From Burkholderia sp. BCC0506 (GTDB taxonomy: Bacteria > Pseudomonadota > Gammaproteobacteria > Burkholderiales > Burkholderiaceae): 64,000 nt of DNA. Under the pieces are notes generated by a model. It was not told where the DNA came from and did no database searches. It was given only the letters and a program-made list of their open reading frames with translations. Of this stretch, positions 1 to 64,000 are shown piece by piece (position 1 is the stretch's first letter; the number at the start of each line of letters is the position of its first letter). Location: the NCBI RefSeq assembly GCF_902833145.1, contig NZ_CADFEN010000006.1:310001-374000 (forward strand), in the 5' to 3' direction. A program made the translations under genes and the position numbers.

Positions 1-1
1 G

Positions 2-856
2 AATGCCGCGACGTCGCGCTGGGGCCATCCGTCGCTCGCGTGGCTCGATACCGGCGAGATCCAGGCGCGCATCGCATCGACGCGCTATCTGGCCGGCGTG
101 CACGATCCGCTGTCGGGCCATCTGCATCCGCTCAAGTACTGCCTCGGCCTCGCCGATGCCGCGCGCCGCGAGGGCGTCGCGCTGTACGCCCACTCGCCCG
201 CGCTCGACGTCGTGCGCGGTGCGCGGCCCGTCGTGCGCACGCCGTCGGGCGAAGTGCGCTGCCGCTTCGTCGTGTCGTGCTGCAACGCGGGCCCCGGCGG
301 CGTGCTGCCGGCCGCGACCGCCGCACGCATCGCGCCGGTCGCGTCCTACATCATCGCGACCGAACCGCTCGGCCGCGCGCGCGCCGACGCGCTGATCGCG
401 CGGCGCGAAGCCGTGTGCGACAACAATTTCTTCCTCGACTACTTCCGGCTGTCGGCCGACCACCGGATGCTGTTCGGCGGCCGCGCGAATTCGGCCGGCG
501 CGTCGCCCGCCGCGCTTGCCGAAGCGATCCGGCAGCGCATGGTCGGCGTGTTTCCTCAGCTCGGCGACGTGCGCGTCGACCACGCGTGGGGCGGCTTCGT
601 CGACGTCACGCGCAACCGCGCGCCGGACTTCGGCGCGCTCGATCCGAACTTCTTCTACGTCCAGGGTTTCAGCGGGCACGGCGTCGCGCTCACCGGCATC
701 GCCGGGCGCGCGGTCGCCGGCGCGATCGCGGGCGACCCGCGCGCGTTCGACCTGTTCGCACGCGTGCGTCACCGGCGCTTTCCCGGCGGCGACGCCTGGC
801 GGCAACCCGCGCTCGAGCTCGGGATGCTGTATCACCGCGTACGCGAGCTGTTCTGA
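2..856 (+). CDS. FAD-dependent amine oxidoreductase, PuuB/OrdL type (5' truncated by window)
   Basis: The reading frame is open from base 2 and stops at the TGA at 854-856, giving the C-terminal 284 residues of a DAO-fold flavoenzyme. Seen: a substrate-domain segment DPLSGHLHPLKY, the block IATEPLGRARADAL, and a C-terminal WGGFVD...APDFGALD...QGFSGHGVALTGIAG stretch that closes over the FAD in this family. Family members oxidise gamma-glutamylputrescine or similar amines, giving an aldehyde, ammonia and hydrogen peroxide. The next gene, 25 bp downstream on the same strand, is a clear paralogue, so the two look like a tandem duplication in one operon. The N-terminal dinucleotide-binding motif lies outside the window. 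The exact substrate cannot be read from sequence. Confidence 0.85.
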   Translation, partial: NAATSRWGHPSLAWLDTGEIQARIASTRYLAGVHDPLSGHLHPLKYCLGLADAARREGVALYAHSPALDVVRGARPVVRTPSGEVRCRFVVSCCNAGPGGVLPAATAARIAPVASYIIATEPLGRARADALIARREAVCDNNFFLDYFRLSADHRMLFGGRANSAGASPAALAEAIRQRMVGVFPQLGDVRVDHAWGGFVDVTRNRAPDFGALDPNFFYVQGFSGHGVALTGIAGRAVAGAIAGDPRAFDLFARVRHRRFPGGDAWRQPALELGMLYHRVRELF

Positions 857-881
857 GCCCTTTCACTCCGCTTTCCTCATC

Positions 882-2183
882 ATGCAGACATTCGCCAACC
901 AACCGCACGTCGCGTCGTACTACGCGGCGACCGCCAACGACACGACCCGCCACGCGCCGCTCGCCGGCACGACCGACGCCGACGTGTGCGTGATCGGCGC
1001 GGGCCTCACGGGCCTGTCGGCCGCGCTCAATCTCGCCGAGCGCGGCCACTCGGTGACCGTGCTCGAAGCGTCGCGGGTCGGATGGGCGGCGAGCGGCCGC
1101 AACGGCGGCCAGCTGATCGGCGGCTTCGCGTGCGACATCGACACGTTCGCACGGTTCATGCCGGAAGGCGACGTGAAGCGCATCTGGGACATGGGGCTCG
1201 AAACGCTGTCGCTCGTGAAGTCGCGCATCGCGCGGCACGGCATCGACTGCGCGCTGGTGCCCGGCTACCTGACCGCGGCCAACACCGAACGCGACGCCGA
1301 TGCGCTGAAACGCTGGCGCGACGAAGCCGCGCGGCGCTTCGGCTACGACCGCTTCCACTTCGTCGAAGCCGACGAACTCGGCGACTACGTGCAGTCGGCC
1401 CGCTATTGCGGTGGCCTGTACGACCCCGACAGCGGTCACCTGCATCCGCTCAACTACACGCTCGGCCTCGCGCGGGCGGCGATCGAAGCGGGGGTGCGCA
1501 TCCACGAGGACAGCTGCGTGACGCGCGTGCGCGACGTGTCCGGCGGCCACGTCGTCGAGACGAGCGGCGGCGACGTGCGGGCGCGCTTCGTCGTGCTCGC
1601 GTGCAACACCTACGTCGGCACGCTCGCGCCCGCGCTGTCGAGGAAGATCATGCCGGTCGGCACCTACGTGATCGCGACCGAGCCGCTCGGCGACGCGCGC
1701 GCCGCCGCGCTGATGCCCGCGCGCGCGGCGATCTGCGACAGCCGCTTCGTGCTCGACTATTTCCGCCCGGCGCCCGACACGCGGCTCGTATGGGGCGGCA
1801 AGGTCAGCTATTCGACGCGCGAGCCGCGCGATCTCGCCGCGGCGATGCGCGCCGACATGCTGAAGACGTTCCCGCAGCTCGCGGACGTGAAGATCGACTA
1901 TGCGTGGGGCGGCTTCGTCGACATCACGATGAACCGCGCGCCGCATTTCGGCCGCCTCGCGCCGACGACGTATTTCGCGCAGGGGTTCTCGGGGCACGGC
2001 GTGAACACGACCGCGCTCGCCGGCAAGCTGATCGCCGAGGCGATCGACGGACAGGCGAGCCGCTTCGACCTGTTCGACAAGATCCGGCATCGCGACTTCC
2101 CCGGCGGCGCGGCGCTGCGCACGCCGGCGCTGGTGCTCGCGATGAGCTGGTACCGGCTGCTGGACGCATTCGGCGTGCATTGA
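882..2183 (+). CDS. puuB: FAD-dependent oxidoreductase, gamma-glutamylputrescine oxidase-like
   Basis: 433-residue flavoenzyme of the DAO/PuuB family. Seen: a Rossmann motif VCVIGAGLTGLSA near residues 36-48 followed by an acidic beta-2 end (VTVLEAS), the signature AASGRNGGQLIGGF, a central DPDSGHLHPLNYTLG segment, and the C-terminal QGFSGHGVN closure. Length matches the family (about 425-430). The ATG at 882 follows the upstream paralogue by 25 bp, so the pair is probably co-transcribed. The likely role is putrescine or amine catabolism, inferred from family and not from neighbours, because the rest of the puu pathway is not in view. The symbol is a family-level guess; other OrdL-type substrates are possible. 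Confidence 0.8.
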   Translation: MQTFANQPHVASYYAATANDTTRHAPLAGTTDADVCVIGAGLTGLSAALNLAERGHSVTVLEASRVGWAASGRNGGQLIGGFACDIDTFARFMPEGDVKRIWDMGLETLSLVKSRIARHGIDCALVPGYLTAANTERDADALKRWRDEAARRFGYDRFHFVEADELGDYVQSARYCGGLYDPDSGHLHPLNYTLGLARAAIEAGVRIHEDSCVTRVRDVSGGHVVETSGGDVRARFVVLACNTYVGTLAPALSRKIMPVGTYVIATEPLGDARAAALMPARAAICDSRFVLDYFRPAPDTRLVWGGKVSYSTREPRDLAAAMRADMLKTFPQLADVKIDYAWGGFVDITMNRAPHFGRLAPTTYFAQGFSGHGVNTTALAGKLIAEAIDGQASRFDLFDKIRHRDFPGGAALRTPALVLAMSWYRLLDAFGVH

Positions 2184-2218
2184 GCGCGTCGCGCGCCGCG
2201 ATGCCGGTGCACATGAAA

Positions 2219-2244
2219 AACGGCCGCGCTCGCGCGCAGCCGTT
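2219..2244 (-). terminator. Rho-independent terminator of the csgG-DUF4810-DUF799 operon
   Basis: Read on the minus strand, a stem AACGGC/GCCGTT encloses a GC-rich inner part and is followed by a run of U (plus-strand GAAAAA at 2215-2220). It lies 72 bp beyond the stop of the DUF799 lipoprotein gene, between it and the convergent puuB-like gene. Confidence 0.6.
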
Positions 2245-2315
2245 CGATCGGATCGTGGCACGCCGGCGCAGCGGACACCTGCCGATGCCCGCGTGCCGCG
2301 CCTCGCCTGCGCCGG

Positions 2316-2981
2316 TCAGTCCGTGCCGTACTTCGGCGAATGCGGGCCGTACAGCAAGCCGGCCGGCGGCCCGGCCGACAGCAGGCGTGTGCTGGTGAAC
2401 GCGGCGACGTCGTGGCTCTGGTCCATCAACGTATTCGCGATCTGCTTGACCGCGGCCACCACGAGCATGCCGATCAGGCCGCCGCCGCCGTTGTTGCCGC
2501 CTTCGTCGCTGCTCGCGCTCGCGTGGCCCTGCCACAGCACGTCGCCGGTACGCAGATCGACGAGCTTCGCCGAGGCCGACACGACCGTCGCGCTCGCGAG
2601 AATCCGGTAGACGGTGCCGTACTGCGACACCTTCGAATACAGCGCGGCGTCCGCACCGAAGATCTCGCGCAGTTTCGCGGGCGGCGTCTCCTGGATCTCG
2701 GCCGCGTTGGTCAGACCGTTCTGCTTGAACGTCTCGTCCATCACCGCGACCGGCACGACGTAATAGCCCGACTCGGCGAGCGGCAGCGTCATCTGCGACA
2801 GCATCCCGTAGGTCGCGCCGACGTCGGAGGTTTCGTTGACGGGCGGCAGCACGAGGATCGAGCGCGGCTGGCTCTTCTTGAACGCCGCGTAATCGGGCCG
2901 CTTCACCGGCTGCGCGCAGGCGCTCAGCAACGCGACGAGCGACAGCACGGACAGCAGCTTGAATGAGAGGGTCTTGAACAT
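2316..2981 (-). CDS. DUF799 / GNA1162-family lipoprotein
   Basis: 221-residue lipoprotein. The N-terminus MFKTLSFK is followed by a hydrophobic stretch and lipobox LLSAC (Cys22), so it is exported and lipidated. The body contains RSILVLPPVNETSDVGATYG, typical of the GNA1162 (DUF799) family related in fold to TolB-N/CsgG nucleators. ATG 2981 is preferred because it gives a standard signal peptide. A GTG at 2999, overlapping the upstream stop, would add six polar residues. It is the last gene of a three-lipoprotein operon with DUF4810 and CsgG-like proteins. This trio is a recurrent set in proteobacteria and is thought to form an outer-membrane-associated complex. Its precise function is not established. 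Confidence 0.85.
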   Translation of the reverse strand: MFKTLSFKLLSVLSLVALLSACAQPVKRPDYAAFKKSQPRSILVLPPVNETSDVGATYGMLSQMTLPLAESGYYVVPVAVMDETFKQNGLTNAAEIQETPPAKLREIFGADAALYSKVSQYGTVYRILASATVVSASAKLVDLRTGDVLWQGHASASSDEGGNNGGGGLIGMLVVAAVKQIANTLMDQSHDVAAFTSTRLLSAGPPAGLLYGPHSPKYGTD

Positions 2982-2995
2982 GGCTGGCGTGTCGC

Positions 2996-3439
2996 TCACG
3001 GTTTGGCGGTGGTCGGATCGGCGTGCTTCTGGCCGGCGACCGTCTGGTCAGCCGCCTTCCCGCCGGCTGCCTTCGGGTCGGCCGCCTTCGGCGCGCCGGT
3101 TTTCTTCTTCAGCAGGAAATCCATATAGGTCGCGGATTCCGGAAACAGCTGTTTCTCGGCCTGCAGTTCCTGTTCGGCCTGCTGCTCGCTGCCGATGCTC
3201 GCGTACAGCATGCCGAGATGCGCATGGAAGCCCGGCGGCGGCGTATGCCCCTTGCCGCGAATGTCCTGCAGCGCTTTTTCGAGCGCGTCGATCTGCTCCT
3301 GCGGCGACTTCTGCCCCTTGAAGTATTCGTACACCTGCGGCTGATAGCCGGTCCACTGATAGAGCGGCGGCGTGGAGCTCGCGCAGCCGGCGAGCAGCAA
3401 GGCGGCAGCCGTCGCCGGCAGCCAGTTACCCCGTTTCAT
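2996..3439 (-). CDS. DUF4810 domain lipoprotein
   Basis: 147-residue small lipoprotein with signal peptide MKRGNWLPATAAALLLAGC (lipobox LAGC, Cys19). The mature part starts with LYQWTGYQPQVYEY, characteristic of DUF4810, followed by a helical stretch with QQAEQELQAEKQLFPES that looks like a single TPR-like helix pair. The C-terminal 35 residues are low-complexity Ala/Lys/Asp (KAADPKAAGGKAAD) and probably disordered. It is the middle gene of the CsgG-DUF4810-DUF799 operon: 82 bp after the CsgG-like gene, and its TGA abuts the next reading frame. Probably periplasm-facing and outer-membrane anchored. Function is inferred from operon partners only. Confidence 0.85.
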   Translation of the reverse strand: MKRGNWLPATAAALLLAGCASSTPPLYQWTGYQPQVYEYFKGQKSPQEQIDALEKALQDIRGKGHTPPPGFHAHLGMLYASIGSEQQAEQELQAEKQLFPESATYMDFLLKKKTGAPKAADPKAAGGKAADQTVAGQKHADPTTAKP

Positions 3440-3521
3440 GGTCTTTTCTCTTGTGATGTCGTGATGAATCGCTCGAGCGCGGCGCCGGCCCCGGCGCGCG
3501 CTGCGGCGGGTTGCGCGACGC

Positions 3522-4199
3522 TTACTGCGCGACCTTCAATGCGCCGGCGTCGACCTGCTCCGCGAGATGGTTCACGGCTTCCTGGATCGCGAGATCGAGC
3601 ACCTTGCCGTTGAGCGTCGAGTCGTAGCCGGCCGTGCCGCCGAAGCCGATCACCTCGCGGTTCGACAGGCTGAACTCGCCCGCGCCCTGGCTCGATGCGA
3701 CGACTTCCGACGTCGTCGTGTCGACGATGTTCAGGTTGACCTTCGCGTACGCGACCTGCGTCTTGCCGCGGCCGAGAATGCCGAACAGCTGATGATCGCC
3801 GACGTCCTTGCGGCCGAACTCGGTCACGTCGCCCGTCACCACGTAGTTCGCGCCCTTCACGGCCTGCGCCTTCTTCATGAAGCCCGCTTCCTGCTTGATC
3901 TCGTCGAGGTTCTCGCGATCGAGCACGTTGAAGCGGCGGCTCTGCTGCAGGCGCGTGACGAGGATCGTCTTCGCCTGTCCGCCGAGGCGGTCGATGCCGT
4001 CGGAGAAGATGCCGCGCATGTAGCTGGAGCGGTTGTCGAACTTGCCGACGGCGATCGCGACGGGCTTGCCCGCGTACGGCTTTTGCGCGCTGCTGACGGC
4101 CGGCACGTCGAGCGTGCGCGACGATTCGGTCGCGCAGCCGGACAGCGCTGCGATGACCGCTGCCGCCACGAGGACGGTGCGTCGTGTCTGAATGTTCAC
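3522..4199 (-). CDS. CsgG/HfaB-family lipoprotein
   Basis: 225 residues with GTG start (AAGGAG eight bases upstream) and lipobox LSGC at Cys22. The mature protein has the CsgG-family core: KPVAIAVGKFDNRSSY near residue 46, GGQAKTILVTRLQQSRRFNVLDRENLDEI around 73-102, then YVVTGDVTEFG and VNLNIVDTTTSEVVASSQGAGEF. CsgG proteins form outer-membrane secretion channels or nucleate lipoprotein assemblies. Here it heads an operon with DUF4810 and GNA1162 lipoproteins and no curli subunits, so a curli role is unlikely. It may be the scaffold of an envelope complex with its two partners. Confidence 0.85.
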   Translation of the reverse strand: MNIQTRRTVLVAAAVIAALSGCATESSRTLDVPAVSSAQKPYAGKPVAIAVGKFDNRSSYMRGIFSDGIDRLGGQAKTILVTRLQQSRRFNVLDRENLDEIKQEAGFMKKAQAVKGANYVVTGDVTEFGRKDVGDHQLFGILGRGKTQVAYAKVNLNIVDTTTSEVVASSQGAGEFSLSNREVIGFGGTAGYDSTLNGKVLDLAIQEAVNHLAEQVDAGALKVAQ

Positions 4200-4705
4200 T
4201 GCTGGTCTCCTTGGTGAAAAGAATGCCCGAGCGGGCGCGCCGGCTCGCGAACGACCCGGCGGTCAAACGGCTGCGGCGCGAACGGACACGCGCGCATCGG
4301 TGCGATGCGCGCGCACGCGTTCATCGCCGGGCCGGCGATAGCGGTATGTGAAGGATGGGTGCGCGCAACGTACGCGTTGCGACACGAAACGGATGGGCAA
4401 TGCAATACGCGACAGGCTCGCGTGCGCCGGTTACCCCGTTGTTCTGATTGCTGCGCTGTTGATCGCGCATGATACGGCCCCGTATGTGATTTTTCGCGAT
4501 CATACCAAGTCCGCTTATCGAGACGGGGATTCTTGAAAAGAATTGACGAATTTCCGACAGGTACGAAACACGCGATTGGCGCCGGCGCGCAGCCGCATAC
4601 GGGAAGTCGGCATTGCCGTGAATGCGACATCGATCGACGGACGCGCATCCCGGCATTCGAGCCGCACGCGCGCGTGCATCGGTGCAAACGCGCGTGCGAT
4701 TGCCG
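4200..4705. other. Intergenic region upstream of the csgG-like operon
   Basis: No credible gene was seen. The stretch 4430-4560 is AT-richer than its surroundings and probably holds the promoter of the minus-strand lipoprotein operon. A short GCCCGagcGGGC hairpin lies near 4224. The left edge of the palindromic element forms the right boundary. Confidence 0.5.
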
Positions 4706-4998
4706 CTAGGGCCTGTTCACGCTAATAACGGGCTTGCGCTGGCCGCCAGAAGGGCCGAGCGCAAGGATTGCGACGAAGCGAATACTCGACGTATTCGCGA
4801 GGAGCATGACGCGGCGATCGGCCCTTCTGGCGGCCAGCCCCACGAACGATTTTCTCCAAACAGGGGAACGTGCCTTTCCGCCCGCATGGCGGCGTCGTTC
4901 GTCGTTGCAATAGCTACGGCTATTGCGCCTCCTCTCTCCTTGCCCTGCGGGCGGAAAGGCACGTTCGCAAGCCCGTTATTAGCGTGAACAGGCCCTAG
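4706..4998. mobile_element. MITE-like palindromic element with CTAG target duplication and two structured lobes
   Basis: Perfect 33 bp inverted ends (4706-4738 and 4966-4998) begin CTAGGGCCTGTTCACGC. The outermost CTAG is itself palindromic and present at both ends, so it is best read as a 4 bp target duplication around a 285 bp element with 29 bp terminal repeats. Inside are two stem-loop lobes. Lobe A (4739-4837) has a 20 bp stem, 19-nt flanks and an 8 bp hairpin (GCGAATAC/GTATTCGC). Lobe B (4867-4965) has a 20 bp stem, 19 and 20-nt flanks and an 8 bp hairpin (GCAATAGC/GCTATTGC). Lobe B read in reverse complement aligns with lobe A. There is no transposase, so any movement would need one in trans, probably from a CTAG/TA-targeting IS5-like group (inference). 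Confidence 0.75.
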
Positions 4999-6350
4999 TC
5001 GGCCACCTTCTGCCGCATCGTCACGAACTCCTCGGCCGCGGTCGGGTGAATGCCGATCGTGTCGTCGAACTGCGCCTTCGTCGCGCCCGCGCGAATCGCG
5101 ATCGCGATGCCCTGGATGATCTCGCCCGCGTCGCGGCCGACCATGTGCGCGCCGACCACGCGCTGGCTGTCGCGCGCGACGACGAGCTTCATCAGCGTGC
5201 GCTCGTCGCGGCCCGACAGCGTGTGGCGCAGCGCCTTGAACGACGTGCGGTAGATATCGACGTCGCCGTGCGCGTGACGCGCATCGGCTTCGCTCAGGCC
5301 GACCGTCGCGACCTCGGGCTGGCTGAATACGGCCGACGGCACGTACGCGTGATCGACCGCCACGCGCGACCCGCCGAACAGCGTGCGCGCGAGCAAGCCG
5401 GCGTCGCGCGTCGCGACCGGCGTGAGCTGCGGCCGCGACGTGACGTCGCCGATCGCGTGGATCGACGGCACCGACGTCGCCGAATACGCATCGACGGCAA
5501 TCGCGCCGCGCGCATCGAGCAGGATGCCCGCCTGCTCGAGCCCGATCCCGTCGACGTTCGGCACGCGGCCCGTCGCATAGAGCACCTGATCGTACGGCCC
5601 GTGCCGCACGTCGCCGACGCGCACGGACAGCGTGCCGTCGCTCGCGCGCTCGATCGACTCGATCACCGCGCGCGGATGAATCGTGACGCCCTGCTTCGTC
5701 ATCTCGTCGGTCAGGAACTGGCGCACGTCGTCGTCGAAGCCACGGAGGATTTTCTCGCCGCGATAGAACACGTCGACGTGACTGCCGAAGCCATTGAAGA
5801 TGCCCGCGAACTCGACCGCGATATAGCCGCCGCCGACCACCGCGATGCGCCTGGGCAGCGCCGCGAGCGACAGCGCCTCGCGCGACGTGATCGCGTGCTC
5901 GATGCCGGGCCGCGGCGGCAGCACCGGACGCGAGCCGGTCGCGATCGCGATGTGGCGTGCGCGGATCGTGCGCGCGCCGATCGCGACCGTATGCGCATCG
6001 ACGAGCGTCGCGCGGCCGGCGTGCATGTCGACGCCCGATTGCCGCAGCAGGTTGATGTAGATGTCGCTCAGCCGGTTGATCTCGCGATCCTTCGCGGCGA
6101 TCAGCGCGGGCCAGTCGAGCGTGCCGGCGCCGAAGGTCCAGCCGAAGCCCTTCGCGTCCTCGATTTCGTGCGGATAGTGCGATGCATAGACGAGCAGTTT
6201 CTTCGGGATGCAGCCGCGCAGCACGCAGGTGCCGCCGATCTGCTCTTCTTCCGCGATGCCGACGCGCGCGCCGTATGACGCGGACATGCGCGCGAGCCTC
6301 ACGCCGCCCGAGCCGGCGCCGATGACGAACAGGTCGTAGTCGAAATCCAT
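4995..6350 (-). CDS. gor: Glutathione-disulfide reductase
   Basis: 451-residue class I pyridine nucleotide-disulfide oxidoreductase that reduces GSSG to GSH with NADPH in the cytosol. Seen: FAD-binding GAGSGG at residues 11-16, redox-active disulfide GGTCVLRGCIPKK (Cys42/Cys47), NADPH-domain motif VVGGGYIAVEFAG, the second FAD motif IHAIGDVT, and C-terminal HPTAAEE with the catalytic His435-Glu440 pair. The VLRGCIPKK form and length are typical of proteobacterial Gor rather than lipoamide dehydrogenase. Its TAG stop (4997-4995) lies inside the CTAG duplication of the adjacent element, so the element inserted exactly at the end of the gene without changing the protein. Confidence 0.93.
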   Translation of the reverse strand: MDFDYDLFVIGAGSGGVRLARMSASYGARVGIAEEEQIGGTCVLRGCIPKKLLVYASHYPHEIEDAKGFGWTFGAGTLDWPALIAAKDREINRLSDIYINLLRQSGVDMHAGRATLVDAHTVAIGARTIRARHIAIATGSRPVLPPRPGIEHAITSREALSLAALPRRIAVVGGGYIAVEFAGIFNGFGSHVDVFYRGEKILRGFDDDVRQFLTDEMTKQGVTIHPRAVIESIERASDGTLSVRVGDVRHGPYDQVLYATGRVPNVDGIGLEQAGILLDARGAIAVDAYSATSVPSIHAIGDVTSRPQLTPVATRDAGLLARTLFGGSRVAVDHAYVPSAVFSQPEVATVGLSEADARHAHGDVDIYRTSFKALRHTLSGRDERTLMKLVVARDSQRVVGAHMVGRDAGEIIQGIAIAIRAGATKAQFDDTIGIHPTAAEEFVTMRQKVAD

Positions 6351-6436
6351 CGCATTCCCTCATCGCAGTTCGGATGGGGGCACGATAGCAAGATTCGGGC
6401 ATTCGTGCGGCACATCGCGCGTGCCGCGCGCCCAAC

Positions 6437-6467
6437 AAAAAACGGCGAGAGACGAGGCCTCTCGCCG
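6437..6467 (-). terminator. Rho-independent terminator of the small Ala-rich gene
   Basis: Minus-strand stem of 9 bp (plus-strand CGGCGAGAG 6443-6451 with CTCTCGCCG 6459-6467), 7-nt loop, followed by a U run (plus A at 6437-6442). It lies about 125 bp beyond the stop of the 74-residue gene and just upstream of gor. Confidence 0.75.
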
Positions 6468-6591
6468 GTCAAACCGGCTGGCGGTTGTGTCATGCGTCAC
6501 CGATCGACCGCATGCCCGACCTGCCGACTGCGCGGCGCCGGTCGACCCGGGCGCGCGAAGGGCGCGCCCGCGGCCGGACCGGCCGCCATGC

Positions 6592-6816
6592 TCATGCCTG
6601 CGACGTGTCGCTGCCGTCCGTCGCCTGCGTATCGTCCGCCTGCTGCGGTTGCTCGTCCTTCTTCTCGAGCATGCCTTCGATCGCCTCGGCGCCCTTGAAA
6701 CCGGCGACGGCCGCGGCCGCCTTGGTCAGCAGGCCCGCATCCGGATCCAGCTTTTCCGCACCTTCGACGGCAGCGACCGCGCCGGCGATTTCACCCACGA
6801 CGTTCAGGATACCCAT
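6592..6816 (-). CDS. Small Ala-rich hypothetical protein with acidic Gln/Asp tail
   Basis: 74 residues, MGILNVVGEIAGAVAAVEGAEK..., then a helical Ala/Gly-rich centre (LLTKAAAAVAGFKGAEAIEGMLEKK) and a polar acidic tail rich in D, Q, T and S. ATG 6816 is preferred over ATG 6822 because AAAGGGG sits six bases ahead of it. The first part is amphipathic and could associate with a membrane or self-assemble, but there is no signal peptide. A terminator follows. No family recognised; monocistronic and of unknown function. Confidence 0.6.
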   Translation of the reverse strand: MGILNVVGEIAGAVAAVEGAEKLDPDAGLLTKAAAAVAGFKGAEAIEGMLEKKDEQPQQADDTQATDGSDTSQA

Positions 6817-7117
6817 CGTCATCCCCTTTCAAGAAAATCGTGAGCGCATCGTCCCACGAAAGAAACCGGCGGACCGCGTTTGTCATCGCCGGATACACAA
6901 GTTACGCACCAGGCCGGCCGCGCGCGCCGAGCGCTACCGGAACGACGCACGCGCACGCCGGACGGCATGCAACGCGCGATGCACGCAGCGTAGCGGAAAG
7001 CCCGGGCGCGGACTGTAAAAGTATGTTGTGGATTGCCGACGGATCGCTTACGGCGCGGGACTTTCGCAATGAAGCGCCTGCCGAATAGTCGTGCGCGCGT
7101 ATGAAGGTCGCGCGACG
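6817..7117. other. Intergenic region between the small gene and the porin terminator
   Basis: About 300 bp with no supported gene. It should hold the promoter of the small minus-strand gene. No clear -35/-10 pair or operator could be singled out. Confidence 0.4.
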
Positions 7118-7146
7118 AAAAAAAGAGGCGCCTCGCGGAGCCTCTT
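7118..7146 (-). terminator. Rho-independent terminator of the porin gene
   Basis: Minus-strand stem (plus AAGAGGC 7123-7129 with GCCTCTT 7140-7146), short loop, then seven U (plus A at 7118-7124). It lies 44 bp after the porin stop. Confidence 0.8.
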
Positions 7147-7189
7147 CGATGCGCACCGGACGAAGCCGGCGCGGGCGTTCCGACGTTCG

Positions 7190-8311
7190 TCAGAAGATAT
7201 TGCGCAGGCCGATCGCGATGCCCGTCTGGTTGCTGCGGCCGGGCAGCTCGACGTTCGCCGCGCCGTTCGTCTTGTTGAAGTCGACGGTGCCGTAGATTTC
7301 GGTGCGCTTGCTCAGCGCGTACTCGGCGATGCCGACGATCGCGTAGCGGTTGCCGCTCGCGAGCGTGCCGTTCGTGGTCATCGCATTGCGCATGTGGTCG
7401 TAGTAGAACGCGCCCGTCAGCGTCAGCGGCGCGCTGACCTGCCAGCTCACGCCCGCGAACGGGCCGTCGTCGATGCGGCCCGTGCCCTTCGCGACCGGAA
7501 TCGACTGCTGCGCGAGCAGGCTGTCGACGAAGCCCGTGTCGTCCTTCGAGCGCAGGTAGCCCGCGTAGATCTTCGCCTTGCTGAACGCGTACACGACGTT
7601 CGCGTGGTAGATCGTCTGCTTGCGCGCCGAGTTGTCGCTGTTCTGCTGCGCGCCGGCCGCGATGCTGAGCGGGCCCATCACGTACGACAGCGACACGCCC
7701 CACGCATTGCCCTTGCCGAGCGAGCCCGGAATCTGGCCCGAGAAGCCGCCGGCGCCGGTCGATTCGTAGTTGGTGCCGGTCGAGTACATCGCCTTCGCGG
7801 TCAGCCCCTCGAACTTGCCCGTGTACTTGATCTGGTTGTCCGCATACAGGCCGCCGCCGAGTGCGACCGGCAGCCATGCGTTTTCGAGGTAGTTACCGAC
7901 CGTCAGGGGATCGTAGGTGTCCGCCAGCAGGTCGAACAGCGGCGTCTTCTGGCGGCCGAGGGTCACCGTGCCGTACGGGCTCTGCAGGCCGACGTACGCC
8001 GCGCGGTTGAACAGGCGGCCGCTGTCGGCGAATGCGCCGTTCTGCAGGTTCACGCCGCTTTCGAGGTTGAAGACCGCCTTCAGGCCGCCGCCGAGATCTT
8101 CCGTGCCGTAGATGCCGAAGCGGCTGTTCGTGATCGCGCCGTTGGTCATCGACAGCAGGCCGTCGTTCTTCGCGTTGGCGTTGGTCAGGTAACGAATGCT
8201 GGCGTCGGCGACGCCCCACAGCGTGACCGAGCTTTGTGCTGCGGCGTACTGGCTGGCGAAGGCCAGCGCGGCGCCCCCTGCGATGGCTGCGAGCCGGGTG
8301 GTCTGCTTCAT
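7190..8311 (-). CDS. Gram-negative general porin (OmpC-like, porin_4 family)
   Basis: 373-residue outer-membrane beta-barrel porin. The signal peptide MKQTTRLAAIAGGAALAFA...YAAAQ is followed by SSVTLWGVADAS, the conserved first strand of Burkholderia/Neisseria porins. The central NSRFGIYGTEDLGGGLKAVF and NRAAYVGLQSPYGTVTLGRQ segments contribute the loop-3/strand motifs, and the protein ends in GLRNIF with terminal Phe, the BAM recognition signature. ATG 8311 has AAAGGGAAAG ahead of it. Trimeric passive diffusion of small hydrophilic solutes is the expected role. Monocistronic, with its own terminator. Confidence 0.92.
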   Translation of the reverse strand: MKQTTRLAAIAGGAALAFASQYAAAQSSVTLWGVADASIRYLTNANAKNDGLLSMTNGAITNSRFGIYGTEDLGGGLKAVFNLESGVNLQNGAFADSGRLFNRAAYVGLQSPYGTVTLGRQKTPLFDLLADTYDPLTVGNYLENAWLPVALGGGLYADNQIKYTGKFEGLTAKAMYSTGTNYESTGAGGFSGQIPGSLGKGNAWGVSLSYVMGPLSIAAGAQQNSDNSARKQTIYHANVVYAFSKAKIYAGYLRSKDDTGFVDSLLAQQSIPVAKGTGRIDDGPFAGVSWQVSAPLTLTGAFYYDHMRNAMTTNGTLASGNRYAIVGIAEYALSKRTEIYGTVDFNKTNGAANVELPGRSNQTGIAIGLRNIF

Positions 8312-8656
8312 GAGCTTTCCCTTTTGTAGGTGTCTCCATTCATGGCCGGCCGCGTGCGCAGCCGGGTGGCGATCGCACACGTTCATGGCGCGCGCGATGT
8401 GGGCTGAATCATAAGATGAGTACGAACGCTGAAAGAAATTGAAATGTGCGGCAATCGCGCGATTGTCGTCCGCGAACAACGTTTCCCGCGCCGGGCCGGC
8501 GTCGCGCGGCGGCGGGACGGTGCGCGACGGCGCCGGCGGACACGCGCGGCGCAGTAAGGTTCGGCGATGGTGCGGTGCGGTCACGCGGAGCGTCGCGACG
8601 TGGTCGCTGTGATCGGTGCGCGTTGCGGATTGCCGGTCGCCGGTCGCCGGTTGTCG
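8312..8656. other. Upstream region of the porin gene
   Basis: About 345 bp with no supported gene. It carries the porin promoter and leader on the minus strand. The 8405-8455 part is relatively AT-rich and a likely promoter location. The rest up to the DUF1275 stop is GC-rich and featureless. Confidence 0.4.
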
Positions 8657-9403
8657 TCAGGCCGATTGCGTCGCCCCGTCGCTTCCGTTGCCCGCGTCGC
8701 CGTGACCGTCCGCGTTGCCCGCACCGCCGTCTCCCGCGCGCCGCCAGGCCCGCCGCACGATCTCCGCGAACGCGCCGGCGAGCAGCAGCACGGCACCCCA
8801 CAGCGCGATGTCCGGCACGAGCCGCGTCACGAGGCCGCCGACCACCGCGCCCGCCAGGAAACAGAAACTGATCGTCGCGAGCAGCGCCGAGTCGTGCAGC
8901 GCCCCCGCGTCGTAGCGCGGAATCAGCCCGACGAACAGCTTCTGCGCGGCGCGCCGCAGGTTGCCGGTCGTCATCACCGACGTGTACGACAGTTCCTCGA
9001 GATGGGTGAACGACAGCGTCTGCAGCGTCGCGACGAACGAGATGCCCGGAATCAGCCAGGCACTCGACGCGCCGACGAGGCCGCTCGCGGCGACGCCGAG
9101 AAACGCGATCTCGACGATCAGGCTCACGAACGCCGTATGCCGCATCCAGCCGCGCTGCGCGGCCAGGCCGAGCAGGTGCGCGACGAACACGGCGAGCACG
9201 AAGCCGCCGAGCGGCGGCACGTGATGCAGCGCGGCGGCCCATTCGCCGGCCGACAGGTTGATGCCGAGCAGCGCGACGTTGCCGGTCATCGTGTTCGCGA
9301 ACACGTGGCCGTGTCCGACGTACGTGTACGCGTCGAGATAGCCGCCGGACAGCGTCAGCAATGCGGCGACGGTGAGATTGCGGCTGGCGCCGTCGAGATC
9401 CAT
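8657..9403 (-). CDS. DUF1275 (YoaK-like) integral membrane protein
   Basis: 248 residues, ATG 9403 preceded by GGAGGATCG. Family hallmarks: an early GGYLDAYTYVGHGHVFANTMTGN motif, which is the DUF1275 signature, then about six hydrophobic segments and TSVMTTGNLRRAAQKLF in the middle. The C-terminal tail is Gly/Asp/Asn-rich (GDGGAGNADGHGDAGNG) and probably disordered. The function of DUF1275 proteins is not established. A transport-like role in the inner membrane is a guess from topology. It stands alone between the porin and a divergent small gene. Confidence 0.85.
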   Translation of the reverse strand: MDLDGASRNLTVAALLTLSGGYLDAYTYVGHGHVFANTMTGNVALLGINLSAGEWAAALHHVPPLGGFVLAVFVAHLLGLAAQRGWMRHTAFVSLIVEIAFLGVAASGLVGASSAWLIPGISFVATLQTLSFTHLEELSYTSVMTTGNLRRAAQKLFVGLIPRYDAGALHDSALLATISFCFLAGAVVGGLVTRLVPDIALWGAVLLLAGAFAEIVRRAWRRAGDGGAGNADGHGDAGNGSDGATQSA

Positions 9404-9678
9404 CGATCCTCCGTGGTGCGCGCCGCCCGGGCGCATGCGGCGGGCGGTGCGAATGTCGGTCGTGCAGGCAGGCGTGGCGCGCCGCCGGCACGGCGCGGCC
9501 GGCTTCGCCGCCTGCCGCGCGTCAATATGACGTTCGCCGTCGGGGTACGGGCGGGCGCCGCGCATCGCAGCCGGGCTGGACGTGGCGGTCGCGCGATTTT
9601 CACCGCCGCGAGACCGGCCGAGTATACCGGGCCGACCGACGCCGGCCGCGGCCCCGTTCGCCTTCACCGGGCCGTCGC

Positions 9679-10017
9679 ATGACACTCGCGATGCGCTTCC
9701 TGCGCGACACGGTCATCCCGTCCGCCGCGATCGTGCCGGTGGCCGTCCGGGCGTTCGACCGCGAATCGGGCGAGATCGATGCGCGCCAGTCCGCGGTGCT
9801 GGTGGCCGCGTATCCGTCGTTCACGCCGAAGCTGAAGCGCGAGGTGACCGACGCGTTGCGCGGCGGCAGGCTCGCGACGACCGATGGCGGCACGATCATG
9901 CGCGACGCACTCGACGCGGGGTTCGCGGTCGACTGGCCGGCCGCGGCGGACGACGTCGGCAGCGAGCGCGGCCGGCTGCTCGGCTTCGTGAACGGCGAGC
10001 CGCCGGCATCGCCGTAG
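9679..10017 (+). CDS. Hypothetical protein (112 aa)
   Basis: Soluble, no signal peptide. The N-terminal strand DTVIPSAAIVPVAVRAFDRESG is followed by KLKREVTDALRGGRLATTDGG, which looks like alternating strands and a helix. ATG 9679 is used; ATG 9691 is an alternative and neither has a strong ribosome site. GC skew by codon position is consistent with a real gene and the frame is free of stops. Family not recognised. It is convergent with the chromate transporter genes and divergent from the DUF1275 gene. Confidence 0.5.
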   Translation: MTLAMRFLRDTVIPSAAIVPVAVRAFDRESGEIDARQSAVLVAAYPSFTPKLKREVTDALRGGRLATTDGGTIMRDALDAGFAVDWPAAADDVGSERGRLLGFVNGEPPASP

Positions 10018-10060
10018 CCCGCGGCCGCCGCGGCCAGCCGCGGGCGGCACGACCCGCCGC

Positions 10061-10588
10061 TCACTGCCCGATGCCCGTGAGCCCGATCAGCGCGCCGCCC
10101 GCGAGCAGCCACAGCGGATGGATGCGCGTGCGCCACGCGAGCACCGCGCATGCGGCCGTGATGCCCCACTGGATCGCGGTGCGGTTCGACGCCTCGGCGA
10201 TCAGCACCGCGCTCGCCGCGACGAGCCCGGCCGTCACCGGCATCATCCCCTGCTGCACGTAGCGGCGCCACGGCCGGTCGCGAAAGCGCTCCCACGCATG
10301 CAGCGCGAGCACGGTGACGATCGACGACGGCCCGAACTTCGCGAGCGACGCGACCAGCAGCCCGGCCCAGCCGGCCACGTGCCAGCCCACCAGCGACACG
10401 ATCATCATGTTCGGCCCCGGCGCCGCCTGGGCCAGCGCGAACAGCGCGGTGAACTCGTGCGCGCTCATCCAGTGATGCACGCCGACGACCTGCCGCTGCA
10501 TCTCCGGCAGGATCGTGTTGCCGCCGCCGAACGCGAGCAGCGACAACTGGCTGAAGATCGTCGCGATGGCGATCAGCGTGTCGCTCAT
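10061..10588 (-). CDS. Chromate transporter family, second half (ChrA C-domain-like)
   Basis: 175-residue CHR-domain protein with about five or six membrane segments. Seen: LLAFGGGNTILPEMQRQVV near the N-terminus, FALAQAAPGPNMM, and WHVAGWAGLLVASLAKFGPS, which together are the CHR signature. Starts with an ATGA overlap on the stop of the preceding CHR gene, implying translational coupling. Full ChrA proteins carry two CHR domains in tandem; here the two are separate short genes that presumably form a heterodimer exporting chromate from the cytosol. A LysR regulator diverges from this pair. Confidence 0.88.
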   Translation of the reverse strand: MSDTLIAIATIFSQLSLLAFGGGNTILPEMQRQVVGVHHWMSAHEFTALFALAQAAPGPNMMIVSLVGWHVAGWAGLLVASLAKFGPSSIVTVLALHAWERFRDRPWRRYVQQGMMPVTAGLVAASAVLIAEASNRTAIQWGITAACAVLAWRTRIHPLWLLAGGALIGLTGIGQ

Positions 10589-11232
10589 GGCCGGCGCTCC
10601 TGCCGCGAGCCGTGCGAATCGTGCGGACTGCGCGCGGCCGCCGGCGCCGGCTGCGGCGTGCCCGCGTCGCGGCGGCGCGACGCGAGCCACACGCTGACGG
10701 GCGTCAGCACGAGCATCGTGGTCAGCAGCGGCATGCGCACCACCGCGATCGCGACGAACGCGAGCGCCGCGATCGCGGCGGCCGTGCGCGGCGCCCGAAG
10801 CAGCGGCTTCGCGACCTTCACGGCCATCGCGACGAGCAGGCCGGCCGCCGCCGCGGCGAGCCCCGCGAACAGGTGCTGCACGCGCGGATCGTTCTGCGTC
10901 TTCGCGTACAGCACGCCGAGCGCGACGACGACGAGCGTCGGGCCGGCGATCAGCCCGAGAATGCCGGCGAACGCGCCCGCGACGCCGCGAAAGCGCATGC
11001 CGACGGCGACCGACAGGTTGATCACGTTGCCGCCCGGCAGGAACTGGCAGAGGCCGAGCAGATCGGTGAATTCGTCGGCGGAGAGCCACTTGCGCTCGTC
11101 GACGATCGTGCGCCGCGCGAACGGCAATGCGCCGCCGAACGACATCAGGCCAAGCGACAGGAAGCCGGTGAACAGCTCGGCGAGGCCGATCCGGCGCGGG
11201 GATGCGGCAGGCGGCGGAGAAACGGATTGCAT
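10585..11232 (-). CDS. Chromate transporter family, first half (ChrA N-domain-like)
   Basis: 215 residues. Seen: LSLGLMSFGGALPFARR, DLLGLCQFLPGGNVINLSVAVGMRFRG split across the segment, and later hydrophobic helices, all matching the N-terminal CHR half with its characteristic FGG and CQxxPG motifs. ATG 11232 is preferred because AGGAG lies four bases ahead; upstream ATG 11244 and TTG 11247 are less well placed. The C-terminal 30 residues are Pro/Ala/Arg-rich and run into the overlapping second CHR gene. It pairs with that gene as a short-chain two-component chromate exporter. Confidence 0.88.
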   Translation of the reverse strand: MQSVSPPPAASPRRIGLAELFTGFLSLGLMSFGGALPFARRTIVDERKWLSADEFTDLLGLCQFLPGGNVINLSVAVGMRFRGVAGAFAGILGLIAGPTLVVVALGVLYAKTQNDPRVQHLFAGLAAAAAGLLVAMAVKVAKPLLRAPRTAAAIAALAFVAIAVVRMPLLTTMLVLTPVSVWLASRRRDAGTPQPAPAAARSPHDSHGSRQERRP

Positions 11233-11307
11233 GGGGCTCCTCATCAAACGATGCCCCCGAGGTTACCGCCGTTCAAACGGCCGGCAAAACGATTTTATCG
11301 GCGCGCC

Positions 11308-11328
11308 CTTGTGATCTAAAATCACAAG
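11308..11328. promoter_or_regulatory. Perfect 8+8 palindrome abutting the LysR start codon
   Basis: CTTGTGAT-CTAAA-ATCACAAG: 8 bp arms with 5 bp spacing containing the T-N11-A core expected for LysR-type binding. It ends one base before the ATG at 11330 and lies in the divergent chr/lysR gap, so binding would block regulator expression and could act on the chr genes. Confidence 0.65.
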
Positions 11329-11329
11329 C

Positions 11330-12214
11330 ATGGCACGCGATCTCCCACCCTTTTCCGCGCTTCGGGCCTTTGAGGCCGCGGCACGACATGAAAGCTTCAG
11401 CGCCGCCGGCGACGAACTGCATGTGACTCACGGTGCCATCAGCCGGCAGATTGCCGGGTTCGAGGCCTGGCTCGGCAAGCCGGTGTTCCACCGCTACGGC
11501 AAGCGCGTGAAGCTCACCGACGAAGGCCGCCGCTACCTGGACACCGTGCGCGCGGCATTCGACAGCATCGCGCACGCGACCGAGCAGTTGCGCAATACCG
11601 GCGCGGCGCGCGTGCTGCGCATCAACGCGCTGCCGACCTTCGCGATGAAATGGCTGCTGCCGCGCCTGTCGCGGTTCCAGCGCGACGTGCCGAACGTCGA
11701 GCTGAAACTGTCGACGTCGAACGCGCCGCTCGACACGCTGAACGGCTTCGACGTCGCGATCCGCCGCGGCCCCGGCCACTGGCCGAACTGCACGAGCGGC
11801 CACTTCCTCGACGAAAGCGTGATCCCGGTGTGCAGCCCGGCGCTGCTCAAGCGTGCGCCGATCGCGCGCGCGGACGATCTCGCGCGGCACGTGCTGCTGC
11901 ATTCGGATACGCGGCCGGAAGGCTGGCGCGACTGGTTCGCGGCGGCCGGCGTGACGATGAAGGGGCGCAAGCGGCAGTCGTTCGACCATTTCTACCTGGC
12001 GCTGCAGGCGGCCGTCGACGGGCTCGGCGTCGCGCTCGGCCCGCTGCCGCTGATCGACGACGAGCTGGCGAGCGGCCGTCTCGTGATGCCGCTGCCCGGC
12101 CCGCGCATCGCGACGCGCAGCTACTGGTGGATCGCGCCGGGCGCGCCGGCCGACGATCCGCTCGTCGCGCAGTTCTGTGCGTGGCTGCAGGGGCAGTCGA
12201 ATACCGGGGCATGA
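11330..12214 (+). CDS. LysR-family transcriptional regulator (GcvA-like)
   Basis: 294 residues. N-terminal winged helix-turn-helix: LRAFEAAARHESFSAAGDEL then VTHGAISRQIAGFEAWLG as recognition region, followed by the linker and an effector-binding periplasmic-fold domain starting near residue 90 (RINALPTFAMKWLLPRLSRF). That latter string is typical of the GcvA subgroup. Transcribed divergently from the chromate transporter pair with a 97 bp gap, so control of that pair is likely. No Shine-Dalgarno is visible before ATG 11330 because a perfect palindrome occupies that space, which suggests leaderless or weak translation. Confidence 0.88.
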   Translation: MARDLPPFSALRAFEAAARHESFSAAGDELHVTHGAISRQIAGFEAWLGKPVFHRYGKRVKLTDEGRRYLDTVRAAFDSIAHATEQLRNTGAARVLRINALPTFAMKWLLPRLSRFQRDVPNVELKLSTSNAPLDTLNGFDVAIRRGPGHWPNCTSGHFLDESVIPVCSPALLKRAPIARADDLARHVLLHSDTRPEGWRDWFAAAGVTMKGRKRQSFDHFYLALQAAVDGLGVALGPLPLIDDELASGRLVMPLPGPRIATRSYWWIAPGAPADDPLVAQFCAWLQGQSNTGA

Positions 12215-12254
12215 AGGCGCGCCGACGGGCGGCATGGCACCGCCCGCGCTCGAA

Positions 12255-13562
12255 TCAGACCACCGGCCCCGGTTCCTTCTCCTTGCGCAGGATCGCGTAC
12301 AGGATGATCGCGCCGAACGTCGCGGTGCCGATCCCGCCGAGCCCGAAGCCGCCGATCTTCAGCGAGAAGTCGCCGGCGCCGAGCACGAGCGTGACGGCCG
12401 CGACGATCAGGTTGCGGTTGTCGGAGAAGTCGACCTTGTTGACGACCCAGATCCGCGCGCCCGTCACCGCGATCAGCCCGAACACGACGATCGACACGCC
12501 GCCGAGCACGGGGCCCGGAATCGTCTGGATCACCGCGCCGAACTTCGGCGAGAAGCCCAGGCCGATCGCGATCAGCGCGGCGATCGCGAACACCAGCGTC
12601 GAATAGATCCGCGTGACGGCCATCACGCCGATGTTCTCCGCGTAGGTGGTCACGCCCGTGCCGCCGACGCTGCCCGACACGATCGTCGCGAGCCCGTCGC
12701 CGATGAACGCCCGGCCGACGTAGCGGTCGAGGTTGGTGCCCGTCATCGCGCTGACGGCCTTGATGTGGCCGAGGTTCTCCGCGACCAGGATCACCGCGAT
12801 CGGCGCGAGCATCAGCATCGCGTGCGGATCGAACACCGGCGCGCGGAAGCCCGGCACGCCGAACCACGCGGCATGCGCGACGATCGAGAAATCGATCGGC
12901 TTGCCGAGGCCCATCCCGTTGGTCGCGATCGCGTAGATCGCGTACGCGATCACGAGCCCGACGAGGATCAGCAGGCGCTGCATCATCCCGCGCGCGAACA
13001 CCGCGACGCCGCCGACGCACAGCACCGTGACGAGCGCCATCACCGAGTCGAAGGTCGAGCCCGATACGCCCTTGACCGCGATCGGCGCGAGGTTCAGCCC
13101 GATCACCGCGACCACCGCGCCGGTCACGACGGGCGGCATCAGCGTTTCGATCCAGCGCGTGCCGATCGCCTGCACCAGCGCGCCGAGCGCGACGTACACG
13201 ACGCCGCACGCGACGATCCCGCCGAGCGCGACCGGAATGTTCGGGTTCGGACCGCTGCCGCCGTAGCCCGTCACCGCGATCACGAGGCCGATGAATGCGA
13301 AGCTCGAGCCGAGATAGCTCGGCACGCGGCCGCCCACCAGCACGAAGAACAGCAGCGTGCCGATGCCCGACATGAAGATGCACAGGTTCGGGTCGAATCC
13401 CATCAGCAGCGGCGCGAGCACGGTCGAACCGAACATCGCGACGACGTGCTGCACGCCCATCGCGACCATCTGCGGCCACGCGAGGCGCTCGTCGGGGCCG
13501 ACCACGCGCGAGCTCGCGCCGGTCGGCTGGACCCGCCAGCGCGGGAAGTAGGAATCGGACAT
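12255..13562 (-). CDS. Uracil-xanthine/H+ symporter (UraA/RutG type, NCS2 family)
   Basis: 435-residue NCS2 permease with about 14 hydrophobic segments. Seen: QHVVAMFGSTVLAPLLMGFDPN near residue 37, the GRVPSYLGSSFAFIG segment with the family substrate-site neighbourhood, ILVAENLGHIKAVSAMTG in helix 8, and GGTGVTTYAENIG in the QEN-type motif region (AEN). These fit uracil transporters (UraA, RutG) better than xanthine-type carriers, which carry a NATFxLNxGVI form. Located in the inner membrane. ATG 13562 has a GGAGCG sequence upstream. It is convergent with the LysR gene; there are no pyrimidine catabolic genes beside it. Confidence 0.88.
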   Translation of the reverse strand: MSDSYFPRWRVQPTGASSRVVGPDERLAWPQMVAMGVQHVVAMFGSTVLAPLLMGFDPNLCIFMSGIGTLLFFVLVGGRVPSYLGSSFAFIGLVIAVTGYGGSGPNPNIPVALGGIVACGVVYVALGALVQAIGTRWIETLMPPVVTGAVVAVIGLNLAPIAVKGVSGSTFDSVMALVTVLCVGGVAVFARGMMQRLLILVGLVIAYAIYAIATNGMGLGKPIDFSIVAHAAWFGVPGFRAPVFDPHAMLMLAPIAVILVAENLGHIKAVSAMTGTNLDRYVGRAFIGDGLATIVSGSVGGTGVTTYAENIGVMAVTRIYSTLVFAIAALIAIGLGFSPKFGAVIQTIPGPVLGGVSIVVFGLIAVTGARIWVVNKVDFSDNRNLIVAAVTLVLGAGDFSLKIGGFGLGGIGTATFGAIILYAILRKEKEPGPVV

Positions 13563-13843
13563 GGGGAAAGCGCTCCTGTCGGTCGTCGGTCGCCGGCTGC
13601 CAAGGATGCGCCGGTCTGGAATCTGGCGCGAGTTTACGGAGCGGAATGGGGGCTGGCAAGCGAAGCGGTACGCGGCGTCGCCAGGGCGGAACAGCCGGGG
13701 TGCGGGCGTGGCCGGCCGCGTGCGGAAACCGGTGCGCGACCGCGCGGCCCGGTGAAAGGGTCGCCCGCGCATGACGCACGCGCGGCGCCCGGTGCCGGGC
13801 GCGAAGCAAGCGTGCGCTCACATCGCGGCCGGCGCGTCATGCA

Positions 13844-15079
13844 TCACGGATTGATGTACTGGAACAGCGACAGGTTCTGCAACTGCGCGTAAGCCTTCTG
13901 CGAGCCGGTCAGCGCGTTCTGCATCTGCAGGAACTGGCTGATCGTCGCGACCATGTTGGTGCTCGTCAGGTCGGCCAGGTTGCTGCTGACCTGCAGCGTG
14001 TTGGTCTGGTTCACGGCCTGCATCGCCTTGATTTCCTGCTCGCGGCCGCCGACCGACGCCTGCACGGTGAGCACGTTCGTCATCATGTTGTTCAGCTTCG
14101 TCGTGCCGGTGGTCATCGCGTTCGCGAGCGCGGTCGCGGCCGACGTGTTGCTGCTGATCGGCACCTTCAGCGCGGCGATCATCGTGTCGAGCGCGGCGAA
14201 CACGTCGGTGCCGGCCTGCGGCGCGGGCGTGACCGTGAACGTGTCGCCCGGCGCCGGCTTGCCCGACACGGGCACCGACAGGCCGCTGCCGAGCGCGATC
14301 CCGGCGCCGGCCGAATACGGCTGCGCGGCGGTCGTGGTCGGCGGCACGACGGTGTTGTCGGTCACCGTGTAGGTCGGCGCGGCGGCCGTGCCGCCGAACG
14401 CGATCGTGAACTGGTGCGCGTTGGTCGCGGCCGACGGGCTCGTGATCGTCACCGCGCCGATCGTGCCCGTGCCCGTGTTGCCGGCGCCCGCGAGCGGCAC
14501 CGGCTGGCTGCCGAGCATCGGCACCGACAGGAACACGCTCGCGCCGTCGTCGCCCTGCGCGATCGCGCGCGTGTCGGCGATCTGCACCTGGCGCGATCCG
14601 GTGTCGCCGCTGTAGGTCACACCGCCGCCCGGCGCGTTCGAGAACGGCGCGGTGGCCGACTGAAAGCCCGCGAACAGGTAATTGCCCGAGCCGTCGGTCG
14701 AATTCGCGAGGGTCAGCAACTGGTCGCGATAGCCCTGCAGTTGCGTCGACAGCGCGGAGCGGTCGCTGTCCGACAGCGAGCCGTCGCCGGCCTGGATCAC
14801 GACCGTGTGAATGCTGTTGAGCAGGTTGTTGACGCTGATGAGCGTCTGGTCCTCCTTCTGCAGCGACGACAGCGCGGCGTTCTGGTTCGACGCGTACTGC
14901 GACAGCGTCGCCGACGTCATCGACAGCTGCACGGCCTGCGCCGCGCCGAGCGGGTTGTCGGCCGGCGTCGCGAGGCTCACGCCGCTCGAGATCTGCTGGT
15001 ACAGCTGCGAGAGCTGCGCCTGCTGGTCGCTCATCTGGGCGACGTTCATCTGGTAGAACTGCGCAGTGGAAATCCGCAT
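13844..15079 (-). CDS. flgL: Flagellar hook-associated protein 3 (HAP3)
   Basis: 411 residues; forms the hook-filament junction with FlgK and is secreted by the flagellar T3SS. N-terminal MRISTAQFYQ...QLSQLYQQISSG and a C-terminal helical region ending in NLSLFQYINP are the D0/D1 coiled regions of flagellin-like proteins. The protein is about 100 residues longer than enteric FlgL. The extra length coincides with a Gly/Thr/Pro-rich module at residues 201-288 (TIGAVTITS...PTYTVTDN...PPTTTAAQPY) that recurs in FlgK. ATG 15079 is chosen over an in-frame TTG at 15100 because GGGGATCG precedes it and it gives the canonical MRIST start. Last gene of flgKL. Confidence 0.93.
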   Translation of the reverse strand: MRISTAQFYQMNVAQMSDQQAQLSQLYQQISSGVSLATPADNPLGAAQAVQLSMTSATLSQYASNQNAALSSLQKEDQTLISVNNLLNSIHTVVIQAGDGSLSDSDRSALSTQLQGYRDQLLTLANSTDGSGNYLFAGFQSATAPFSNAPGGGVTYSGDTGSRQVQIADTRAIAQGDDGASVFLSVPMLGSQPVPLAGAGNTGTGTIGAVTITSPSAATNAHQFTIAFGGTAAAPTYTVTDNTVVPPTTTAAQPYSAGAGIALGSGLSVPVSGKPAPGDTFTVTPAPQAGTDVFAALDTMIAALKVPISSNTSAATALANAMTTGTTKLNNMMTNVLTVQASVGGREQEIKAMQAVNQTNTLQVSSNLADLTSTNMVATISQFLQMQNALTGSQKAYAQLQNLSLFQYINP

Positions 15080-15096
15080 CGCTTCGATCCCCGAAA

Positions 15097-17028
15097 TCAA
15101 TTGAACAGGCCGAGCACGGTCTGGAACAGCGTCGACGCCGTCTGGATCACCTTCGCGTTCGCCTGGTAGAGCTGCTGGTACTGCATCAGGTTGGCCGCTT
15201 CCTCGTTCTGGTTCACGCCCGACACCGACTGCTGCGCCTGCGTGATCTGGCCGACCAGCGCGGTCTGCGCGGCGCTCGACGACTTCAGCTGGCTCGCCGT
15301 GTTGCCGATGCCGTTCACGTAGTTCGCGTACGCGCCCGTCAGCGTGGTCGAGCCGTTGCCGAACGCCTTCGAGTTGACGAGCTTCGCCAGCGCGAGCGCG
15401 TTGCTGCCGTCGTTGGTGCCGCCCGTGTTCGGCGCGACCTTGAACGTGTCGCCCACCGCCGGCGTGCCCGACACCGTGACCGTGACGCCGGCCGTCAGCG
15501 TGATCGGCGAGCCGGACTGGTACGGCTGCGCGGCGCTGGTCGTCGGCGGCACGGCCGTGTTGTCGGTGACCGTGTAGGTCGGCGCGGCCGAGGTGCCGCC
15601 CATCGTGATCGTGTAGTCGTGCGGGTTGGCCGCGGCCGTCGCGCTCGTGACCGACAGCCCGCCGATCGTGCCGCTGCCCGTATTCGTCGTCGTGGCCGAC
15701 GGCACGTACGGCGCGGCCGCCGCGATCGCGGCGCCGTTCGACGTCGCGAGGCCGAAGCCGTTCAGCGCGCCGCGCGTCGGCTGCACGGTGAACTGGTCGC
15801 CGGGGTTGATCGTGCCGGACGAGAACGAGAAGTTCAGCCCGCCGATCGATGCCGGCATCGACGTCGACGTGCCGACCACCGTGCCGGTCGCGCGATCGGT
15901 CAGCGTGTAGTTCGTGCCGTCGTACGCGAGCGTGTAGTCACTCGTGGTCGGCTGCGACGCGTTCGCGAACGACACGGACAGCACCGCGTTGCCGGTATTG
16001 CCCTGGTTCGCGTAGGTGATCGGCGCGCCGGTCGAAAACAGGTTGCCGCCGACCTTGCCCGACAGGTCGATGCCGAGCGCGTTCTGCGCGTTGACCTGCG
16101 CGGCGAAGCTGGTCGCGATCGCGCCGAGCTGCGCTTCGGCCGGGTCGAGCGTCTGGCTGCGGAACGCGAGCAGGCCGCCGAGCGTGCCGCCCGACAGCGA
16201 CGCGTCGGACAGGAACTGGTTCGGCCCCTGCGGATTCGCGCCGGCGATGCCCTGCGACACGACGGTCAGCTCGCTCGGGTCGGACGGCGACGTGACGGTC
16301 GCGAGCTGGTAGCTCTTGTCCGCGACGACGAGCGGCGTGCCGCCCGACATGAACACGCTGTAGCCGTCGCTGTTGCGCACGACCTGCACGCCCGCGAGAT
16401 TCGACAGGTTCGACACCGCGAGGTCGCGCTGGTCCATCAGCTGGTTCGGCGGCTGGCCCTGGCTGCTCGCCGCCGCGATCTGCTGGTTCAGCTGCGCGAT
16501 CTGCGCGGTGTACGCGTTGATCTGCGTGACCGTGCTCGTGAGCTGCGTGTTCACGCTCTGGCGCAGCGCGTCGTACTGCTGGCCGGCCGCCGTGATCTGG
16601 TTCGCGAGCGTCTGCGCGTTGCTCATCGCGGTCTGCCGCACCGACGAGTCGGATGCGCTGTTCGCGACGTTCTGCATGCCGGTGAAGAAATTCGTGATCG
16701 CGGTCGAGATGCCGGCCGTCGGGCTGCCGATGTAGTTGTTCAGCTGCGTGACGAGCGAGTACCACGTCGACAGCGCGCCGCCCTGCGTCTGCGCGCCGTT
16801 CAGCTGGTCGCTCAGGTACTGGCTGTACTGCCGCTGCACGGTGACGGTGTTCACGCCCTGGGGCATGTAGCCGCTGCTGGTGTACTGCCCGCTTGCCTCG
16901 GCATAGACGGGGCGTTCGACCGAATAGCCCGGTGTCGCGGCGTTGCTGATGTTCTGGCCGGTCGTCGTGAGGCCCCAGAGCGCGGCATTCAGGCCGCTGA
17001 CGCCGAGGTTCATGAGTGTGTTGGACAT
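15097..17028 (-). CDS. flgK: Flagellar hook-associated protein 1 (HAP1)
   Basis: 643 residues. N-terminal SGLNAALWGLTTTGQNISNAATPGY is the rod/hook-family D0 signature and the C-terminus EEAANLMQYQQLYQANAKV...TLFQTVLGLF is the matching D0 helix. It caps the hook and joins it to the filament together with FlgL. Two related internal modules, about residues 343-417 and 449-533, explain the size (enteric FlgK is about 550). The second one matches the FlgL module closely, also at DNA level. A strong sigma28 promoter lies at 17084-17110, so flgKL is a late-class operon. flgL follows with 17 bp between genes. Confidence 0.95.
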   Translation of the reverse strand: MSNTLMNLGVSGLNAALWGLTTTGQNISNAATPGYSVERPVYAEASGQYTSSGYMPQGVNTVTVQRQYSQYLSDQLNGAQTQGGALSTWYSLVTQLNNYIGSPTAGISTAITNFFTGMQNVANSASDSSVRQTAMSNAQTLANQITAAGQQYDALRQSVNTQLTSTVTQINAYTAQIAQLNQQIAAASSQGQPPNQLMDQRDLAVSNLSNLAGVQVVRNSDGYSVFMSGGTPLVVADKSYQLATVTSPSDPSELTVVSQGIAGANPQGPNQFLSDASLSGGTLGGLLAFRSQTLDPAEAQLGAIATSFAAQVNAQNALGIDLSGKVGGNLFSTGAPITYANQGNTGNAVLSVSFANASQPTTSDYTLAYDGTNYTLTDRATGTVVGTSTSMPASIGGLNFSFSSGTINPGDQFTVQPTRGALNGFGLATSNGAAIAAAAPYVPSATTTNTGSGTIGGLSVTSATAAANPHDYTITMGGTSAAPTYTVTDNTAVPPTTSAAQPYQSGSPITLTAGVTVTVSGTPAVGDTFKVAPNTGGTNDGSNALALAKLVNSKAFGNGSTTLTGAYANYVNGIGNTASQLKSSSAAQTALVGQITQAQQSVSGVNQNEEAANLMQYQQLYQANAKVIQTASTLFQTVLGLFN

Positions 17029-17083
17029 GCGCGATCCTGATGAGCCGGCCGCGCTGCGGCCGCCGGGTTGCGTGACTCCCGGT

Positions 17084-17110
17084 ATAACGGCCGCGGATCG
17101 AAAAAATTGA
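17084..17110 (-). promoter_or_regulatory. Sigma28 (FliA) promoter of flgKL
   Basis: Minus strand TCAA (17110-17107), 15 bp spacer, GCCGTTAT (17091-17084). This fits TAAA-N15-GCCGATAA with one -35 and two -10 deviations. It lies 56 bp upstream of the flgK ATG. Confidence 0.8.
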
Positions 17111-17223
17111 GGAAAAAATGCACGCGCGGCGCACGGGCGTGCGTCGCCGGCCGAAGCGGGCGGCGGGCGCGCCGGCGCCGCTGCGCGGGGTGGCCCCGCG
17201 AGGGCCGGCCACCCTGGGGCGCG

Positions 17224-17979
17224 TCAGGCCCGCGCGAGCGAGCGGCGCTTCATTTCGAGCTGCGTGATCAGCCGCTGCAGCGTGTTCTCCGCGCTGCCCG
17301 GCAGCGACATGAAGCGAAAGCCGAGCTGGTAGCGCCGCGACCCGTTCGGCATCTGCGTCGAACGCTGCGACACGAGCTGCAGGTCGAGCGACAGCTTGCC
17401 GTGGCCCGTCAGCTCGAGCTCGACGTCCGGCAGCAGCGTGCCGACCTCGAGCGCCTCGACGCGCTCGTCGTCCGTGCGCAGCCCCACGCCACCGAGCGAC
17501 AGGTTGTGCACCTCGAACAGGAAGCCTTCGCCGTCCGGCAGCTTGCCGCGGCACAGGAACGGATCGACGATCGGCGCATCGACGCGGAAATATTCGCGGC
17601 GCTGGATGCACACGAGCACGTCGGGAAAATCGGCGACGAACGCGGGCAGCCCCTCGTAGCGCGTCTCGCGCGGCGTACCCGTGGCGAATTCGACGCGCAC
17701 GCCCTCCGGCGAGGCCGCGAACGTGCAGTGCGACGCGCCGAGGATGCCCGCGTTCTGCTCGGACAGCGCGCCCCAGTCGAACGTGAACGTGCGCGCGCCG
17801 ACGTCGACCTCGAGCAGACGCGTGACGAGCTGGCCGCCCGGGTACTGGACGGTCAGGAAATCGCCGCGATTCACCAGGTTGCGCAGCTGCACGCCGATTT
17901 CCAGCGGATTGCGGCGGGCATAGTCGGGCCCGGAGTGGCCTGCATCCAGGCTGGGGTCCGTCGACGTTTCGATATTCAT
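17224..17979 (-). CDS. ycgR: c-di-GMP-dependent flagellar brake protein, PilZ domain
   Basis: 251 residues. The N-terminal YcgR domain (residues about 20-120) is followed by a PilZ domain with the c-di-GMP motif QRREYFR near residue 125 and the second motif NLSLGG near 165, both intact. On binding c-di-GMP, YcgR slows or biases the flagellar motor. The gene sits between flgJ and flgK in the same direction but has its own sigma28 promoter at 18073-18099, so it should be made with the filament genes. No partner or unusual domain is present. Confidence 0.9.
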   Translation of the reverse strand: MNIETSTDPSLDAGHSGPDYARRNPLEIGVQLRNLVNRGDFLTVQYPGGQLVTRLLEVDVGARTFTFDWGALSEQNAGILGASHCTFAASPEGVRVEFATGTPRETRYEGLPAFVADFPDVLVCIQRREYFRVDAPIVDPFLCRGKLPDGEGFLFEVHNLSLGGVGLRTDDERVEALEVGTLLPDVELELTGHGKLSLDLQLVSQRSTQMPNGSRRYQLGFRFMSLPGSAENTLQRLITQLEMKRRSLARA

Positions 17980-18072
17980 GGCTAGCCGGTCTTTCTTGTC
18001 ATGGGCGCCCGGGGCAACCGGTGCGCGATAAAACCGGGCCAGAACGGGGGCCCGGTCGCAGGTCTCTCACAC

Positions 18073-18099
18073 TTAGCGGCAGTGCTGACCGAAAGTTTA
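18073..18099 (-). promoter_or_regulatory. Sigma28 (FliA) promoter of ycgR
   Basis: Minus strand TAAA (18099-18096), 15 bp spacer, GCCGCTAA (18080-18073): a near-perfect FliA match with one -10 deviation. It is 93 bp upstream of the ycgR ATG and directly after the end of flgJ. Confidence 0.88.
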
Positions 18100-18200
18100 G
18101 ATCGAAACGGCGATTTATTTCGCGCAAACGTTGAAACCGCGCGCGGCGGGACGCCGGGCGCGGTCCAGAAAAGGGGGCGGACCGATGACGGGCGGGCCGG

Positions 18201-19181
18201 TCAGCCGATCTGCTGCATGATCGAAATCAGCTTCTTCGCGTAATTCGGGTCGGTGGCGTAGCCGGCCTTCTGCATCCCGTGCGCGAAGCCTTCGACGCTG
18301 CGGCTCGCGCTCAGCACGCCCGCATAGCGCGGGTTGTTCTTCAGCAGGTTCGCGTAATCGGTCATCGCGTGCTCGTACGAGTCGTACGCACGGAACTTCG
18401 CGACCACGCGGCGCGGCGTGCCGTTCACGTATTCGGTGGTCAGCGCGGACACGGTGCGGCCGGTCCAGCCCTTGTTCGCCTTGATGCCGAACACGTTGTA
18501 GCTGGTCGAGCCGTCCGCCGCGCGGATCTCGCGCTTGCCCCAGCCCGATTCGAGCGCGGCCTGGCCGACGATGAAACGCGCCGGGATGCCGGTCGTCGCG
18601 CTGGCCGCCTGCGCGGGCCCCGCGAGCCGGTCGACGAACGCGTCCGCGTCCTGCACGCCGCTCGCGCCCTTGACCGGCGGCGTCAGCGCGCTGCCGGCCG
18701 AATAGCCGCGCGCGCCGGCGAGCCCGCCGTTGTTCGCCGCGTTCGCGTAGGCCTTCGCCATCGCGTTCATCGCGGCGAGGCTGCCTTCGTTGCCGGCCGT
18801 GCCGAGGCCGCCGGCGCCCATGCCGCCCATGCCACCGGCCCCGACGTCGGCCGCCGTGTCGCCGCCCGCATTGCGCAGCAATTGCTTCATCAGCGCGTCG
18901 GCGACGCCGATCCCGCGCGTCGACATCTGCTGCGCGAGCTGCTGGTCGAGCATCGACGTGTACATCTTCGACGTATGCGAATCGAACAGCCCGCCGTCGG
19001 GCGACGCGTCGCGCATGCTCTTGAGCATCATCTGCGTGAACATCGCGTCGAACTGGCCGGCGACCGCCTTCGCGCCGGCCTGCGGCGACTGCTTCGCCTG
19101 CGCGCGCAGCGCATCGAAACCCTGCACGTCGAGCGCGAAGCGCTGCGTGAGGTCGTTTGCGTTGGGAAGGTTCGCCGCCAT
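18201..19181 (-). CDS. flgJ: Flagellar rod assembly protein / peptidoglycan hydrolase
   Basis: 326 residues with two parts. The N-terminal rod-cap domain (about 1-110) contains QFDAMFTQMMLKSMRDASP, the FlgJ_N signature. The C-terminal glucosaminidase domain (from about residue 190) contains FIVGQAALESGWG, whose Glu (about residue 212) is the expected catalytic acid, and SYNVFGIKA. It opens peptidoglycan locally so the rod can pass. The linker between them is low complexity, with Gly/Met repeats (GAGGMGGMGAGGLG). It starts directly after the flgI stop codon. End of the flgBCDEFGHIJ operon. Confidence 0.94.
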   Translation of the reverse strand: MAANLPNANDLTQRFALDVQGFDALRAQAKQSPQAGAKAVAGQFDAMFTQMMLKSMRDASPDGGLFDSHTSKMYTSMLDQQLAQQMSTRGIGVADALMKQLLRNAGGDTAADVGAGGMGGMGAGGLGTAGNEGSLAAMNAMAKAYANAANNGGLAGARGYSAGSALTPPVKGASGVQDADAFVDRLAGPAQAASATTGIPARFIVGQAALESGWGKREIRAADGSTSYNVFGIKANKGWTGRTVSALTTEYVNGTPRRVVAKFRAYDSYEHAMTDYANLLKNNPRYAGVLSASRSVEGFAHGMQKAGYATDPNYAKKLISIMQQIG

Positions 19182-20366
19182 TTAGATGATCTCCAGATCG
19201 GCGCGCAGCGCGCCGGCCGCCTTCATCGCCTGCAGGATCGACATCAGGTCCGCCGGCGTCGCGCCGAGCGTGTTCAGCGCCTTCACGACGTCGGCGAGGT
19301 TCGCGCCGGCCGTCACCATCTTCAGCGCGCCGTTGTCCTGCTTCAGCTGGATCTGCGACTGCTGCGCGACCACCGTCTGCCCGTTCGAGAACGGCCCCGG
19401 CTGCGACACCACCGGCTGCGTGTTGACGACCACCGACAGGTTGCCGTGCGCGACCGCGCAGCTCTGCAGCGTGACCATCTGGTTCATCACGATCGAGCCG
19501 GTGCGCGCGTTCAGGATCACCTTCGCCGCGGCCTTGTCCGGGCTCACGTCGAGGTTCTGCAGCCGCGCCATGAACGCGACCTGCTGCGCCGAATCGGCCG
19601 GCGCCGCGAGCTGGATCGTGCGGCCGTCGAGCGCCGTCGCGGTGCCCGGCCCGAAGCTCGAGTTGACCGCCGACACGATGCGCTGCGCGGTGCCGTAGTC
19701 CATGTCGTTCAGTTGCAGTTGCAGCACGCCGTTCATCTGCGCGATCGCGTTCGGCACCGAACGCTCGACGATCGCGCCGCCGGCGATCCGCCCGGCCGCG
19801 AGCTGGTTCACCTGCACGCGGCTGCCGTTCGCGCTCGCGCCCGCGCCGCCGACCGCCATGTTGCCCTGCGCGAGCGCGTACACCTGCCCGTCCGCGCCCT
19901 TCAGCGGCGTGAGCAGCAGCGTGCCGCCGCGCAGGCTCTTCGCGTTGCCGAGCGACGATACCGTCACGTCGAGCGCCTCGCCGGGCCGCGCGAACGGCGG
20001 CAGCGTGGCCGTCACCATCACGGCCGCGACGTTCTTCAACTGCATGTTGTTCAGCGACGACGGGCCGCCGTTGGCCGACCCGTTGTTGATCGAGATGCCG
20101 AGGTTCGCGAGCATGTTCGCGAGCGTCTGCGTCGTAAACGGCGTCTGCATCGTCTGGTCGCCCGTGCCGTCGAGGCCGACGACGAGGCCATAGCCGATCA
20201 GCGGGTTGTCGCGCACGCCCTGGATCTGCGCGAGATCCTTCAGGCGTTCGGCGTGCGCGGGCGCGGCGCCCGTCATGCACGCGGCGGCCACCGCCGCGAA
20301 TGCGACGACGAGCCGCGCGGCGGCCCGCGCACGGGCCGACAGGCGGCTGGACAGGGTCGTCTGCAT
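19182..20366 (-). CDS. flgI: Flagellar P-ring protein precursor
   Basis: 394 residues. The long signal peptide (to about AHAER at residue 40) precedes [29 protein letters not shown], the conserved FlgI start. Later family landmarks are seen: [28 protein letters not shown] and the C-terminal [26 protein letters not shown]. Exported by Sec and assembled around the rod in the peptidoglycan layer, with FlgA as chaperone (flgA is in this window). Starts 5 bp after the end of flgH. ATG 20366 follows TGACGACG with no strong ribosome site, so coupling to flgH translation is probable. Confidence 0.95.
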
Positions 20367-20371
20367 CGTCG

Positions 20372-21061
20372 TCACCACGGCGCGATGTTGAGGAAGAAGC
20401 GCTGCAGCCAGCCCATCGTCTCGGCTTCGTTGATGTAGCCCTTCGACGAGTATTCGATCTTCGCGTCGGCGACCTGCGTCGAATAGACGGAGTTCGCGCC
20501 CGAGATCGTGTTCGGGTTGACGACCCCCGAGAAGCGCACGAATTCGTTGCCCTGGTTGATCAGCATCTGCTTCTCGCCGCTGACCACGAGGTTGCCGTTC
20601 GGCAGCACGCTGGTGACGGTCACCGTGATCGTGCCGTTGAACGTGTTCGCCGCGCTCGCGCCGCCGGTGGCCGCGAACTTGTTCGCGCCGGTCGCCGACA
20701 GGTTCGCCTTCGCGAACAGCCCGCCGAGGAAGCCGGCCGTCGGCACGTTGAAGTCGGTGTTGCCCTGCCGGTTCGTGTTCGCGCCCGACGACTTGGTCGC
20801 GTTGATGTTCTCCGCGATCATGATCGTCAGGATGTCGCCGACGTTGCGCGGGCGCTGATCCTCGAACAGCGGCCGCCCCGCGAAGCCGGGGTTGTAGATC
20901 GAGCCGGGCGCCTGCATCGACATCGGCACCGGCGGCTGCGCCGTCATCGGCTGCTGGATGATCGGATCGCGCGGGATCTGCGCGCAACCGGCGAGCGCCG
21001 CCACCGCGACCGCGCACGCGGCGCGGACGGTGGCTGACGGGGGGAGGCGAACCTGCTTCAT
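20372..21061 (-). CDS. flgH: Flagellar L-ring lipoprotein
   Basis: 229 residues. Lipobox LAGC (Cys26) after a hydrophobic signal region. Hallmarks: [28 protein letters not shown], the central [21 protein letters not shown], and the C-terminal [20 protein letters not shown]. It forms the L-ring in the outer membrane that acts as the bushing for the rod. Typical length and a typical place between flgG and flgI. Confidence 0.95.
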
Positions 21062-21081
21062 GGCGACGACGGGACTTCCGG

Positions 21082-21870
21082 TTAGCTCTTCATCTGCGTG
21101 ACGGTCTGCAGCATCTGGTCGGACGTCGTCACGGCCTTGCTGTTGATCTCGTAGGCACGCTGCGTCTGGATCATGTTGACGAGTTCCTGCACGACGTTCA
21201 CGTTGGACGCCTCGACGTAGCCCTGGTTGAGCACGCCCGCGCCGTTCAGCCCCGGCTGCGACACGTTCGGCGCGCCCGACGACGTCGTTTCCGCGAACAG
21301 GTTCTCGCCCTTCGCCTCGAGGCCGGCCGGGTTGATGAAGGTCGCGATCTGCAGCGAGCCGATCTGCACCGCGTTGCTCGAGCCCGGCTGCGTGACCGAC
21401 ACGACGCCGTCCTTGCCGATCGTCAGCGACTGCGCGTTCTGCGGCACGGTGATCGCCGGCAGCACCTGGTAGCCGCTCGACGTGACGAGCTGGCCCTGCG
21501 CGTTGGTCTGGAACGAGCCGTCGCGCGTGTATGCGTTGGTGCCGTCCGGCATCAGCACCTGGAAGAAGCCCGCGCCGTTGATCGCGACGTCCTTCGAATT
21601 GCCGGTCTGCGTGAGGCCGCCCTGCGTGTACAGGCGCTCGGTCGCGACCTGCTGCACGCCGGTGCCGAGCTGCAGGCCCGACGGCAGTTCCGTCTGCTGC
21701 GTCGAGTTCGCGCCGGGCTGGCGGATGGTCTGGTACAGCAGATCCTCGAACACCGCGCGTGACGCCTTGAAGCCGTTCGTGCTGGTGTTCGCGAGGTTGT
21801 TCGAAATCACGTCCATCTGCGCCTGCTGCGCATTCATGCCGGTCGCGGCGATGTAGAGCGAACGATTCAC
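21082..21870 (-). CDS. flgG: Flagellar distal rod protein
   Basis: 262 residues, the usual size. N-terminal [19 protein letters not shown] then [19 protein letters not shown] is the rod-protein D0/D1 signature, and the C-terminal [20 protein letters not shown] is its partner helix. The Dc loop with [20 protein letters not shown] between about residues 46 and 66 is the FlgG-specific insertion that distinguishes it from FlgE. Forms the distal rod. Confidence 0.95.
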
Positions 21871-21904
21871 TTGTCGATTCTCCTGCTTGGGCTGGCGCGG
21901 GCGC

Positions 21905-22663
21905 TCAGCTGAAGTTGAGCAGCTGGTTCGCCGTCTGCTCGTTCTGGTCGGCCGTCTGGATCAGCTTCGACTGCAGCTGGAACGCCCGTGCGTTGTCGAT
22001 CATCGCGACCATCGCGGTCACCGGGTTCACGTTGCTGCCTTCGAGCGAATTCGGCGTGACGACCACGTTCGGGTCGGCGTCGGCCGGGTTGCCGTCGGCG
22101 GTGCGGAACAACCCGTCATTGCCGCGCGTGAGCGTGCTCGGGTCGGGATTGACGAGCTTGATCTGGTCGACGATCGCGACCGCGGTGGGCGGGTCGCCCG
22201 GCATCAATGCGGACACCGTGCCGTCCTTGCCGATCGTCACTTCCGCGTTCGGCGGCACCGAGATCGGGCCGCCGTTGCCGATCACCGGCAGGTTGCTCGC
22301 GTTGACGAGCTGGCCGTTCTCGTCGACGTGCAGGTTGCCGGCGCGCGTGTACGCCTCGCCGCCGTCGGCCGTCTGCACCGACAGCCAGCCGGGCCCCTGC
22401 ACGGCGACGTCGAGCGGATTGCCGGTCCGCGTGATCGGACCCGGCGCGTAATCGGCGCCGGGCGTCGACGCGAGCACGTAGGTACGCGTCGTCGTCGGGT
22501 CGATCTTGCTGCCGTCGCCGAAATTCATCGGCACCGCGCGATACGTCGCGAGTTGCGCGCGAAAGCCGGTCGTCGATGCGTTCGCGAGGTTGTTCGCGAC
22601 CACCGCCTGCTGGTCGAGCGACTGCGACGCGCCCGTCATCGCCGTATAGATCAGTCGGTCCAT
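21905..22663 (-). CDS. flgF: Flagellar proximal rod protein FlgF
   Basis: 252 residues. N-terminal [20 protein letters not shown] and [19 protein letters not shown] form the rod-protein start, with FlgF-type acidic/Pro loop [19 protein letters not shown]. The C-terminus [18 protein letters not shown] is the matching D0 helix. Proximal rod subunit secreted through the flagellar T3SS. Co-directional between flgE and flgG. Confidence 0.93.
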
Positions 22664-22682
22664 GGCTGCCGGTTATCCGCGC

Positions 22683-23924
22683 TTACAGGTTGATGAGCGT
22701 CTGGTCGACGGTCTGCTGCGTCTTGATCGTCTGCGCGTTCGCCTGGTAGTTGCGCTGCGCGGTGATCAGGTTGACGAGCTGCGACGTGAGGTCGACGTTC
22801 GAGTTCTCGAGCGCGCTGCCCTGCAGCGTGCCGTGGTTCGTGCTGCCCGGCGCGGAGATCTGCGGCACGCCCGACGCCGAGGATTCCGCATACTGGTTGC
22901 CGCCGAGGTTCACGAGCCCGTTCGGGTTGTTGAAGTTCGCGAGCGCGATCTGGCCGAGCACGGCGGTCTGGCCGTTCGAGTAGTTGCCGGTGAGCTTGCC
23001 GTCGGTGCCGATCGTGTAGGTCGTCAGCGTGCCGCTCGCGTAGCCGTCCTGCGCGAGGTTGTTCACGCCGTCCTTGCCGCCGTACTGCGTCGTGCCGGTC
23101 AGGTCGAGCGTGAGATTCTGCGGATTCGCGCCGCCCGTCGTGTTCGGGATCGAGAACGCGAACTGGCCGAGGCTCGTCGTCGGCAGGCCGGTCGAAGCCG
23201 ACGTCGTGCTCTGGATGGCGCCCGACGAATTGAACGTGATCTTGCCGAGATCGGTCGTCGTGCCGCCCTGCGGGCCCGCGTAGGCTTCCCACGTGCCGGC
23301 CGCCGATTTCACGAAGTACATGTTGACCGCCTGCGAGCCGCCGAGCGAGTCGTACACCTGGATCGACGTCGAATAGTTGTACGTCGTGGTGTCGGTCGGG
23401 TCGAACGGCGTCTTGGTCGGCACCGTGTCCTGCGAGTTCAGGTTGAACTGGCCGACGATCTTGGTCGTCGCGGTCGGCGCGATGTTGGTGGTCGGCGCCT
23501 GCAGCGGCACGGTCTGCGCGGTGTTGATCACGCCGCCCGCGTTGGCCGCGTAGCCCATCAGGTTACGGCCCTGCGCGTCGACGATGTAGCCGTTCTTGTC
23601 GCGCTGGAACGTGCCGTCGCGCGAGTACGTCGTCACGCCGTTGTTCGACATCTGGAAGAAGCCGTTGCCGTTGATCGCGACGTCGAGCGACGAGTTCGTC
23701 GTGTTGATCGTGCCCTGCCCGAAATTCTGCTGCACCGCGTTCAGCGTCGTGCCGATGCCGATCTGCGTGTTGACCGACGTCGCGACCGAGTTCGCGTACA
23801 TGTCGGCGAACTGCGCGGTGCTCGACTTGAAGCCGACCGTATTCGCGTTCGCGATGTTGTTGCCGATCACGTCGAGCGCGTTCGATGCGCCGGCGAGGCC
23901 GCTCAGACCCTGTTGATAACCCAT
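22683..23924 (-). CDS. flgE: Flagellar hook protein
   Basis: 413 residues. N-terminus MGYQQGLSGLAGASNALDV followed by IGNNIANANTVGFKSSTAQF is the hook D0 motif. The middle has D1/D2 beta-domains (PFDPTDTTTYNYSTSIQVYDSLGG is the FlgE central motif) and the C-terminus holds VDLTSQLVNLITAQRNYQANAQ. Polymerises into the hook, with length controlled by FliK (a fliK gene lies at the other end of the window). Confidence 0.95.
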   Translation of the reverse strand: MGYQQGLSGLAGASNALDVIGNNIANANTVGFKSSTAQFADMYANSVATSVNTQIGIGTTLNAVQQNFGQGTINTTNSSLDVAINGNGFFQMSNNGVTTYSRDGTFQRDKNGYIVDAQGRNLMGYAANAGGVINTAQTVPLQAPTTNIAPTATTKIVGQFNLNSQDTVPTKTPFDPTDTTTYNYSTSIQVYDSLGGSQAVNMYFVKSAAGTWEAYAGPQGGTTTDLGKITFNSSGAIQSTTSASTGLPTTSLGQFAFSIPNTTGGANPQNLTLDLTGTTQYGGKDGVNNLAQDGYASGTLTTYTIGTDGKLTGNYSNGQTAVLGQIALANFNNPNGLVNLGGNQYAESSASGVPQISAPGSTNHGTLQGSALENSNVDLTSQLVNLITAQRNYQANAQTIKTQQTVDQTLINL

Positions 23925-23951
23925 TTCGTTCTCCGTGACGAGACAGCTCGA

Positions 23952-24698
23952 TCAGTTGGTGGTGGTGTCGCCGGACGAGGACGACTTCGTGTTCGGGAAG
24001 ATCGACGCAACCTGGGTGAGCCCCACCGTCGTGCCGTTCGACAGCACGAGCCCCGCGGTGCCGTCCGCCTGCTTGATCACGCTCTGCACCTGCGCGGCCG
24101 CGAGCGTCGTGGCCGCCTGCGGCGTGCCGGCGCTGTTGGTGTACGACGCGCTGACCGTATACGTGCCGTCCGGCAGCGCGTTGCCGGCCGCGTCCGTCGG
24201 CGTCCAGTTGAACGGCACGGTGCCGGCCGACTGCGCGCCCGCGTTGATCGTGTTCACGACGGCGCCCGCCGCGTTCTTCACGGTGATCGTCAGGTTCGAC
24301 ACCGAACTCGCGAGCGACACGCCGAACGACGACGCCGCGCCGCTCTTCACCGCGACGCTGTTGCCCGGCGCGAGCACGTTGGTGCCGATCAGCAGCGCGG
24401 CCTGCGTCTGCTGGCCGGCCGCGAGCTGCGTCGACAGCGACGTGAGCGAGGTGTTCAGTTGCGCGATGCCGCTCACCGTGTTGATCTGCGCGAGCTGCGA
24501 CGTCATCTGCGAGCTGTCGACGGGGCTCGTCGGATCCTGGTTCTGCAACTGCGTGACGAGCAGCTTCAGGAACGTCGCCTGCAGGTCGCTCGCCGACGTG
24601 CCGTTGGTCGACGACACGTTGTTGGTGTTCATCGTGTCGGTCGGCAACGTCGACACGTTCGTGCCGTTGCTGCCGATCGTCGTGCTGGAGGAAGTCAT
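23952..24698 (-). CDS. flgD: Flagellar hook-cap scaffolding protein FlgD
   Basis: 248 residues. The N-terminal region holds the FlgD signature FLKLLVTQLQNQDPTSPVDS and QMTSQLAQINTVSGIAQLN. The C-terminal half is a beta-sandwich (FlgD_ig) with VPFNWTPTDAAGNALPDG and YTVSASYTN. The extreme N-terminus is Thr/Ser/Asn-rich. It caps the growing hook and is itself exported. Sits between flgC and flgE in the expected order. Confidence 0.93.
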   Translation of the reverse strand: MTSSSTTIGSNGTNVSTLPTDTMNTNNVSSTNGTSASDLQATFLKLLVTQLQNQDPTSPVDSSQMTSQLAQINTVSGIAQLNTSLTSLSTQLAAGQQTQAALLIGTNVLAPGNSVAVKSGAASSFGVSLASSVSNLTITVKNAAGAVVNTINAGAQSAGTVPFNWTPTDAAGNALPDGTYTVSASYTNSAGTPQAATTLAAAQVQSVIKQADGTAGLVLSNGTTVGLTQVASIFPNTKSSSSGDTTTN

Positions 24699-24753
24699 CC
24701 TGGTGGCCTTCTGTCGGAACTGTCGGTATCGGGTCGGGTCGGCGGCGCGCGGC

Positions 24754-25179
24754 TTACGAGCCGATCGTCAGCGTCTTGAGCATCAGCGTCTTCGCGGTGT
24801 TCAGCGTCTCGACGTTGGCCTGGTACGAGCGCGACGCCGAGATCATGTTCACCATCTCCTGCACCGGGTCGACGTTCGGCATCTGCACGTAGCCGTTCGC
24901 GTCGGCGGCCGGGTTCGCCGGGTCGTAGGTCGATTTCATCGGCGACGGGTCGTCCATCACCTTGGTCACGCGCACGCCGCCCACGCCCTGGCCGGACGCG
25001 GTGCGCGCGCCGCCGAGCGGGTCGGTCGCGAACACGACCTGCTTGGCCTTGTACGGCTTGCCGTCGGGGCCGGTCGCGCTGTCGGCGTTCGCGAGGTTCG
25101 ACGCGGTGACGTTCAGGCGCTGCGATTGCGCGGACAGCGCCGAACCGGCGACGCCGAAGATGTTCATCAACGAAGGCAT
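24754..25179 (-). CDS. flgC: Flagellar proximal rod protein FlgC
   Basis: 141 residues. [21 protein letters not shown] and [18 protein letters not shown] are the FlgC start; [20 protein letters not shown] and the C-terminal [20 protein letters not shown] complete the family pattern. Proximal rod subunit; 37 bp after flgB. Confidence 0.95.
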
Positions 25180-25216
25180 GGAGGCTCCTTGTGCTGGGCG
25201 GGATCGGAAGCGCCGC

Positions 25217-25705
25217 TTACGAGTTCGTCGTGATCGCGGCGATCATCGCCTTGATCTGCTGGGTCATCACGGTCATCCCGGTTTCGTAGTGCAGCGCGTT
25301 GTTCGCGAACTGCACGCGCTCGACGTCGAGATCGACCGTGTTGCCGTCGAGCGACGGCTGCAGCGGCATCCGGTATTGCGCGCGGCCGTAGTCGTCCGAC
25401 GGGCCGCCGGTCGGGATCAGCTTCGCGGTGCCGGCCATGTGGCCCGGCGCCGTCGACACCATCGACATGCCGCTCGTCACGCCGGCCGGCTGCGCCATCG
25501 GCAATTGCGCGGCGTTGCTCGGCGCGAGGCCGCCGCTCGCCTGCTTCAGCGAACGCGCGAGCGTCGACGCGAAATCGACGTCGCGGGCCTGGTAGCCGGG
25601 CGTGTCGGCGTTCGCGATGTTCGACGACAGCAGTTCCTGCCGGTAGGCGCGCACGTCGAGCGCCTGTCGGCCGAACGCGAATTCCGCATCGAGTTTGTCC
25701 AGCAT
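25217..25705 (-). CDS. flgB: Flagellar proximal rod protein FlgB
   Basis: 162 residues, start ATG 25705 with the classic [20 protein letters not shown] and [19 protein letters not shown] motif. The C-terminus [20 protein letters not shown] is the matching helix. The middle 60 residues (Pro/Gly/Ser-rich with [18 protein letters not shown]) are the variable loop. It is the first gene of the long flgBCDEFGHIJ operon; its promoter must lie in the 204 bp gap shared with the divergent flgA. Confidence 0.95.
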
Positions 25706-25850
25706 GTGTGCGTCTCTCCGTATGAAGCGCTGCACGCCCCTCGCGCCGGATGACGACCCGAGAGGCTTTTTTCCATGACAGCGATGGTAGGCGTGGGCCG
25801 CAACCGGCAATCGGACGAATAACGCGGCAAAGGCCCCCTCTATTCATCGT

Positions 25851-25877
25851 TTGCGCGACGCCCGCGCTCCCTAGAAT
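25851..25877 (+). promoter_or_regulatory. Candidate sigma70-like promoter for flgA
   Basis: TTGCGC (25851-25856) and TAGAAT (25872-25877) with 15 bp spacing, 32 bp ahead of the flgA ATG. The spacing is short for sigma70, so an activator such as FlhDC may be needed. The same gap holds the divergent flgB promoter. Confidence 0.4.
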
Positions 25878-25909
25878 GCGAAGCGGATCAACGGATCGAG
25901 GACACGGCG

Positions 25910-27100
25910 ATGACGGGCGGCGCACTTCGCGACAGGAACGGGCGGCTCACGCACGTCCGGCGCGCGTTCGCGCTCGCCGCGGCGCTGTGGATCGCCGCGC
26001 CCGCCGTGCATGCCGACGACGGGATGATCGTGATTCCCGGGCGCGGCGAGACGGCCGAAACCGCGCTCGCGCACGCCAATGCGGCGAGCGGCGCGCAGTT
26101 CGGCGGCAATGCGGGCGACGCTTTCAGGACGGAGCGCGCGGCCGGCGCCGGCTACGCGGCGCAACCCGCCGCCCCGATGGTCGTGACGAGCGTCCCGCCG
26201 CCGGCTCCCGCACCGGCTCCCGCACCGGCTCCCGTCTACGCAGCCGCCCGCGCGAACGCCGGTTACGGCGCGCCGCCGCGCGCGTCGGACCGCACCGCCA
26301 TCGCGACGGTGACCGCCGGCACGGCCGAGCCTGTATCGAATCCCGTGCGGCCGACACCGCAACCGGCAGCCGCCGCCCGTCTGGCCGCGGCCCGCGCCGC
26401 AGCGGCGCCGCGCACGGCGACGGCTTCCGCCAGCCCGGCTGCGGCCGCCGCCGCGGCCCAGCCCGCGACGCCGCCCGGCCAGCAAGACCCCGAAACGATC
26501 CGGCGCGCGGCCCTGGCGTTCCTGCAGCAGCAGATCGCCGGCTTGCCCGGCAAGACCACCGCGACGGTGGCGACCGCCTTTCCGCGCGGGCTCGCCGCGT
26601 GCACGACGCTCGAGCCGTTTTTGCCGACGGGTGCGCGCCTGTGGGGCCGCACGACCGTCGGCGTGCGCTGCGCGGGCGAGCGGCCGTGGACCGTCTACCT
26701 GCAGGCGAAGGTCGCCGTGCAGGCCACCTATTACGTCGCCGCGCGCCAGATCGCGCCCGGCGAGCCGCTCTCCGCGGCCGACCTGGTCGCGCGCGACGGC
26801 GACCTGACGGTGCTGCCGCTCGCGGTGATCACCGATCCGGCGCAGGCGATCGGCGCGACCGCGCTCGCGCGCATCTCGGCCGGGCTGCCGCTGCGGCAGG
26901 ACATGCTGAAGAGCGCGGCGTCGGTGTCGGCCGGCCAGACGGTACGGGTCGTCGCGGCCGGCCCCGGTTTCACGATCTCGGCCGAAGGCAGCGCGCTCGC
27001 GAACGCGGCGCCCGGCCAGTCGGTGCGGGTGCGGATGGCGGCCGGGCAGATCGTCACGGCGATCGTCAAGGACGCCGGCACCGTCGAAATTCCGCTGTAG
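25910..27100 (+). CDS. flgA: Flagellar P-ring assembly chaperone with extended N-terminal linker
   Basis: 396 residues. Signal-peptide-like start (VRRAFALAAALWIAAPAVHADD), then about 150 residues of Ala/Pro-rich low complexity (PAPAPAPAPAP at about residues 98-108, poly-Ala near 176-183), then the true FlgA module from about residue 190. That module is a wing region (TIRRAALAFLQQQIAGLPG) followed by a SAF-type domain (ARQIAPGEPLSAADLVARDGD) and C-terminal GTVEIPL. Enteric FlgA is about 220 residues, so the linker nearly doubles the protein. ATG 25910 has GAGGA upstream. Periplasmic chaperone for FlgI. Confidence 0.92.
   Translation: MTGGALRDRNGRLTHVRRAFALAAALWIAAPAVHADDGMIVIPGRGETAETALAHANAASGAQFGGNAGDAFRTERAAGAGYAAQPAAPMVVTSVPPPAPAPAPAPAPVYAAARANAGYGAPPRASDRTAIATVTAGTAEPVSNPVRPTPQPAAAARLAAARAAAAPRTATASASPAAAAAAAQPATPPGQQDPETIRRAALAFLQQQIAGLPGKTTATVATAFPRGLAACTTLEPFLPTGARLWGRTTVGVRCAGERPWTVYLQAKVAVQATYYVAARQIAPGEPLSAADLVARDGDLTVLPLAVITDPAQAIGATALARISAGLPLRQDMLKSAASVSAGQTVRVVAAGPGFTISAEGSALANAAPGQSVRVRMAAGQIVTAIVKDAGTVEIPL
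26201..26234 (+). repeat. 12 bp tandem repeat inside flgA
   Basis: CCGGCTCCCGCA occurs perfectly twice and a third time through 10 bp. It encodes Pro-Ala-Pro-Ala. The unit is a multiple of three, so slippage would change linker length without a frameshift. Confidence 0.85.
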
Positions 27101-27162
27101 GGACGGATCTGCCGCAAGAATGTAAAGAATTGTTTATTCGGAGCATTTCGGGCTCGCGGTGC

Positions 27163-27189
27163 TAAAGTTCGGGCCGACCCGGCCGTTAT
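27163..27189 (+). promoter_or_regulatory. Sigma28 (FliA) promoter of flgM
   Basis: TAAA (27163-27166), 15 bp spacer, GCCGTTAT (27182-27189). This matches the FliA consensus with two -10 deviations and lies 28 bp upstream of the flgM start, giving the expected autogenous late promoter. Confidence 0.88.
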
Positions 27190-27217
27190 CTGGGTCAAAC
27201 CGTACAGGAAACCCATC

Positions 27218-27547
27218 GTGAAGATCGATTCCACTCCGAAACCGAGCCCCCTCGCGCCGACCGGCAACGGCGCGGCCCGTGCGCCGTCCGGCACGGCCCA
27301 GTCGTCCGCGCAGGCAGCCGACGCAGGATCGAGCGGCGGCGACACGACCGTGAACCTGTCGGGTCTGTCCGGCCAGCTGCGTTCGGTATCCGCGTCGGGC
27401 GACGCCGATATCGACACGGGCCTGGTCCAGTCGATCAAGGACGCGCTGAACAACGGCACGCTGACGATCGATGCGAACAAGATTGCCGACGGCGTATTGA
27501 ATACCGCCCGCGAACTGCTGCAACAGCAGCGCCCGCAGGGCAGCTAA
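27218..27547 (+). CDS. flgM: Anti-sigma28 factor
   Basis: 109 residues, GTG start with AGGAAA upstream. N-terminal 45 residues are Pro/Ser/Ala/Gly-rich and disordered (the part exported through the hook basal body). The C-terminal part has GDADIDTGLVQSIKDALNNGTL and DANKIADGVLNTARELLQ, the helices that bind sigma28. Binds FliA until the hook is complete and is then secreted. It has its own sigma28 promoter, forming a feedback loop, and flgN follows by 77 bp. Confidence 0.95.
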   Translation: MKIDSTPKPSPLAPTGNGAARAPSGTAQSSAQAADAGSSGGDTTVNLSGLSGQLRSVSASGDADIDTGLVQSIKDALNNGTLTIDANKIADGVLNTARELLQQQRPQGS

Positions 27548-27624
27548 TCCCGGCCTCGTGGCCGGTTCACCCGGTTTGCCGGCGCGCGCGGCCCCGCACG
27601 CACCGGCGCGACGAGCATGATGCG

Positions 27625-28065
27625 ATGAGAGAAGAGCTGCTGGCCACGGTCAACGACGAACACGCGACGGTCGAAGCGTTCGCGTCCCTGCTCGTCTACG
27701 AGGAAAAGGCGCTGACGACGGCCGAGCCGCTCGAGATGCTGCCCGGGATCGTCGAGAAGAAAAGCGAGCTGATCGATCGGCTCGCGCAGCTCGAACGCAC
27801 GCGCGACACGCAGCTTTGCGCGCTCGGCTTTCCCGCCGGCAAGAAAGGCATGGATCAGGCGGCCGAGCGCGACGCGCGCCTCGCAAGCCGCTGGCAACTG
27901 CTGCAACAGGCCGCCGAACGCGCGCGCCAGGCCAACGCGAACAACGGGATGCTGATCCGGATCCGGATGGACTACAACGAGCGTGCGCTCGCGGTGCTGC
28001 GCTCGGCGCCCGCGCCGGCCGGCGTGTACGGCCCCGACGGACGCGTGTCGGCGCTCACGCGCTGA
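27625..28065 (+). CDS. flgN: Flagellar export chaperone for FlgK/FlgL
   Basis: 146 residues, mainly helical. Seen: EHATVEAFASLLVYEEKALTT, PGIVEKKSELIDRLAQLE, RWQLLQQAAERARQANANNG and NERALAVLR, matching the FlgN family. The NNG..I motif is characteristic of the FlgN/FliT-like chaperone helix. It holds FlgK and FlgL for export; both substrates are encoded 11 kb away on the other strand. Probably co-transcribed with flgM from the sigma28 promoter. Confidence 0.92.
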   Translation: MREELLATVNDEHATVEAFASLLVYEEKALTTAEPLEMLPGIVEKKSELIDRLAQLERTRDTQLCALGFPAGKKGMDQAAERDARLASRWQLLQQAAERARQANANNGMLIRIRMDYNERALAVLRSAPAPAGVYGPDGRVSALTR

Positions 28066-28116
28066 CCTGCCGGCGCCGCGCGGCCGCCCGGCGGCCGCGC
28101 CCCACCCTCCCCGTCG

Positions 28117-29967
28117 TTACAACAGCGGACACGCGGTGACCTGCGTGCCGCGTTCCACGCACAGCCGCTCGTAGTCGCGCAGGTACGCGCGCTCGGCGTC
28201 GTCCAGCAGATCGAGGTCGATCAGGTCCCAGTCGTAGCCGACCGTCACGATGTTCTCGAACGTCACCGTGCCCGGCTGCGCGTCGTCCGGCCGCACGATC
28301 ACGATGTTCTCGATCCGCACGCCGCCCTTGCCCGGCAGGTAGATGCCCGGCTCGACCGAAATCACCGCATTCGGCACCAGCCCGTACGTCGCGCCCGGCG
28401 CGAACCGCACGCCGCCCTCGTGCACGTGAATCCCGACGCCGTGCCCGGTGCCGTGACCGAAATCGTAGCCATGGTCGCGGCACACCTGCCGCACCAGCGC
28501 ATCGACGTCGCCGCCCGTCGCGGTGGCCGGAAAACGCGCGACGAGCCCCTTGATGCAGGCCTTCAGCGCGACCGTGTAGATCTCGCGCTGCCACGGCTGC
28601 GCGACCGTGTCCGGCCGCGTGCGGCGCAGCACGACGCGCGTGCAGTCCGTCGCGAAGCCGGCTTCGTAGTACGCGCCGCTGTCGAGCAGCACGAGCTCGC
28701 CTTCGGTCAACTCGACGTCGGCGCTCGCCGCCGTGTAATGCGCGAACGCGCTGTTCGCGCCGTTCGCCGCGATCGACGGAAACGTCAGCGCGAGCGCCGA
28801 GCGCGCGCCGTACGCGTCGTTGATCCTGCGCGCGAGGTCGTACTCGGTGTGGCGCACGCCCGGCTCGCCGGTCTTCGCCCAGCGCATCGTCTCGGCGATC
28901 GCCGCGCTGCTGCGCGCGAACGCGTCGCGAAAACGCTCGAGCACCGCCGGCGTCTTGCTCGCCCGCATCGCCTCGACCGGGTTGAAATCGGCATGCCGCG
29001 CATGCGGCCACACGCGGTTCACCGATTCGACGAGCGCGCAGTTCACCGATTCGAAGCCGTAGCACACGTGCTCGACCGCGAACCGTGCGAGGAAGCGCTC
29101 GAGCGCCGCGACGTCGCGCCGGATCACGTGCAGCGCCGGATACGAATCGAGCGCGACCTCGCAGCGGTCGCAGCCTTCCGGCAAGAACAGCACCACCTGC
29201 GCGCCGATCGCGAACAGGAAGCCGAGGTGCGACGACACGTTCGGGATGTGATAGCCGCGGCTGTTCAGCAGATACGCGAGATCGTCCGACGCGCACGTGA
29301 AGAACGCCGTCCTGCCGTCGGCCGCGCCGGTATGCGCGGCGAGCCGGCGGCTCAGCGCGTCGAGGTTCTGCGCGACGCTCAGGCCGGTCGTCCCGGCCGG
29401 GATCTCGACGATCGGCCGCTCGACGTTCCAGCCCGGCAGCGCGATCGCGCGGTCGATCTCGCGATCGGCGAGGCCCACCCAGTCGAGCGACGCGGCCTGC
29501 GTGTGCTCGAACAGCCGGTTGCGCTGCGCGACGCTGATCCGCCGCGCGTCGTAGCCGACCCGCGCGAGCCGGCTCGCGTGCGCGACCAGCCAGTCGGCCA
29601 TCGCCTGCCAGATCGTCACGTCGATGCCGAGCTTCTCGACGCGCACGCGCGCCGGATCGCACTGCTCGTCGGCCTGGAAGTGATAGCGGCCGTCGACGAA
29701 CAGCACGAACGGCGGCAGATCGAGCGCCTGCGCGGTCGCCGCGCTCAGGAAGATCCCGCAGCCGGCCGACCCGTCGAAACCGGACACCGCGTAGCGCGGG
29801 TTGTTGCTGCGCGGCAGGTATTCGGTCACGTATTCGTCCTGCGACGTGACGACCACCGCGTCGAGACGCGCGGCATCGAGCAGGCGCGACAGGCCGGCCT
29901 GCGTATCGGCGACGCACGCGTCGTACGGGGGAAGGCCGGAGAAGCTGTATTTCAGTCGATCGATCAT
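28117..29967 (-). CDS. Xaa-Pro aminopeptidase (M24B family, PepP-like)
   Basis: 616 residues. Two creatinase/prolidase N-terminal domains (from about residue 30 and 200) precede a catalytic pita-bread domain. Metal ligands visible: LLDSGAYY (Asp), TDCTR (Asp), GHGTGHGVGIHVHEGG (His), ISVEPGIYLPGKGG (Glu) and RIENIV (Glu), with the distal EIYTVALKACIKG. ATG 29967 is chosen because the family starts near MIDRLKYSF; there is an upstream ATG at 30033. Cleaves N-terminal residues before proline in the cytosol. It is divergent from the XRE-cupin regulator. Confidence 0.9.
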   Translation of the reverse strand: MIDRLKYSFSGLPPYDACVADTQAGLSRLLDAARLDAVVVTSQDEYVTEYLPRSNNPRYAVSGFDGSAGCGIFLSAATAQALDLPPFVLFVDGRYHFQADEQCDPARVRVEKLGIDVTIWQAMADWLVAHASRLARVGYDARRISVAQRNRLFEHTQAASLDWVGLADREIDRAIALPGWNVERPIVEIPAGTTGLSVAQNLDALSRRLAAHTGAADGRTAFFTCASDDLAYLLNSRGYHIPNVSSHLGFLFAIGAQVVLFLPEGCDRCEVALDSYPALHVIRRDVAALERFLARFAVEHVCYGFESVNCALVESVNRVWPHARHADFNPVEAMRASKTPAVLERFRDAFARSSAAIAETMRWAKTGEPGVRHTEYDLARRINDAYGARSALALTFPSIAANGANSAFAHYTAASADVELTEGELVLLDSGAYYEAGFATDCTRVVLRRTRPDTVAQPWQREIYTVALKACIKGLVARFPATATGGDVDALVRQVCRDHGYDFGHGTGHGVGIHVHEGGVRFAPGATYGLVPNAVISVEPGIYLPGKGGVRIENIVIVRPDDAQPGTVTFENIVTVGYDWDLIDLDLLDDAERAYLRDYERLCVERGTQVTACPLL

Positions 29968-30341
29968 CGGATGCCCGTCATTCGTTGTTGTCGGCGGCCG
30001 GCGGCGTGTCGCGGCATCGCGCGCGCCCGACACGACACGTCGACGCGGCGCGGGTCGCGCACGGCACGTCGCGCGACCCGCGCCGCCGGTCGGGCGGCAG
30101 GCCTTCGGTAAAATTTTTGTCTCACTTAACTTTGTTTGATGCGCGACAGAATCTAGAGCAGGTCGAAATCGAGGTCAAGCCAAGATTTTCGTAGGACTAA
30201 AATCGGCGTGCGGCCCGCGGATTCCGGCACAACGCCAATTCGCCCCGGCGACGCCGCGCGGTACAATGCGCCGGCCTCGCCTCCCCGGCGGCCGCACCGG
30301 CCGTTCGCACGCGCCCCGACTCGTTGCCACGAAAGAGATTC
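29968..30341. other. Divergent intergenic region, peptidase / XRE regulator
   Basis: About 370 bp without a gene. GC-rich in its left half with a long perfect hairpin (30045-30086), then AT-richer from 30110 to 30215 (TAAAATTTTTG, TTAACTTTG), where the promoters probably lie. No repeated operator could be assigned. Confidence 0.5.
30045..30086. repeat. 16 bp perfect inverted repeat (hairpin) in the divergent gap
   Basis: Arms GCGGCGCGGGTCGCGC (30045-30060) and its exact complement (30071-30086) with a 10-nt spacer. It would form a very stable hairpin in the 5' leader of the peptidase mRNA. No adjacent U-run, so it is not a classical terminator. Confidence 0.8.
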
Positions 30342-31118
30342 ATGGATTCAGACCTCATGCGTATCGGCCAGCGCATTCGCCGCCTGCGCCGGGAAGCGAA
30401 GAAGACGCTGCTGGAAGTGGCGACCGAAGCGAATCTGTCGGTCGGGTTCCTGTCGCAGGTCGAGCGCCATCTGACGGGTATCTCGCTGTCGTCGCTCGTG
30501 AACGTCGCGAAGGCGCTGGGCGTGCCGCTCGGCACGCTGATCGAGCAGCCGCGCCAGGCGCAGCCCGATTCGCACGAGGGCAGCCGCAAGCCGTACGCGC
30601 TCGACGCCGCGTCGCAGTGGTACGAGCGGCTGTCCACCACGTTCGACGGCAGCCAGATCAACGCGCTGAAGGTGCAGATGATGGAGGGCTACCGTTCGGA
30701 ATGGGTCGCGCACGGCGGCGACGAATTCGTGTACGTGCTGGCCGGCCGCGTCTGCTACACGGTCGGCAAGAAGCATTACCCGCTGACGCCCGGCGACTCG
30801 CTGCACTTCGATGCGCGCAAGCGGCATCGCGTGGCCAATATCGGCGACGGGCCGGCCGAGCTGATCACCGTCAGCACGCTGCCGCTGTTCGACGACAGCC
30901 GTGCGGACACCGTGTCCGCGCCGACGGATATCGGGCGGCCCGCCTCTCGCGAGCCGCGCGTGAGCCGCCGCGCGCGGGCGCCCGGACAGCCTGACCGCGC
31001 CGCCGTCGCCCGGCCGTCCAAGGCCGGCGCCGCCGAAAGGAAGGGGCCGGCGAAGCCGCGCGCGGCCACCGGCAAACGCCCGGCGGCCGCGACCCCGGCA
31101 CGCAGGAAAAAGCCGTAA
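30342..31118 (+). CDS. XRE-cupin transcriptional regulator with basic C-terminal tail
   Basis: 258 residues. XRE helix-turn-helix at about 8-62 (GQRIRRLRREAKKTLLEVATE, FLSQVERHLTGISLSSL), then a cupin barrel at about 110-190 (EFVYVLAGRVCYTVG, PLTPGDSLHFDARKRHRV), the layout of SutR/PuuR-type metabolite-sensing regulators. The final 60 residues are Arg/Lys/Ala/Pro-rich (PAAATPARRKKP), a disordered basic tail beyond the usual length of about 190-200 residues. ATG 30342 is used; an in-frame TTG lies upstream. Divergent from an aminopeptidase, which is a possible target. Confidence 0.88.
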   Translation: MDSDLMRIGQRIRRLRREAKKTLLEVATEANLSVGFLSQVERHLTGISLSSLVNVAKALGVPLGTLIEQPRQAQPDSHEGSRKPYALDAASQWYERLSTTFDGSQINALKVQMMEGYRSEWVAHGGDEFVYVLAGRVCYTVGKKHYPLTPGDSLHFDARKRHRVANIGDGPAELITVSTLPLFDDSRADTVSAPTDIGRPASREPRVSRRARAPGQPDRAAVARPSKAGAAERKGPAKPRAATGKRPAAATPARRKKP

Positions 31119-31157
31119 CGACCGACGGGCACGCACGCCGCGCGCCCCGTTGCGCGC

Positions 31158-32399
31158 CTAGTCGCCGATCGCGAGCGCCTGCGCGACGGCCTGGATCCGC
31201 GCGCGATGCACGGCTTCCTTGATCTTCTCCGTGTCGCTGCCGATGCCGCGCGCGATCGCGCCGGCATCGACGCCGCGCGCCGCCGCGAGCGCGACGCGCA
31301 GCCGCTCGGCCTGCGGATACGGCTGCGCGTCGAGCCCGAGCCGGCCGCGCGCATCCGATTCGCACGCCTGCAGCAGCTCGGCGAAGCGCGCCGGCTTGCG
31401 CAGCGCGTCGCTGCGCTCGAAGAGCCGCACCAGCGCGGCCGCGCCCATCTCCATCACGCGATGCAGGTTGCCGTGCTCGCGCGCCACCACCAGCGCGAGA
31501 TCGCGGCATTCGTTCGGCACGCGCAGCCGCTCGCACAACGGCTTGAGCAGCTCGACGCTGCGGCTTTCGTGGCCGACGTGGCGCGGCAGCACGTCGGCCG
31601 GCGTCGTGCCCTTGCCGAGATCGTGCGTGAGCGCCGCGAAGCGCACGGCCAACGAATAGCCCTGCTTCGCCGCGTAGTCGACCACCATCATCACGTGCAC
31701 GCCGGTATCGACTTCCGGGTGGTAATCGGCGCGCTGCGGCACGCCCCACAGCGCGTCTACCTCGGGCAGGATGCGCGCGAGCGCGCCGCAGTCGCGCAGC
31801 ACCGCGAACATCCGCGACGGCTTCGCCTCCATCAGCCCGCGCGCGATTTCCTGCCACACGCGTTCGGGCACGAGCGCATCGACCTCGCCCGCGTCGACCA
31901 TCCGCCGCATCAATGCCTGCGTGTCGTCCGCGACCGTGAAATCCGCGAAGCGCGCGGCGAAGCGCGCGATCCGCAGGATCCGCACCGGATCCTCGACGAA
32001 TGCATCGCTCACGTGCCGGAACACGCGCGCGCGCAGGTCGGCCTGCCCGCCGTACGGATCGATCACGGGGCCGACCAGCGTGCCTTCCGGGCTCACCTCG
32101 CGCGCCATCGCGTTGATCGTCAGGTCGCGCCGCGCGAGATCCTCGTCGAGCGTCACGTCCGGCGCGTAATGGAACTGGAAGCCGTGATAGCCGGCCGCCG
32201 TCTTGCGCTCGGTGCGCGCCAGCGCGTATTCCTCCTGCGTCTGCGGATGCAGGAACACGGGGAAATCCTTGCCGACCGGCCGGAAGCCCTGCGCGGTCAT
32301 CTGCTCGGGCGTCGCGCCGACCACCACGTAGTCGCGGTCCTGCACCGGCACGCCGAGCAATTCGTCGCGGATCGCTCCGCCTACTGCGTAGATGTTCAT
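31158..32399 (-). CDS. cca: CCA-adding tRNA nucleotidyltransferase with HD domain
   Basis: 413 residues. N-terminal nucleotidyltransferase: VGGAIRDELLG, the catalytic DRD at Asp21/Asp23, and LARRDLTINAMA (template Arg/Asp region). The middle binds tRNA; the HD phosphohydrolase domain shows HPEVDTGVHVMM and LTHDLGKG, as in the bacterial multifunctional CCA enzymes. Adds and repairs the 3' CCA of tRNAs in the cytosol. ATG 32399 overlaps the stop of the upstream GST-like gene as ATGA, indicating coupling. The HD domain implies extra phosphatase/phosphodiesterase activity. Confidence 0.95.
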   Translation of the reverse strand: MNIYAVGGAIRDELLGVPVQDRDYVVVGATPEQMTAQGFRPVGKDFPVFLHPQTQEEYALARTERKTAAGYHGFQFHYAPDVTLDEDLARRDLTINAMAREVSPEGTLVGPVIDPYGGQADLRARVFRHVSDAFVEDPVRILRIARFAARFADFTVADDTQALMRRMVDAGEVDALVPERVWQEIARGLMEAKPSRMFAVLRDCGALARILPEVDALWGVPQRADYHPEVDTGVHVMMVVDYAAKQGYSLAVRFAALTHDLGKGTTPADVLPRHVGHESRSVELLKPLCERLRVPNECRDLALVVAREHGNLHRVMEMGAAALVRLFERSDALRKPARFAELLQACESDARGRLGLDAQPYPQAERLRVALAAARGVDAGAIARGIGSDTEKIKEAVHRARIQAVAQALAIGD

Positions 32400-33043
32400 G
32401 GTTGCGGCTCGTACTCGGCGATCACGTTGGTTTCGCGGCGCGCGCCATCGATCCACTGCTGCACCGCCGGCAGCGCCGTCACGCGCGCCGCATAGCCGGC
32501 CGCCTCCGGCGACAGCGCCGGCGCATACGTGTTGAAGCGCATCACGACGGGCGCGTACATCGCATCGGCGATCCCGAATTCGCCGAACAGGAACGGCCCG
32601 CCCGATGCCGCGATGCATTCGCTCCACAGTGCGTCGATGCGCGCGACGTCGGCGAGCGCCTCGGGCGTCGCGCCGCGCCCCGGCATCGACGCGCGGATGC
32701 TCATGCCCATCTGCGTGCGCAGCGCCGCGAAGCCCGAGTGCATCTCGGCGGACACGCAGCGCGCATGCGCCCGTTCGAGCGGGTCGGCCGGCCACATCGG
32801 GAATTGCGGATAGCGCTCGGCGAGCGTCTCGGCGATCGCGAGCGAATCCCAGATCGCCAGGCCGTGATCGTCGACGAGGCACGGCACCTTGCCGGTCGGC
32901 GAGTATTCGCGGATGCGCGCGGCCGTGTCGTCGCGGCGCAGCTCGACCACGATCTCGTCGAACGGGATGCCGAAATGCGTGAGCAGCAGCCACGGACGCA
33001 TCGACCACGACGAGTAGTTCTTGTCTCCAATGACGAGCTTCAT
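32396..33043 (-). CDS. Glutathione S-transferase family protein
   Basis: 215 residues. N-terminal thioredoxin-like domain KLVIGDKNYSSWSMRPWLLL and YSPTGKVPCLVDDHGLAIWDSLAIAE (cis-Pro in KVPCL, Ser in the DSLAI glutathione site), then the C-terminal helical domain. The KNYSSWSMRPWL start marks a recurrent YfcF-like clade. Cytosolic; the substrate is unknown. Translationally coupled to cca through the ATGA overlap. Confidence 0.85.
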   Translation of the reverse strand: MKLVIGDKNYSSWSMRPWLLLTHFGIPFDEIVVELRRDDTAARIREYSPTGKVPCLVDDHGLAIWDSLAIAETLAERYPQFPMWPADPLERAHARCVSAEMHSGFAALRTQMGMSIRASMPGRGATPEALADVARIDALWSECIAASGGPFLFGEFGIADAMYAPVVMRFNTYAPALSPEAAGYAARVTALPAVQQWIDGARRETNVIAEYEPQP

Positions 33044-33104
33044 GACAGGGTTCCGGAAAACGCGAAAAAGAAAAGGAAAGGCGCCCGACCGGCGGCGCGC
33101 CGCG

Positions 33105-34064
33105 CTACCGGCGCGAGCGGAACCAGTCGAACCGCGAGCGCTGCGTCGCTTCGCCGAGATACACGGGCGCGATGCTTTCGAGACTCGCGGGCGAGATCCC
33201 GAGTTCCGGCGCGAGCGGCCCCGACAGCACGTTCGGCACCGACATCGTCGCAAGATTGTCGCGCGTGAGTACCGGCTCGCCGGGCAGACATTCGAACACG
33301 CTCGCCTGCAGCCGCGCAAGCGCGTCGGGCAGCCGCACGATGCGTGCCTGCCGGCCGACCAGCGTGCCGCAGTAGCGCACCAGTTGCTCGAGCGTGTAGA
33401 CGGTCGGGCCGCCGAGTTCGTAGGTCTTGCCGTGCGCGGCCGCGAGATCGAGCGTGTTGACGAACGCGCGTACGACGTCGCCGACGAACACCGGCTGGAA
33501 GCGCGCGTCGGGCATCGCGAGCGGCAGCACGGGCACGGTGCGCTGCAGCTTCGCGAACGTGTTGAGGAAGGCGTCGCCGGGGCCGAACACGACCGACGGA
33601 CGGAAGATCGTCAGCGCGAGCGAATCGGTCGCCGCGACCGCATGCAGCGCGGCTTCGCCGTCGCCCTTCGAGCGCTGGTACATGCTCGCGCCGTGCGGAT
33701 CGGCGCCGAGCGCGCTCATGTGCAGCAGGCGCCGCACGCCGACCTCGGTGCACGCCGCCGCGAGCGCGGCCGGCAGCGCGACGTGCGCGCGCTCGAAGCC
33801 CGGCCCGTACGGCGTGCCACGCCCGCCGTGCAGCACGCCGATCAGGTTGATCGCCGCCTGCGCGCCGGCGACGAAGCGCGCGAGCGTGCGCGTATCGAGC
33901 GCGTCGAGCTCGACGATGTCGACCGGCAGCATCTGCAGATGGCGCGCGTGGTCGCGCCGCCGCGTGCCGATCCGCACGTGCTTGCCGGCGTCGATCAGCG
34001 CATTGACGAGCCGGCTGCCGATGAAGCCGGTGCCGCCCAGCAGCGCGACGGTCTGGCGGTCCAT
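33105..34064 (-). CDS. NDUFA9-like NAD(P)-binding SDR protein (YbjT-like)
   Basis: 319 residues. Atypical extended SDR: N-terminal VALLGGTGFIGSRLVNALIDAG, the Rossmann motif, then RRRDHARHLQMLPVDIVELD, INLIGVLHGGRG and LLHMSALGADPHGASMYQRSK (Tyr/Lys pair retained). The family covers complex I NDUFA9-like assembly proteins in proteobacteria; no complex I genes are seen nearby. Soluble, NAD(P)H-binding. Same strand as the GST and cca genes, 61 bp upstream of the GST start. Confidence 0.85.
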   Translation of the reverse strand: MDRQTVALLGGTGFIGSRLVNALIDAGKHVRIGTRRRDHARHLQMLPVDIVELDALDTRTLARFVAGAQAAINLIGVLHGGRGTPYGPGFERAHVALPAALAAACTEVGVRRLLHMSALGADPHGASMYQRSKGDGEAALHAVAATDSLALTIFRPSVVFGPGDAFLNTFAKLQRTVPVLPLAMPDARFQPVFVGDVVRAFVNTLDLAAAHGKTYELGGPTVYTLEQLVRYCGTLVGRQARIVRLPDALARLQASVFECLPGEPVLTRDNLATMSVPNVLSGPLAPELGISPASLESIAPVYLGEATQRSRFDWFRSRR

Positions 34065-34076
34065 GTTCGGGTCCTC

Positions 34077-34112
34077 AAAAGCACACTGCCGCGTCTCGCG
34101 CGGCAGTGTGCT
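34077..34112 (-). terminator. Rho-independent terminator of slt
   Basis: 13 bp perfect stem (34081-34093 with 34099-34111) and 5-nt loop, followed on the minus strand by UUUU (plus AAAA 34077-34080). It lies just beyond the slt stop and ahead of the NDUFA9-like gene. Confidence 0.85.
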
Positions 34113-34121
34113 GATTGCGTA

Positions 34122-36074
34122 TCAGGGCGAGATCATGCCTAGACGTTTCTTCAGCGACTGCGGTTTGCCCTCGAAGAGCGCCGCGTAGTAGACGGTGTTC
34201 GACAACACGTTCTTCACGTAGTCGCGCGTCTCGTTGAACGGAATCGTCTCCGCGAAGATCGCGCCTTCGACCGGCTGCGTCAACACCTGGCGCCACTGGC
34301 GCGGCCGGCCCGGGCCCGCGTTGTAGCCGGCGGTGGCAAGCACCGGCGAGCTGTCGAAGTTGTTGTAGATGTCCGCGAGATACCAGGTGCCGAGCTGGAT
34401 ATTGGTGTCGATGTCGTGCATCTGCGCACGCGAGATCGCGCCCATGCCGAGCTTCTTCGCGACCATCTGAGCCGTCGCCGGCATCAGCTGCATCAGGCCG
34501 CCCGCGCCGACCGACGAACGCGCGCTGATGATGAAGCGCGATTCCTGGCGGATCAGCCCGTACGCCCACTCGATGTCGAGGCCCGTCGACTGCGCATAGC
34601 GCTCGACGGTCGTGCGGTACGGCGACGGATAGCGCAGCGTGAAGTCGTGCTCGGCCTTCGTGCGGTCGGCCGTGTTGACCGTGCGGTCGAGCAGCTCGAC
34701 GCGCTTGCCGTATTCGGCGGCCGCGAGCAGCTGGCGATCGGTCATCCCGCGCAGCGGCCAGTTCCATTCGCGATTGCCTTCGAGGCGCAGGTTCAGCGCG
34801 TAAAAACGCTGCGCGAGCGCGAAGCCCGGGATCTTGCCCATCGCGTCGATCTCGGCGTCGCTCACCTTCGTGCGCGGCGGGATCGTCGTGCGCTGGCCGA
34901 GCTCTTCGCCGGCCAGTTGCCCGTAGAAGTTGAACTGGCCGGCGACCTGCTCGAATTCCTGGTTCGCCTGCAGCGTGTCGCCGCTCTGCTTGAGCGCACG
35001 CGCATGCCAGTAGATCCACGCCGGATCGTTGCGCAGCGACGGCGGCATCTGCTCGATCGACCAGCGCACCATCGGCCAGTTGCCGGCGAGCAGCGCGGCG
35101 CGCGTGCGCCATTCGTAGCCCGGGTTCGACAGCGGCGCGTTCGCCGATTTCGCATACCAGACCGATGCCATCGGCGAGCGCTTGATCGCGCCCTGGTAGC
35201 CGATCGCGCCCCACGCGATCGCCTGTTCCTGCTTGGTGAGCGAAGGCGCGATCGTCGTCAGCATCCCGGCGGCGGCATCCGGATCGTTGCGCGCCATGCG
35301 GCCGAGCGCGATCAGCGCGAGCTGATGCGATGCGGCGTCAGGCCCGACGCCGCGCGCGAGGTACAGCGGCGGCGCGCTCGTCGCCTGGTCGAAACCGGCT
35401 GGGCGCGGGCCGAGCGCGTCGACGATCTTGCCGCCGAGCGTCGTGTAGTTCTGCTCGTACGCGAGGCGCGCCTGCTGCCACACGTCGTCGCTCGTGAACT
35501 GCTGGTTGACCGCGAGCGCGGTGATCAGGTCGACGCACGCGTCGCCATAGTTCTTCGGCTCCACGAGCAGCGCGCGCGCCGCGTCGGCGACGTTCTCGTT
35601 GCGCGCCGCGCGCGACTCGAGCGCATAGCACTTGACCTGCGTGTCGTCGTCGAGCACGAAGCGCTTGTACTGGTCGTCGAAGTTGCGCCAGTCGTGACGC
35701 GCGCCGAGCACGAGCAGGTAGTCGTTGCGCAGGCGGTCGGCGATCGCCTGCCCGTCGTAGCGCTGCAGGAACGACTGCACGGGCGCATCCGGCGCATCGA
35801 CGCGCGCGCGGCCGGTCGAATCGAACAGCTGCGGCTTGATCTGGAAATACTCGACGTAGGACGGAACCGGATAGTTCGGGATCATCGACGCGAGCTGCGC
35901 GGCCTTCGCGGCGTCGTTGCGGCGTGCGGCTTCGCGAAGCTGCACGAAGATCTGGTCATCCCCGGCGAGCGTGTCGTCGTTCGGTGCGGCGCACGCGGCC
36001 GTGCCGGCGACGAGCGCGGCGGCCGAAAGCGCCAGTGCGACCGCGCGATATACTCGGAAAAGGCTGTTCGACAT
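34122..36074 (-). CDS. slt: Soluble lytic murein transglycosylase
   Basis: 650 residues. Signal peptide with a lipobox-like GTAAC at residues 24-28, then a long alpha-superhelical domain built of TPR-like helices, and a C-terminal lysozyme-like domain from about residue 490. Catalytic motif GLIRQESRF with Glu at about residue 511, then GLMQLMPATA and ATAGYNAGPG. Cleaves the MurNAc-GlcNAc bond to form 1,6-anhydro ends, in periplasmic peptidoglycan turnover. Length and domain order match Slt70. Divergent from fau with only 20 bp between the proposed starts. Confidence 0.93.
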   Translation of the reverse strand: MSNSLFRVYRAVALALSAAALVAGTAACAAPNDDTLAGDDQIFVQLREAARRNDAAKAAQLASMIPNYPVPSYVEYFQIKPQLFDSTGRARVDAPDAPVQSFLQRYDGQAIADRLRNDYLLVLGARHDWRNFDDQYKRFVLDDDTQVKCYALESRAARNENVADAARALLVEPKNYGDACVDLITALAVNQQFTSDDVWQQARLAYEQNYTTLGGKIVDALGPRPAGFDQATSAPPLYLARGVGPDAASHQLALIALGRMARNDPDAAAGMLTTIAPSLTKQEQAIAWGAIGYQGAIKRSPMASVWYAKSANAPLSNPGYEWRTRAALLAGNWPMVRWSIEQMPPSLRNDPAWIYWHARALKQSGDTLQANQEFEQVAGQFNFYGQLAGEELGQRTTIPPRTKVSDAEIDAMGKIPGFALAQRFYALNLRLEGNREWNWPLRGMTDRQLLAAAEYGKRVELLDRTVNTADRTKAEHDFTLRYPSPYRTTVERYAQSTGLDIEWAYGLIRQESRFIISARSSVGAGGLMQLMPATAQMVAKKLGMGAISRAQMHDIDTNIQLGTWYLADIYNNFDSSPVLATAGYNAGPGRPRQWRQVLTQPVEGAIFAETIPFNETRDYVKNVLSNTVYYAALFEGKPQSLKKRLGMISP

Positions 36075-36094
36075 CGTTTTGAATGGAGCACGAA

Positions 36095-36691
36095 GTGAGC
36101 GAAAGCATAGCACGCAACCCTGTGCCGAACCCGAAGGTTGCGCTGCGCAAAACGCTGTCCGGCGCGCGTCGCGACGCCGCGTCGCAACCCGCCGCGAACG
36201 CCGCGCTCGACGCGCGGCTGCGCACGCTGCTCGACCGTCTGGCGCCGCGCACGGTCGGGTTCTACTGGCCGCTGCCGGGTGAATTCGATGCGCGCGACGC
36301 GGTGCTCGCATGGTGCGCGGCCGGTGCCGGCCGGTGCGCCGCGCTGCCGGTGATCGGCGAGCGTCACACGCCGCTCGCCTTTCACGCGTGGGACGCGCAC
36401 ACGCCGATGCGCGAAGGCCATCACCGGATTCCGGAACCGGCGTCGGGCATCGTCGTCGTGCCCGATCTATTGCTGATTCCCTGTGTGGGATTCGATCCGC
36501 AGCGCTACCGGCTCGGCTACGGCGGCGGCTACTACGACCGCACGCTCGCCGCGTGGCCGGGCGACGCGCTGCCCGTGACGGTCGGCATCGCGTACGAGGC
36601 GTGCCGCGTCGATGCGCTGCCGGCCGAGGCGCACGATCTCGCACTGCGCTGGATCGTCACGGACGCCGCGCTCTACCCGGCCGCCGGATAA
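36095..36691 (+). CDS. fau: 5-formyltetrahydrofolate cyclo-ligase
   Basis: 198 residues from GTG 36095 (GGAG five bases ahead); an ATG at 36083 would give 202 and has no ribosome site. Seen: an N-terminal ALRKTLSGARRDAA substrate-binding region, YWPLPGEFDAR, VPDLLLIPCVGFDPQRYRLG and the family's GYGGGYYDRTL motif. It converts 5-formyl-THF to 5,10-methenyl-THF with ATP. The tightly spaced divergent slt start means the promoters overlap each other's leader or coding sequence. Confidence 0.9.
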   Translation: MSESIARNPVPNPKVALRKTLSGARRDAASQPAANAALDARLRTLLDRLAPRTVGFYWPLPGEFDARDAVLAWCAAGAGRCAALPVIGERHTPLAFHAWDAHTPMREGHHRIPEPASGIVVVPDLLLIPCVGFDPQRYRLGYGGGYYDRTLAAWPGDALPVTVGIAYEACRVDALPAEAHDLALRWIVTDAALYPAAG

Positions 36692-36765
36692 TGCCGCGCG
36701 CGGCGCCGCGATCGTCGCCGCGTGCCCGCGAGCGCATCGCCGCGCCGGACCGCTTCCGTCAACGT

Positions 36766-37278
36766 TTACAGCGACGCCGCCGCGCGCGCGGCCGTGTCGT
36801 AGAGGCCCGATGCGTGGCGCAGCAACTGCGCCGCGTCGCCGATCTGCTCGTTGGTGAGGCCGCTGTCCTTCAGCGTCTCGATCAGGCAGTGCTCGCGCAC
36901 CTCGCGGTACTTCAGGCACAGGTCGCGGCCCGCGTCGGTCGCGAAGAAGAACACTTCCTTGCCGGTCTTCTCGCTCTTCACGTAACCGCGCGCGATCAGT
37001 TTTTTCAGCGCATAGGTCGCGACGTGCGTATCCTCGATATTGAGCACGAAGCAGATGTCGGCGAGCTTCTTCTTGCGTTCGCGATGGCTGACGTGATGCA
37101 GCAGCGACACCTCGACCGCCGTCATGTCCTTCGCGCCGGCCGCCGACATGCAGCGCACCATCCAGCGGTTGAACGCGTTGCCGGCCATGATGAGCCCGTA
37201 TTCGAGCTCCGACAGCTCCGCGCTCGAATCGGAAACGAGGTGTTCGGATGACACGATCTTGGTCGCAGGACGCTTCAT
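36766..37278 (-). CDS. MarR-like winged-helix DNA-binding protein
   Basis: 170 residues, ATG 37278. A MarR-type fold: AGNAFNRWMVRCMSAAGAKDMTA, helix-turn-helix KLADICFVLNIEDTHVATYALKKLIARG and wing YVKSEKTGKEVFFFATDAGRD. The form matches the DUF-type winged-helix family often found beside 5-oxoprolinase or allophanate-type genes. It is divergent from pxpBCA across a 149 bp gap holding direct repeats (TTATTGAGAA / TTATTGACAA), so autoregulation plus control of pxp is likely (inference). Confidence 0.85.
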   Translation of the reverse strand: MKRPATKIVSSEHLVSDSSAELSELEYGLIMAGNAFNRWMVRCMSAAGAKDMTAVEVSLLHHVSHRERKKKLADICFVLNIEDTHVATYALKKLIARGYVKSEKTGKEVFFFATDAGRDLCLKYREVREHCLIETLKDSGLTNEQIGDAAQLLRHASGLYDTAARAAASL

Positions 37279-37358
37279 GGAAAGGCGGCGCAAGCCGGAT
37301 GACAGGATGTGCCCGAGTGTACGCCAGAAGCCCCGGCCGACGAGCTAGGCGAAAACGC

Positions 37359-37390
37359 TTATTGAGAAGTTGTCGATATTTTATTGACAA
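37359..37390. promoter_or_regulatory. Direct and inverted repeat operator between winged-helix gene and pxpB
   Basis: TTATTGAGAA (37359-37368) and TTATTGACAA (37381-37390) are direct repeats 22 bp apart, about two helical turns. TTGTC (37370-37374) and GACAA (37386-37390) form an inverted pair spaced 11 bp. The right half-site is shared by both. Confidence 0.5.
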
Positions 37391-37427
37391 TGTGCGCTAA
37401 CATTGCCGTCCGAACCGTGCCAGTCCG

Positions 37428-38084
37428 ATGACGCAACCCCGCATTTATCCGCTCGGCGATGCCGCCCTCGTCTGCGAGGTGCCGCCGCCCGCCACGCTCG
37501 ATTGCCAGCGCCGCGTCTGGGCCGTGGCCGAGGCCGCGCGCGCGTGGCCCGACGTGATCGACGTCGTTCCCGGCATGAACAACCTCACCATCGTGTTCGA
37601 CGCGCTCGCCGCGACGGCCGACTCGCTCACGCCCGCGCTGCGCGATGCGTGGGAGACGGCCGACGTCGAGCACGCGGACGGCCGCGAGGTCGAGATCCCG
37701 GTCGAGTACGGCGGCGCCGCCGGCCCCGACTTGGCGGCCGTCGCCGCGCACACGGGCCTGTCGGCCGACGAGGTCGTCGCGCGCCATGCGGCGGGCGCCT
37801 ACGTCGTGTTCTTCGTCGGCTTCCAGCCGGGCTTCGCGTATCTCGGCGGCCTCGATGCGTCGCTGCACACGCCGCGCCGGGCGGCGCCGCGCCTCGAGGT
37901 GCCGGCCGGCTCGGTCGGCATCGGCGGCGCGCAGACGGGCATCTACCCGGCCACGTCGCCCGGCGGCTGGCAACTGATCGGCCGCACGTCGCAGGTGCTG
38001 TTCGATCCGGCGCGGGCGCAGCCGACACTGCTGCTGCCCGGCGACCGCGTGCGCTTCACCATTGCGGGAGTCGACGCGCGATGA
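37428..38084 (+). CDS. pxpB: 5-oxoprolinase subunit B (KipI-like)
   Basis: 218 residues. Carries the carboxyltransferase domain 1 (CT_C_D) landmarks: YPLGDAALVCEV at the start, FVGFQPGFAYLGGL and VPAGSVGIGGAQTGIYPATSPGGWQLIGRT. Together with PxpC and PxpA it cleaves 5-oxoproline (pyroglutamate) to glutamate with ATP. First gene of pxpBCA; the ATG of pxpC overlaps its TGA. Confidence 0.9.
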   Translation: MTQPRIYPLGDAALVCEVPPPATLDCQRRVWAVAEAARAWPDVIDVVPGMNNLTIVFDALAATADSLTPALRDAWETADVEHADGREVEIPVEYGGAAGPDLAAVAAHTGLSADEVVARHAAGAYVVFFVGFQPGFAYLGGLDASLHTPRRAAPRLEVPAGSVGIGGAQTGIYPATSPGGWQLIGRTSQVLFDPARAQPTLLLPGDRVRFTIAGVDAR

Positions 38085-39148
38085 CCCAGAACCACGCACC
38101 GGGCACCATCGAGGTCGTGCGGGCCGGCCCGCTGTCGACCGTGCAGGATCTTGGCCGCCGCGGCACGCGCCATCTCGGCGTCGCGCAGGGCGGCGCGCTC
38201 GACGGCCTCGCGCTCGAGGTCGGCAACCGGCTCGTCGGCAACCGCCCCGACGCGGCGGCCGTCGAGATCACCATCGGCCCCGCCACGTTCCGCTTCCCGC
38301 GCGCCACGCGCGTCGCGATCACCGGCACCGAGTTCGGCGCGACGCTCGACGGCAGGCCCGTGTATTCGTGGTGGAGCCTGCCGGTCGACGCCGGGCAGAC
38401 GCTCGTGCTGCCGGCCGCGAAACGCGGGATGCGCGGCTACCTGTGCATCGCGGGCGGCATCGACGTGCTGCCGATGCTCGGCTCGCGCAGCACCGATCTC
38501 GCGTCGCGCTTCGGCGGCCTCGGCGGCCGCGCGCTGCGCGACGGCGACCGGCTCCCGGTCGGCGTGCCGCCGGCCGGCGCGGGCTGCCTCGCGGCCGATG
38601 CGCCCGAGTTCGGCGTGAAGGCGCCGGCGTGGTGCGCGTTCGTGCGCGTCGACGAGCCGCCGCGCCGTCACCGCCCCGCGCATGCGCCGTGGGCGATGCC
38701 CGTGCGCGTGCTGCCGGGCCCCGACTACGCGTCGTTCGCGGCCGATTCGCAGCAGGCGTTCTGGGATGAGGAATGGCTCGTCACCGCGAACAGCAACCGG
38801 ATGGGCTATCGGCTCGCCGGCGCCGAGCTCGTGCGCGAGCGGCCGGTCGAGCTGCTGTCGCACGCGGTGCTGCCCGGCACGATCCAGGTGCCGCCGAACG
38901 GCCAGCCGATCGTGCTGATGCACGACGCGCAGACGACCGGCGGCTACCCGAAGATCGGCACGGTGATCCGCGCCGATCTGTGGAAGCTCGCGCAGGCGCG
39001 GCTCAACCTGCCGATCCGCTTCGTGCGCACGACGCCCGACGCCGCGCGCGCCGCCCTCGTCGCGGAACGGGCGTACCTGCGGCAGATCGACGTCGCGATC
39101 GAGATGCGCGAGGAAGCGCGCCGCCGCGCCCCATCGCGCGCGGCGTGA
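38081..39148 (+). CDS. pxpC: 5-oxoprolinase subunit C (KipA-like)
   Basis: 355 residues with the carboxyltransferase domain 2 (AHS2) pattern: [84 protein letters not shown]. The last string, with GGYP, is a hallmark. It overlaps pxpB by ATGA. Heteromer with PxpB and PxpA. Confidence 0.92.
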
Positions 39149-39203
39149 CAATGGCGGAAGCAGCAACGAAGGACGCGCCACGCAACCAGTGGACCAGGAC
39201 ATC

Positions 39204-39968
39204 ATGGAAATCGATCTGAATGCCGATCTCGGCGAAGGATGCGGATCGGACGAGGCGCTGCTCGACCTCGTCACGTCGGCGAACATCGCATGCGGATGGC
39301 ATGCGGGCGGCGCGAACGCGATGCGCGACTGCGTGCGCTGGGCCGTGCGGAAAGGCGTGTCGATCGGCGCGCATCCGAGCTTTCACGATCCGGAGAACTT
39401 CGGCCGCAAGGAAATGCAGCTGCCGGCCGGCGACATCTATGCGGGCGTGCTGTACCAGCTCGGCGCGCTGTCGGCGATCGCGCAGGCCGAGGGCGGGCGC
39501 ATCGCGCACGTGAAACCGCACGGCGCGCTGTACAACCAGGCCGCGCGCGACCCGATGATCGCCGACGCGGTGGTGTCCGCGATCCACGACTTCGATCCGT
39601 CGCTCGCGGTGTTCGGCCTGGCGAACAGCGTGTTCATCGCGGCCGCGCGGCATGCGGGGCTCGCGGCGGTGGAGGAAGTGTTCGCCGATCGCGGCTACCG
39701 CGCCGACGGCTCGCTGGTGCCGCGCAGCCAGCCCGGCGCGTTGATCGACGATGAAGACGCGGTGCTCGCGCGCACGCTCGACATGGTGCGCAACCGGCAG
39801 GTGCGCGCGCTGAGCGGCGAATGGGTGCCGCTCAATGCGCAGACCGTCTGCCTGCACGGCGACGGGCCGCATGCGCTGGCGTTCGCGAAGCGGATCCGCG
39901 CGGCGCTCGAGGCGGCCGGCGTCGACGTCGTGGCGCCCGGCGCGCTGCAGGCCGACGAAGGCGCGTGA
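39204..39968 (+). CDS. pxpA: 5-oxoprolinase subunit A (LamB/YcsF family)
   Basis: 254 residues. Start ATG 39204 with [20 protein letters not shown], the LamB/YcsF signature with its aspartates, then [38 protein letters not shown] and [15 protein letters not shown]. An in-frame GTG at 39189 is less likely than the ATG with AGGA upstream. Supplies the acid/metal site of the ATP-dependent 5-oxoprolinase. Last gene of the operon, 55 bp after pxpC. Confidence 0.93.
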
Positions 39969-40019
39969 CGCCACGTTCGGCGCATTGCCCGCGCGCCGCA
40001 CGTTTTCGTCGCCCAAAAG

Positions 40020-40042
40020 AAAAAAGCGCCCTCGCGGCGCTT
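40020..40042 (-). terminator. Terminator-like hairpin downstream of pxpA
   Basis: Stem AAGCGCC/GGCGCTT with 5-nt loop; a U run (plus AAAAAA 40020-40025) on the minus strand. It is oriented for leftward transcripts but the nearest minus gene (TraB/GumN-like) ends 480 bp away. It could also act weakly for pxpBCA. Confidence 0.5.
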
Positions 40043-40264
40043 CTCCGTTGGTGCAATCGCCGCGGCTTCGCCGTCTGTCGATTCACCCCCCGAAACCGTC
40101 TTGCGACGGTGACCGGAAAAATATTCCGGATTAAAAAACGTCCGCCGCCGCCCGATCACTGCCTTCCCCGGTCAGACGACGGAACGTCGCTTATGTGCAA
40201 GTCGGCTTGCATGCATGTGTTGTGCGACGACGATTGGCCCCGCCGTGCATGCCGCCTCTCCGCG

Positions 40265-40289
40265 GCCGGCACGTGCTTCACGTGCCGGC
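40265..40289. repeat. 11 bp inverted repeat with 3-nt loop
   Basis: GCCGGCACGTG (40265-40275), CTT, CACGTGCCGGC (40279-40289). No adjacent U tract; role unknown. Confidence 0.75.
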
Positions 40290-40330
40290 GACGCTCACCC
40301 CGCGCTTTATTTTTGCTACCCCGTAGAACT

Positions 40331-40376
40331 TATCTATTCTTTTCATTTTTTCAACTTGTGGGGTGAAGAATAGATA
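40331..40376. promoter_or_regulatory. AT-rich inverted repeat in the pxpA-traB gap
   Basis: TATCTATTCTT (40331-40341) and AAGAATAGATA (40366-40376), 24 bp apart. This could be an operator pair or an mRNA stem. It contrasts sharply with the local GC-rich background. Confidence 0.45.
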
Positions 40377-40526
40377 TTGGCCGAACGGGATGTCAATCGT
40401 TTTAAACGCTATTTTCCGATCATTCAAGGGTTTTCCTTATCGACCGGCCCTACCGCGCAGGCGCTTCGTGCGGTAAGCGCGACGTCGATCAAACAGGGGA
40501 AGATCAGGGCGGGCTGCCGGGCGCGA

Positions 40527-41664
40527 TCAGTTCGCGTCGACCCGGTATCCTTGCTGGCGCAACAATTCGAGCACGCCGCGCGGACCACCCAGATGCAGCG
40601 CGCCGATCGCGACGAACAGCGGCCGGTTCGGCGCGGCGATTGCCGTCATCCGTGCAACGAAGCGCCGGTTGCGCTCGTACACGATCTTGTTGTCGAGCGA
40701 CGCCGACAATGCCTTCGAACGGGCGAGCCGTTCGCTCTTCGCGACGGCCCACGCGGAGATCGCATCGGCGTCGCCAATTCGCCACAGCCGGTGCAGCGCC
40801 TTGATGTCGTCGGCGTTCTGCGCAGGGGTCTGCACCATGTCCTGCGCGAGCATCTCGCGCTGTTCCGCGAGCGTCAGCCCGGTGAACGCGCGCATCTGTT
40901 CGGCGAGCGTCTCCAGCCCGATCACGCGCCCGCCCTTCCTCTTCAGGAACACGTTCTGCAGTTGCGCCTCGGTGCCGTATTCGGTCTGCAGGCCGGCCGA
41001 CAGCGAATCGTAGGTCTCGACCACGAGCGCCGCGAGCCACGGCCGCATCTTGCGGATCTCGGCGAGCGCGGCCGGGTTGCCGCGCAGGCGCGCCGCGAGC
41101 CGCTGCCACAGCGGCTCGGGCAGCAGGCGCTGCAGGCACGGGTAGCGGCACACGCCGTACTTCGACACGTCGTCCTGCGATTCGAGCAGATCGTCGGGCG
41201 ACAGCTCGAGCGCGAGCGTCGGCGACGCGGCGAGCGCCGCGAGGATGCTCGGCCGGAACGGCTGCGCGCTCGGGTAATCGGACGGATCGCCCGTGTGCAG
41301 CGTGCCGAGCACGTAGAGCGTGACCTTGCCCTTGGTCGCGACGTAGAACGGCATGCGCGCCGGCTGCAGGCGCACGGTGCCGCGCGACACCGTGCCGTCC
41401 GATACGGACGGCGCGTGAAAGCCCGGCAGGCTCATGCCGGGCGGCGGAACCTGCGACGGATGAATCGGCGAAGTCGCCGGCGCACGCCCTTCGGCGCGCG
41501 CCGGTTCGACGGGGACCACGACGCTGGCCGCCACGCACGCGCCGGCCAGCGCGGCGCCCGTGACGGTACGCACGCTCCAGCGCCGCGCGTGGCGGTACGC
41601 GCGCATCACGCGCGCGCTGCCTGCCCCCGCACGGCGCACGCCGGACACGCGCGCCGCCAACGCT

Positions 41665-41672
<8 letters not shown>
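40527..41672 (-). CDS. TraB/GumN family protein, periplasmic
   Basis: 381 residues. Signal-like N-terminus (VRTVTGAALAGACVAASVVV), then the TraB/GumN core (DUF from about residue 105): LYVLGTLHTGDPSDYP, LALELSPDDL, MRPWLAALVVE, VIGLETLAEQMRAF and the terminal FVAIGALHLGGPRGVLELLRQQGY. The two conserved GTLH/GALHLGG motifs are thought to be the active site of a Tiki-like protease fold. It overlaps dppF by 8 bp on the same strand, so it is translationally coupled to the peptide permease. Role unknown; periplasmic metalloprotease-like processing is a guess from fold. Confidence 0.85.
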
Positions 41673-42677
<1,005 letters not shown>

Positions 42678-42681
<4 letters not shown>

Positions 42682-43682
42682 CGTGCGCCTCCCGTCAGGT
42701 CGAGGTTGGAAAGATTGAGCGGCTTGATGCAGCGCGCGCGCATCGCATCGTTGGCCGGCACCAGCGTGTCGAGCGCCGGCCGCGCCTTGCGGCAATCGTC
42801 GACGACGTACTTGCAGCGCGGCGCGAACAGGCAGCCGGACGGGCGATCATCGCGGCCCGGCACCATGCCCGGCAATGCGGCAAGGCGACGCGCCCCCTTA
42901 TTGTGCTCGGGAATCGCCGCGAGCAGCGCTTCGGTGTACGGATGATGCGGCGCACGGAAGATGTCGGGCACGCGGTTGGTCTCGATGATCTCGCCCGCGT
43001 ACATCACCGCGACGCGATGCGCGACCTCCGACACCACGGCCAGGTCGTGCGAAATCAGCACGAGCGCCATCCCGCGTTCCTTCTGCAGCTTCACGAGCAG
43101 ATCCATGATCTGCGCCTGGATCGTCACGTCGAGCGCGGTGGTCGGCTCGTCGGCGATCAGGAGCTTCGGGTTGCACGCGACGGCCATCGCGATCATCACG
43201 CGCTGGTTCATCCCGCCCGACATCTGGTGCGGGAACGACGCGATGCGGTTCTTCGCGTCGGGAATACCGACCTGGTCGAGCAGTTCGAGCGCGCGCCGGT
43301 GCAGCGCGTCGCCGCGCAGCCCTTCGTGCAGCTTCAGCACTTCCTTGATCTGGTAGCCGACCGTGTAGCTCGGGTTCAGGCTCGTCAGCGCATCCTGGAA
43401 CACCATCGCGATGTCCTTGCCGACGATCCTGCGGCGCGCCTTCGGCGACGCCTTCAGCAGGTCGACGCCGTCGAACGTGACCTCGTCGGCCGTCACCTTG
43501 CCCGGCGCGTCGATCAGGCCCATCAGCGCCATCATCGTCACGCTCTTGCCCGAGCCCGATTCGCCGACGACGCCCACCACCTCGCCCGGCGCGACCGACA
43601 GGTTGATCCGGTCGACCGCGGGCAGGCCGTTGAAGTTCACCGCGAGATTGCGGATGGTCAGTAGGTTCTGGGTCATGGTCAT
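42678..43682 (-). CDS. dppD: Dipeptide ABC transporter ATP-binding protein
   Basis: 334 residues. Walker [18 protein letters not shown]-loop [15 protein letters not shown], signature [14 protein letters not shown], Walker [14 protein letters not shown], His switch LISHDLAVV and a C-terminal CKYVVDDC cluster. The MSGGMNQR signature is the DppD form, versus FSGGQRQR in DppF. It overlaps the dppC stop by ATGA; a second ATG six bases later is possible. Confidence 0.93.
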
Positions 43683-44596
43683 GCCATCCGTTTCAGCTTG
43701 GGATCCAGCGCGTCGCGCAGCCCGTCGCCGAGCAGGTTGATCGCGAGCACCGAAATCAGGATCGACAGGCCGGGCATCGTCACGATCCACCACGCGTTGT
43801 CGATGTAGTCGCGCGCGGACGCGAGCATCGCGCCCCACTCGGCGGTCGGCGGCTGCACGCCGAGGCCGAGGAAGCCGAGCGCGGCCGCATCGAGGATCGC
43901 CGACGAGAAGCCGAGCGTCGCCTGCACGATCAGCGGCGCCGTGCAGTTCGGCAGCACCTGCGAGAACATCAGGCGCAGCGTGCCGGCGCCGGCCACGCGC
44001 GACGCGGTCACGTACTCCTTCTGCAGCTCGCCGAGCGCCGACGCACGCGTGAGGCGCACGTAGGCCGGCAGCGCGACGATCGCGATCGCGAACATCGTGT
44101 TGGTCAGGCCCGGGCCGATGATCGCGACGACCGCGACCGCGAGCAGCAGCGACGGCAGCGCGAGCAGCACGTCCATGATGCGCATCACCGGCGTGTCGGC
44201 CCACTTCTGGAAGAACGCGGCGACCAGCCCGAGCACGATGCCGGGGATCAGTGCGAGCACGACCGACACGAAGCCGATCCAGAACGACATCCGCGCGCCG
44301 AACATCAGCCGCGAAAGGATGTCGCGGCCCGCTTCGTCGGTGCCGAGGATGAATTGCCAGTTGCCGCCGGCGAGCCACGCGGGCGGAATCTTCACGTAGT
44401 CGCGGTACTGTTCGACCGGGCTGTGCGGCGCGATCAGCGGCGCGAGCAATGCGACTGCGATCAGCACGATCACGACGATGCCCGCGCCGACGGCGCCGCG
44501 GTTGCGCGAAAAGTTGGCCCAGAACTCGCGCAGCGCGAGCGCACGGCCGCCGGCCGGCGCAGATTCGGTCGGCAGGGTATTTTGCAGATTGCTCAT
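43679..44596 (-). CDS. dppC: Dipeptide ABC transporter permease
   Basis: 305 residues, about six transmembrane segments. The EAA loop near [19 protein letters not shown] and the N-terminal [21 protein letters not shown], both family marks, are present. The C-terminus KLKRMA is short. Starts 4 bp downstream of dppB's end and forms the inner-membrane channel with DppB. Confidence 0.93.
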
Positions 44597-44600
44597 GGAA

Positions 44601-45611
44601 TTACCTCGTGTGGCGGATGCGCGGATTCAGCACGCCGTACAGCAGGTCGACGACCAGGTTCACGACGATCACGAGCGTCGCGATCAGCAGGATGCCGCCC
44701 TGGACGACCGGATAGTCGCGACGGCCGATCGCATCGATCAGCCACTTGCCGACGCCGGGCCACGAAAAGAGCGTCTCGGTCAGCACGGCGCCGGCCAGCA
44801 GCGTGCCGATCTGCAGGCCGATCACGGTGACGACCGGGATCAGCGCGTTGCGCAGCGCATGCACGACGACCACGCGCGCCGGCGACAGCCCCTTCGCGCG
44901 CGCGGTGCGGATGTAGTCCTCGCGCAGCACTTCGAGCATCGACGAGCGCGTCATCCGCGCGATCACCGCGAGCGGAATCGTGCCGAGCACGATCGCGGGC
45001 AGGATCAGATGGCTCACCGCCGACTTGAACGAGCCTTCGTCCGGCGCGAGCAGCGCGTCGATCAGCATGAAGCCGGTCGGGTGCGGGAAATCGTATTCGA
45101 CCGCGATGCGGCCCGACACCGGCGTCCAGCCGAGGTAGGACGAAAACACCATGATGAGGATCAGCCCCCACCAGAAGATCGGCATCGAGTAGCCGGTGAG
45201 CGCGGTGCCCATCACGCCGTGGTCGATCACCGAGCCGCGCCGCAGCGCGGCGATCACGCCGGCCGGCAGCCCGACCGCGAGCGCGAACACGAGCGCGCAC
45301 AGCGACAGCTCGACGGTCGCCGGGAAGCGCGCGAAGAATTCGCCCGCGACGCTCGTGTTGGTGATGATCGACGTGCCGAGGTCGCCGTGCAGCGCACGGC
45401 CGATGTAGTGGAGGTACTGCAGCGGCAGCGGCTGGTCGAGCCCGAGGCGTTTCATCGCCTCCGCATGCATCGCGGGATCGACACCGCGCTCGCCCATCAT
45501 CACTTCGATGGGGTCGCCCGGTATCAGGTGAATCAGCGCAAACGCCAGGATGGTGATGCCGATGAAAGTCGGGATCACCATCCCCACGCGGCGCAACACG
45601 AATCTGAGCAT
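44601..45611 (-). CDS. dppB: Dipeptide ABC transporter permease
   Basis: 336 residues. N-terminal LRFVLRRVGMVIPTFIGITI (first transmembrane helix) then HLIPGDPIEVMMGERG, EAA loop EVLREDYIRTARAKGLSP and VLTETLFSWPGVGKWLIDAI. The usual DppB pattern. 118 bp after dppA, separated by a hairpin. Confidence 0.93.
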   Translation of the reverse strand: MLRFVLRRVGMVIPTFIGITILAFALIHLIPGDPIEVMMGERGVDPAMHAEAMKRLGLDQPLPLQYLHYIGRALHGDLGTSIITNTSVAGEFFARFPATVELSLCALVFALAVGLPAGVIAALRRGSVIDHGVMGTALTGYSMPIFWWGLILIMVFSSYLGWTPVSGRIAVEYDFPHPTGFMLIDALLAPDEGSFKSAVSHLILPAIVLGTIPLAVIARMTRSSMLEVLREDYIRTARAKGLSPARVVVVHALRNALIPVVTVIGLQIGTLLAGAVLTETLFSWPGVGKWLIDAIGRRDYPVVQGGILLIATLVIVVNLVVDLLYGVLNPRIRHTR

Positions 45612-45653
45612 GATGCGTCTCGTATTTTCTTGTGGGAAATGTGCGACCGGCGA

Positions 45654-45674
45654 CGCGGGGCTTCTGGCCCCGCG
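45654..45674 (-). repeat. Hairpin between dppA and dppB
   Basis: 8 bp stem CGCGGGGC/GCCCCGCG with 5-nt loop in the 118 bp spacer. No U run, so it is more likely a processing or stability element that could raise dppA relative to dppB-F. Confidence 0.6.
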
Positions 45675-45729
45675 CCGCCGGATGATTTCAAGCCGGTTTT
45701 CTCAATGACGACAGCTTACGCCAGCCCGG

Positions 45730-47358
45730 TTACTTCACGCTGACACCGTCGAAACGCGCATAGCCGAGCGGCTCGATACGCATGTCGACCACGTTCTTGC
45801 GCACCGGCTGGTAGACCGTCGAGTTCGCGATCGGCGAGAACGGCAGCTGTTGCGCGAAGATCTGCTGCGCCTGCGTGTAGAGCTTCGTGCGCGCGTCCTG
45901 GCCCGTCGTCGTGCGGCCCTTCTGCACCAGTTCGTCGAACGGCTTGTAGCACCAGTGCGAGAAGTTGTTGCCCTTGATCGCCTCGCAGCCGAGCAGCGTG
46001 CCGAGCCAGTTGTCGGGGTCGCCGTTGTCGCCCGTCCAGCCGATCAGCATCGTGTCCTGCTCGCCGCCGTGCGCGCGCTTGATGTACTCGCCCCACTCGT
46101 ACGTGACGATCTTCGCCTTCACGCCGATCTTCGCCCAGTCGGCCTGGATCATCTCGGCCATCAGGCGGGCGTTCGGGTTGTATGCACGCTGCACGGGCAT
46201 CGCCCACAGCGTGATCTCGAAACCGTTCGGAAAGCCGGCCTTCGCGAGCAGCGCCTTCGCCTTCGCGGTGTCGTAGGCCGGCAGCTTCAGGTTCTTGTCG
46301 TACGACCATTGGGTCGGCGGCATCGGCGCGTTCGCGGCCTGGCCGGCGCCCTGGTAGACGGACTCGAGGATCGCCTTCTTGTTGATCGCCATGTCGAGCG
46401 CCTGACGCACCTCGAGCTTGTCGACCGGCTTGTGCTCGACGTTGTACGCGAGGTAGCCGAGGTTGAAGCCCGCCTGCGACGGCATGTCGACGTTCGAATC
46501 GGCCTTCAGCGTCGCGATGTCGGCCGGGCGCGGATAGCTCATCACCTGGCATTCGTTGCGCTTGATCTTCTGCACGCGCACGCCCGGATCCGGCGTGATC
46601 GAGAAGATCAGCTTCGACAGCTTCACTTCGCCCTTCTTCCAGTAATCAGGATTGCCATCGAAGCGGATCGTCGCGTCCTTCGTGTAGCTGCGGAAGATGA
46701 ACGGGCCCGTGCCGACCGGCTTCTGGTTGATGTCGGCGGCACGGCCGGCCTTCATCAGCTGGTCGCCGTATTCCGCCGACAGGATCGACGCGAATTCCAT
46801 CGCCATGTTCTGGATGAACGGCGCGTTCGGCTCGGCCAGCGTGAACTTCACGGTGTACGGATCGACCTTCTCGATCTTCGTGATCAGCTTGTCGAGGCCC
46901 ATGTCGGTGAAGTAAGGGAACGACACCGGGTACGCCTTGCGGAACGCATTGTTCGGATCGAGCATGCGCTCGAACGAGAACACGACGTCGTCCGCGTTGA
47001 ATTCACGCGTCGGCTTGAAGAAGTCGGTCGTGTGGAACTTCACGCCATGGCGCAGGTGGAACGTGTACACCTTGCCGTCGGACGACACGTCCCACTTCTC
47101 GGCGAGGCCGGGCTCGACCTTCGTGCCGCCGCGCTCGAATTCGACGAGACGGTTGTAGACGGTGAATGTGGCGGCGGTGAAATCGACGCCGGTCGTGAAT
47201 TGCGCGGAATCGAAACCCGCCGGGCTGCCTTCTGAGCAGTAGACGAGCGTTTTGTTCGGGATCTGTGCGAATGCAGAGCCCGCGACGCCGAGCGATGCCG
47301 CTGCCACGCCTGCCATGGCGGTAACACGCAGGGTGTGCAACAGACGGTTGTATTCCAT
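45730..47358 (-). CDS. dppA: Periplasmic dipeptide-binding protein
   Basis: 542 residues. Signal peptide to about residue 32 (ASLGVAGSAFAQ) then NKTLVYCSEGSPAGFDSAQF, the SBP_bac_5 start, DVVFSFERMLDPNNAFRKAYPV, KPVGTGPFIF and the C-terminal WTGDNGDPDNWLGTLLGC. The last motif is the DppA-type binding-site region. Cluster C binding protein that delivers dipeptides to DppBC. First gene of dppABCDF-traB. Confidence 0.94.
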   Translation of the reverse strand: MEYNRLLHTLRVTAMAGVAAASLGVAGSAFAQIPNKTLVYCSEGSPAGFDSAQFTTGVDFTAATFTVYNRLVEFERGGTKVEPGLAEKWDVSSDGKVYTFHLRHGVKFHTTDFFKPTREFNADDVVFSFERMLDPNNAFRKAYPVSFPYFTDMGLDKLITKIEKVDPYTVKFTLAEPNAPFIQNMAMEFASILSAEYGDQLMKAGRAADINQKPVGTGPFIFRSYTKDATIRFDGNPDYWKKGEVKLSKLIFSITPDPGVRVQKIKRNECQVMSYPRPADIATLKADSNVDMPSQAGFNLGYLAYNVEHKPVDKLEVRQALDMAINKKAILESVYQGAGQAANAPMPPTQWSYDKNLKLPAYDTAKAKALLAKAGFPNGFEITLWAMPVQRAYNPNARLMAEMIQADWAKIGVKAKIVTYEWGEYIKRAHGGEQDTMLIGWTGDNGDPDNWLGTLLGCEAIKGNNFSHWCYKPFDELVQKGRTTTGQDARTKLYTQAQQIFAQQLPFSPIANSTVYQPVRKNVVDMRIEPLGYARFDGVSVK

Positions 47359-47678
47359 GTTTCCTCCAGGTCTCCAGATCGGAACCGGTCCCGCCAGGGT
47401 CCGGCGTACGCGGATATTACTTGAGCTAACGATGCGGCAACAAGCTGGAGAAAAAACTCTTCTAGATGCCCGTCGGGTTTTTGCCGATTTTTAGTGTGGG
47501 TAAAAAATGCGACAACGCGCGCGAGCGACAATTCCGCTCATTTCGCGGCATGTTTCGTTCGACGACTAAACAATTCGGGCGCGAACACGAAGGGGCGACG
47601 CACCGTTTCCCCGCGTTGCGCAGCACATCATTGCGTTTTGCGAAACGATTCGACGACCGTCGTCAAATCGTCATGTCG
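47359..47678. other. Upstream region of dppA
   Basis: About 320 bp with no gene. It carries the dppA promoter and is lower in GC between 47440 and 47550. No operator could be identified with confidence. Confidence 0.45.
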
Positions 47679-48986
47679 TCACGCCGGCGCGTCGAGGTCG
47701 GCGCTGCGCGCGGGCACGAACGCGACCGCGACGATCGACAGCGCGATGCCCGCCATCACGTAGTAGGTCGGCGCGAGCGGCGTGCCGGTCACCTTGATCA
47801 GCCACGTGACGATGAACTGGCCGAAGCCGCCGAACAGCATCACCGCGACGTTGTACGCGATCGACAGTCCGGTCGAGCGCACGTTGGCCGGGAACAGCTC
47901 GGCGATCATCGCGCCGAACGGCCCGTAGTAGCCCGCGAGCGTGACCGACAGGATCGCCTGCACCGCGATCAGCCGCCCGATGCTCGGCGCGGCGTCGAGC
48001 CAAGCGAACAGCGGATACATCAGCGCGAGCGTCAGCACGAGCGACCACAGCGACAGCCCTTTACGGCCGATACGATCCGACCACGCGCCCGCGACCGGCG
48101 ACAGCACCATCAGCAGCAGGTTGCCGACGATCACCGCGTAGAACGATTCCGCATACGGCAGCTTCAGCTGCTTCACCGCGAAGGTCGGCAGATAACTGAT
48201 CAGCACGTAGATCGTCACGGTGAGCGCGATCACCGAGCCGAGCCCGCACAGCACCTCGCGCGGGTGGCGCGTGAATACTTCGCCGAGCGTCGCGCGGCGC
48301 GCGCTCTGCTGCGCATGCAGGAATGCTTCGGAATCCGCGAGATGGCGGCGGATATAGAAGCCGATCGGGCCGATCACGAGCCCGAGGATGAACGGCACGC
48401 GCCAGCCCCAGCTGCGCAGCGCGTCGTGCGACAGCCCACGCGTGACGGCCGCGCCCACCAGCGCGCCGATTAGCAGCGCGCCCGCCTGGCTCGCCATCTG
48501 CCAGCTGCCGTAGAACCCGCGTTTCGAGAACGGCGCGGCCTCGATCAGCAGCGCGGTCGCGCTGCCGAATTCGCCGCCCGCGGAGAAGCCCTGCAGCAGG
48601 CGGCCGAGCACGATCAGCAGCGGGCCGCCGATGCCGATCGCCGCATAGGGCGGCGCGATCGCGAGCAGGAAGATGCCGGCCGTCATCAGCAGGATCACGA
48701 GCGACAGCGCGGCCTTGCGGCCTGCGCGGTCCGCGTACAGCCCGAACACGATGCCGCCGATCGGGCGCATGAAGAACGCGACGCCGAACGTCGCGGTGGT
48801 GAGCAGCAGCGACGAGTATTCGCTGGAGGTGGGGAAGAACAGCTCGGCGATCACGACCGTCATGAAGCCGAACACCGTGAAGTCGTACCACTCGAGCGCA
48901 TTGCCGATCACGGCGGCCACGACTGCACGCCGGTTCAGCGCACGCTCGGGCCGGGCCGCTTTCGTTGAATTCGCAATCGTCGCCAT
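47679..48986 (-). CDS. MFS transporter, metabolite:H+ symporter type (ProP/ShiA-like)
   Basis: 435 residues, 12 predicted helices. Seen: ALEWYDFTVFGFMTVVI in helix 1, the MHS motif ADRAGRKAALS between helices 2 and 3, GRLLQGFSAGGEFGSATALL in helix 4 and the second DRIGRKGLS repeat. These mark the MHS family (citrate, shikimate, proline/betaine or alpha-ketoglutarate transporters). Substrate undetermined. Inner membrane; monocistronic. Confidence 0.88.
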   Translation of the reverse strand: MATIANSTKAARPERALNRRAVVAAVIGNALEWYDFTVFGFMTVVIAELFFPTSSEYSSLLLTTATFGVAFFMRPIGGIVFGLYADRAGRKAALSLVILLMTAGIFLLAIAPPYAAIGIGGPLLIVLGRLLQGFSAGGEFGSATALLIEAAPFSKRGFYGSWQMASQAGALLIGALVGAAVTRGLSHDALRSWGWRVPFILGLVIGPIGFYIRRHLADSEAFLHAQQSARRATLGEVFTRHPREVLCGLGSVIALTVTIYVLISYLPTFAVKQLKLPYAESFYAVIVGNLLLMVLSPVAGAWSDRIGRKGLSLWSLVLTLALMYPLFAWLDAAPSIGRLIAVQAILSVTLAGYYGPFGAMIAELFPANVRSTGLSIAYNVAVMLFGGFGQFIVTWLIKVTGTPLAPTYYVMAGIALSIVAVAFVPARSADLDAPA

Positions 48987-49097
48987 GCGTGCCTCGTCCT
49001 CGTGAATTGGCCGTGTCGGGCGGTTCGGCGCGCGGGGGTGCCGCGGCGCGCGGGGGTGCAGCGAGTGTAGAAAGCGACGGAACCGTTTTCAAGCAAT

Positions 49098-49130
49098 AAA
49101 AAACGCTCGCCATCGAACGACGGCGAGCGT
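49098..49130 (-). terminator. Rho-independent terminator of the HiPIP gene
   Basis: 9 bp stem (ACGCTCGCC/GGCGAGCGT) with 10-nt loop, followed on the minus strand by a U run (plus AAAAAA 49098-49103). 47 bp after the HiPIP stop. Confidence 0.82.
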
Positions 49131-49177
49131 GTTGCGGTTTTCGCCACAATGCGGCATCGCACGATGCCGCTCGGGCC

Positions 49178-49489
49178 TCAACCCATCTTCGAGAATGCGC
49201 TGCACCAGCCCTTCGCCGACACCTGCTTGCCGGGGAACGCGCCGCACGGGCCCGACGCCGAGCCCTTCTTGCCCTGGTACAGCATGCAGGCCGCACAATC
49301 CTGGCCCGCTGCGTATTTCGGGTACTTCGTCTTGTCGACCTTCGTGGCATCGGCCTTGTAGCCGAGCGCCACCGCGGTCGGATCGGTTTCCGACAGCATC
49401 GGCGCATCGGCCAGCGCTTCGCGCGACAGCGCCAGCGCGGACACGGCACCAATGCTCGTAATCAGGAAACTCCGACGGGATGTTTTCAT
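49178..49489 (-). CDS. High-potential iron-sulfur protein (HiPIP), Tat-exported
   Basis: 103 residues. The Tat signal MKTSRRSFLITSIG has a twin-arginine RR-S-F-L followed by a hydrophobic stretch, so it is folded before export. Mature protein shows four cysteines at 65, 68, 82 and 96 in the HiPIP arrangement C-x2-C-x13-C-x13-C (DCAACML, GPCGAF, GWCSAF) binding one [4Fe-4S]. A small soluble periplasmic electron carrier; partners are not in the neighbourhood. Confidence 0.92.
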   Translation of the reverse strand: MKTSRRSFLITSIGAVSALALSREALADAPMLSETDPTAVALGYKADATKVDKTKYPKYAAGQDCAACMLYQGKKGSASGPCGAFPGKQVSAKGWCSAFSKMG

Positions 49490-49648
49490 GGGGGACTCGC
49501 TCCAACGTTATCGGTTTGAAAGCCGTTCTGGCGACGGCCGGTCGACAGAATAACCCCCGAACGAATAAATGTGCGCGCCGAAATGCCCGAGATAAGGGAT
49601 TTCACACGGGCTTCACGCCGCCGCTCCCGCGCGGCGGCCGGCCGTGCG

Positions 49649-50758
49649 TCATGCCCGCGACACCATGTCGCCGACGCGCTGCGCGAGCGCGAGCGACGCG
49701 GTGAGCCCCGGCGACTCGATGCCGAACAGGTTCACGAGCCCGCGCACGCCGTGTTGTGCGGCGCCCTGCACGATGAAGTCGGCCGGCGGCTCGCCGGGCC
49801 CCGCGAGCTTCGGCCGGATGCCCGCATACGCCGGCTGCAGCGCCTCGTCGGGCAGGCCCGGCCAGAACGCGCGGATCGACGTGTAGAACCCGCCCGCGCG
49901 CGCCGGATCGACTTCGTAGCGCAGCGAATCGCACCACTCGACGTCCGGGCCGAAGCGCGCCTGCCCGCCGAGATCGAACGTCAGGTGCACGCCGAGCCCG
50001 GCGCGGTCGGGCATCGGGTAGATCAGGTGCGAGAACGGCGCGCGGCCCGACAGGCTGAAATAATTGCCGCGCGCGAGATAGAGCGGCGGCACCCAGCGCG
50101 GATCGAGGCCGCGCGTGCGGCGCGCGAGCGCCTGCGCGCCGAGCCCCGCGCTGTTGATCACGCAGGTGGCGTCGAGTTCGGTCGGCGCGGCGCCGCCGGT
50201 GCGCACGACGAAGCGCCCGCCGCGCAGCACGTCGATCGACTCGACCGGAGCGTGCAGCGCGCACACGGCGCCGTCGCGTTGCGCGTCGCCGAGCAGCGCG
50301 AGCATCAGCTGGTGGCTGTCGACGATGCCCGTCGACGGCGAGAACAGCGCCTCCACGCATTCGAGCGCGGGCTCGAGCGTCTGCGCTTCGGCGCGCGTGA
50401 GCGGCAGCAGGTCGAGCACGCCGTTTTCGGCCGCGCGCGCGCCGATCGCCTTCAACTGCTTCACCTGCGCGGCGCTCGTCGCGACGAGCAGCTTGCCGGT
50501 ACGCCGGTGCGGTACGTGATGCGTCTCGCAGAATTCGTACAGCAGGTCGCGCCCGTGCACGCACGACGTCGCCTTCAGCGACCCGCGCGGATAATAGAGC
50601 CCCGCGTGAATCACCTCGCTGTTGCGCGAACTCGTGCCCGTGCCGATCGCGTCGGCCGCCTCGAGCACGATGGTTTCACGCCCGCGCGCCGCCAGCTCGC
50701 GCGCGATCGCCAGACCGACGACACCCGCGCCGATCACGACACAATCCGTCTGCTCCAT
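49649..50758 (-). CDS. lhgO: FAD-dependent oxidoreductase, L-2-hydroxyglutarate oxidase-like
   Basis: 369 residues. N-terminal [18 protein letters not shown] and [27 protein letters not shown], then GGRFVVRTG, and C-terminal [15 protein letters not shown]...[15 protein letters not shown]. This matches the LhgO/YgaF group that oxidises L-2-hydroxyglutarate or related 2-hydroxy acids. The [15 protein letters not shown] segment is strongly characteristic. The nearby HiPIP gene is separate and no csiD-like gene is present. Confidence 0.85.
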
Positions 50759-50905
50759 GACTTTTCGCGCTGCTCGCGCGTCGAAGGGAGAGAGGGCAAT
50801 TGTACGTCCCGGTTCGCCCGCTTGCCGAACCCCGCCGCATCGCGCGGCCACGACGCGGCCGGGAACGCCACGCGCGCACGCCGCGGCCGTGTGCGCGCGG
50901 CGGCG

Positions 50906-51886
50906 TCAGAAGCCGATCGGCCGCCGTTTCGCCGCGCCTTCGTCGGCCCGGATGTCGGCCGGCCCGATCGCGTCGCGGCCGTCGAGCCGCGCGGCGCCGA
51001 ACGCGTGCAGCAGTGCGCGGCGCATCGTGCGCGGCGGCGTCGCGGCCAGCACGTCGAGCGCATCGTCGCCGAGCGTCTCGGGAAAGCGCCGCCCCCACCC
51101 ATGCGACGTGCGGATCTCGTCGTAGATCGTCTGCGCGATCCGGCGGGCGCCGGCCGCATCGGGCGGCGCGATCTCGTACACGTTCATCCGGTTGAGCAGC
51201 GGCTCCGGAATCGCGTGCGCGTCGTTCGCGGTCGCAATCCAGATCACGTTGCCCGCGTTGATCGGCACTTCCGCGAATTCGTCGACGAACGCGCGGGCCG
51301 TGTCGTGCTCGAGCAACGCATACAGTGCGCCGAGCGGATCGTATTGCGCATCGCTGCCGGCCTTGTCGATCTCGTCGACCGCGATCACCGGGTTCGCGTA
51401 GCTGCCGTTCACGAGCGCATCGAACACCTTGCCCGGCTTCGCGTTCTTCCATTGCGACGACGCGCCCGACAGGATCCAGCCGGCCGTCAGCGAACTCATC
51501 GGCACGTAGTGGTACGCGGTGCCGAGCAGTTGCGCGAGCGCCTTCGCGAAATGCGTCTTGCCGATCCCGGGCGGCCCGAGCAGCAGGATCGGCATCAGTT
51601 CGAGCCGGTCGTCCGTTTCGAGACACAGCGCGACCTGCTTGCGCACGTCGTCGAGCGGCTCGCCGAAATTCGGCAACGCTTCGCCGAGCGCATCGAACGA
51701 CGGCATCCGGTTCGGCTTCACGCAGAAGCGCAGATTCCCCGTCTTGAGCATCTTCTCGTAGGTCGAGCGCAGCGCGTCGCTTGCGCTCTCGTTCAGGTCG
51801 CCCAGCGCCGTCTCGACCTGCTCGAGGTCGTACACCGTGCTGAAGGACGCCACCGCCAGTTCCTGCTTCACCATTGCCGTCGTCAT
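50906..51886 (-). CDS. Orphan AAA ATPase
   Basis: 326 residues, ATG 51886 (GAGGGTGGT upstream). Walker A GPPGIGKT at 104-111, Walker B VIAVDEID with Asp171/Glu172, sensor-1 VIWIATAND, and an Arg-finger region LLNRMNVYEIAP. The layout resembles Lon-type or other AAA remodelling ATPases but has no protease domain or substrate partner beside it. The N-terminal 100 residues (EQVETALGDLNESASDALRS) are helical and probably mediate assembly. Function unknown. Confidence 0.75.
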   Translation of the reverse strand: MTTAMVKQELAVASFSTVYDLEQVETALGDLNESASDALRSTYEKMLKTGNLRFCVKPNRMPSFDALGEALPNFGEPLDDVRKQVALCLETDDRLELMPILLLGPPGIGKTHFAKALAQLLGTAYHYVPMSSLTAGWILSGASSQWKNAKPGKVFDALVNGSYANPVIAVDEIDKAGSDAQYDPLGALYALLEHDTARAFVDEFAEVPINAGNVIWIATANDAHAIPEPLLNRMNVYEIAPPDAAGARRIAQTIYDEIRTSHGWGRRFPETLGDDALDVLAATPPRTMRRALLHAFGAARLDGRDAIGPADIRADEGAAKRRPIGF

Positions 51887-52137
51887 ACCACCCTCGCTGC
51901 ACTTGCGGTCACACACTCATCAGACCCTTACGATTTTCAGTGTAGCGATCCCGCATCGCAGCGCAAGCAAGCAGCCGCGCGAGCCTGCTGCTAACAGCGC
52001 GCGCTCGCTGCACGGCCGCGCGCCCCGGCGTATCATCGAAAGTTCGCGACGTTCGCGCCGGCCTCGCCGAAGATGTCCGCACGTCGCGCACGCGCTGCTG
52101 CGCGCCTCGCCTGACCGCCTCGCCCGAAGGGTTGCCG

Positions 52138-52857
52138 ATGTCCGTCCCCGCTGCTTCCCCGCGCGTCGACCCCGACGCGATCCGTGCCGTCGACGCCGCG
52201 CTCAAGTCGCGCCGCGCGATCCGCGCATTCCTGCCGACACCCGTGCCGCGCGACACGCTCGAGGCGATCCTCGAGGCCGCGAGCCGCGCGCCGTCGGGCA
52301 CCAACATCCAGCCGTGGCGCGTGTACGTCGCCACCGGCGCGACGCGCGACGCGCTCGCCGCCGCGCTCACCGCGGCCTACGACGATCCCGCGCGCGACGA
52401 GAAATACGTCGCCGAATACGACTACTACCCGCGCGAATGGGTGTCGCCGTATCTCGACCGGCGCCGCAAGGTCGGCTGGGACCTGTATGGCCTGTTGAAC
52501 ATCCGCCGCGACGAGAAGGCGCGCATGCACGCGCAGCACGCGCGCAATTTCCGTTTCTTCGATGCGCCGGTCGCGCTGTTCTTCACGCTCGATCGCATCA
52601 TGACGCACGGAGCGTGGCTCGACTGCGGGATGTTCCTGCAGGGGGTGATGACGGCCGCGCGCGCCCGCGGCCTCGATACCTGCCCGCAGGCCGCGTTCGT
52701 GCCGTTTCACCGGATCGTCGCCGAACACCTCGACATTCCCGCCAACGAGCAGCTCGTCTGCGGGATGTCGCTCGGCCATGCGGACCCGGACGCGATCGAG
52801 AACCGCCTCGTCACCGAGCGCGCGAGCGTCGCCGAGTTCGCGCGCTTTTTCGCTTGA
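52138..52857 (+). CDS. Nitroreductase-family flavoprotein
   Basis: 239 residues, start ATG 52138 after AAGG (an in-frame TTG lies six bases upstream). Seen: LKSRRAIRAFLPTPVPRDTLE and ASRAPSGTNIQPWRVYVATG, the FMN-binding motif, then YYPREWVSPYLDRRRKVGWDLYG and CGMSLGHADPDA at the C-terminus. An FMN/NAD(P)H oxidoreductase of the NfsB/PnbA type; substrate unknown. Confidence 0.85.
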   Translation: MSVPAASPRVDPDAIRAVDAALKSRRAIRAFLPTPVPRDTLEAILEAASRAPSGTNIQPWRVYVATGATRDALAAALTAAYDDPARDEKYVAEYDYYPREWVSPYLDRRRKVGWDLYGLLNIRRDEKARMHAQHARNFRFFDAPVALFFTLDRIMTHGAWLDCGMFLQGVMTAARARGLDTCPQAAFVPFHRIVAEHLDIPANEQLVCGMSLGHADPDAIENRLVTERASVAEFARFFA

Positions 52858-53003
52858 AAACGCATGACGCGGCCCGACCTGTGGAGCAGGACCGCACCGT
52901 GCTGCGAACCTGTCGCGGTGCATCCGGTCGCATCGCGACCGAAATCGATCGGGCGTAAGATGTGCGTCCGTTCCCCGCTATCCCGCGTTTCCGGAGACGT
53001 TTC

Positions 53004-53492
53004 ATGCTGAAACACGGCCTGGCCGTCCTGCTTGCGAGCGTCGCGCTCGCCGCCCATGCGCAGAGCCCCGCGCCGGCCGTCGTCGCATGGGAAATCCAGG
53101 TGGTGCGCGACGGTCAGACGATCGACACGTTCCAGCAAAACACCACCGTGGGCCAGTCCCGCACCGATACCCATCGCTATCCGTCGGCCGTGCCGGTCGG
53201 TTGCGGCAATGCCGCGCGCGTCGTGCCGACCGAGCGCTCGCGCGCGGTGACGGTCGCCCCGCTCGCCGTCGACGCCGCCGCGAACACCGTGTCGCTCGGG
53301 CTCGACGTGCAGGAAACGCTCGACGACGAAAACGCGACGCGCAGCGATCCGTGCGTGCCCGCGTCGCCACGGCAAATCGTCGCGAGCCATCCCGGCCTGT
53401 CGGTCGGCGGCGACGCGTGGACCGACTGGACGCTCGTCGAGCAGCATCCGCATCTCGTGTACCGCGTGCGCGCGCACGTCGCGAAGGACTGA
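53004..53492 (+). CDS. Secreted hypothetical protein
   Basis: 162 residues, ATG 53004 with GGAGA upstream. Signal peptide MLKHGLAVLLASVALAAHAQ followed by a beta-rich mature region (AWEIQVVRDGQTIDTF, TVSLGLDVQET) and two cysteines (VGCGNA, SDPCVP) that could form one disulfide. No family recognised. It is 5 bp upstream of the EEP-family gene and may be co-transcribed. Confidence 0.6.
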   Translation: MLKHGLAVLLASVALAAHAQSPAPAVVAWEIQVVRDGQTIDTFQQNTTVGQSRTDTHRYPSAVPVGCGNAARVVPTERSRAVTVAPLAVDAAANTVSLGLDVQETLDDENATRSDPCVPASPRQIVASHPGLSVGGDAWTDWTLVEQHPHLVYRVRAHVAKD

Positions 53493-53497
53493 GCGCC

Positions 53498-54313
53498 ATG
53501 TCCGCCGACGCCCTCTCCCTGCCGTTCGCGGAACCGCACGCCGCGCCCGACGAAATCACCGCCGTCAGCTGGAATCTGCACAAGGGCCGCTCGCCGCTCG
53601 GCTTCACCGCGTGGAACGCGATGCGCGACTGGATGCAGTCGACGCACGCCGACGTGTATTTCCTGCAGGAAGCGATGGCGCGCCGCATGCCGCGCCCGAT
53701 GCTCGCACCGGGCTTCGGCGCGCCGATGGACGACGCGGTCGACGACGTGTGGCATTGCCAGGCCACCGAGATCGCGCAGGCGCTCGACTGGCAGATCGCG
53801 CTCGGGCCGAACGTGTTCAAGCCGTCATGGCGGCACGGCAACGCGATCCTGTCGCCGCATCCGCTCGACCTCGGCGGCCGCTGGGACATCTCCGCGCACC
53901 GCTTCGAGCGGCGCGGGCTGCTGGTCGCGCGCGCAACGCTCGCCGGCGCACGCCCGGTCACGCTGCTGTGCGCGCACCTCGCGCTCACGCGCGCCGCGCG
54001 GCTGCGCCAGATGCACTGGATCGCGCACTGGATCGTGCGCAATGCGGGCGACGATCCGCTCGTGCTCGCCGGCGACTTCAACGACTGGCGCAACGACTCG
54101 GTCGCGCTGTTCGGCGAGATCGGGCTGTCCGAGGTCGCGACGCTGCTCGGCGAATCGGGCCGCACGTTCCCCGCGTTCTCGCCGGCGCTCGCGCTCGACA
54201 AGATGTTCGTGCGCGGCCTGACGCCGCTCGAATGGCGCGCGCCGTCCGGCGAAGCTGCGTGGCTGTCGGACCACCTGCCGTACATCGCGCGCCTGCGCCT
54301 CGATCCGCGGTAA
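53498..54313 (+). CDS. Endonuclease/exonuclease/phosphatase (EEP) family hydrolase
   Basis: 271 residues. Core motifs: SWNLHKGRSPLGF, VYFLQEAM, LLCAHLALTRAARLRQ, VLAGDFNDWRND and LSDHLPYIARL, the Mg-dependent EEP fold with Glu, Asp, Asn and terminal His retained. May cut phosphodiester or phosphomonoester bonds; substrate undetermined. Follows the secreted hypothetical gene by 5 bp. Confidence 0.85.
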   Translation: MSADALSLPFAEPHAAPDEITAVSWNLHKGRSPLGFTAWNAMRDWMQSTHADVYFLQEAMARRMPRPMLAPGFGAPMDDAVDDVWHCQATEIAQALDWQIALGPNVFKPSWRHGNAILSPHPLDLGGRWDISAHRFERRGLLVARATLAGARPVTLLCAHLALTRAARLRQMHWIAHWIVRNAGDDPLVLAGDFNDWRNDSVALFGEIGLSEVATLLGESGRTFPAFSPALALDKMFVRGLTPLEWRAPSGEAAWLSDHLPYIARLRLDPR

Positions 54314-54619
54314 CGCCTTCGGCCGGTCGGGCCGCCGGCCACGGCGCCGCCGACACGCATCGCCTGCGCGCGAAACGCGCGGCCGAGCGCTGAAAGCCCG
54401 TTGCAAGGATGCGTTGCGCCAAATCCGCGCAGCCGCGCGGGTCAAGCCCGCATCTGCCCCAAGCAGGGTAAAATAACGAGTTACTCAAACGTCTGTCATC
54501 GAGAGGGCGCGTGTCCGACGCGCCGGCCGGCCGATCCGCGATCGGGCCGACGCACTCGGTTTTTTGCCCGTTTTTGGGCCCGTTACACGCGTCCGCTACG
54601 CGCGTCCGTTTTCAAAGCC
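54314..54619. other. Structured leader and promoter region of fpr
   Basis: About 300 bp without a gene. A likely -10 TAAAAT lies near 54475. Two hairpins follow (54506-54524, GGCGCGT/ACGCGCC; 54528-54549, with one bulge), then a run of six T at 54560-54565 and a further GCCCgtttttGGGC hairpin. No Shine-Dalgarno is obvious before the fpr ATG. Confidence 0.55.
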
Positions 54620-55390
54620 ATGAGCAAATACGACACCGCCACCGTCCAATCCGTCCATCACTGGACCGACACGCTTTTCAGCTTCACCTGCACCCGCGAG
54701 CCGAGCCTGCGCTTCAACAACGGCGAATTCACGATGGTCGGCCTCGAAGTCGACGGCAAGCCGCTCGCGCGCGCCTACTCGATCGTCAGCCCGAACTACG
54801 AAGAGCATCTTGAATTCTTCAGCATCAAGGTGCAGAACGGCCCGCTGACGTCGCGCCTGCAACACCTGAAGGTGGGCGACACGGTGCTGATCGGCAAGAA
54901 GCCGACGGGCACGCTGGTGGCCGACAACCTGCTGCCGGGCAAGACGCTGTGGATGCTGTCGACGGGCACGGGCCTCGCGCCGTTCATGTCGATCATCCGC
55001 GATCCGGACATCTACGACCGCTTCGACAAGGTGATCCTGACCCATACGTGCCGCCTGAAGGGCGAGCTCGCGTACATGGACTACATCAAGCACGACCTGC
55101 CGGGCCACGAGTACCTGGGCGACATCATCAAGGAAAAGCTCGTCTACTACCCGACGGTCACGCGCGAGGCGTTCGACAACGAGGGCCGGATCACCGACCT
55201 GATCGCGACGGGCAAGCTGTTCACGGATCTCGGCGTGCCGGCGTTCTCGCCGGAAAACGACCGCGTGATGCTGTGCGGCAGCACCGCGATGCTGAAGGAC
55301 ACGACCGACCTGCTGAAGCAGGCCGGCCTCGTCGAAGGCAAGAACAGCGCGCCGGGCCACTACGTGATCGAACGCGCATTCGTGGACTGA
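54620..55390 (+). CDS. fpr: Ferredoxin-NADP+ reductase
   Basis: 256 residues. N-terminal FAD domain with RAYSIVSPNYEEHLEFFSIKV (R51-x-Y-S), then NADP-binding LWMLSTGTGLAPFMSIIRDP and the terminal GHYVIERAFVD. Length and the ERAFVD end match bacterial Fpr proteins. Transfers electrons between NADPH and ferredoxin or flavodoxin in the cytosol. A strong terminator follows. Confidence 0.93.
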   Translation: MSKYDTATVQSVHHWTDTLFSFTCTREPSLRFNNGEFTMVGLEVDGKPLARAYSIVSPNYEEHLEFFSIKVQNGPLTSRLQHLKVGDTVLIGKKPTGTLVADNLLPGKTLWMLSTGTGLAPFMSIIRDPDIYDRFDKVILTHTCRLKGELAYMDYIKHDLPGHEYLGDIIKEKLVYYPTVTREAFDNEGRITDLIATGKLFTDLGVPAFSPENDRVMLCGSTAMLKDTTDLLKQAGLVEGKNSAPGHYVIERAFVD

Positions 55391-55418
55391 TCGATCCCCT
55401 TATTTGCGCGCCATCAAG

Positions 55419-55446
55419 AACCGGAGCGAAAGCTCCGGTTTTTTTT
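55419..55446 (+). terminator. Rho-independent terminator of fpr
   Basis: Stem AACCGGAGC/GCTCCGGTT with a GAAA tetraloop, then T run 55439-55446. 28 bp after the fpr stop. Confidence 0.92.
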
Positions 55447-55805
55447 CGTCCGGACTTGGCGAATTCGTAACAAACTGGGACCATTCCATCTCAAATAGTT
55501 ACATTTGGATACGTCATCGTCCGGTGTTCGGGCGTCAGTGTTTTTCCTACAACAGGTTCATTCCGATTATTCACATTTACCCTTAAATGTCCGCCGGACA
55601 TGACCTTTTCAGAATTTTTGAGATATTATTCGGCGCGCGTGGTTGCCGTTCGGATGAGCGTGGAAGGGTCGGATGCAAGCGTTACAAGATGTAACTTTTG
55701 TTACCTCGGCATGGAGCGATTCTCTGGCGGCGACCGTCATCGAAACGGCAGCCAGCCCACGCAGCCAGCCGGTGTCTGAACCGCTTTCTGACAGCAGGGA
55801 GAGTC
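55447..55805. promoter_or_regulatory. AT-rich control region of the two-component operon with GTTAC/GTAAC sites
   Basis: About 360 bp, AT-rich, no gene. Contains GTAAC at 55467, GTTAC at 55498, then a cluster GTTAC 55681, GTAAC 55691 and GTTAC 55700. ATGTCC-GCC-GGACAT (55587-55601) is a perfect palindrome. This looks like a regulated promoter, probably for binding by the downstream NarL-type regulator (inference). Confidence 0.6.
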
Positions 55806-56621
55806 ATGGATACGTCGCTTAACGCGCCCGCAGGCGCCCACGCCCCGTTCCCGTCGCGCCAGCAGATGCCTGGCTGCGCCGCGACCCCGCCCATGGCCGA
55901 CGCCGCGTCGAAACGCGACGCGGCCGCCGCCCGGATCGCGGCACTGTCCGCCCAGCTACTCGCCGCCGACGAAGCGGCCCGCCGCCACCTGGCCGGCGAG
56001 CTGCACGACGGGCTCGGCGCCGAACTGACCGCCGCCCGCTTCGCACTGGCAAACGTTCAAACCTGGCTGCCGGCCGACGCGCCGGAAGGCTGCCTGCGCG
56101 CGCTCGCGCTGGCGCAGCAGGCGCTCGACGCCGCGACCGACGCGAATCGCCGGCTCATCGACGCGCGCGGCACGCCGGCGCTCGACGCCGGCGTGGTCGG
56201 CGCGCTGTCGTCGTGGATCGACACCCATGCGGCCCGCACCGGCCTGCGCACGAGCTTCGTGTGCGCGGCCGACGCGCGCCTGACGCGGATCGCCGGCGCG
56301 GGCGCGCTCGCGGTGTTCCGCGTCGCGCAGGAAGCGCTGTCGAACGTCGCGAAACACGCCCGCGCGACGTCGGTCGACGTGCGGATCGTCACCGACGGCT
56401 CGTACCTGTCGCTGAACGTCACCGACGATGGGACCGGTTTCGCGCGGCGCCGCCGCGGCGGCTACGGCCTCGCCGGCATGCGCGCGCGCTGCGAAGCGTT
56501 CGGCGGCAGCTTCGAGACGGTCACGCCGGCCACCGGCCGCGGCACGCGCGTCACCGCGCGCTTCGCGTGGGATTCGCTGCTCGCGGTGCCCGTCGCGGCA
56601 CGCCGCACGTCGCTTTCGTGA
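55806..56621 (+). CDS. Soluble sensor histidine kinase (HisKA_3/NarX type, no sensor domain)
   Basis: 271 residues. Dimerisation/phosphoacceptor segment RRHLAGELHDGLGAELTAAR (His67), then ATPase motifs: FRVAQEALSNVAKHARAT (N box), NVTDDGTGF (D box) and YGLAGMRARCEAFGG. There is no transmembrane helix or recognised input domain: the first 55 residues are low-complexity. Expected to phosphorylate the adjacent regulator. Input could come from a separate protein. Confidence 0.85.
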   Translation: MDTSLNAPAGAHAPFPSRQQMPGCAATPPMADAASKRDAAAARIAALSAQLLAADEAARRHLAGELHDGLGAELTAARFALANVQTWLPADAPEGCLRALALAQQALDAATDANRRLIDARGTPALDAGVVGALSSWIDTHAARTGLRTSFVCAADARLTRIAGAGALAVFRVAQEALSNVAKHARATSVDVRIVTDGSYLSLNVTDDGTGFARRRRGGYGLAGMRARCEAFGGSFETVTPATGRGTRVTARFAWDSLLAVPVAARRTSLS

Positions 56622-56628
56622 GGTCGCG

Positions 56629-57285
56629 ATGAGCCTGAACATCCTGCTCGTGGACGATCACGCGATCGTCCGGCAAGGGATCCGCCAGTTGCTGATCGAC
56701 CGCGGCGTCGCGCGCGACGTGACCGAGGCCGAGAACGGCGGCGACGCGATGGCGGCCGTCGACAAGCAGGAATTCGACGTGATCCTGCTCGACATCTCGC
56801 TGCCCGACACGAACGGCATCGAAGTGCTCAAGCGCCTCAAGCGCAAGCTGCCGCGCACGCCGGTGCTGATGTTCTCGATGTACCGCGAGGATCAGTACGC
56901 GGTGCGCGCGCTGAAGGCCGGCGCGGCCGGCTACCTGTCGAAGACGGTGAACGCCGCGCAGATGATCGGCGCGATCCAGCAGGTCGCGGCCGGCCGCAAG
57001 TACGTGAGCCCCGCGATGGCCGAGGCGCTCGCCGAATACGTGTCGTTCGAGAACGAACCGCTGCCGCACGAGAAGCTGTCCGACCGCGAATACCAGACGC
57101 TCTGCATGCTCGCGTCGGGCAAGCGGCTCACCGATATCGCGAACACGCTGTCGCTGTCGGTGAAGACGGTGAGCGTGTACCGGTCGCGGCTGCTCGAGAA
57201 GATGCGGCTGTCGAACAACGCGGAACTCACGTTCTACGTGATGAGCAACCGGCTCGTCGACATGGCGCCCACGGCCGGCGCCTGA
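56629..57285 (+). CDS. NarL/FixJ-family response regulator
   Basis: 218 residues. Receiver with LLVDDHAIVRQG, phospho-acceptor DVILLDISLPDTNG (Asp55) and MYREDQYAVRALKAGAAGYLSK; then LuxR-type helix-turn-helix LSDREYQTLCMLASGKRLTDIA and SVKTVSVYRSRLLEKMRLSN. 7 bp after the kinase, with which it forms an operon. Confidence 0.9.
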   Translation: MSLNILLVDDHAIVRQGIRQLLIDRGVARDVTEAENGGDAMAAVDKQEFDVILLDISLPDTNGIEVLKRLKRKLPRTPVLMFSMYREDQYAVRALKAGAAGYLSKTVNAAQMIGAIQQVAAGRKYVSPAMAEALAEYVSFENEPLPHEKLSDREYQTLCMLASGKRLTDIANTLSLSVKTVSVYRSRLLEKMRLSNNAELTFYVMSNRLVDMAPTAGA

Positions 57286-57342
57286 TCCCCCGGCCAGCGC
57301 GAAATCGCCCGATCCGGCGCGCGGCGCGCCGTGCTCGACCGC

Positions 57343-57386
57343 GCCTATTTCGCGCCTATTTCGCGCCGGTTTCGCGTCCATTTCGC
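57343..57386 (+). repeat. Four 11 bp tandem repeats upstream of the permease
   Basis: GCCTATTTCGC, GCCTATTTCGC, GCCGGTTTCGC, GTCCATTTCGC in direct succession. The 11 bp period is one DNA helical turn, so it may be a row of same-face protein-binding sites. It lies between the response regulator and the permease. Confidence 0.75.
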
Positions 57387-57514
57387 GTGCAAGCGCTTGT
57401 TTTACCGGACGATTCCGCTGCACCGCAGCGGGGCTTGCACGCCAAATCGGCTAAAATTGCGGGTTTTCACTCAGTCAACGCGCCGTGCCTGCGCGCGCTG
57501 GCGATTCATCCGCA

Positions 57515-58921
<1,407 letters not shown>

Positions 58922-59180
58922 GCGCCGTCATCGCGCGCCTGCGCGGCGCGCCATGACGCATCCGATGCGGGGCCGGCACCGGCTCCGCACGCGCCCACCT
59001 CTGCCGGCAATCCTCCGCAAACCGCACGATCACTGTCCGATCGTCGCGATGTCTTGCCCGATCCTCCGGATGTGCCCCGCGCGCGCCGCGCGCCGCCTGC
59101 ACGCACGCGCGGAGCGGTTCATAATCCCGCCATCGAACGACGGCGCCGCGCGGCGGGCCGTCCCGCAACAGGAAGAAACG

Positions 59181-60206
59181 ATGGAAAGCGTCGATCTCGA
59201 TGTACTGAAATCCAGCGCGCGCTGGCTCGAAGAAGGGCGTCGCGTGCTGCTCGTGACGGTCGTGAAGACGTGGGGCTCGTCGCCGCGCCCCGAAGGCGCG
59301 ATGCTCGCCGTGCGCGAGGACGGCCTGGTGGTCGGCTCCGTGTCCGGCGGATGCATCGAGGACGACCTGATCGCCCGCGTGCATGCAAGCGGCATCGCGG
59401 CCGATGCGCGCCCGGAAGCGCTCAAGTACGGCGTGACGGCCGAGGAAGCGCACCGCTTCGGGCTGCCCTGCGGCGGCACGATTCAGCTGGTGCTCGAACC
59501 GCTCACGCGCGACAGCGGGATCGCCGCGCTGTGCGCGGAAGTCGAGGCCGGCCGCCTCGTCACGCGCACGATGACGCTCGCGACCGGCCGCGCGTCGCTG
59601 TCGCCGGCGCAAGCGACCGACGGGCTCGCGTTCGACGGCGAACGGCTCGTGACGATCCACGGGCCGCGCTACCGGATGCTCGTGATCGGCGCCGGCCAGT
59701 TGTCGCGCTATCTGTGCCAGATCGCGGTCGGGCTCGACTATCAGGTGACGGTCTGCGATCCGCGCGAGGAATACACCGATGCGTGGGACGTGCCGGGCAC
59801 GCGCGTCGTCCACACGATGCCCGACGATACGGTGCTCGACATGAAGCTCGATGCGCGTTCGGCCGTGATCGCGCTCACCCACGACCCGAAACTCGACGAT
59901 CTCGCGCTGATGGAGGCGCTGAAGACGCCCGCGTTCTACGTGGGCGCGCTCGGTTCGCGGCGCAACAACGCGGCGCGGCGCGAGCGGCTGCGCGAGTTCG
60001 ATCTGAGCGAAGCGGAACTGGCCCGGCTGCACGGGCCGGCCGGAATTTACATCGGCAGCCGGACGCCGCCGGAAATCGCGATCTCGATCCTCGCGGAGAT
60101 CACCGCCGCGAAGAACAACGTGTCGCTGCCGACGATCCTGCAGGTCGAAGGCGCGAAGGCCGCGCGCGAAATCGCGGCGAACCGCGGCGCGGCCTGCGGC
60201 CTCTGA
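59181..60206 (+). CDS. XdhC/CoxI-family protein
   Basis: 341 residues, ATG 59181 with AGGAAGAAACG upstream. N-terminal XdhC_CoxI domain VKTWGSSPRPEGAMLAV and VSGGCIEDDLI (Cys), then a C-terminal Rossmann region RMLVIGAGQLSRYLCQIA and FYVGALGSRRNNAARRERLRE. These proteins insert or protect the sulfurated Mo cofactor in xanthine dehydrogenase-type enzymes. No xdhAB or cox genes in the window, so the enzyme partner is unknown. Confidence 0.85.
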   Translation: MESVDLDVLKSSARWLEEGRRVLLVTVVKTWGSSPRPEGAMLAVREDGLVVGSVSGGCIEDDLIARVHASGIAADARPEALKYGVTAEEAHRFGLPCGGTIQLVLEPLTRDSGIAALCAEVEAGRLVTRTMTLATGRASLSPAQATDGLAFDGERLVTIHGPRYRMLVIGAGQLSRYLCQIAVGLDYQVTVCDPREEYTDAWDVPGTRVVHTMPDDTVLDMKLDARSAVIALTHDPKLDDLALMEALKTPAFYVGALGSRRNNAARRERLREFDLSEAELARLHGPAGIYIGSRTPPEIAISILAEITAAKNNVSLPTILQVEGAKAAREIAANRGAACGL

Positions 60207-60267
60207 GCCACGGCGGCGGGCAGCCCCGCTCGCACCGGGCGCCGGCACCGGCCGGCGCGACCGCCGA

Positions 60268-61002
60268 TCAGGCCAGGCCGGCCGCCAGCGCCGCGGCAAC
60301 CGAACCGACCACCAGCACGACGCCGACCGTGCGCCGCTTGTTCAGCTCGGTCCACAGCAGCACGCCCGTCAGCGACAGCAGGATCAGCGATCCCGCGATG
60401 GTGTCCATCAGCAGCACCCAGCCGAGGTTCATCCCGACGCCGCGATGCAGGTTGTTCAGCGTCGTCAGGAACGTGTTACCCGTGCGCTTCACCGACACGT
60501 AGCCGTTGCCGACCCAGTACTCGGCCTGCAGGTTCTGGTGCGGCCCGAACACGCCGAACTGCCAGTGTTCGGGCTGCATCACGCGTTTGTCGCCCCATGC
60601 GACGGCCTGCGCGGGCTCCTTGCGCATGCGGCCCGGCTTGCCGTCGAAATGCAGCTCCTGCTGCAGCCACTTCGTCATCGCGGCGGGCGTCTTCGGTACC
60701 GGATCCGGCAGCGCGACCTGCATCTCCTCGACCTGCGGCTCGCCGGTCGAAATCTTCAGCGGCGGTGCGCGGTGGTTCAGCAGCACGCCCGTCACGCCGA
60801 ACAGCAGCCCGAGCACCGCGCCCCACAGCCCGACCCAGCCGTGCACCTTGCGCAGCCACTTGATGAAGGTCGCGCGACGCGAGCGCTGGCGGCGGGCGGC
60901 CCGTTCGTCGTCGTTCAGCGGGCGCCCCGCCGGGTGCAGCACGGTGACGCCGGCGCGCGGCATGCCCGTCTTGGGCGGGTCGATCGTTTCGGGCGCGTTC
61001 AC
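60268..61002 (-). CDS. PepSY-associated membrane protein, iron-linked
   Basis: 244 residues. Cytoplasmic N-terminal tail rich in Pro/Arg (ERAARRQRSRRATFI), then WLRKVHGWVGLWGAVLGLLFGVTG (first helix), a periplasmic PepSY-like part, LNNLHRGVGMNLGWVLLMDTIAG and a C-terminal helix. The HGW..LW..VLG and NLHRG...W motifs are the PepSY_TM pattern of iron-siderophore reductase-type proteins with histidines that may bind heme. A Fur-like box and a strong hairpin lie upstream, so iron regulation is likely. Confidence 0.82.
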   Translation of the reverse strand: MNAPETIDPPKTGMPRAGVTVLHPAGRPLNDDERAARRQRSRRATFIKWLRKVHGWVGLWGAVLGLLFGVTGVLLNHRAPPLKISTGEPQVEEMQVALPDPVPKTPAAMTKWLQQELHFDGKPGRMRKEPAQAVAWGDKRVMQPEHWQFGVFGPHQNLQAEYWVGNGYVSVKRTGNTFLTTLNNLHRGVGMNLGWVLLMDTIAGSLILLSLTGVLLWTELNKRRTVGVVLVVGSVAAALAAGLA

Positions 61003-61030
61003 GCGAAAGTATCCATTCGTTCAAAACAAC

Positions 61031-61057
61031 GGGCGGCGCGCAGAAATGCGCACCGCC
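61031..61057 (-). promoter_or_regulatory. GC-rich hairpin in the leader of the PepSY gene
   Basis: A 12 bp stem (one U-G pair) with 4-nt loop, followed on the minus strand by GTTGTTTT. It lies between the Fur box and the ATG 29 bp away, so it may be an attenuator or stabiliser. Confidence 0.55.
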
Positions 61058-61067
61058 CGGGCAGTAT

Positions 61068-61086
61068 GAAAATGAGAATGGATATC
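61068..61086 (-). promoter_or_regulatory. Fur box
   Basis: GAAAATGAGAATGGATATC matches the 19 bp Fur consensus at 14 positions. 66 bp upstream of the PepSY gene start, it would repress it when iron is plentiful. Confidence 0.65.
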
Positions 61087-61270
61087 ATTACATAAATCAA
61101 ATCCCGGCTCAATCCGTACGCGTACGGCGCGGCAGGGTGGGCGTGCGCATGAACGCGGAAGAAAGGCACAGGTTGCGGCGCGATACCAACCGATAGGCCG
61201 GAAATCCCGGCAGAACGATCCCGCAAGCGGCAGACAGCCGTTCGTAAGAAGCCGCGTGGCGGCAGGCCCG

Positions 61271-61588
61271 TCAGCGCAGCGGCGGCAGCGGAAAACGCGG
61301 CGCGGCGGCGTCCGGCGCGGGCTCGGTGCGATCGAGCGCGTACAGCCACGCGAGCAGGTCCGCGACCGCCTGATAGAGCTGCGGCGGAATCCGGTCGTCG
61401 AGATCGACCTGCATCAGCAGCGACACCATCTCCGGCGCCGTGTGCACGTACAGCCCCGCATCGTGCGCGCGTGCGACGATCATCTCCGCGAGCACGCCGT
61501 AACCCTTCGCGACCACGCGCGGCGCCGCATCGCCGCCTTTCGGATCGTAGACGAGCGCGGCCGCGCGCTTGCGGGACGTCATGCTCAT
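61271..61588 (-). CDS. FlhB C-terminal-like protein (FlhX/YlqH type)
   Basis: 105 residues, ATG 61588 overlapping the fliK stop by ATGA. It is only the cytoplasmic FlhB_C domain: ALVYDPKGGDAAPRVVAKG, GVLAEMIVARAHDAGLYVH and VDLDDRIPPQLYQAVADLLAWLY. The self-cleavage NPTH of FlhB is replaced by DPKG, so it should not cleave. No membrane segments. It may modulate export switching together with FliK. The C-terminal tail is Pro/Ala-rich. Confidence 0.8.
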   Translation of the reverse strand: MSMTSRKRAAALVYDPKGGDAAPRVVAKGYGVLAEMIVARAHDAGLYVHTAPEMVSLLMQVDLDDRIPPQLYQAVADLLAWLYALDRTEPAPDAAAPRFPLPPLR

Positions 61589-62949
61589 CGCAGCGCCTCG
61601 TCCTCGTCGCCCGGCACCCGCGCATCGGCGCCGCCGACCGCGCCGCGCGCATACGCGGCCGCGGCGGCCCGGGCGGCGAACAGGTCGAAGCCGTCCGGCC
61701 CGTCGTCGATCGCGCGGATCGACAGCCCGCCGACCTTGAGCCCCGAGCCTTCGAGCCGCTGCCGCAGCGCGGCTTCGTGGCGCGCGAGACGGTCGGCGCC
61801 CGTCTGGTTCGCGCGCAACCGCGCGACGAGCTGCGCGCCGTTCAGCACCAGCTCGGCATCGACCGTACCGAGCGACGGCAGCGTCAGCGTCAGGCGCGTG
61901 CGCCATGCGATGCCGTCGCCCGCGTCGCCGTCACCGCCGCCGCGCGGCGCACGGTGGCCCGGCTCGTCGGGTTCGATCGTCCAGTCGAGCCGCGCGCCGG
62001 GCCACGCTTCGCCGGTCCAGCGAAACTGGTCGGTCGCGAGCGCATCGAGCTGCTGCCGAACGAGCGGCACGGCGGCCGGGTGCACGGTCGCGAGCGGCTG
62101 CTGCGACTGCGGATCGGACGATGCGGCGGCCAGTTCGGCACGCGCGGGCGTCCAGCGCGGATCGGCGTGCACCGCCAGCGGATCGGCGGCGTCGGGCGAA
62201 AACGACGCACCCGGCCGGGCCGCTGCCGGTGCGGCCTGCGCGGGGTCGCGCGCCGGTGCCGGTGCGCCGCCCTGGGCCGGCGGCTGCGCGCTTGCCCGCG
62301 CGTCGGCCGGCAGCGGCGGGCGCGGCGCGAGCAGTTCGTCGAGCACGTCGGTCGACTCGTGCGGGACGGCGTCCGGGTCGGCCGGCGCGAGCGCGGTCGC
62401 GAGGCGCGCCTGCGGCTCGCGCATCAGCGCCGCGAGCGGACGCTGGCCGGCCAGCCACTGCGCGAGATGGGATTCGTAGAAGAGGCCGCTCTCGCTCACG
62501 GCCTGCGCGAGCGCCGCTCGCAGCGCCGCGACCGGCGGCGGCGCGGCCGCGTCGCGCGCCGCCGCGACGGACGACGTTTCAGCGGACGCCGGCGCGGAAG
62601 ACGCGGCAGGACCGGACGCGGCCGGCGCCCGCGCGGGCACCGGCGCATCGGTGAGCAGCACGGCGGGATCGGCCAGCAACGGCAGCCGGCCGACGATCGC
62701 GGGCGTCGCCTCGCCGCCCGAGCGCGAGATCGCGTCGAGCACGCGCCCGACCTCGGACAGCGCGGTCTGCGTGGAAGCCGGCGGTGCGGCGGGCGGGCTG
62801 CCGGCCGGCGGCGCGGACGACGCGCCGGCGCCCGGCGTGCCGACCTGCGAGGTCGCGCCGCCGCCGGCGGGCGCCGATACGGTGCCGGTCAGCAGGCTGT
62901 CGAGGCGGCTCGCCAGCAGCGCGGCCGCAACGGAGTCGATACCGGTCAT
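61585..62949 (-). CDS. fliK: Flagellar hook-length control protein FliK
   Basis: 454 residues. The N-terminal two thirds are Ala/Pro-rich with low complexity, typical of a molecular ruler. The C-terminal Flg_hook domain from about residue 350 holds RTRLTLTLPSLGTVDAELVLNGAQLVARLRAN split into its strands and ALRQRLEGSGLKVGGLSIR. It measures hook length and triggers the FlhB substrate switch. Part of fliST-fliK-flhX. Another fliK may exist elsewhere in the genome; the window cannot tell. Confidence 0.85.
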   Translation of the reverse strand: MTGIDSVAAALLASRLDSLLTGTVSAPAGGGATSQVGTPGAGASSAPPAGSPPAAPPASTQTALSEVGRVLDAISRSGGEATPAIVGRLPLLADPAVLLTDAPVPARAPAASGPAASSAPASAETSSVAAARDAAAPPPVAALRAALAQAVSESGLFYESHLAQWLAGQRPLAALMREPQARLATALAPADPDAVPHESTDVLDELLAPRPPLPADARASAQPPAQGGAPAPARDPAQAAPAAARPGASFSPDAADPLAVHADPRWTPARAELAAASSDPQSQQPLATVHPAAVPLVRQQLDALATDQFRWTGEAWPGARLDWTIEPDEPGHRAPRGGGDGDAGDGIAWRTRLTLTLPSLGTVDAELVLNGAQLVARLRANQTGADRLARHEAALRQRLEGSGLKVGGLSIRAIDDGPDGFDLFAARAAAAAYARGAVGGADARVPGDEDEALR

Positions 62950-63082
62950 GATCGGAGCCTGCTTATCTCAGCCACATCGTTGCGAATCCGGGGCGCGGCA
63001 CGCCGTGCCGCCCGCGGGCCGAGCGCGCGCCGCGGGCGGCGCCGGGCCCGGGCGCCTCGCGCCCGTCACCCGGAACACGGCC

Positions 63083-63415
63083 CTAGCCGCGCGCGCGATA
63101 GAGATCGGTCAATACCTGGGTCGAGCGCCGCGCCTCGAACAGCGCGGACAGCCGCGCGACGTCCGGGCTCGCGAGATCGCGGATCGCGGCGTCATCGGCC
63201 AGGATGCGGCGGATCAGGTCGAGCTTGCGGCCGAGATCCGATTCGTCGAGCGCGACGCCCGGATCGGCCTCCTTCAACGCGTCGACGAGCTGCATGAATT
63301 CGGCCTGCAACCCCGGCAACGCGCTCCAGTCGGCGTCGCGGGCGGCGCACAGCATCCGGCCCGACACGGCGGCGAGCGCCTCGTAACGCGCGAAGTATTC
63401 GGCCTTGTGATTCAT
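63083..63415 (-). CDS. fliT: Flagellar export chaperone FliT
   Basis: 110 residues, ATG 63415 overlapping the fliS stop by ATGA. Helical: NHKAEYFARYEALAAVSGRM, DWSALPGLQAEFMQLVDALKE, ESDLGRKLDLIRRILADDAA. This matches FliT chaperones (FliD/FliI). The N-terminal YEALAAVSGRM helix is the family's most conserved part. Confidence 0.85.
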   Translation of the reverse strand: MNHKAEYFARYEALAAVSGRMLCAARDADWSALPGLQAEFMQLVDALKEADPGVALDESDLGRKLDLIRRILADDAAIRDLASPDVARLSALFEARRSTQVLTDLYRARG

Positions 63416-63846
63416 CGTGATGCTTCCGCTACCTGTTGCGCGGCCATCCGCGCGACTTCCGGGGCGATGCCCGTCCATGCTTCCTCGAGCGTCGCGAGCA
63501 GGCCGTCGACCTCGACCAGCATCGCGTCGCTCGCCTGCGCGTTCGCTTCCAGCAGGCGCCGGCCGATATACGCATACAGCGCATCGAGCCGGTCGGCGAT
63601 CTCGCCGCCCGCGTCGCGGTTCAGCGACGCCTGCAGGCCGCTCTCGACGATCCGGATCGCCTTGCCGATCGCTTCGCCGCGGCCGGACACGTTGTCCTGC
63701 TGCAAATGCATGCGCGCCAGCGCGATCGCCTGCCGCGCGCCCTGGTACAGCATCGCGATCAGCCGGTGCGGGGAGGCGCCCATCACCCCGGTCTCGACGC
63801 CGACACGCGCGTACGCACTGGCTCCAGCGTGTCCTGGGGAAAACAT
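63412..63846 (-). CDS. fliS: Flagellin export chaperone FliS
   Basis: 144 residues. N-terminal AYARVGVETGVMGASPHRLIAMLYQGA is the FliS signature, with IGKAIRIVESGLQASLNRDAGG and LDALYAYIGRRLLEANAQ. Keeps flagellin unpolymerised until export. First gene of the operon, 76 bp downstream of a sigma28 promoter. Confidence 0.93.
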   Translation of the reverse strand: MFSPGHAGASAYARVGVETGVMGASPHRLIAMLYQGARQAIALARMHLQQDNVSGRGEAIGKAIRIVESGLQASLNRDAGGEIADRLDALYAYIGRRLLEANAQASDAMLVEVDGLLATLEEAWTGIAPEVARMAAQQVAEASR

Positions 63847-63921
63847 GCGCTTCTCCTCGTTATTTGCGTTGGCTATACGGGAGCCGCCGCCGTGCGGTCC
63901 ACGACGCGGCCTTCACCGGAG

Positions 63922-63948
63922 TTATCGGAAGGGATCGGTAAAGCTTTA
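63922..63948 (-). promoter_or_regulatory. Sigma28 (FliA) promoter of fliST-fliK-flhX
   Basis: Minus strand TAAA (63948-63945), 15 bp spacer, TCCGATAA (63929-63922): the consensus GCCGATAA with one change. 76 bp upstream of fliS. The remaining 52 bp to the window end hold no gene. Confidence 0.88.
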
Positions 63949-64000
63949 GGTGCGCGCCGGCTGCCGGCGGGCACGCGATGCCGGCCCGCCGGCCTCATCG

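Follow-up and report, generated by a model that had tools for sequence, protein, structure and literature searches.

Correia/NEMIS and RUP are examples of bacterial MITEs. Covarying stems are usually read as proof of a selected fold. An excerpt of PMC10969869 describes bacterial MITEs as short, non-coding elements with terminal inverted repeats, target duplication, many copies and deletion derivatives, all of which are found for the 293-bp element of Burkholderia sp. BCC0506 reported here. It differs from the MITEs of that excerpt in having two nested, inverted-related lobes and matched changes in every long stem. The IS427 group, as outlined in part of PMC3281130, is recognised by two overlapping frames, 2-bp duplications and a length of about 830–865 bp. 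IS427-group ISs (NF033580; the Paracoccus elements of that source) have ends, a 2-bp duplication and CTAG-like sites in common with the element. An IS427-like IS found in this work, L208, likewise has two overlapping frames. However, no gene of its own was found in the element, and the perfect 30–33 nt arms of the element contrast with the imperfect 13–21 nt repeats given for the group in the same extract of PMC3281130.

Template switching between inverted repeats homogenises arms and inverts spacers, according to an extract of a study of yeast genes (PMC8604942), and mimics compensatory change in RNA genes, according to an extract of another (PMC8794818). The template-switched repeats of both sources, in yeast genes and RNA hairpins respectively, resemble the element in arm homogenisation and spacer inversion. 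The element differs in its interior of ~230 nt, compared with spacers of ≤70 nt in the excerpted yeast study (PMC8604942), and in being dispersed bacterial mobile DNA. REPIN/RAYT systems, the topic of PMC3116915, are likewise dispersed, intergenic palindromes, but the element has DDE-type IS ends and a target duplication, and no associated Y1 transposase was found.

The window is a 64,000-nt stretch of contig NZ_CADFEN010000006.1, in which positions 4706–4998 form a nested palindrome of 293 bp consisting of 33-bp terminal repeats and two 99-nt hairpin lobes. The CTAG at the left end (4706–4709) is the target site, with TA or CTAG duplicated at insertion as seen from element-free orthologous sites. 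The CTAG at the right end (4995–4998) is the second target copy and contains the neighbouring gene's stop codon. The terminal arms are perfect over 33 nt (4706–4738 and 4966–4998), slightly longer than the 29-bp terminal repeats given in the preliminary description. Counted as 30 nt, the left arm spans 4709–4738 (+ strand), the first ~14–17 nt of which resemble the ends of IS5-family ISs, and the right arm (4966–4995, − strand) is its perfect reverse complement. Lobe A (4739–4837, + strand) has an outer stem of 20 bp, with a further 3 bp past one mismatch, and an inner hairpin (4778–4785/4791–4798) of 8 bp with a 5-nt loop. An A/T-richer spacer (4838–4866) separates it from lobe B (4867–4965, − strand), which has an outer stem of the same 20 bp plus 3 bp past one mismatch and an inner hairpin (4907–4914/4919–4926) of 8 bp with a 4-nt loop. 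The coordinates, the two 99-nt lobes, the 20-bp outer stems and the 8-bp inner hairpins with 5- and 4-nt loops are all as the preliminary description had given them.

In their inner parts the two lobes are related as inverted versions of each other. The alignment of the inner lobe parts that had been proposed earlier holds over the inner 59 nt, where the inverted relation scores 35 against a shuffle maximum of 32 (0/500). The outer stems of the two lobes have no detectable relation (54/500 shuffles as good), and the compensatory change claimed between them is not demonstrable from one copy. Folding gave z −16.9 for the + strand as DNA and z −16.2 for the − strand as RNA, in each case far beyond chance with 0/200 shuffles as good.

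The element is flanked by the upstream region of a gene judged by eye to be lipoprotein-like and by the 3′ end of gor, the glutathione-disulfide reductase gene (4995–6350, − strand). This is a host gene outside the element, although its TAG stop overlaps the right end. A protein-coding role for the element was rejected as frames are not kept among copies, the longest open stretch per frame dropping to 26–43 aa in some of 60 copies, and the 121-aa frame crossing the element is without a Pfam match. A known RNA family was rejected as no Rfam family covers the element at gathering score. Elsewhere in the window, Rfam RF02690, the Burkholderia small RNA BTH_s1, is matched in full at positions 40129–40333 on the − strand (128.7 bits). 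A terminator or promoter role was also rejected, with no terminator-like or sigma-70-like site in a consensus scan of positions 4500–5200 and no enrichment of convergent gene pairs. Among 96 classified element sites, 69 lie between tandem genes, 13 between convergent and 14 between divergent genes, orientations that are approximate as genes were called by codon-position GC; 5′ distances were left unused.

The element is one copy of a dispersed, non-coding family. A search for further copies, as the preliminary description had advised, found a multicopy family with matches in 36 of 37 Burkholderia genomes, its own included, and a weak match (E 3.5e-4) in one of 24 genomes of other families, giving 37 of the 61 genomes searched. 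Its own genome holds three full first-subfamily copies (100, 99 and 89% identical), as well as several partial or second-subfamily copies. Two of the full copies are 99% identical and occupy different sites. Relatives are found in five of 72,556 plasmid or chromid records, from Burkholderia, Caballeronia, Paraburkholderia and Cupriavidus, and a 27-base arm pattern occurs in 69 stretches of the species collection, of which 64 are titled Burkholderia and 5 Paraburkholderia. Carriage by phages or viruses was rejected, since the phages searched gave no family match and the exact arm pattern is absent from viral contigs. Among the matches listed from the open-licence literature, no title or abstract start names this Burkholderia element.

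Two subfamilies can be distinguished by their arms (GGGCCTGTTCACGCTAATAACGGGCTTGCG versus AGGGTCTGTTTACATACGGAACGCACATGCG), with the lobe plan common to both. Of 115 loci examined for arms, seven were without an inverted repeat by the test used (L051, L052, L087, L125, L143, L145, L147) and three gave a lobe only (L139, L142, L164). L125 is a full-length copy with decayed arms. Variant forms include single-lobe copies, long copies with extra hairpin modules and one-arm remnants. L143 and L145, both single-lobe, and the lobe-less L070 have a full left arm and a short right end joined to the spacer, and these forms may still be mobile. Longer copies of 316–347 nt are found at L029, L105, L121, L122, L124, L127, L128, L129 and L133. 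An extra hairpin module, GTCCCCCAAGGGGAC, is present in lobe B of L125 and L059, the latter being the same place as L122, and the extra lobe B module of the long copies indicates that hairpin modules vary among copies. At L137:1007–1284 lobe A alone is inverted relative to lobe B. The main alignment (A1) holds 60 of the 75 first-subfamily copies of at least 270 nt, namely those 280–300 nt long, with the close relatives L028 and L085 both kept; alignment A2 omits L053, which is the same place as L167.

The first lead to the origin of the family was a weak arm match (E 9) in a Pseudomonas plasmid, which proved to be the end of an IS5-family IS. These ISs end near (C)TAGGGC(C/G)TGTTMACRC, a few ends being off by 1–3 bases, and lie at CTAG- or TTAG-like sites. 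Such ends are present at 8 of 9 plasmid loci, spaced 811–832 bp apart, and at 8 of 13 Burkholderia loci with a spacing of 801–817 bp. The two overlapping frames of one such IS, L208 (1486–1908 and 1803–2258), match NF033580 (transpos_IS5_3), PF13340 (DUF4096) and PF01609 (DDE_Tnp_1); against NF033580 the first frame scores 103.9 bits, just below the cut-off of 110, and the second scores 135.9, above it. The name IS427-like is based on traits, namely frames, duplication and length, and not on ISfinder. The ends of the second subfamily, AGGGTCTGTTTACAT, match a second IS lineage ending in GGGTCTGTTTACATTCG, which was found at two of 30 Burkholderia IS5_3 loci inspected (L357 and L365). L357 has a single open frame of 264 aa. 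As judged from sequence, the two subfamilies fit the ends of two IS lineages.

A search for an IS with the same ends, also advised in the preliminary description, thus led to IS5-family (IS427-like) ISs. Since the element shares its ends with these ISs at CTAG-like sites, it is read as their non-autonomous MITE, and they would be the agents of its movement. In its own genome, a nucleotide search gave no IS with the element's ends, and one of the five IS5_3 matches there was inspected. No transposase was seen beside copies at 15 loci read by eye over ~420 nt each.

Orthologous sites without the element reveal the target. At the gor stop, L171 has a single CTAG and L172 a single CTAA where the window has CTAG-element-CTAG, so that the element-free junctions read ..CTAG-TCGG and ..CTAA-TCGG, respectively, with a left flank similar to that of the window (47/60 nt). 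Among the loci of 29 other genomes, 19 have CTAG at the gor stop; 27 of the 29 are without the element, and two (L169 and L193) carry short remnants. These remnants at the CTAG of the window copy suggest either repeated insertion into the site or its old occupancy. At another locus, a second-subfamily copy is full in 8 of 65 genomes, with 19 element-free loci read. TA is found on both sides in 48 of the 99 copies parsed from 102 (25 CTAG, 14 TTAA) and on at least one side in 71 of 99, compared with a background of 1.3%. At the older L163 site no target duplication is visible. Short, non-coding and bounded by terminal inverted repeats, the element occupies many sites, with element-free orthologous sites and target-site duplication, as is characteristic of MITEs.

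The covariation of the stems is real between copies. In the 60-copy alignment 95.9% of stem cells are paired, and two-sided changes affect 38 of the 89 stem pairs, compared with a shuffle mean of 13.2 (0/500 as high) and 2–9 in slid versions. The 20 second-subfamily copies give the same picture, with two-sided change at 25 of 71 pairs. Their terminal stem has 16 such pairs out of 30 and none that varies on one side only, although one of five covariation measures (further pair types) was unexceptional in this subfamily, being reached by 63 of 500 shuffles. On a copy tree, the terminal stem shows 32 two-sided branch changes, of which 31 are complementary, compared with 21 one-sided and with 1–2 in slid controls; arm positions 1–3 were excluded from the tree counts, arm limits having been set by pairing. 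Terminal branches account for 20 of these two-sided changes and 18 of the one-sided. The counts are 14 against 19 in the lobe A outer stem, 28 (23 complementary, 5 not) against 64 in the lobe B outer stem and 0 against 6 in the lobe A inner hairpin, with 0–4 in slid controls over stems; recombination can distort such copy trees, and with few taxa parsimony is in part arbitrary.

Transversions make up 17 of 32 two-sided changes in the terminal stem and 35 of 74 over the three long stems, an excess that is not significant (p 0.17 for the terminal stem; 0.087 for all stems). Mismatch cells on the + strand are divided between G-T and A-C at 8 and 6 in the terminal stem, 7 and 6 in the lobe A outer stem and 5 and 1 in the lobe A inner hairpin. 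In the lobe B outer stem there are 59 A-C cells, 43 of which fall at two pairs, and 6 G-T cells. The terminal arms of 43 of the 60 copies have no mismatch in 30 pairs, with one in 15 copies and two in 2, whereas a single arm differs between copies by a mean of 1.84. Arms are flawless in 43 copies despite 21 different left arms; two arm types make up 34 of the 60 copies. Ten Watson-Crick pair types in the terminal stem are found in just one of 60 copies. The 99% identical second copy, L002, has three differences from the window copy, two of which are the partners 4878/4954 in lobe B, C/G in the window copy and G/C in L002; the states of this pair recur in other copies. Unlike the longer stems, the lobe A inner hairpin (4778–4798) is nearly unchanged in both subfamilies, and a protein-binding or other sequence role is possible for it.

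At one site with eight orthologous copies, each of the 4 two-sided changes is a complementary transversion; one-sided changes number 19 and slid controls give at most 1, with some branch assignments arbitrary. One A-T/C-G exchange occurs twice at one pair among these eight. The terminal-arm sites of L003/L034, L047/L126/L133 and L153/L165 show 4 two-sided and 4 one-sided changes, and in L153/L165 two close changes are each present in both arms. Seven other orthologous groups have 0 two-sided and 7 one-sided terminal-arm sites in total. Of 11 orthologous sites represented by at least two copies, 4 have copies whose interiors face opposite ways with respect to the flanks. L152 and L159 have an unusual arm and lobe sequence in common yet are flipped, and for this reason the simplest reading is that one copy was flipped in place. 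The other flipped sites may each have received separate insertions at the same place, particularly L044/L132 and L111/L128, in which the arms differ too.

We consider it likely that the element is an IS5-family (IS427-like) MITE whose stems were matched largely by template switching after insertion, and whose matched copies spread by transposition. On the evidence of ends and sites, an IS5-family transposase would act in trans by recognising the outer ~14–17 bp of the element ends, and insertion would take place at TA with a preference for CTAG or TTAA, often at stop codons. A replicated strand would then fold, allowing one arm to template the other; such template switching would carry a change from arm to arm and sometimes invert the interior. 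Copies with two matching ends would be those that spread by transposition. One-sided changes outnumber two-sided changes between orthologues, which indicates that over such times homogenisation does not prevail and that matched arms family-wide may owe much to the spread of master copies. Spread of matched copies must also have contributed to the flawless arms seen throughout the family.

Ectopic gene conversion between copies, which would swap both arms of a stem together and mimic compensation, is an unlikely source of the matched changes. The family is multicopy and some two-sided states, such as those of 4878/4954, recur in several copies, making conversion from another copy possible in those cases. 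The variation of hairpin modules, as though exchanged, and the repeated A-T/C-G exchange among the eight orthologues are also consistent with it. However, the ten Watson-Crick pair types confined to one copy argue against a donor, as do the states of L153, L165, L126/L133, L047 and L132, which are found at no other locus of the set, itself an incomplete sample of copies. Gene conversion alone would also not invert the interior. Amplification of a few perfect palindromes as master copies, spread by transposition with no later homogenisation, appears quite unlikely as the only process. The predominance of two arm types and the commoner one-sided changes between orthologues speak for it, but two-sided differences are present at orthologous sites with the same insertion, and terminal branches of the copy tree carry two-sided changes in the terminal stem about as often as one-sided.

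Selection on a folded RNA, such as an mRNA 3′ end or small RNA, or on folded DNA, for the host or for mobility, with changes compensated stepwise, is improbable as the cause of the matched stems. The preliminary description had read the covariation in this way. Its conserved structured element has been upheld in its many copies, covarying stems and ISs with the same ends, but selection on the fold does not stand as the leading reading. Strong covariation in both subfamilies and the near-constant sequence of the lobe A inner hairpin are in its favour, and the predominant A-C cells of lobe B would be G-U on the other strand. As the lobe B mismatches would be G-U on the − strand and lobe A keeps the sequence of its inner hairpin, the lobes may have a function. 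Furthermore, an element end is no more than 12 nt away from 36 of 98 facing gene 3′ ends, but this association is also expected from the CTAG/TTAA target, which often overlaps stop codons. The location of sites mainly between tandem genes, by the approximate gene calls, the blank consensus scan and Rfam search at gathering score, and the many orthologous sites without the element weigh against a selected fold.

Matching by template switching accounts better for the changes than a selected fold because two-sided changes occur between orthologous copies that were already inserted. It is also favoured by the transversions among these changes, as a transversion within a pair cannot pass through a G-U step, by the terminal-stem mismatches, which are without wobble bias, and by the interior orientations found at 4 of 11 orthologous sites. 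Arms probably stay matched by recopying one from the other, and not by the need for a folded RNA.

A REP/REPIN-type element moved by a Y1 (RAYT) transposase is very improbable, since, although the element is palindromic, mostly intergenic and has CTAG at its foot, and the genome holds a Y1_Tnp-like gene, the ends match DDE-type IS5-family ISs, the target is duplicated and no element-like palindrome was seen by eye beside that single gene. The gene is at G000:C16:93022–93312 (L084), with an open frame of 273 aa.

It is tentatively proposed that the stems are proof-read in place by template switching, in which case a selfish element might keep a perfect nested palindrome for long without host function, with both ends changing together to suit a new transposase. 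If the stems are proof-read in this way, strong covariation would arise from mutation and would mislead tests of RNA structure. Paired changes, unpaired steps and inversions of the interior can be counted in many orthologous and paralogous copies of this family. With copies countable in this manner, the shares of mutation, through arm-templated copying, and of selection become separable in natural bacterial DNA. The family is also a marker of past IS5-type activity in Burkholderia.
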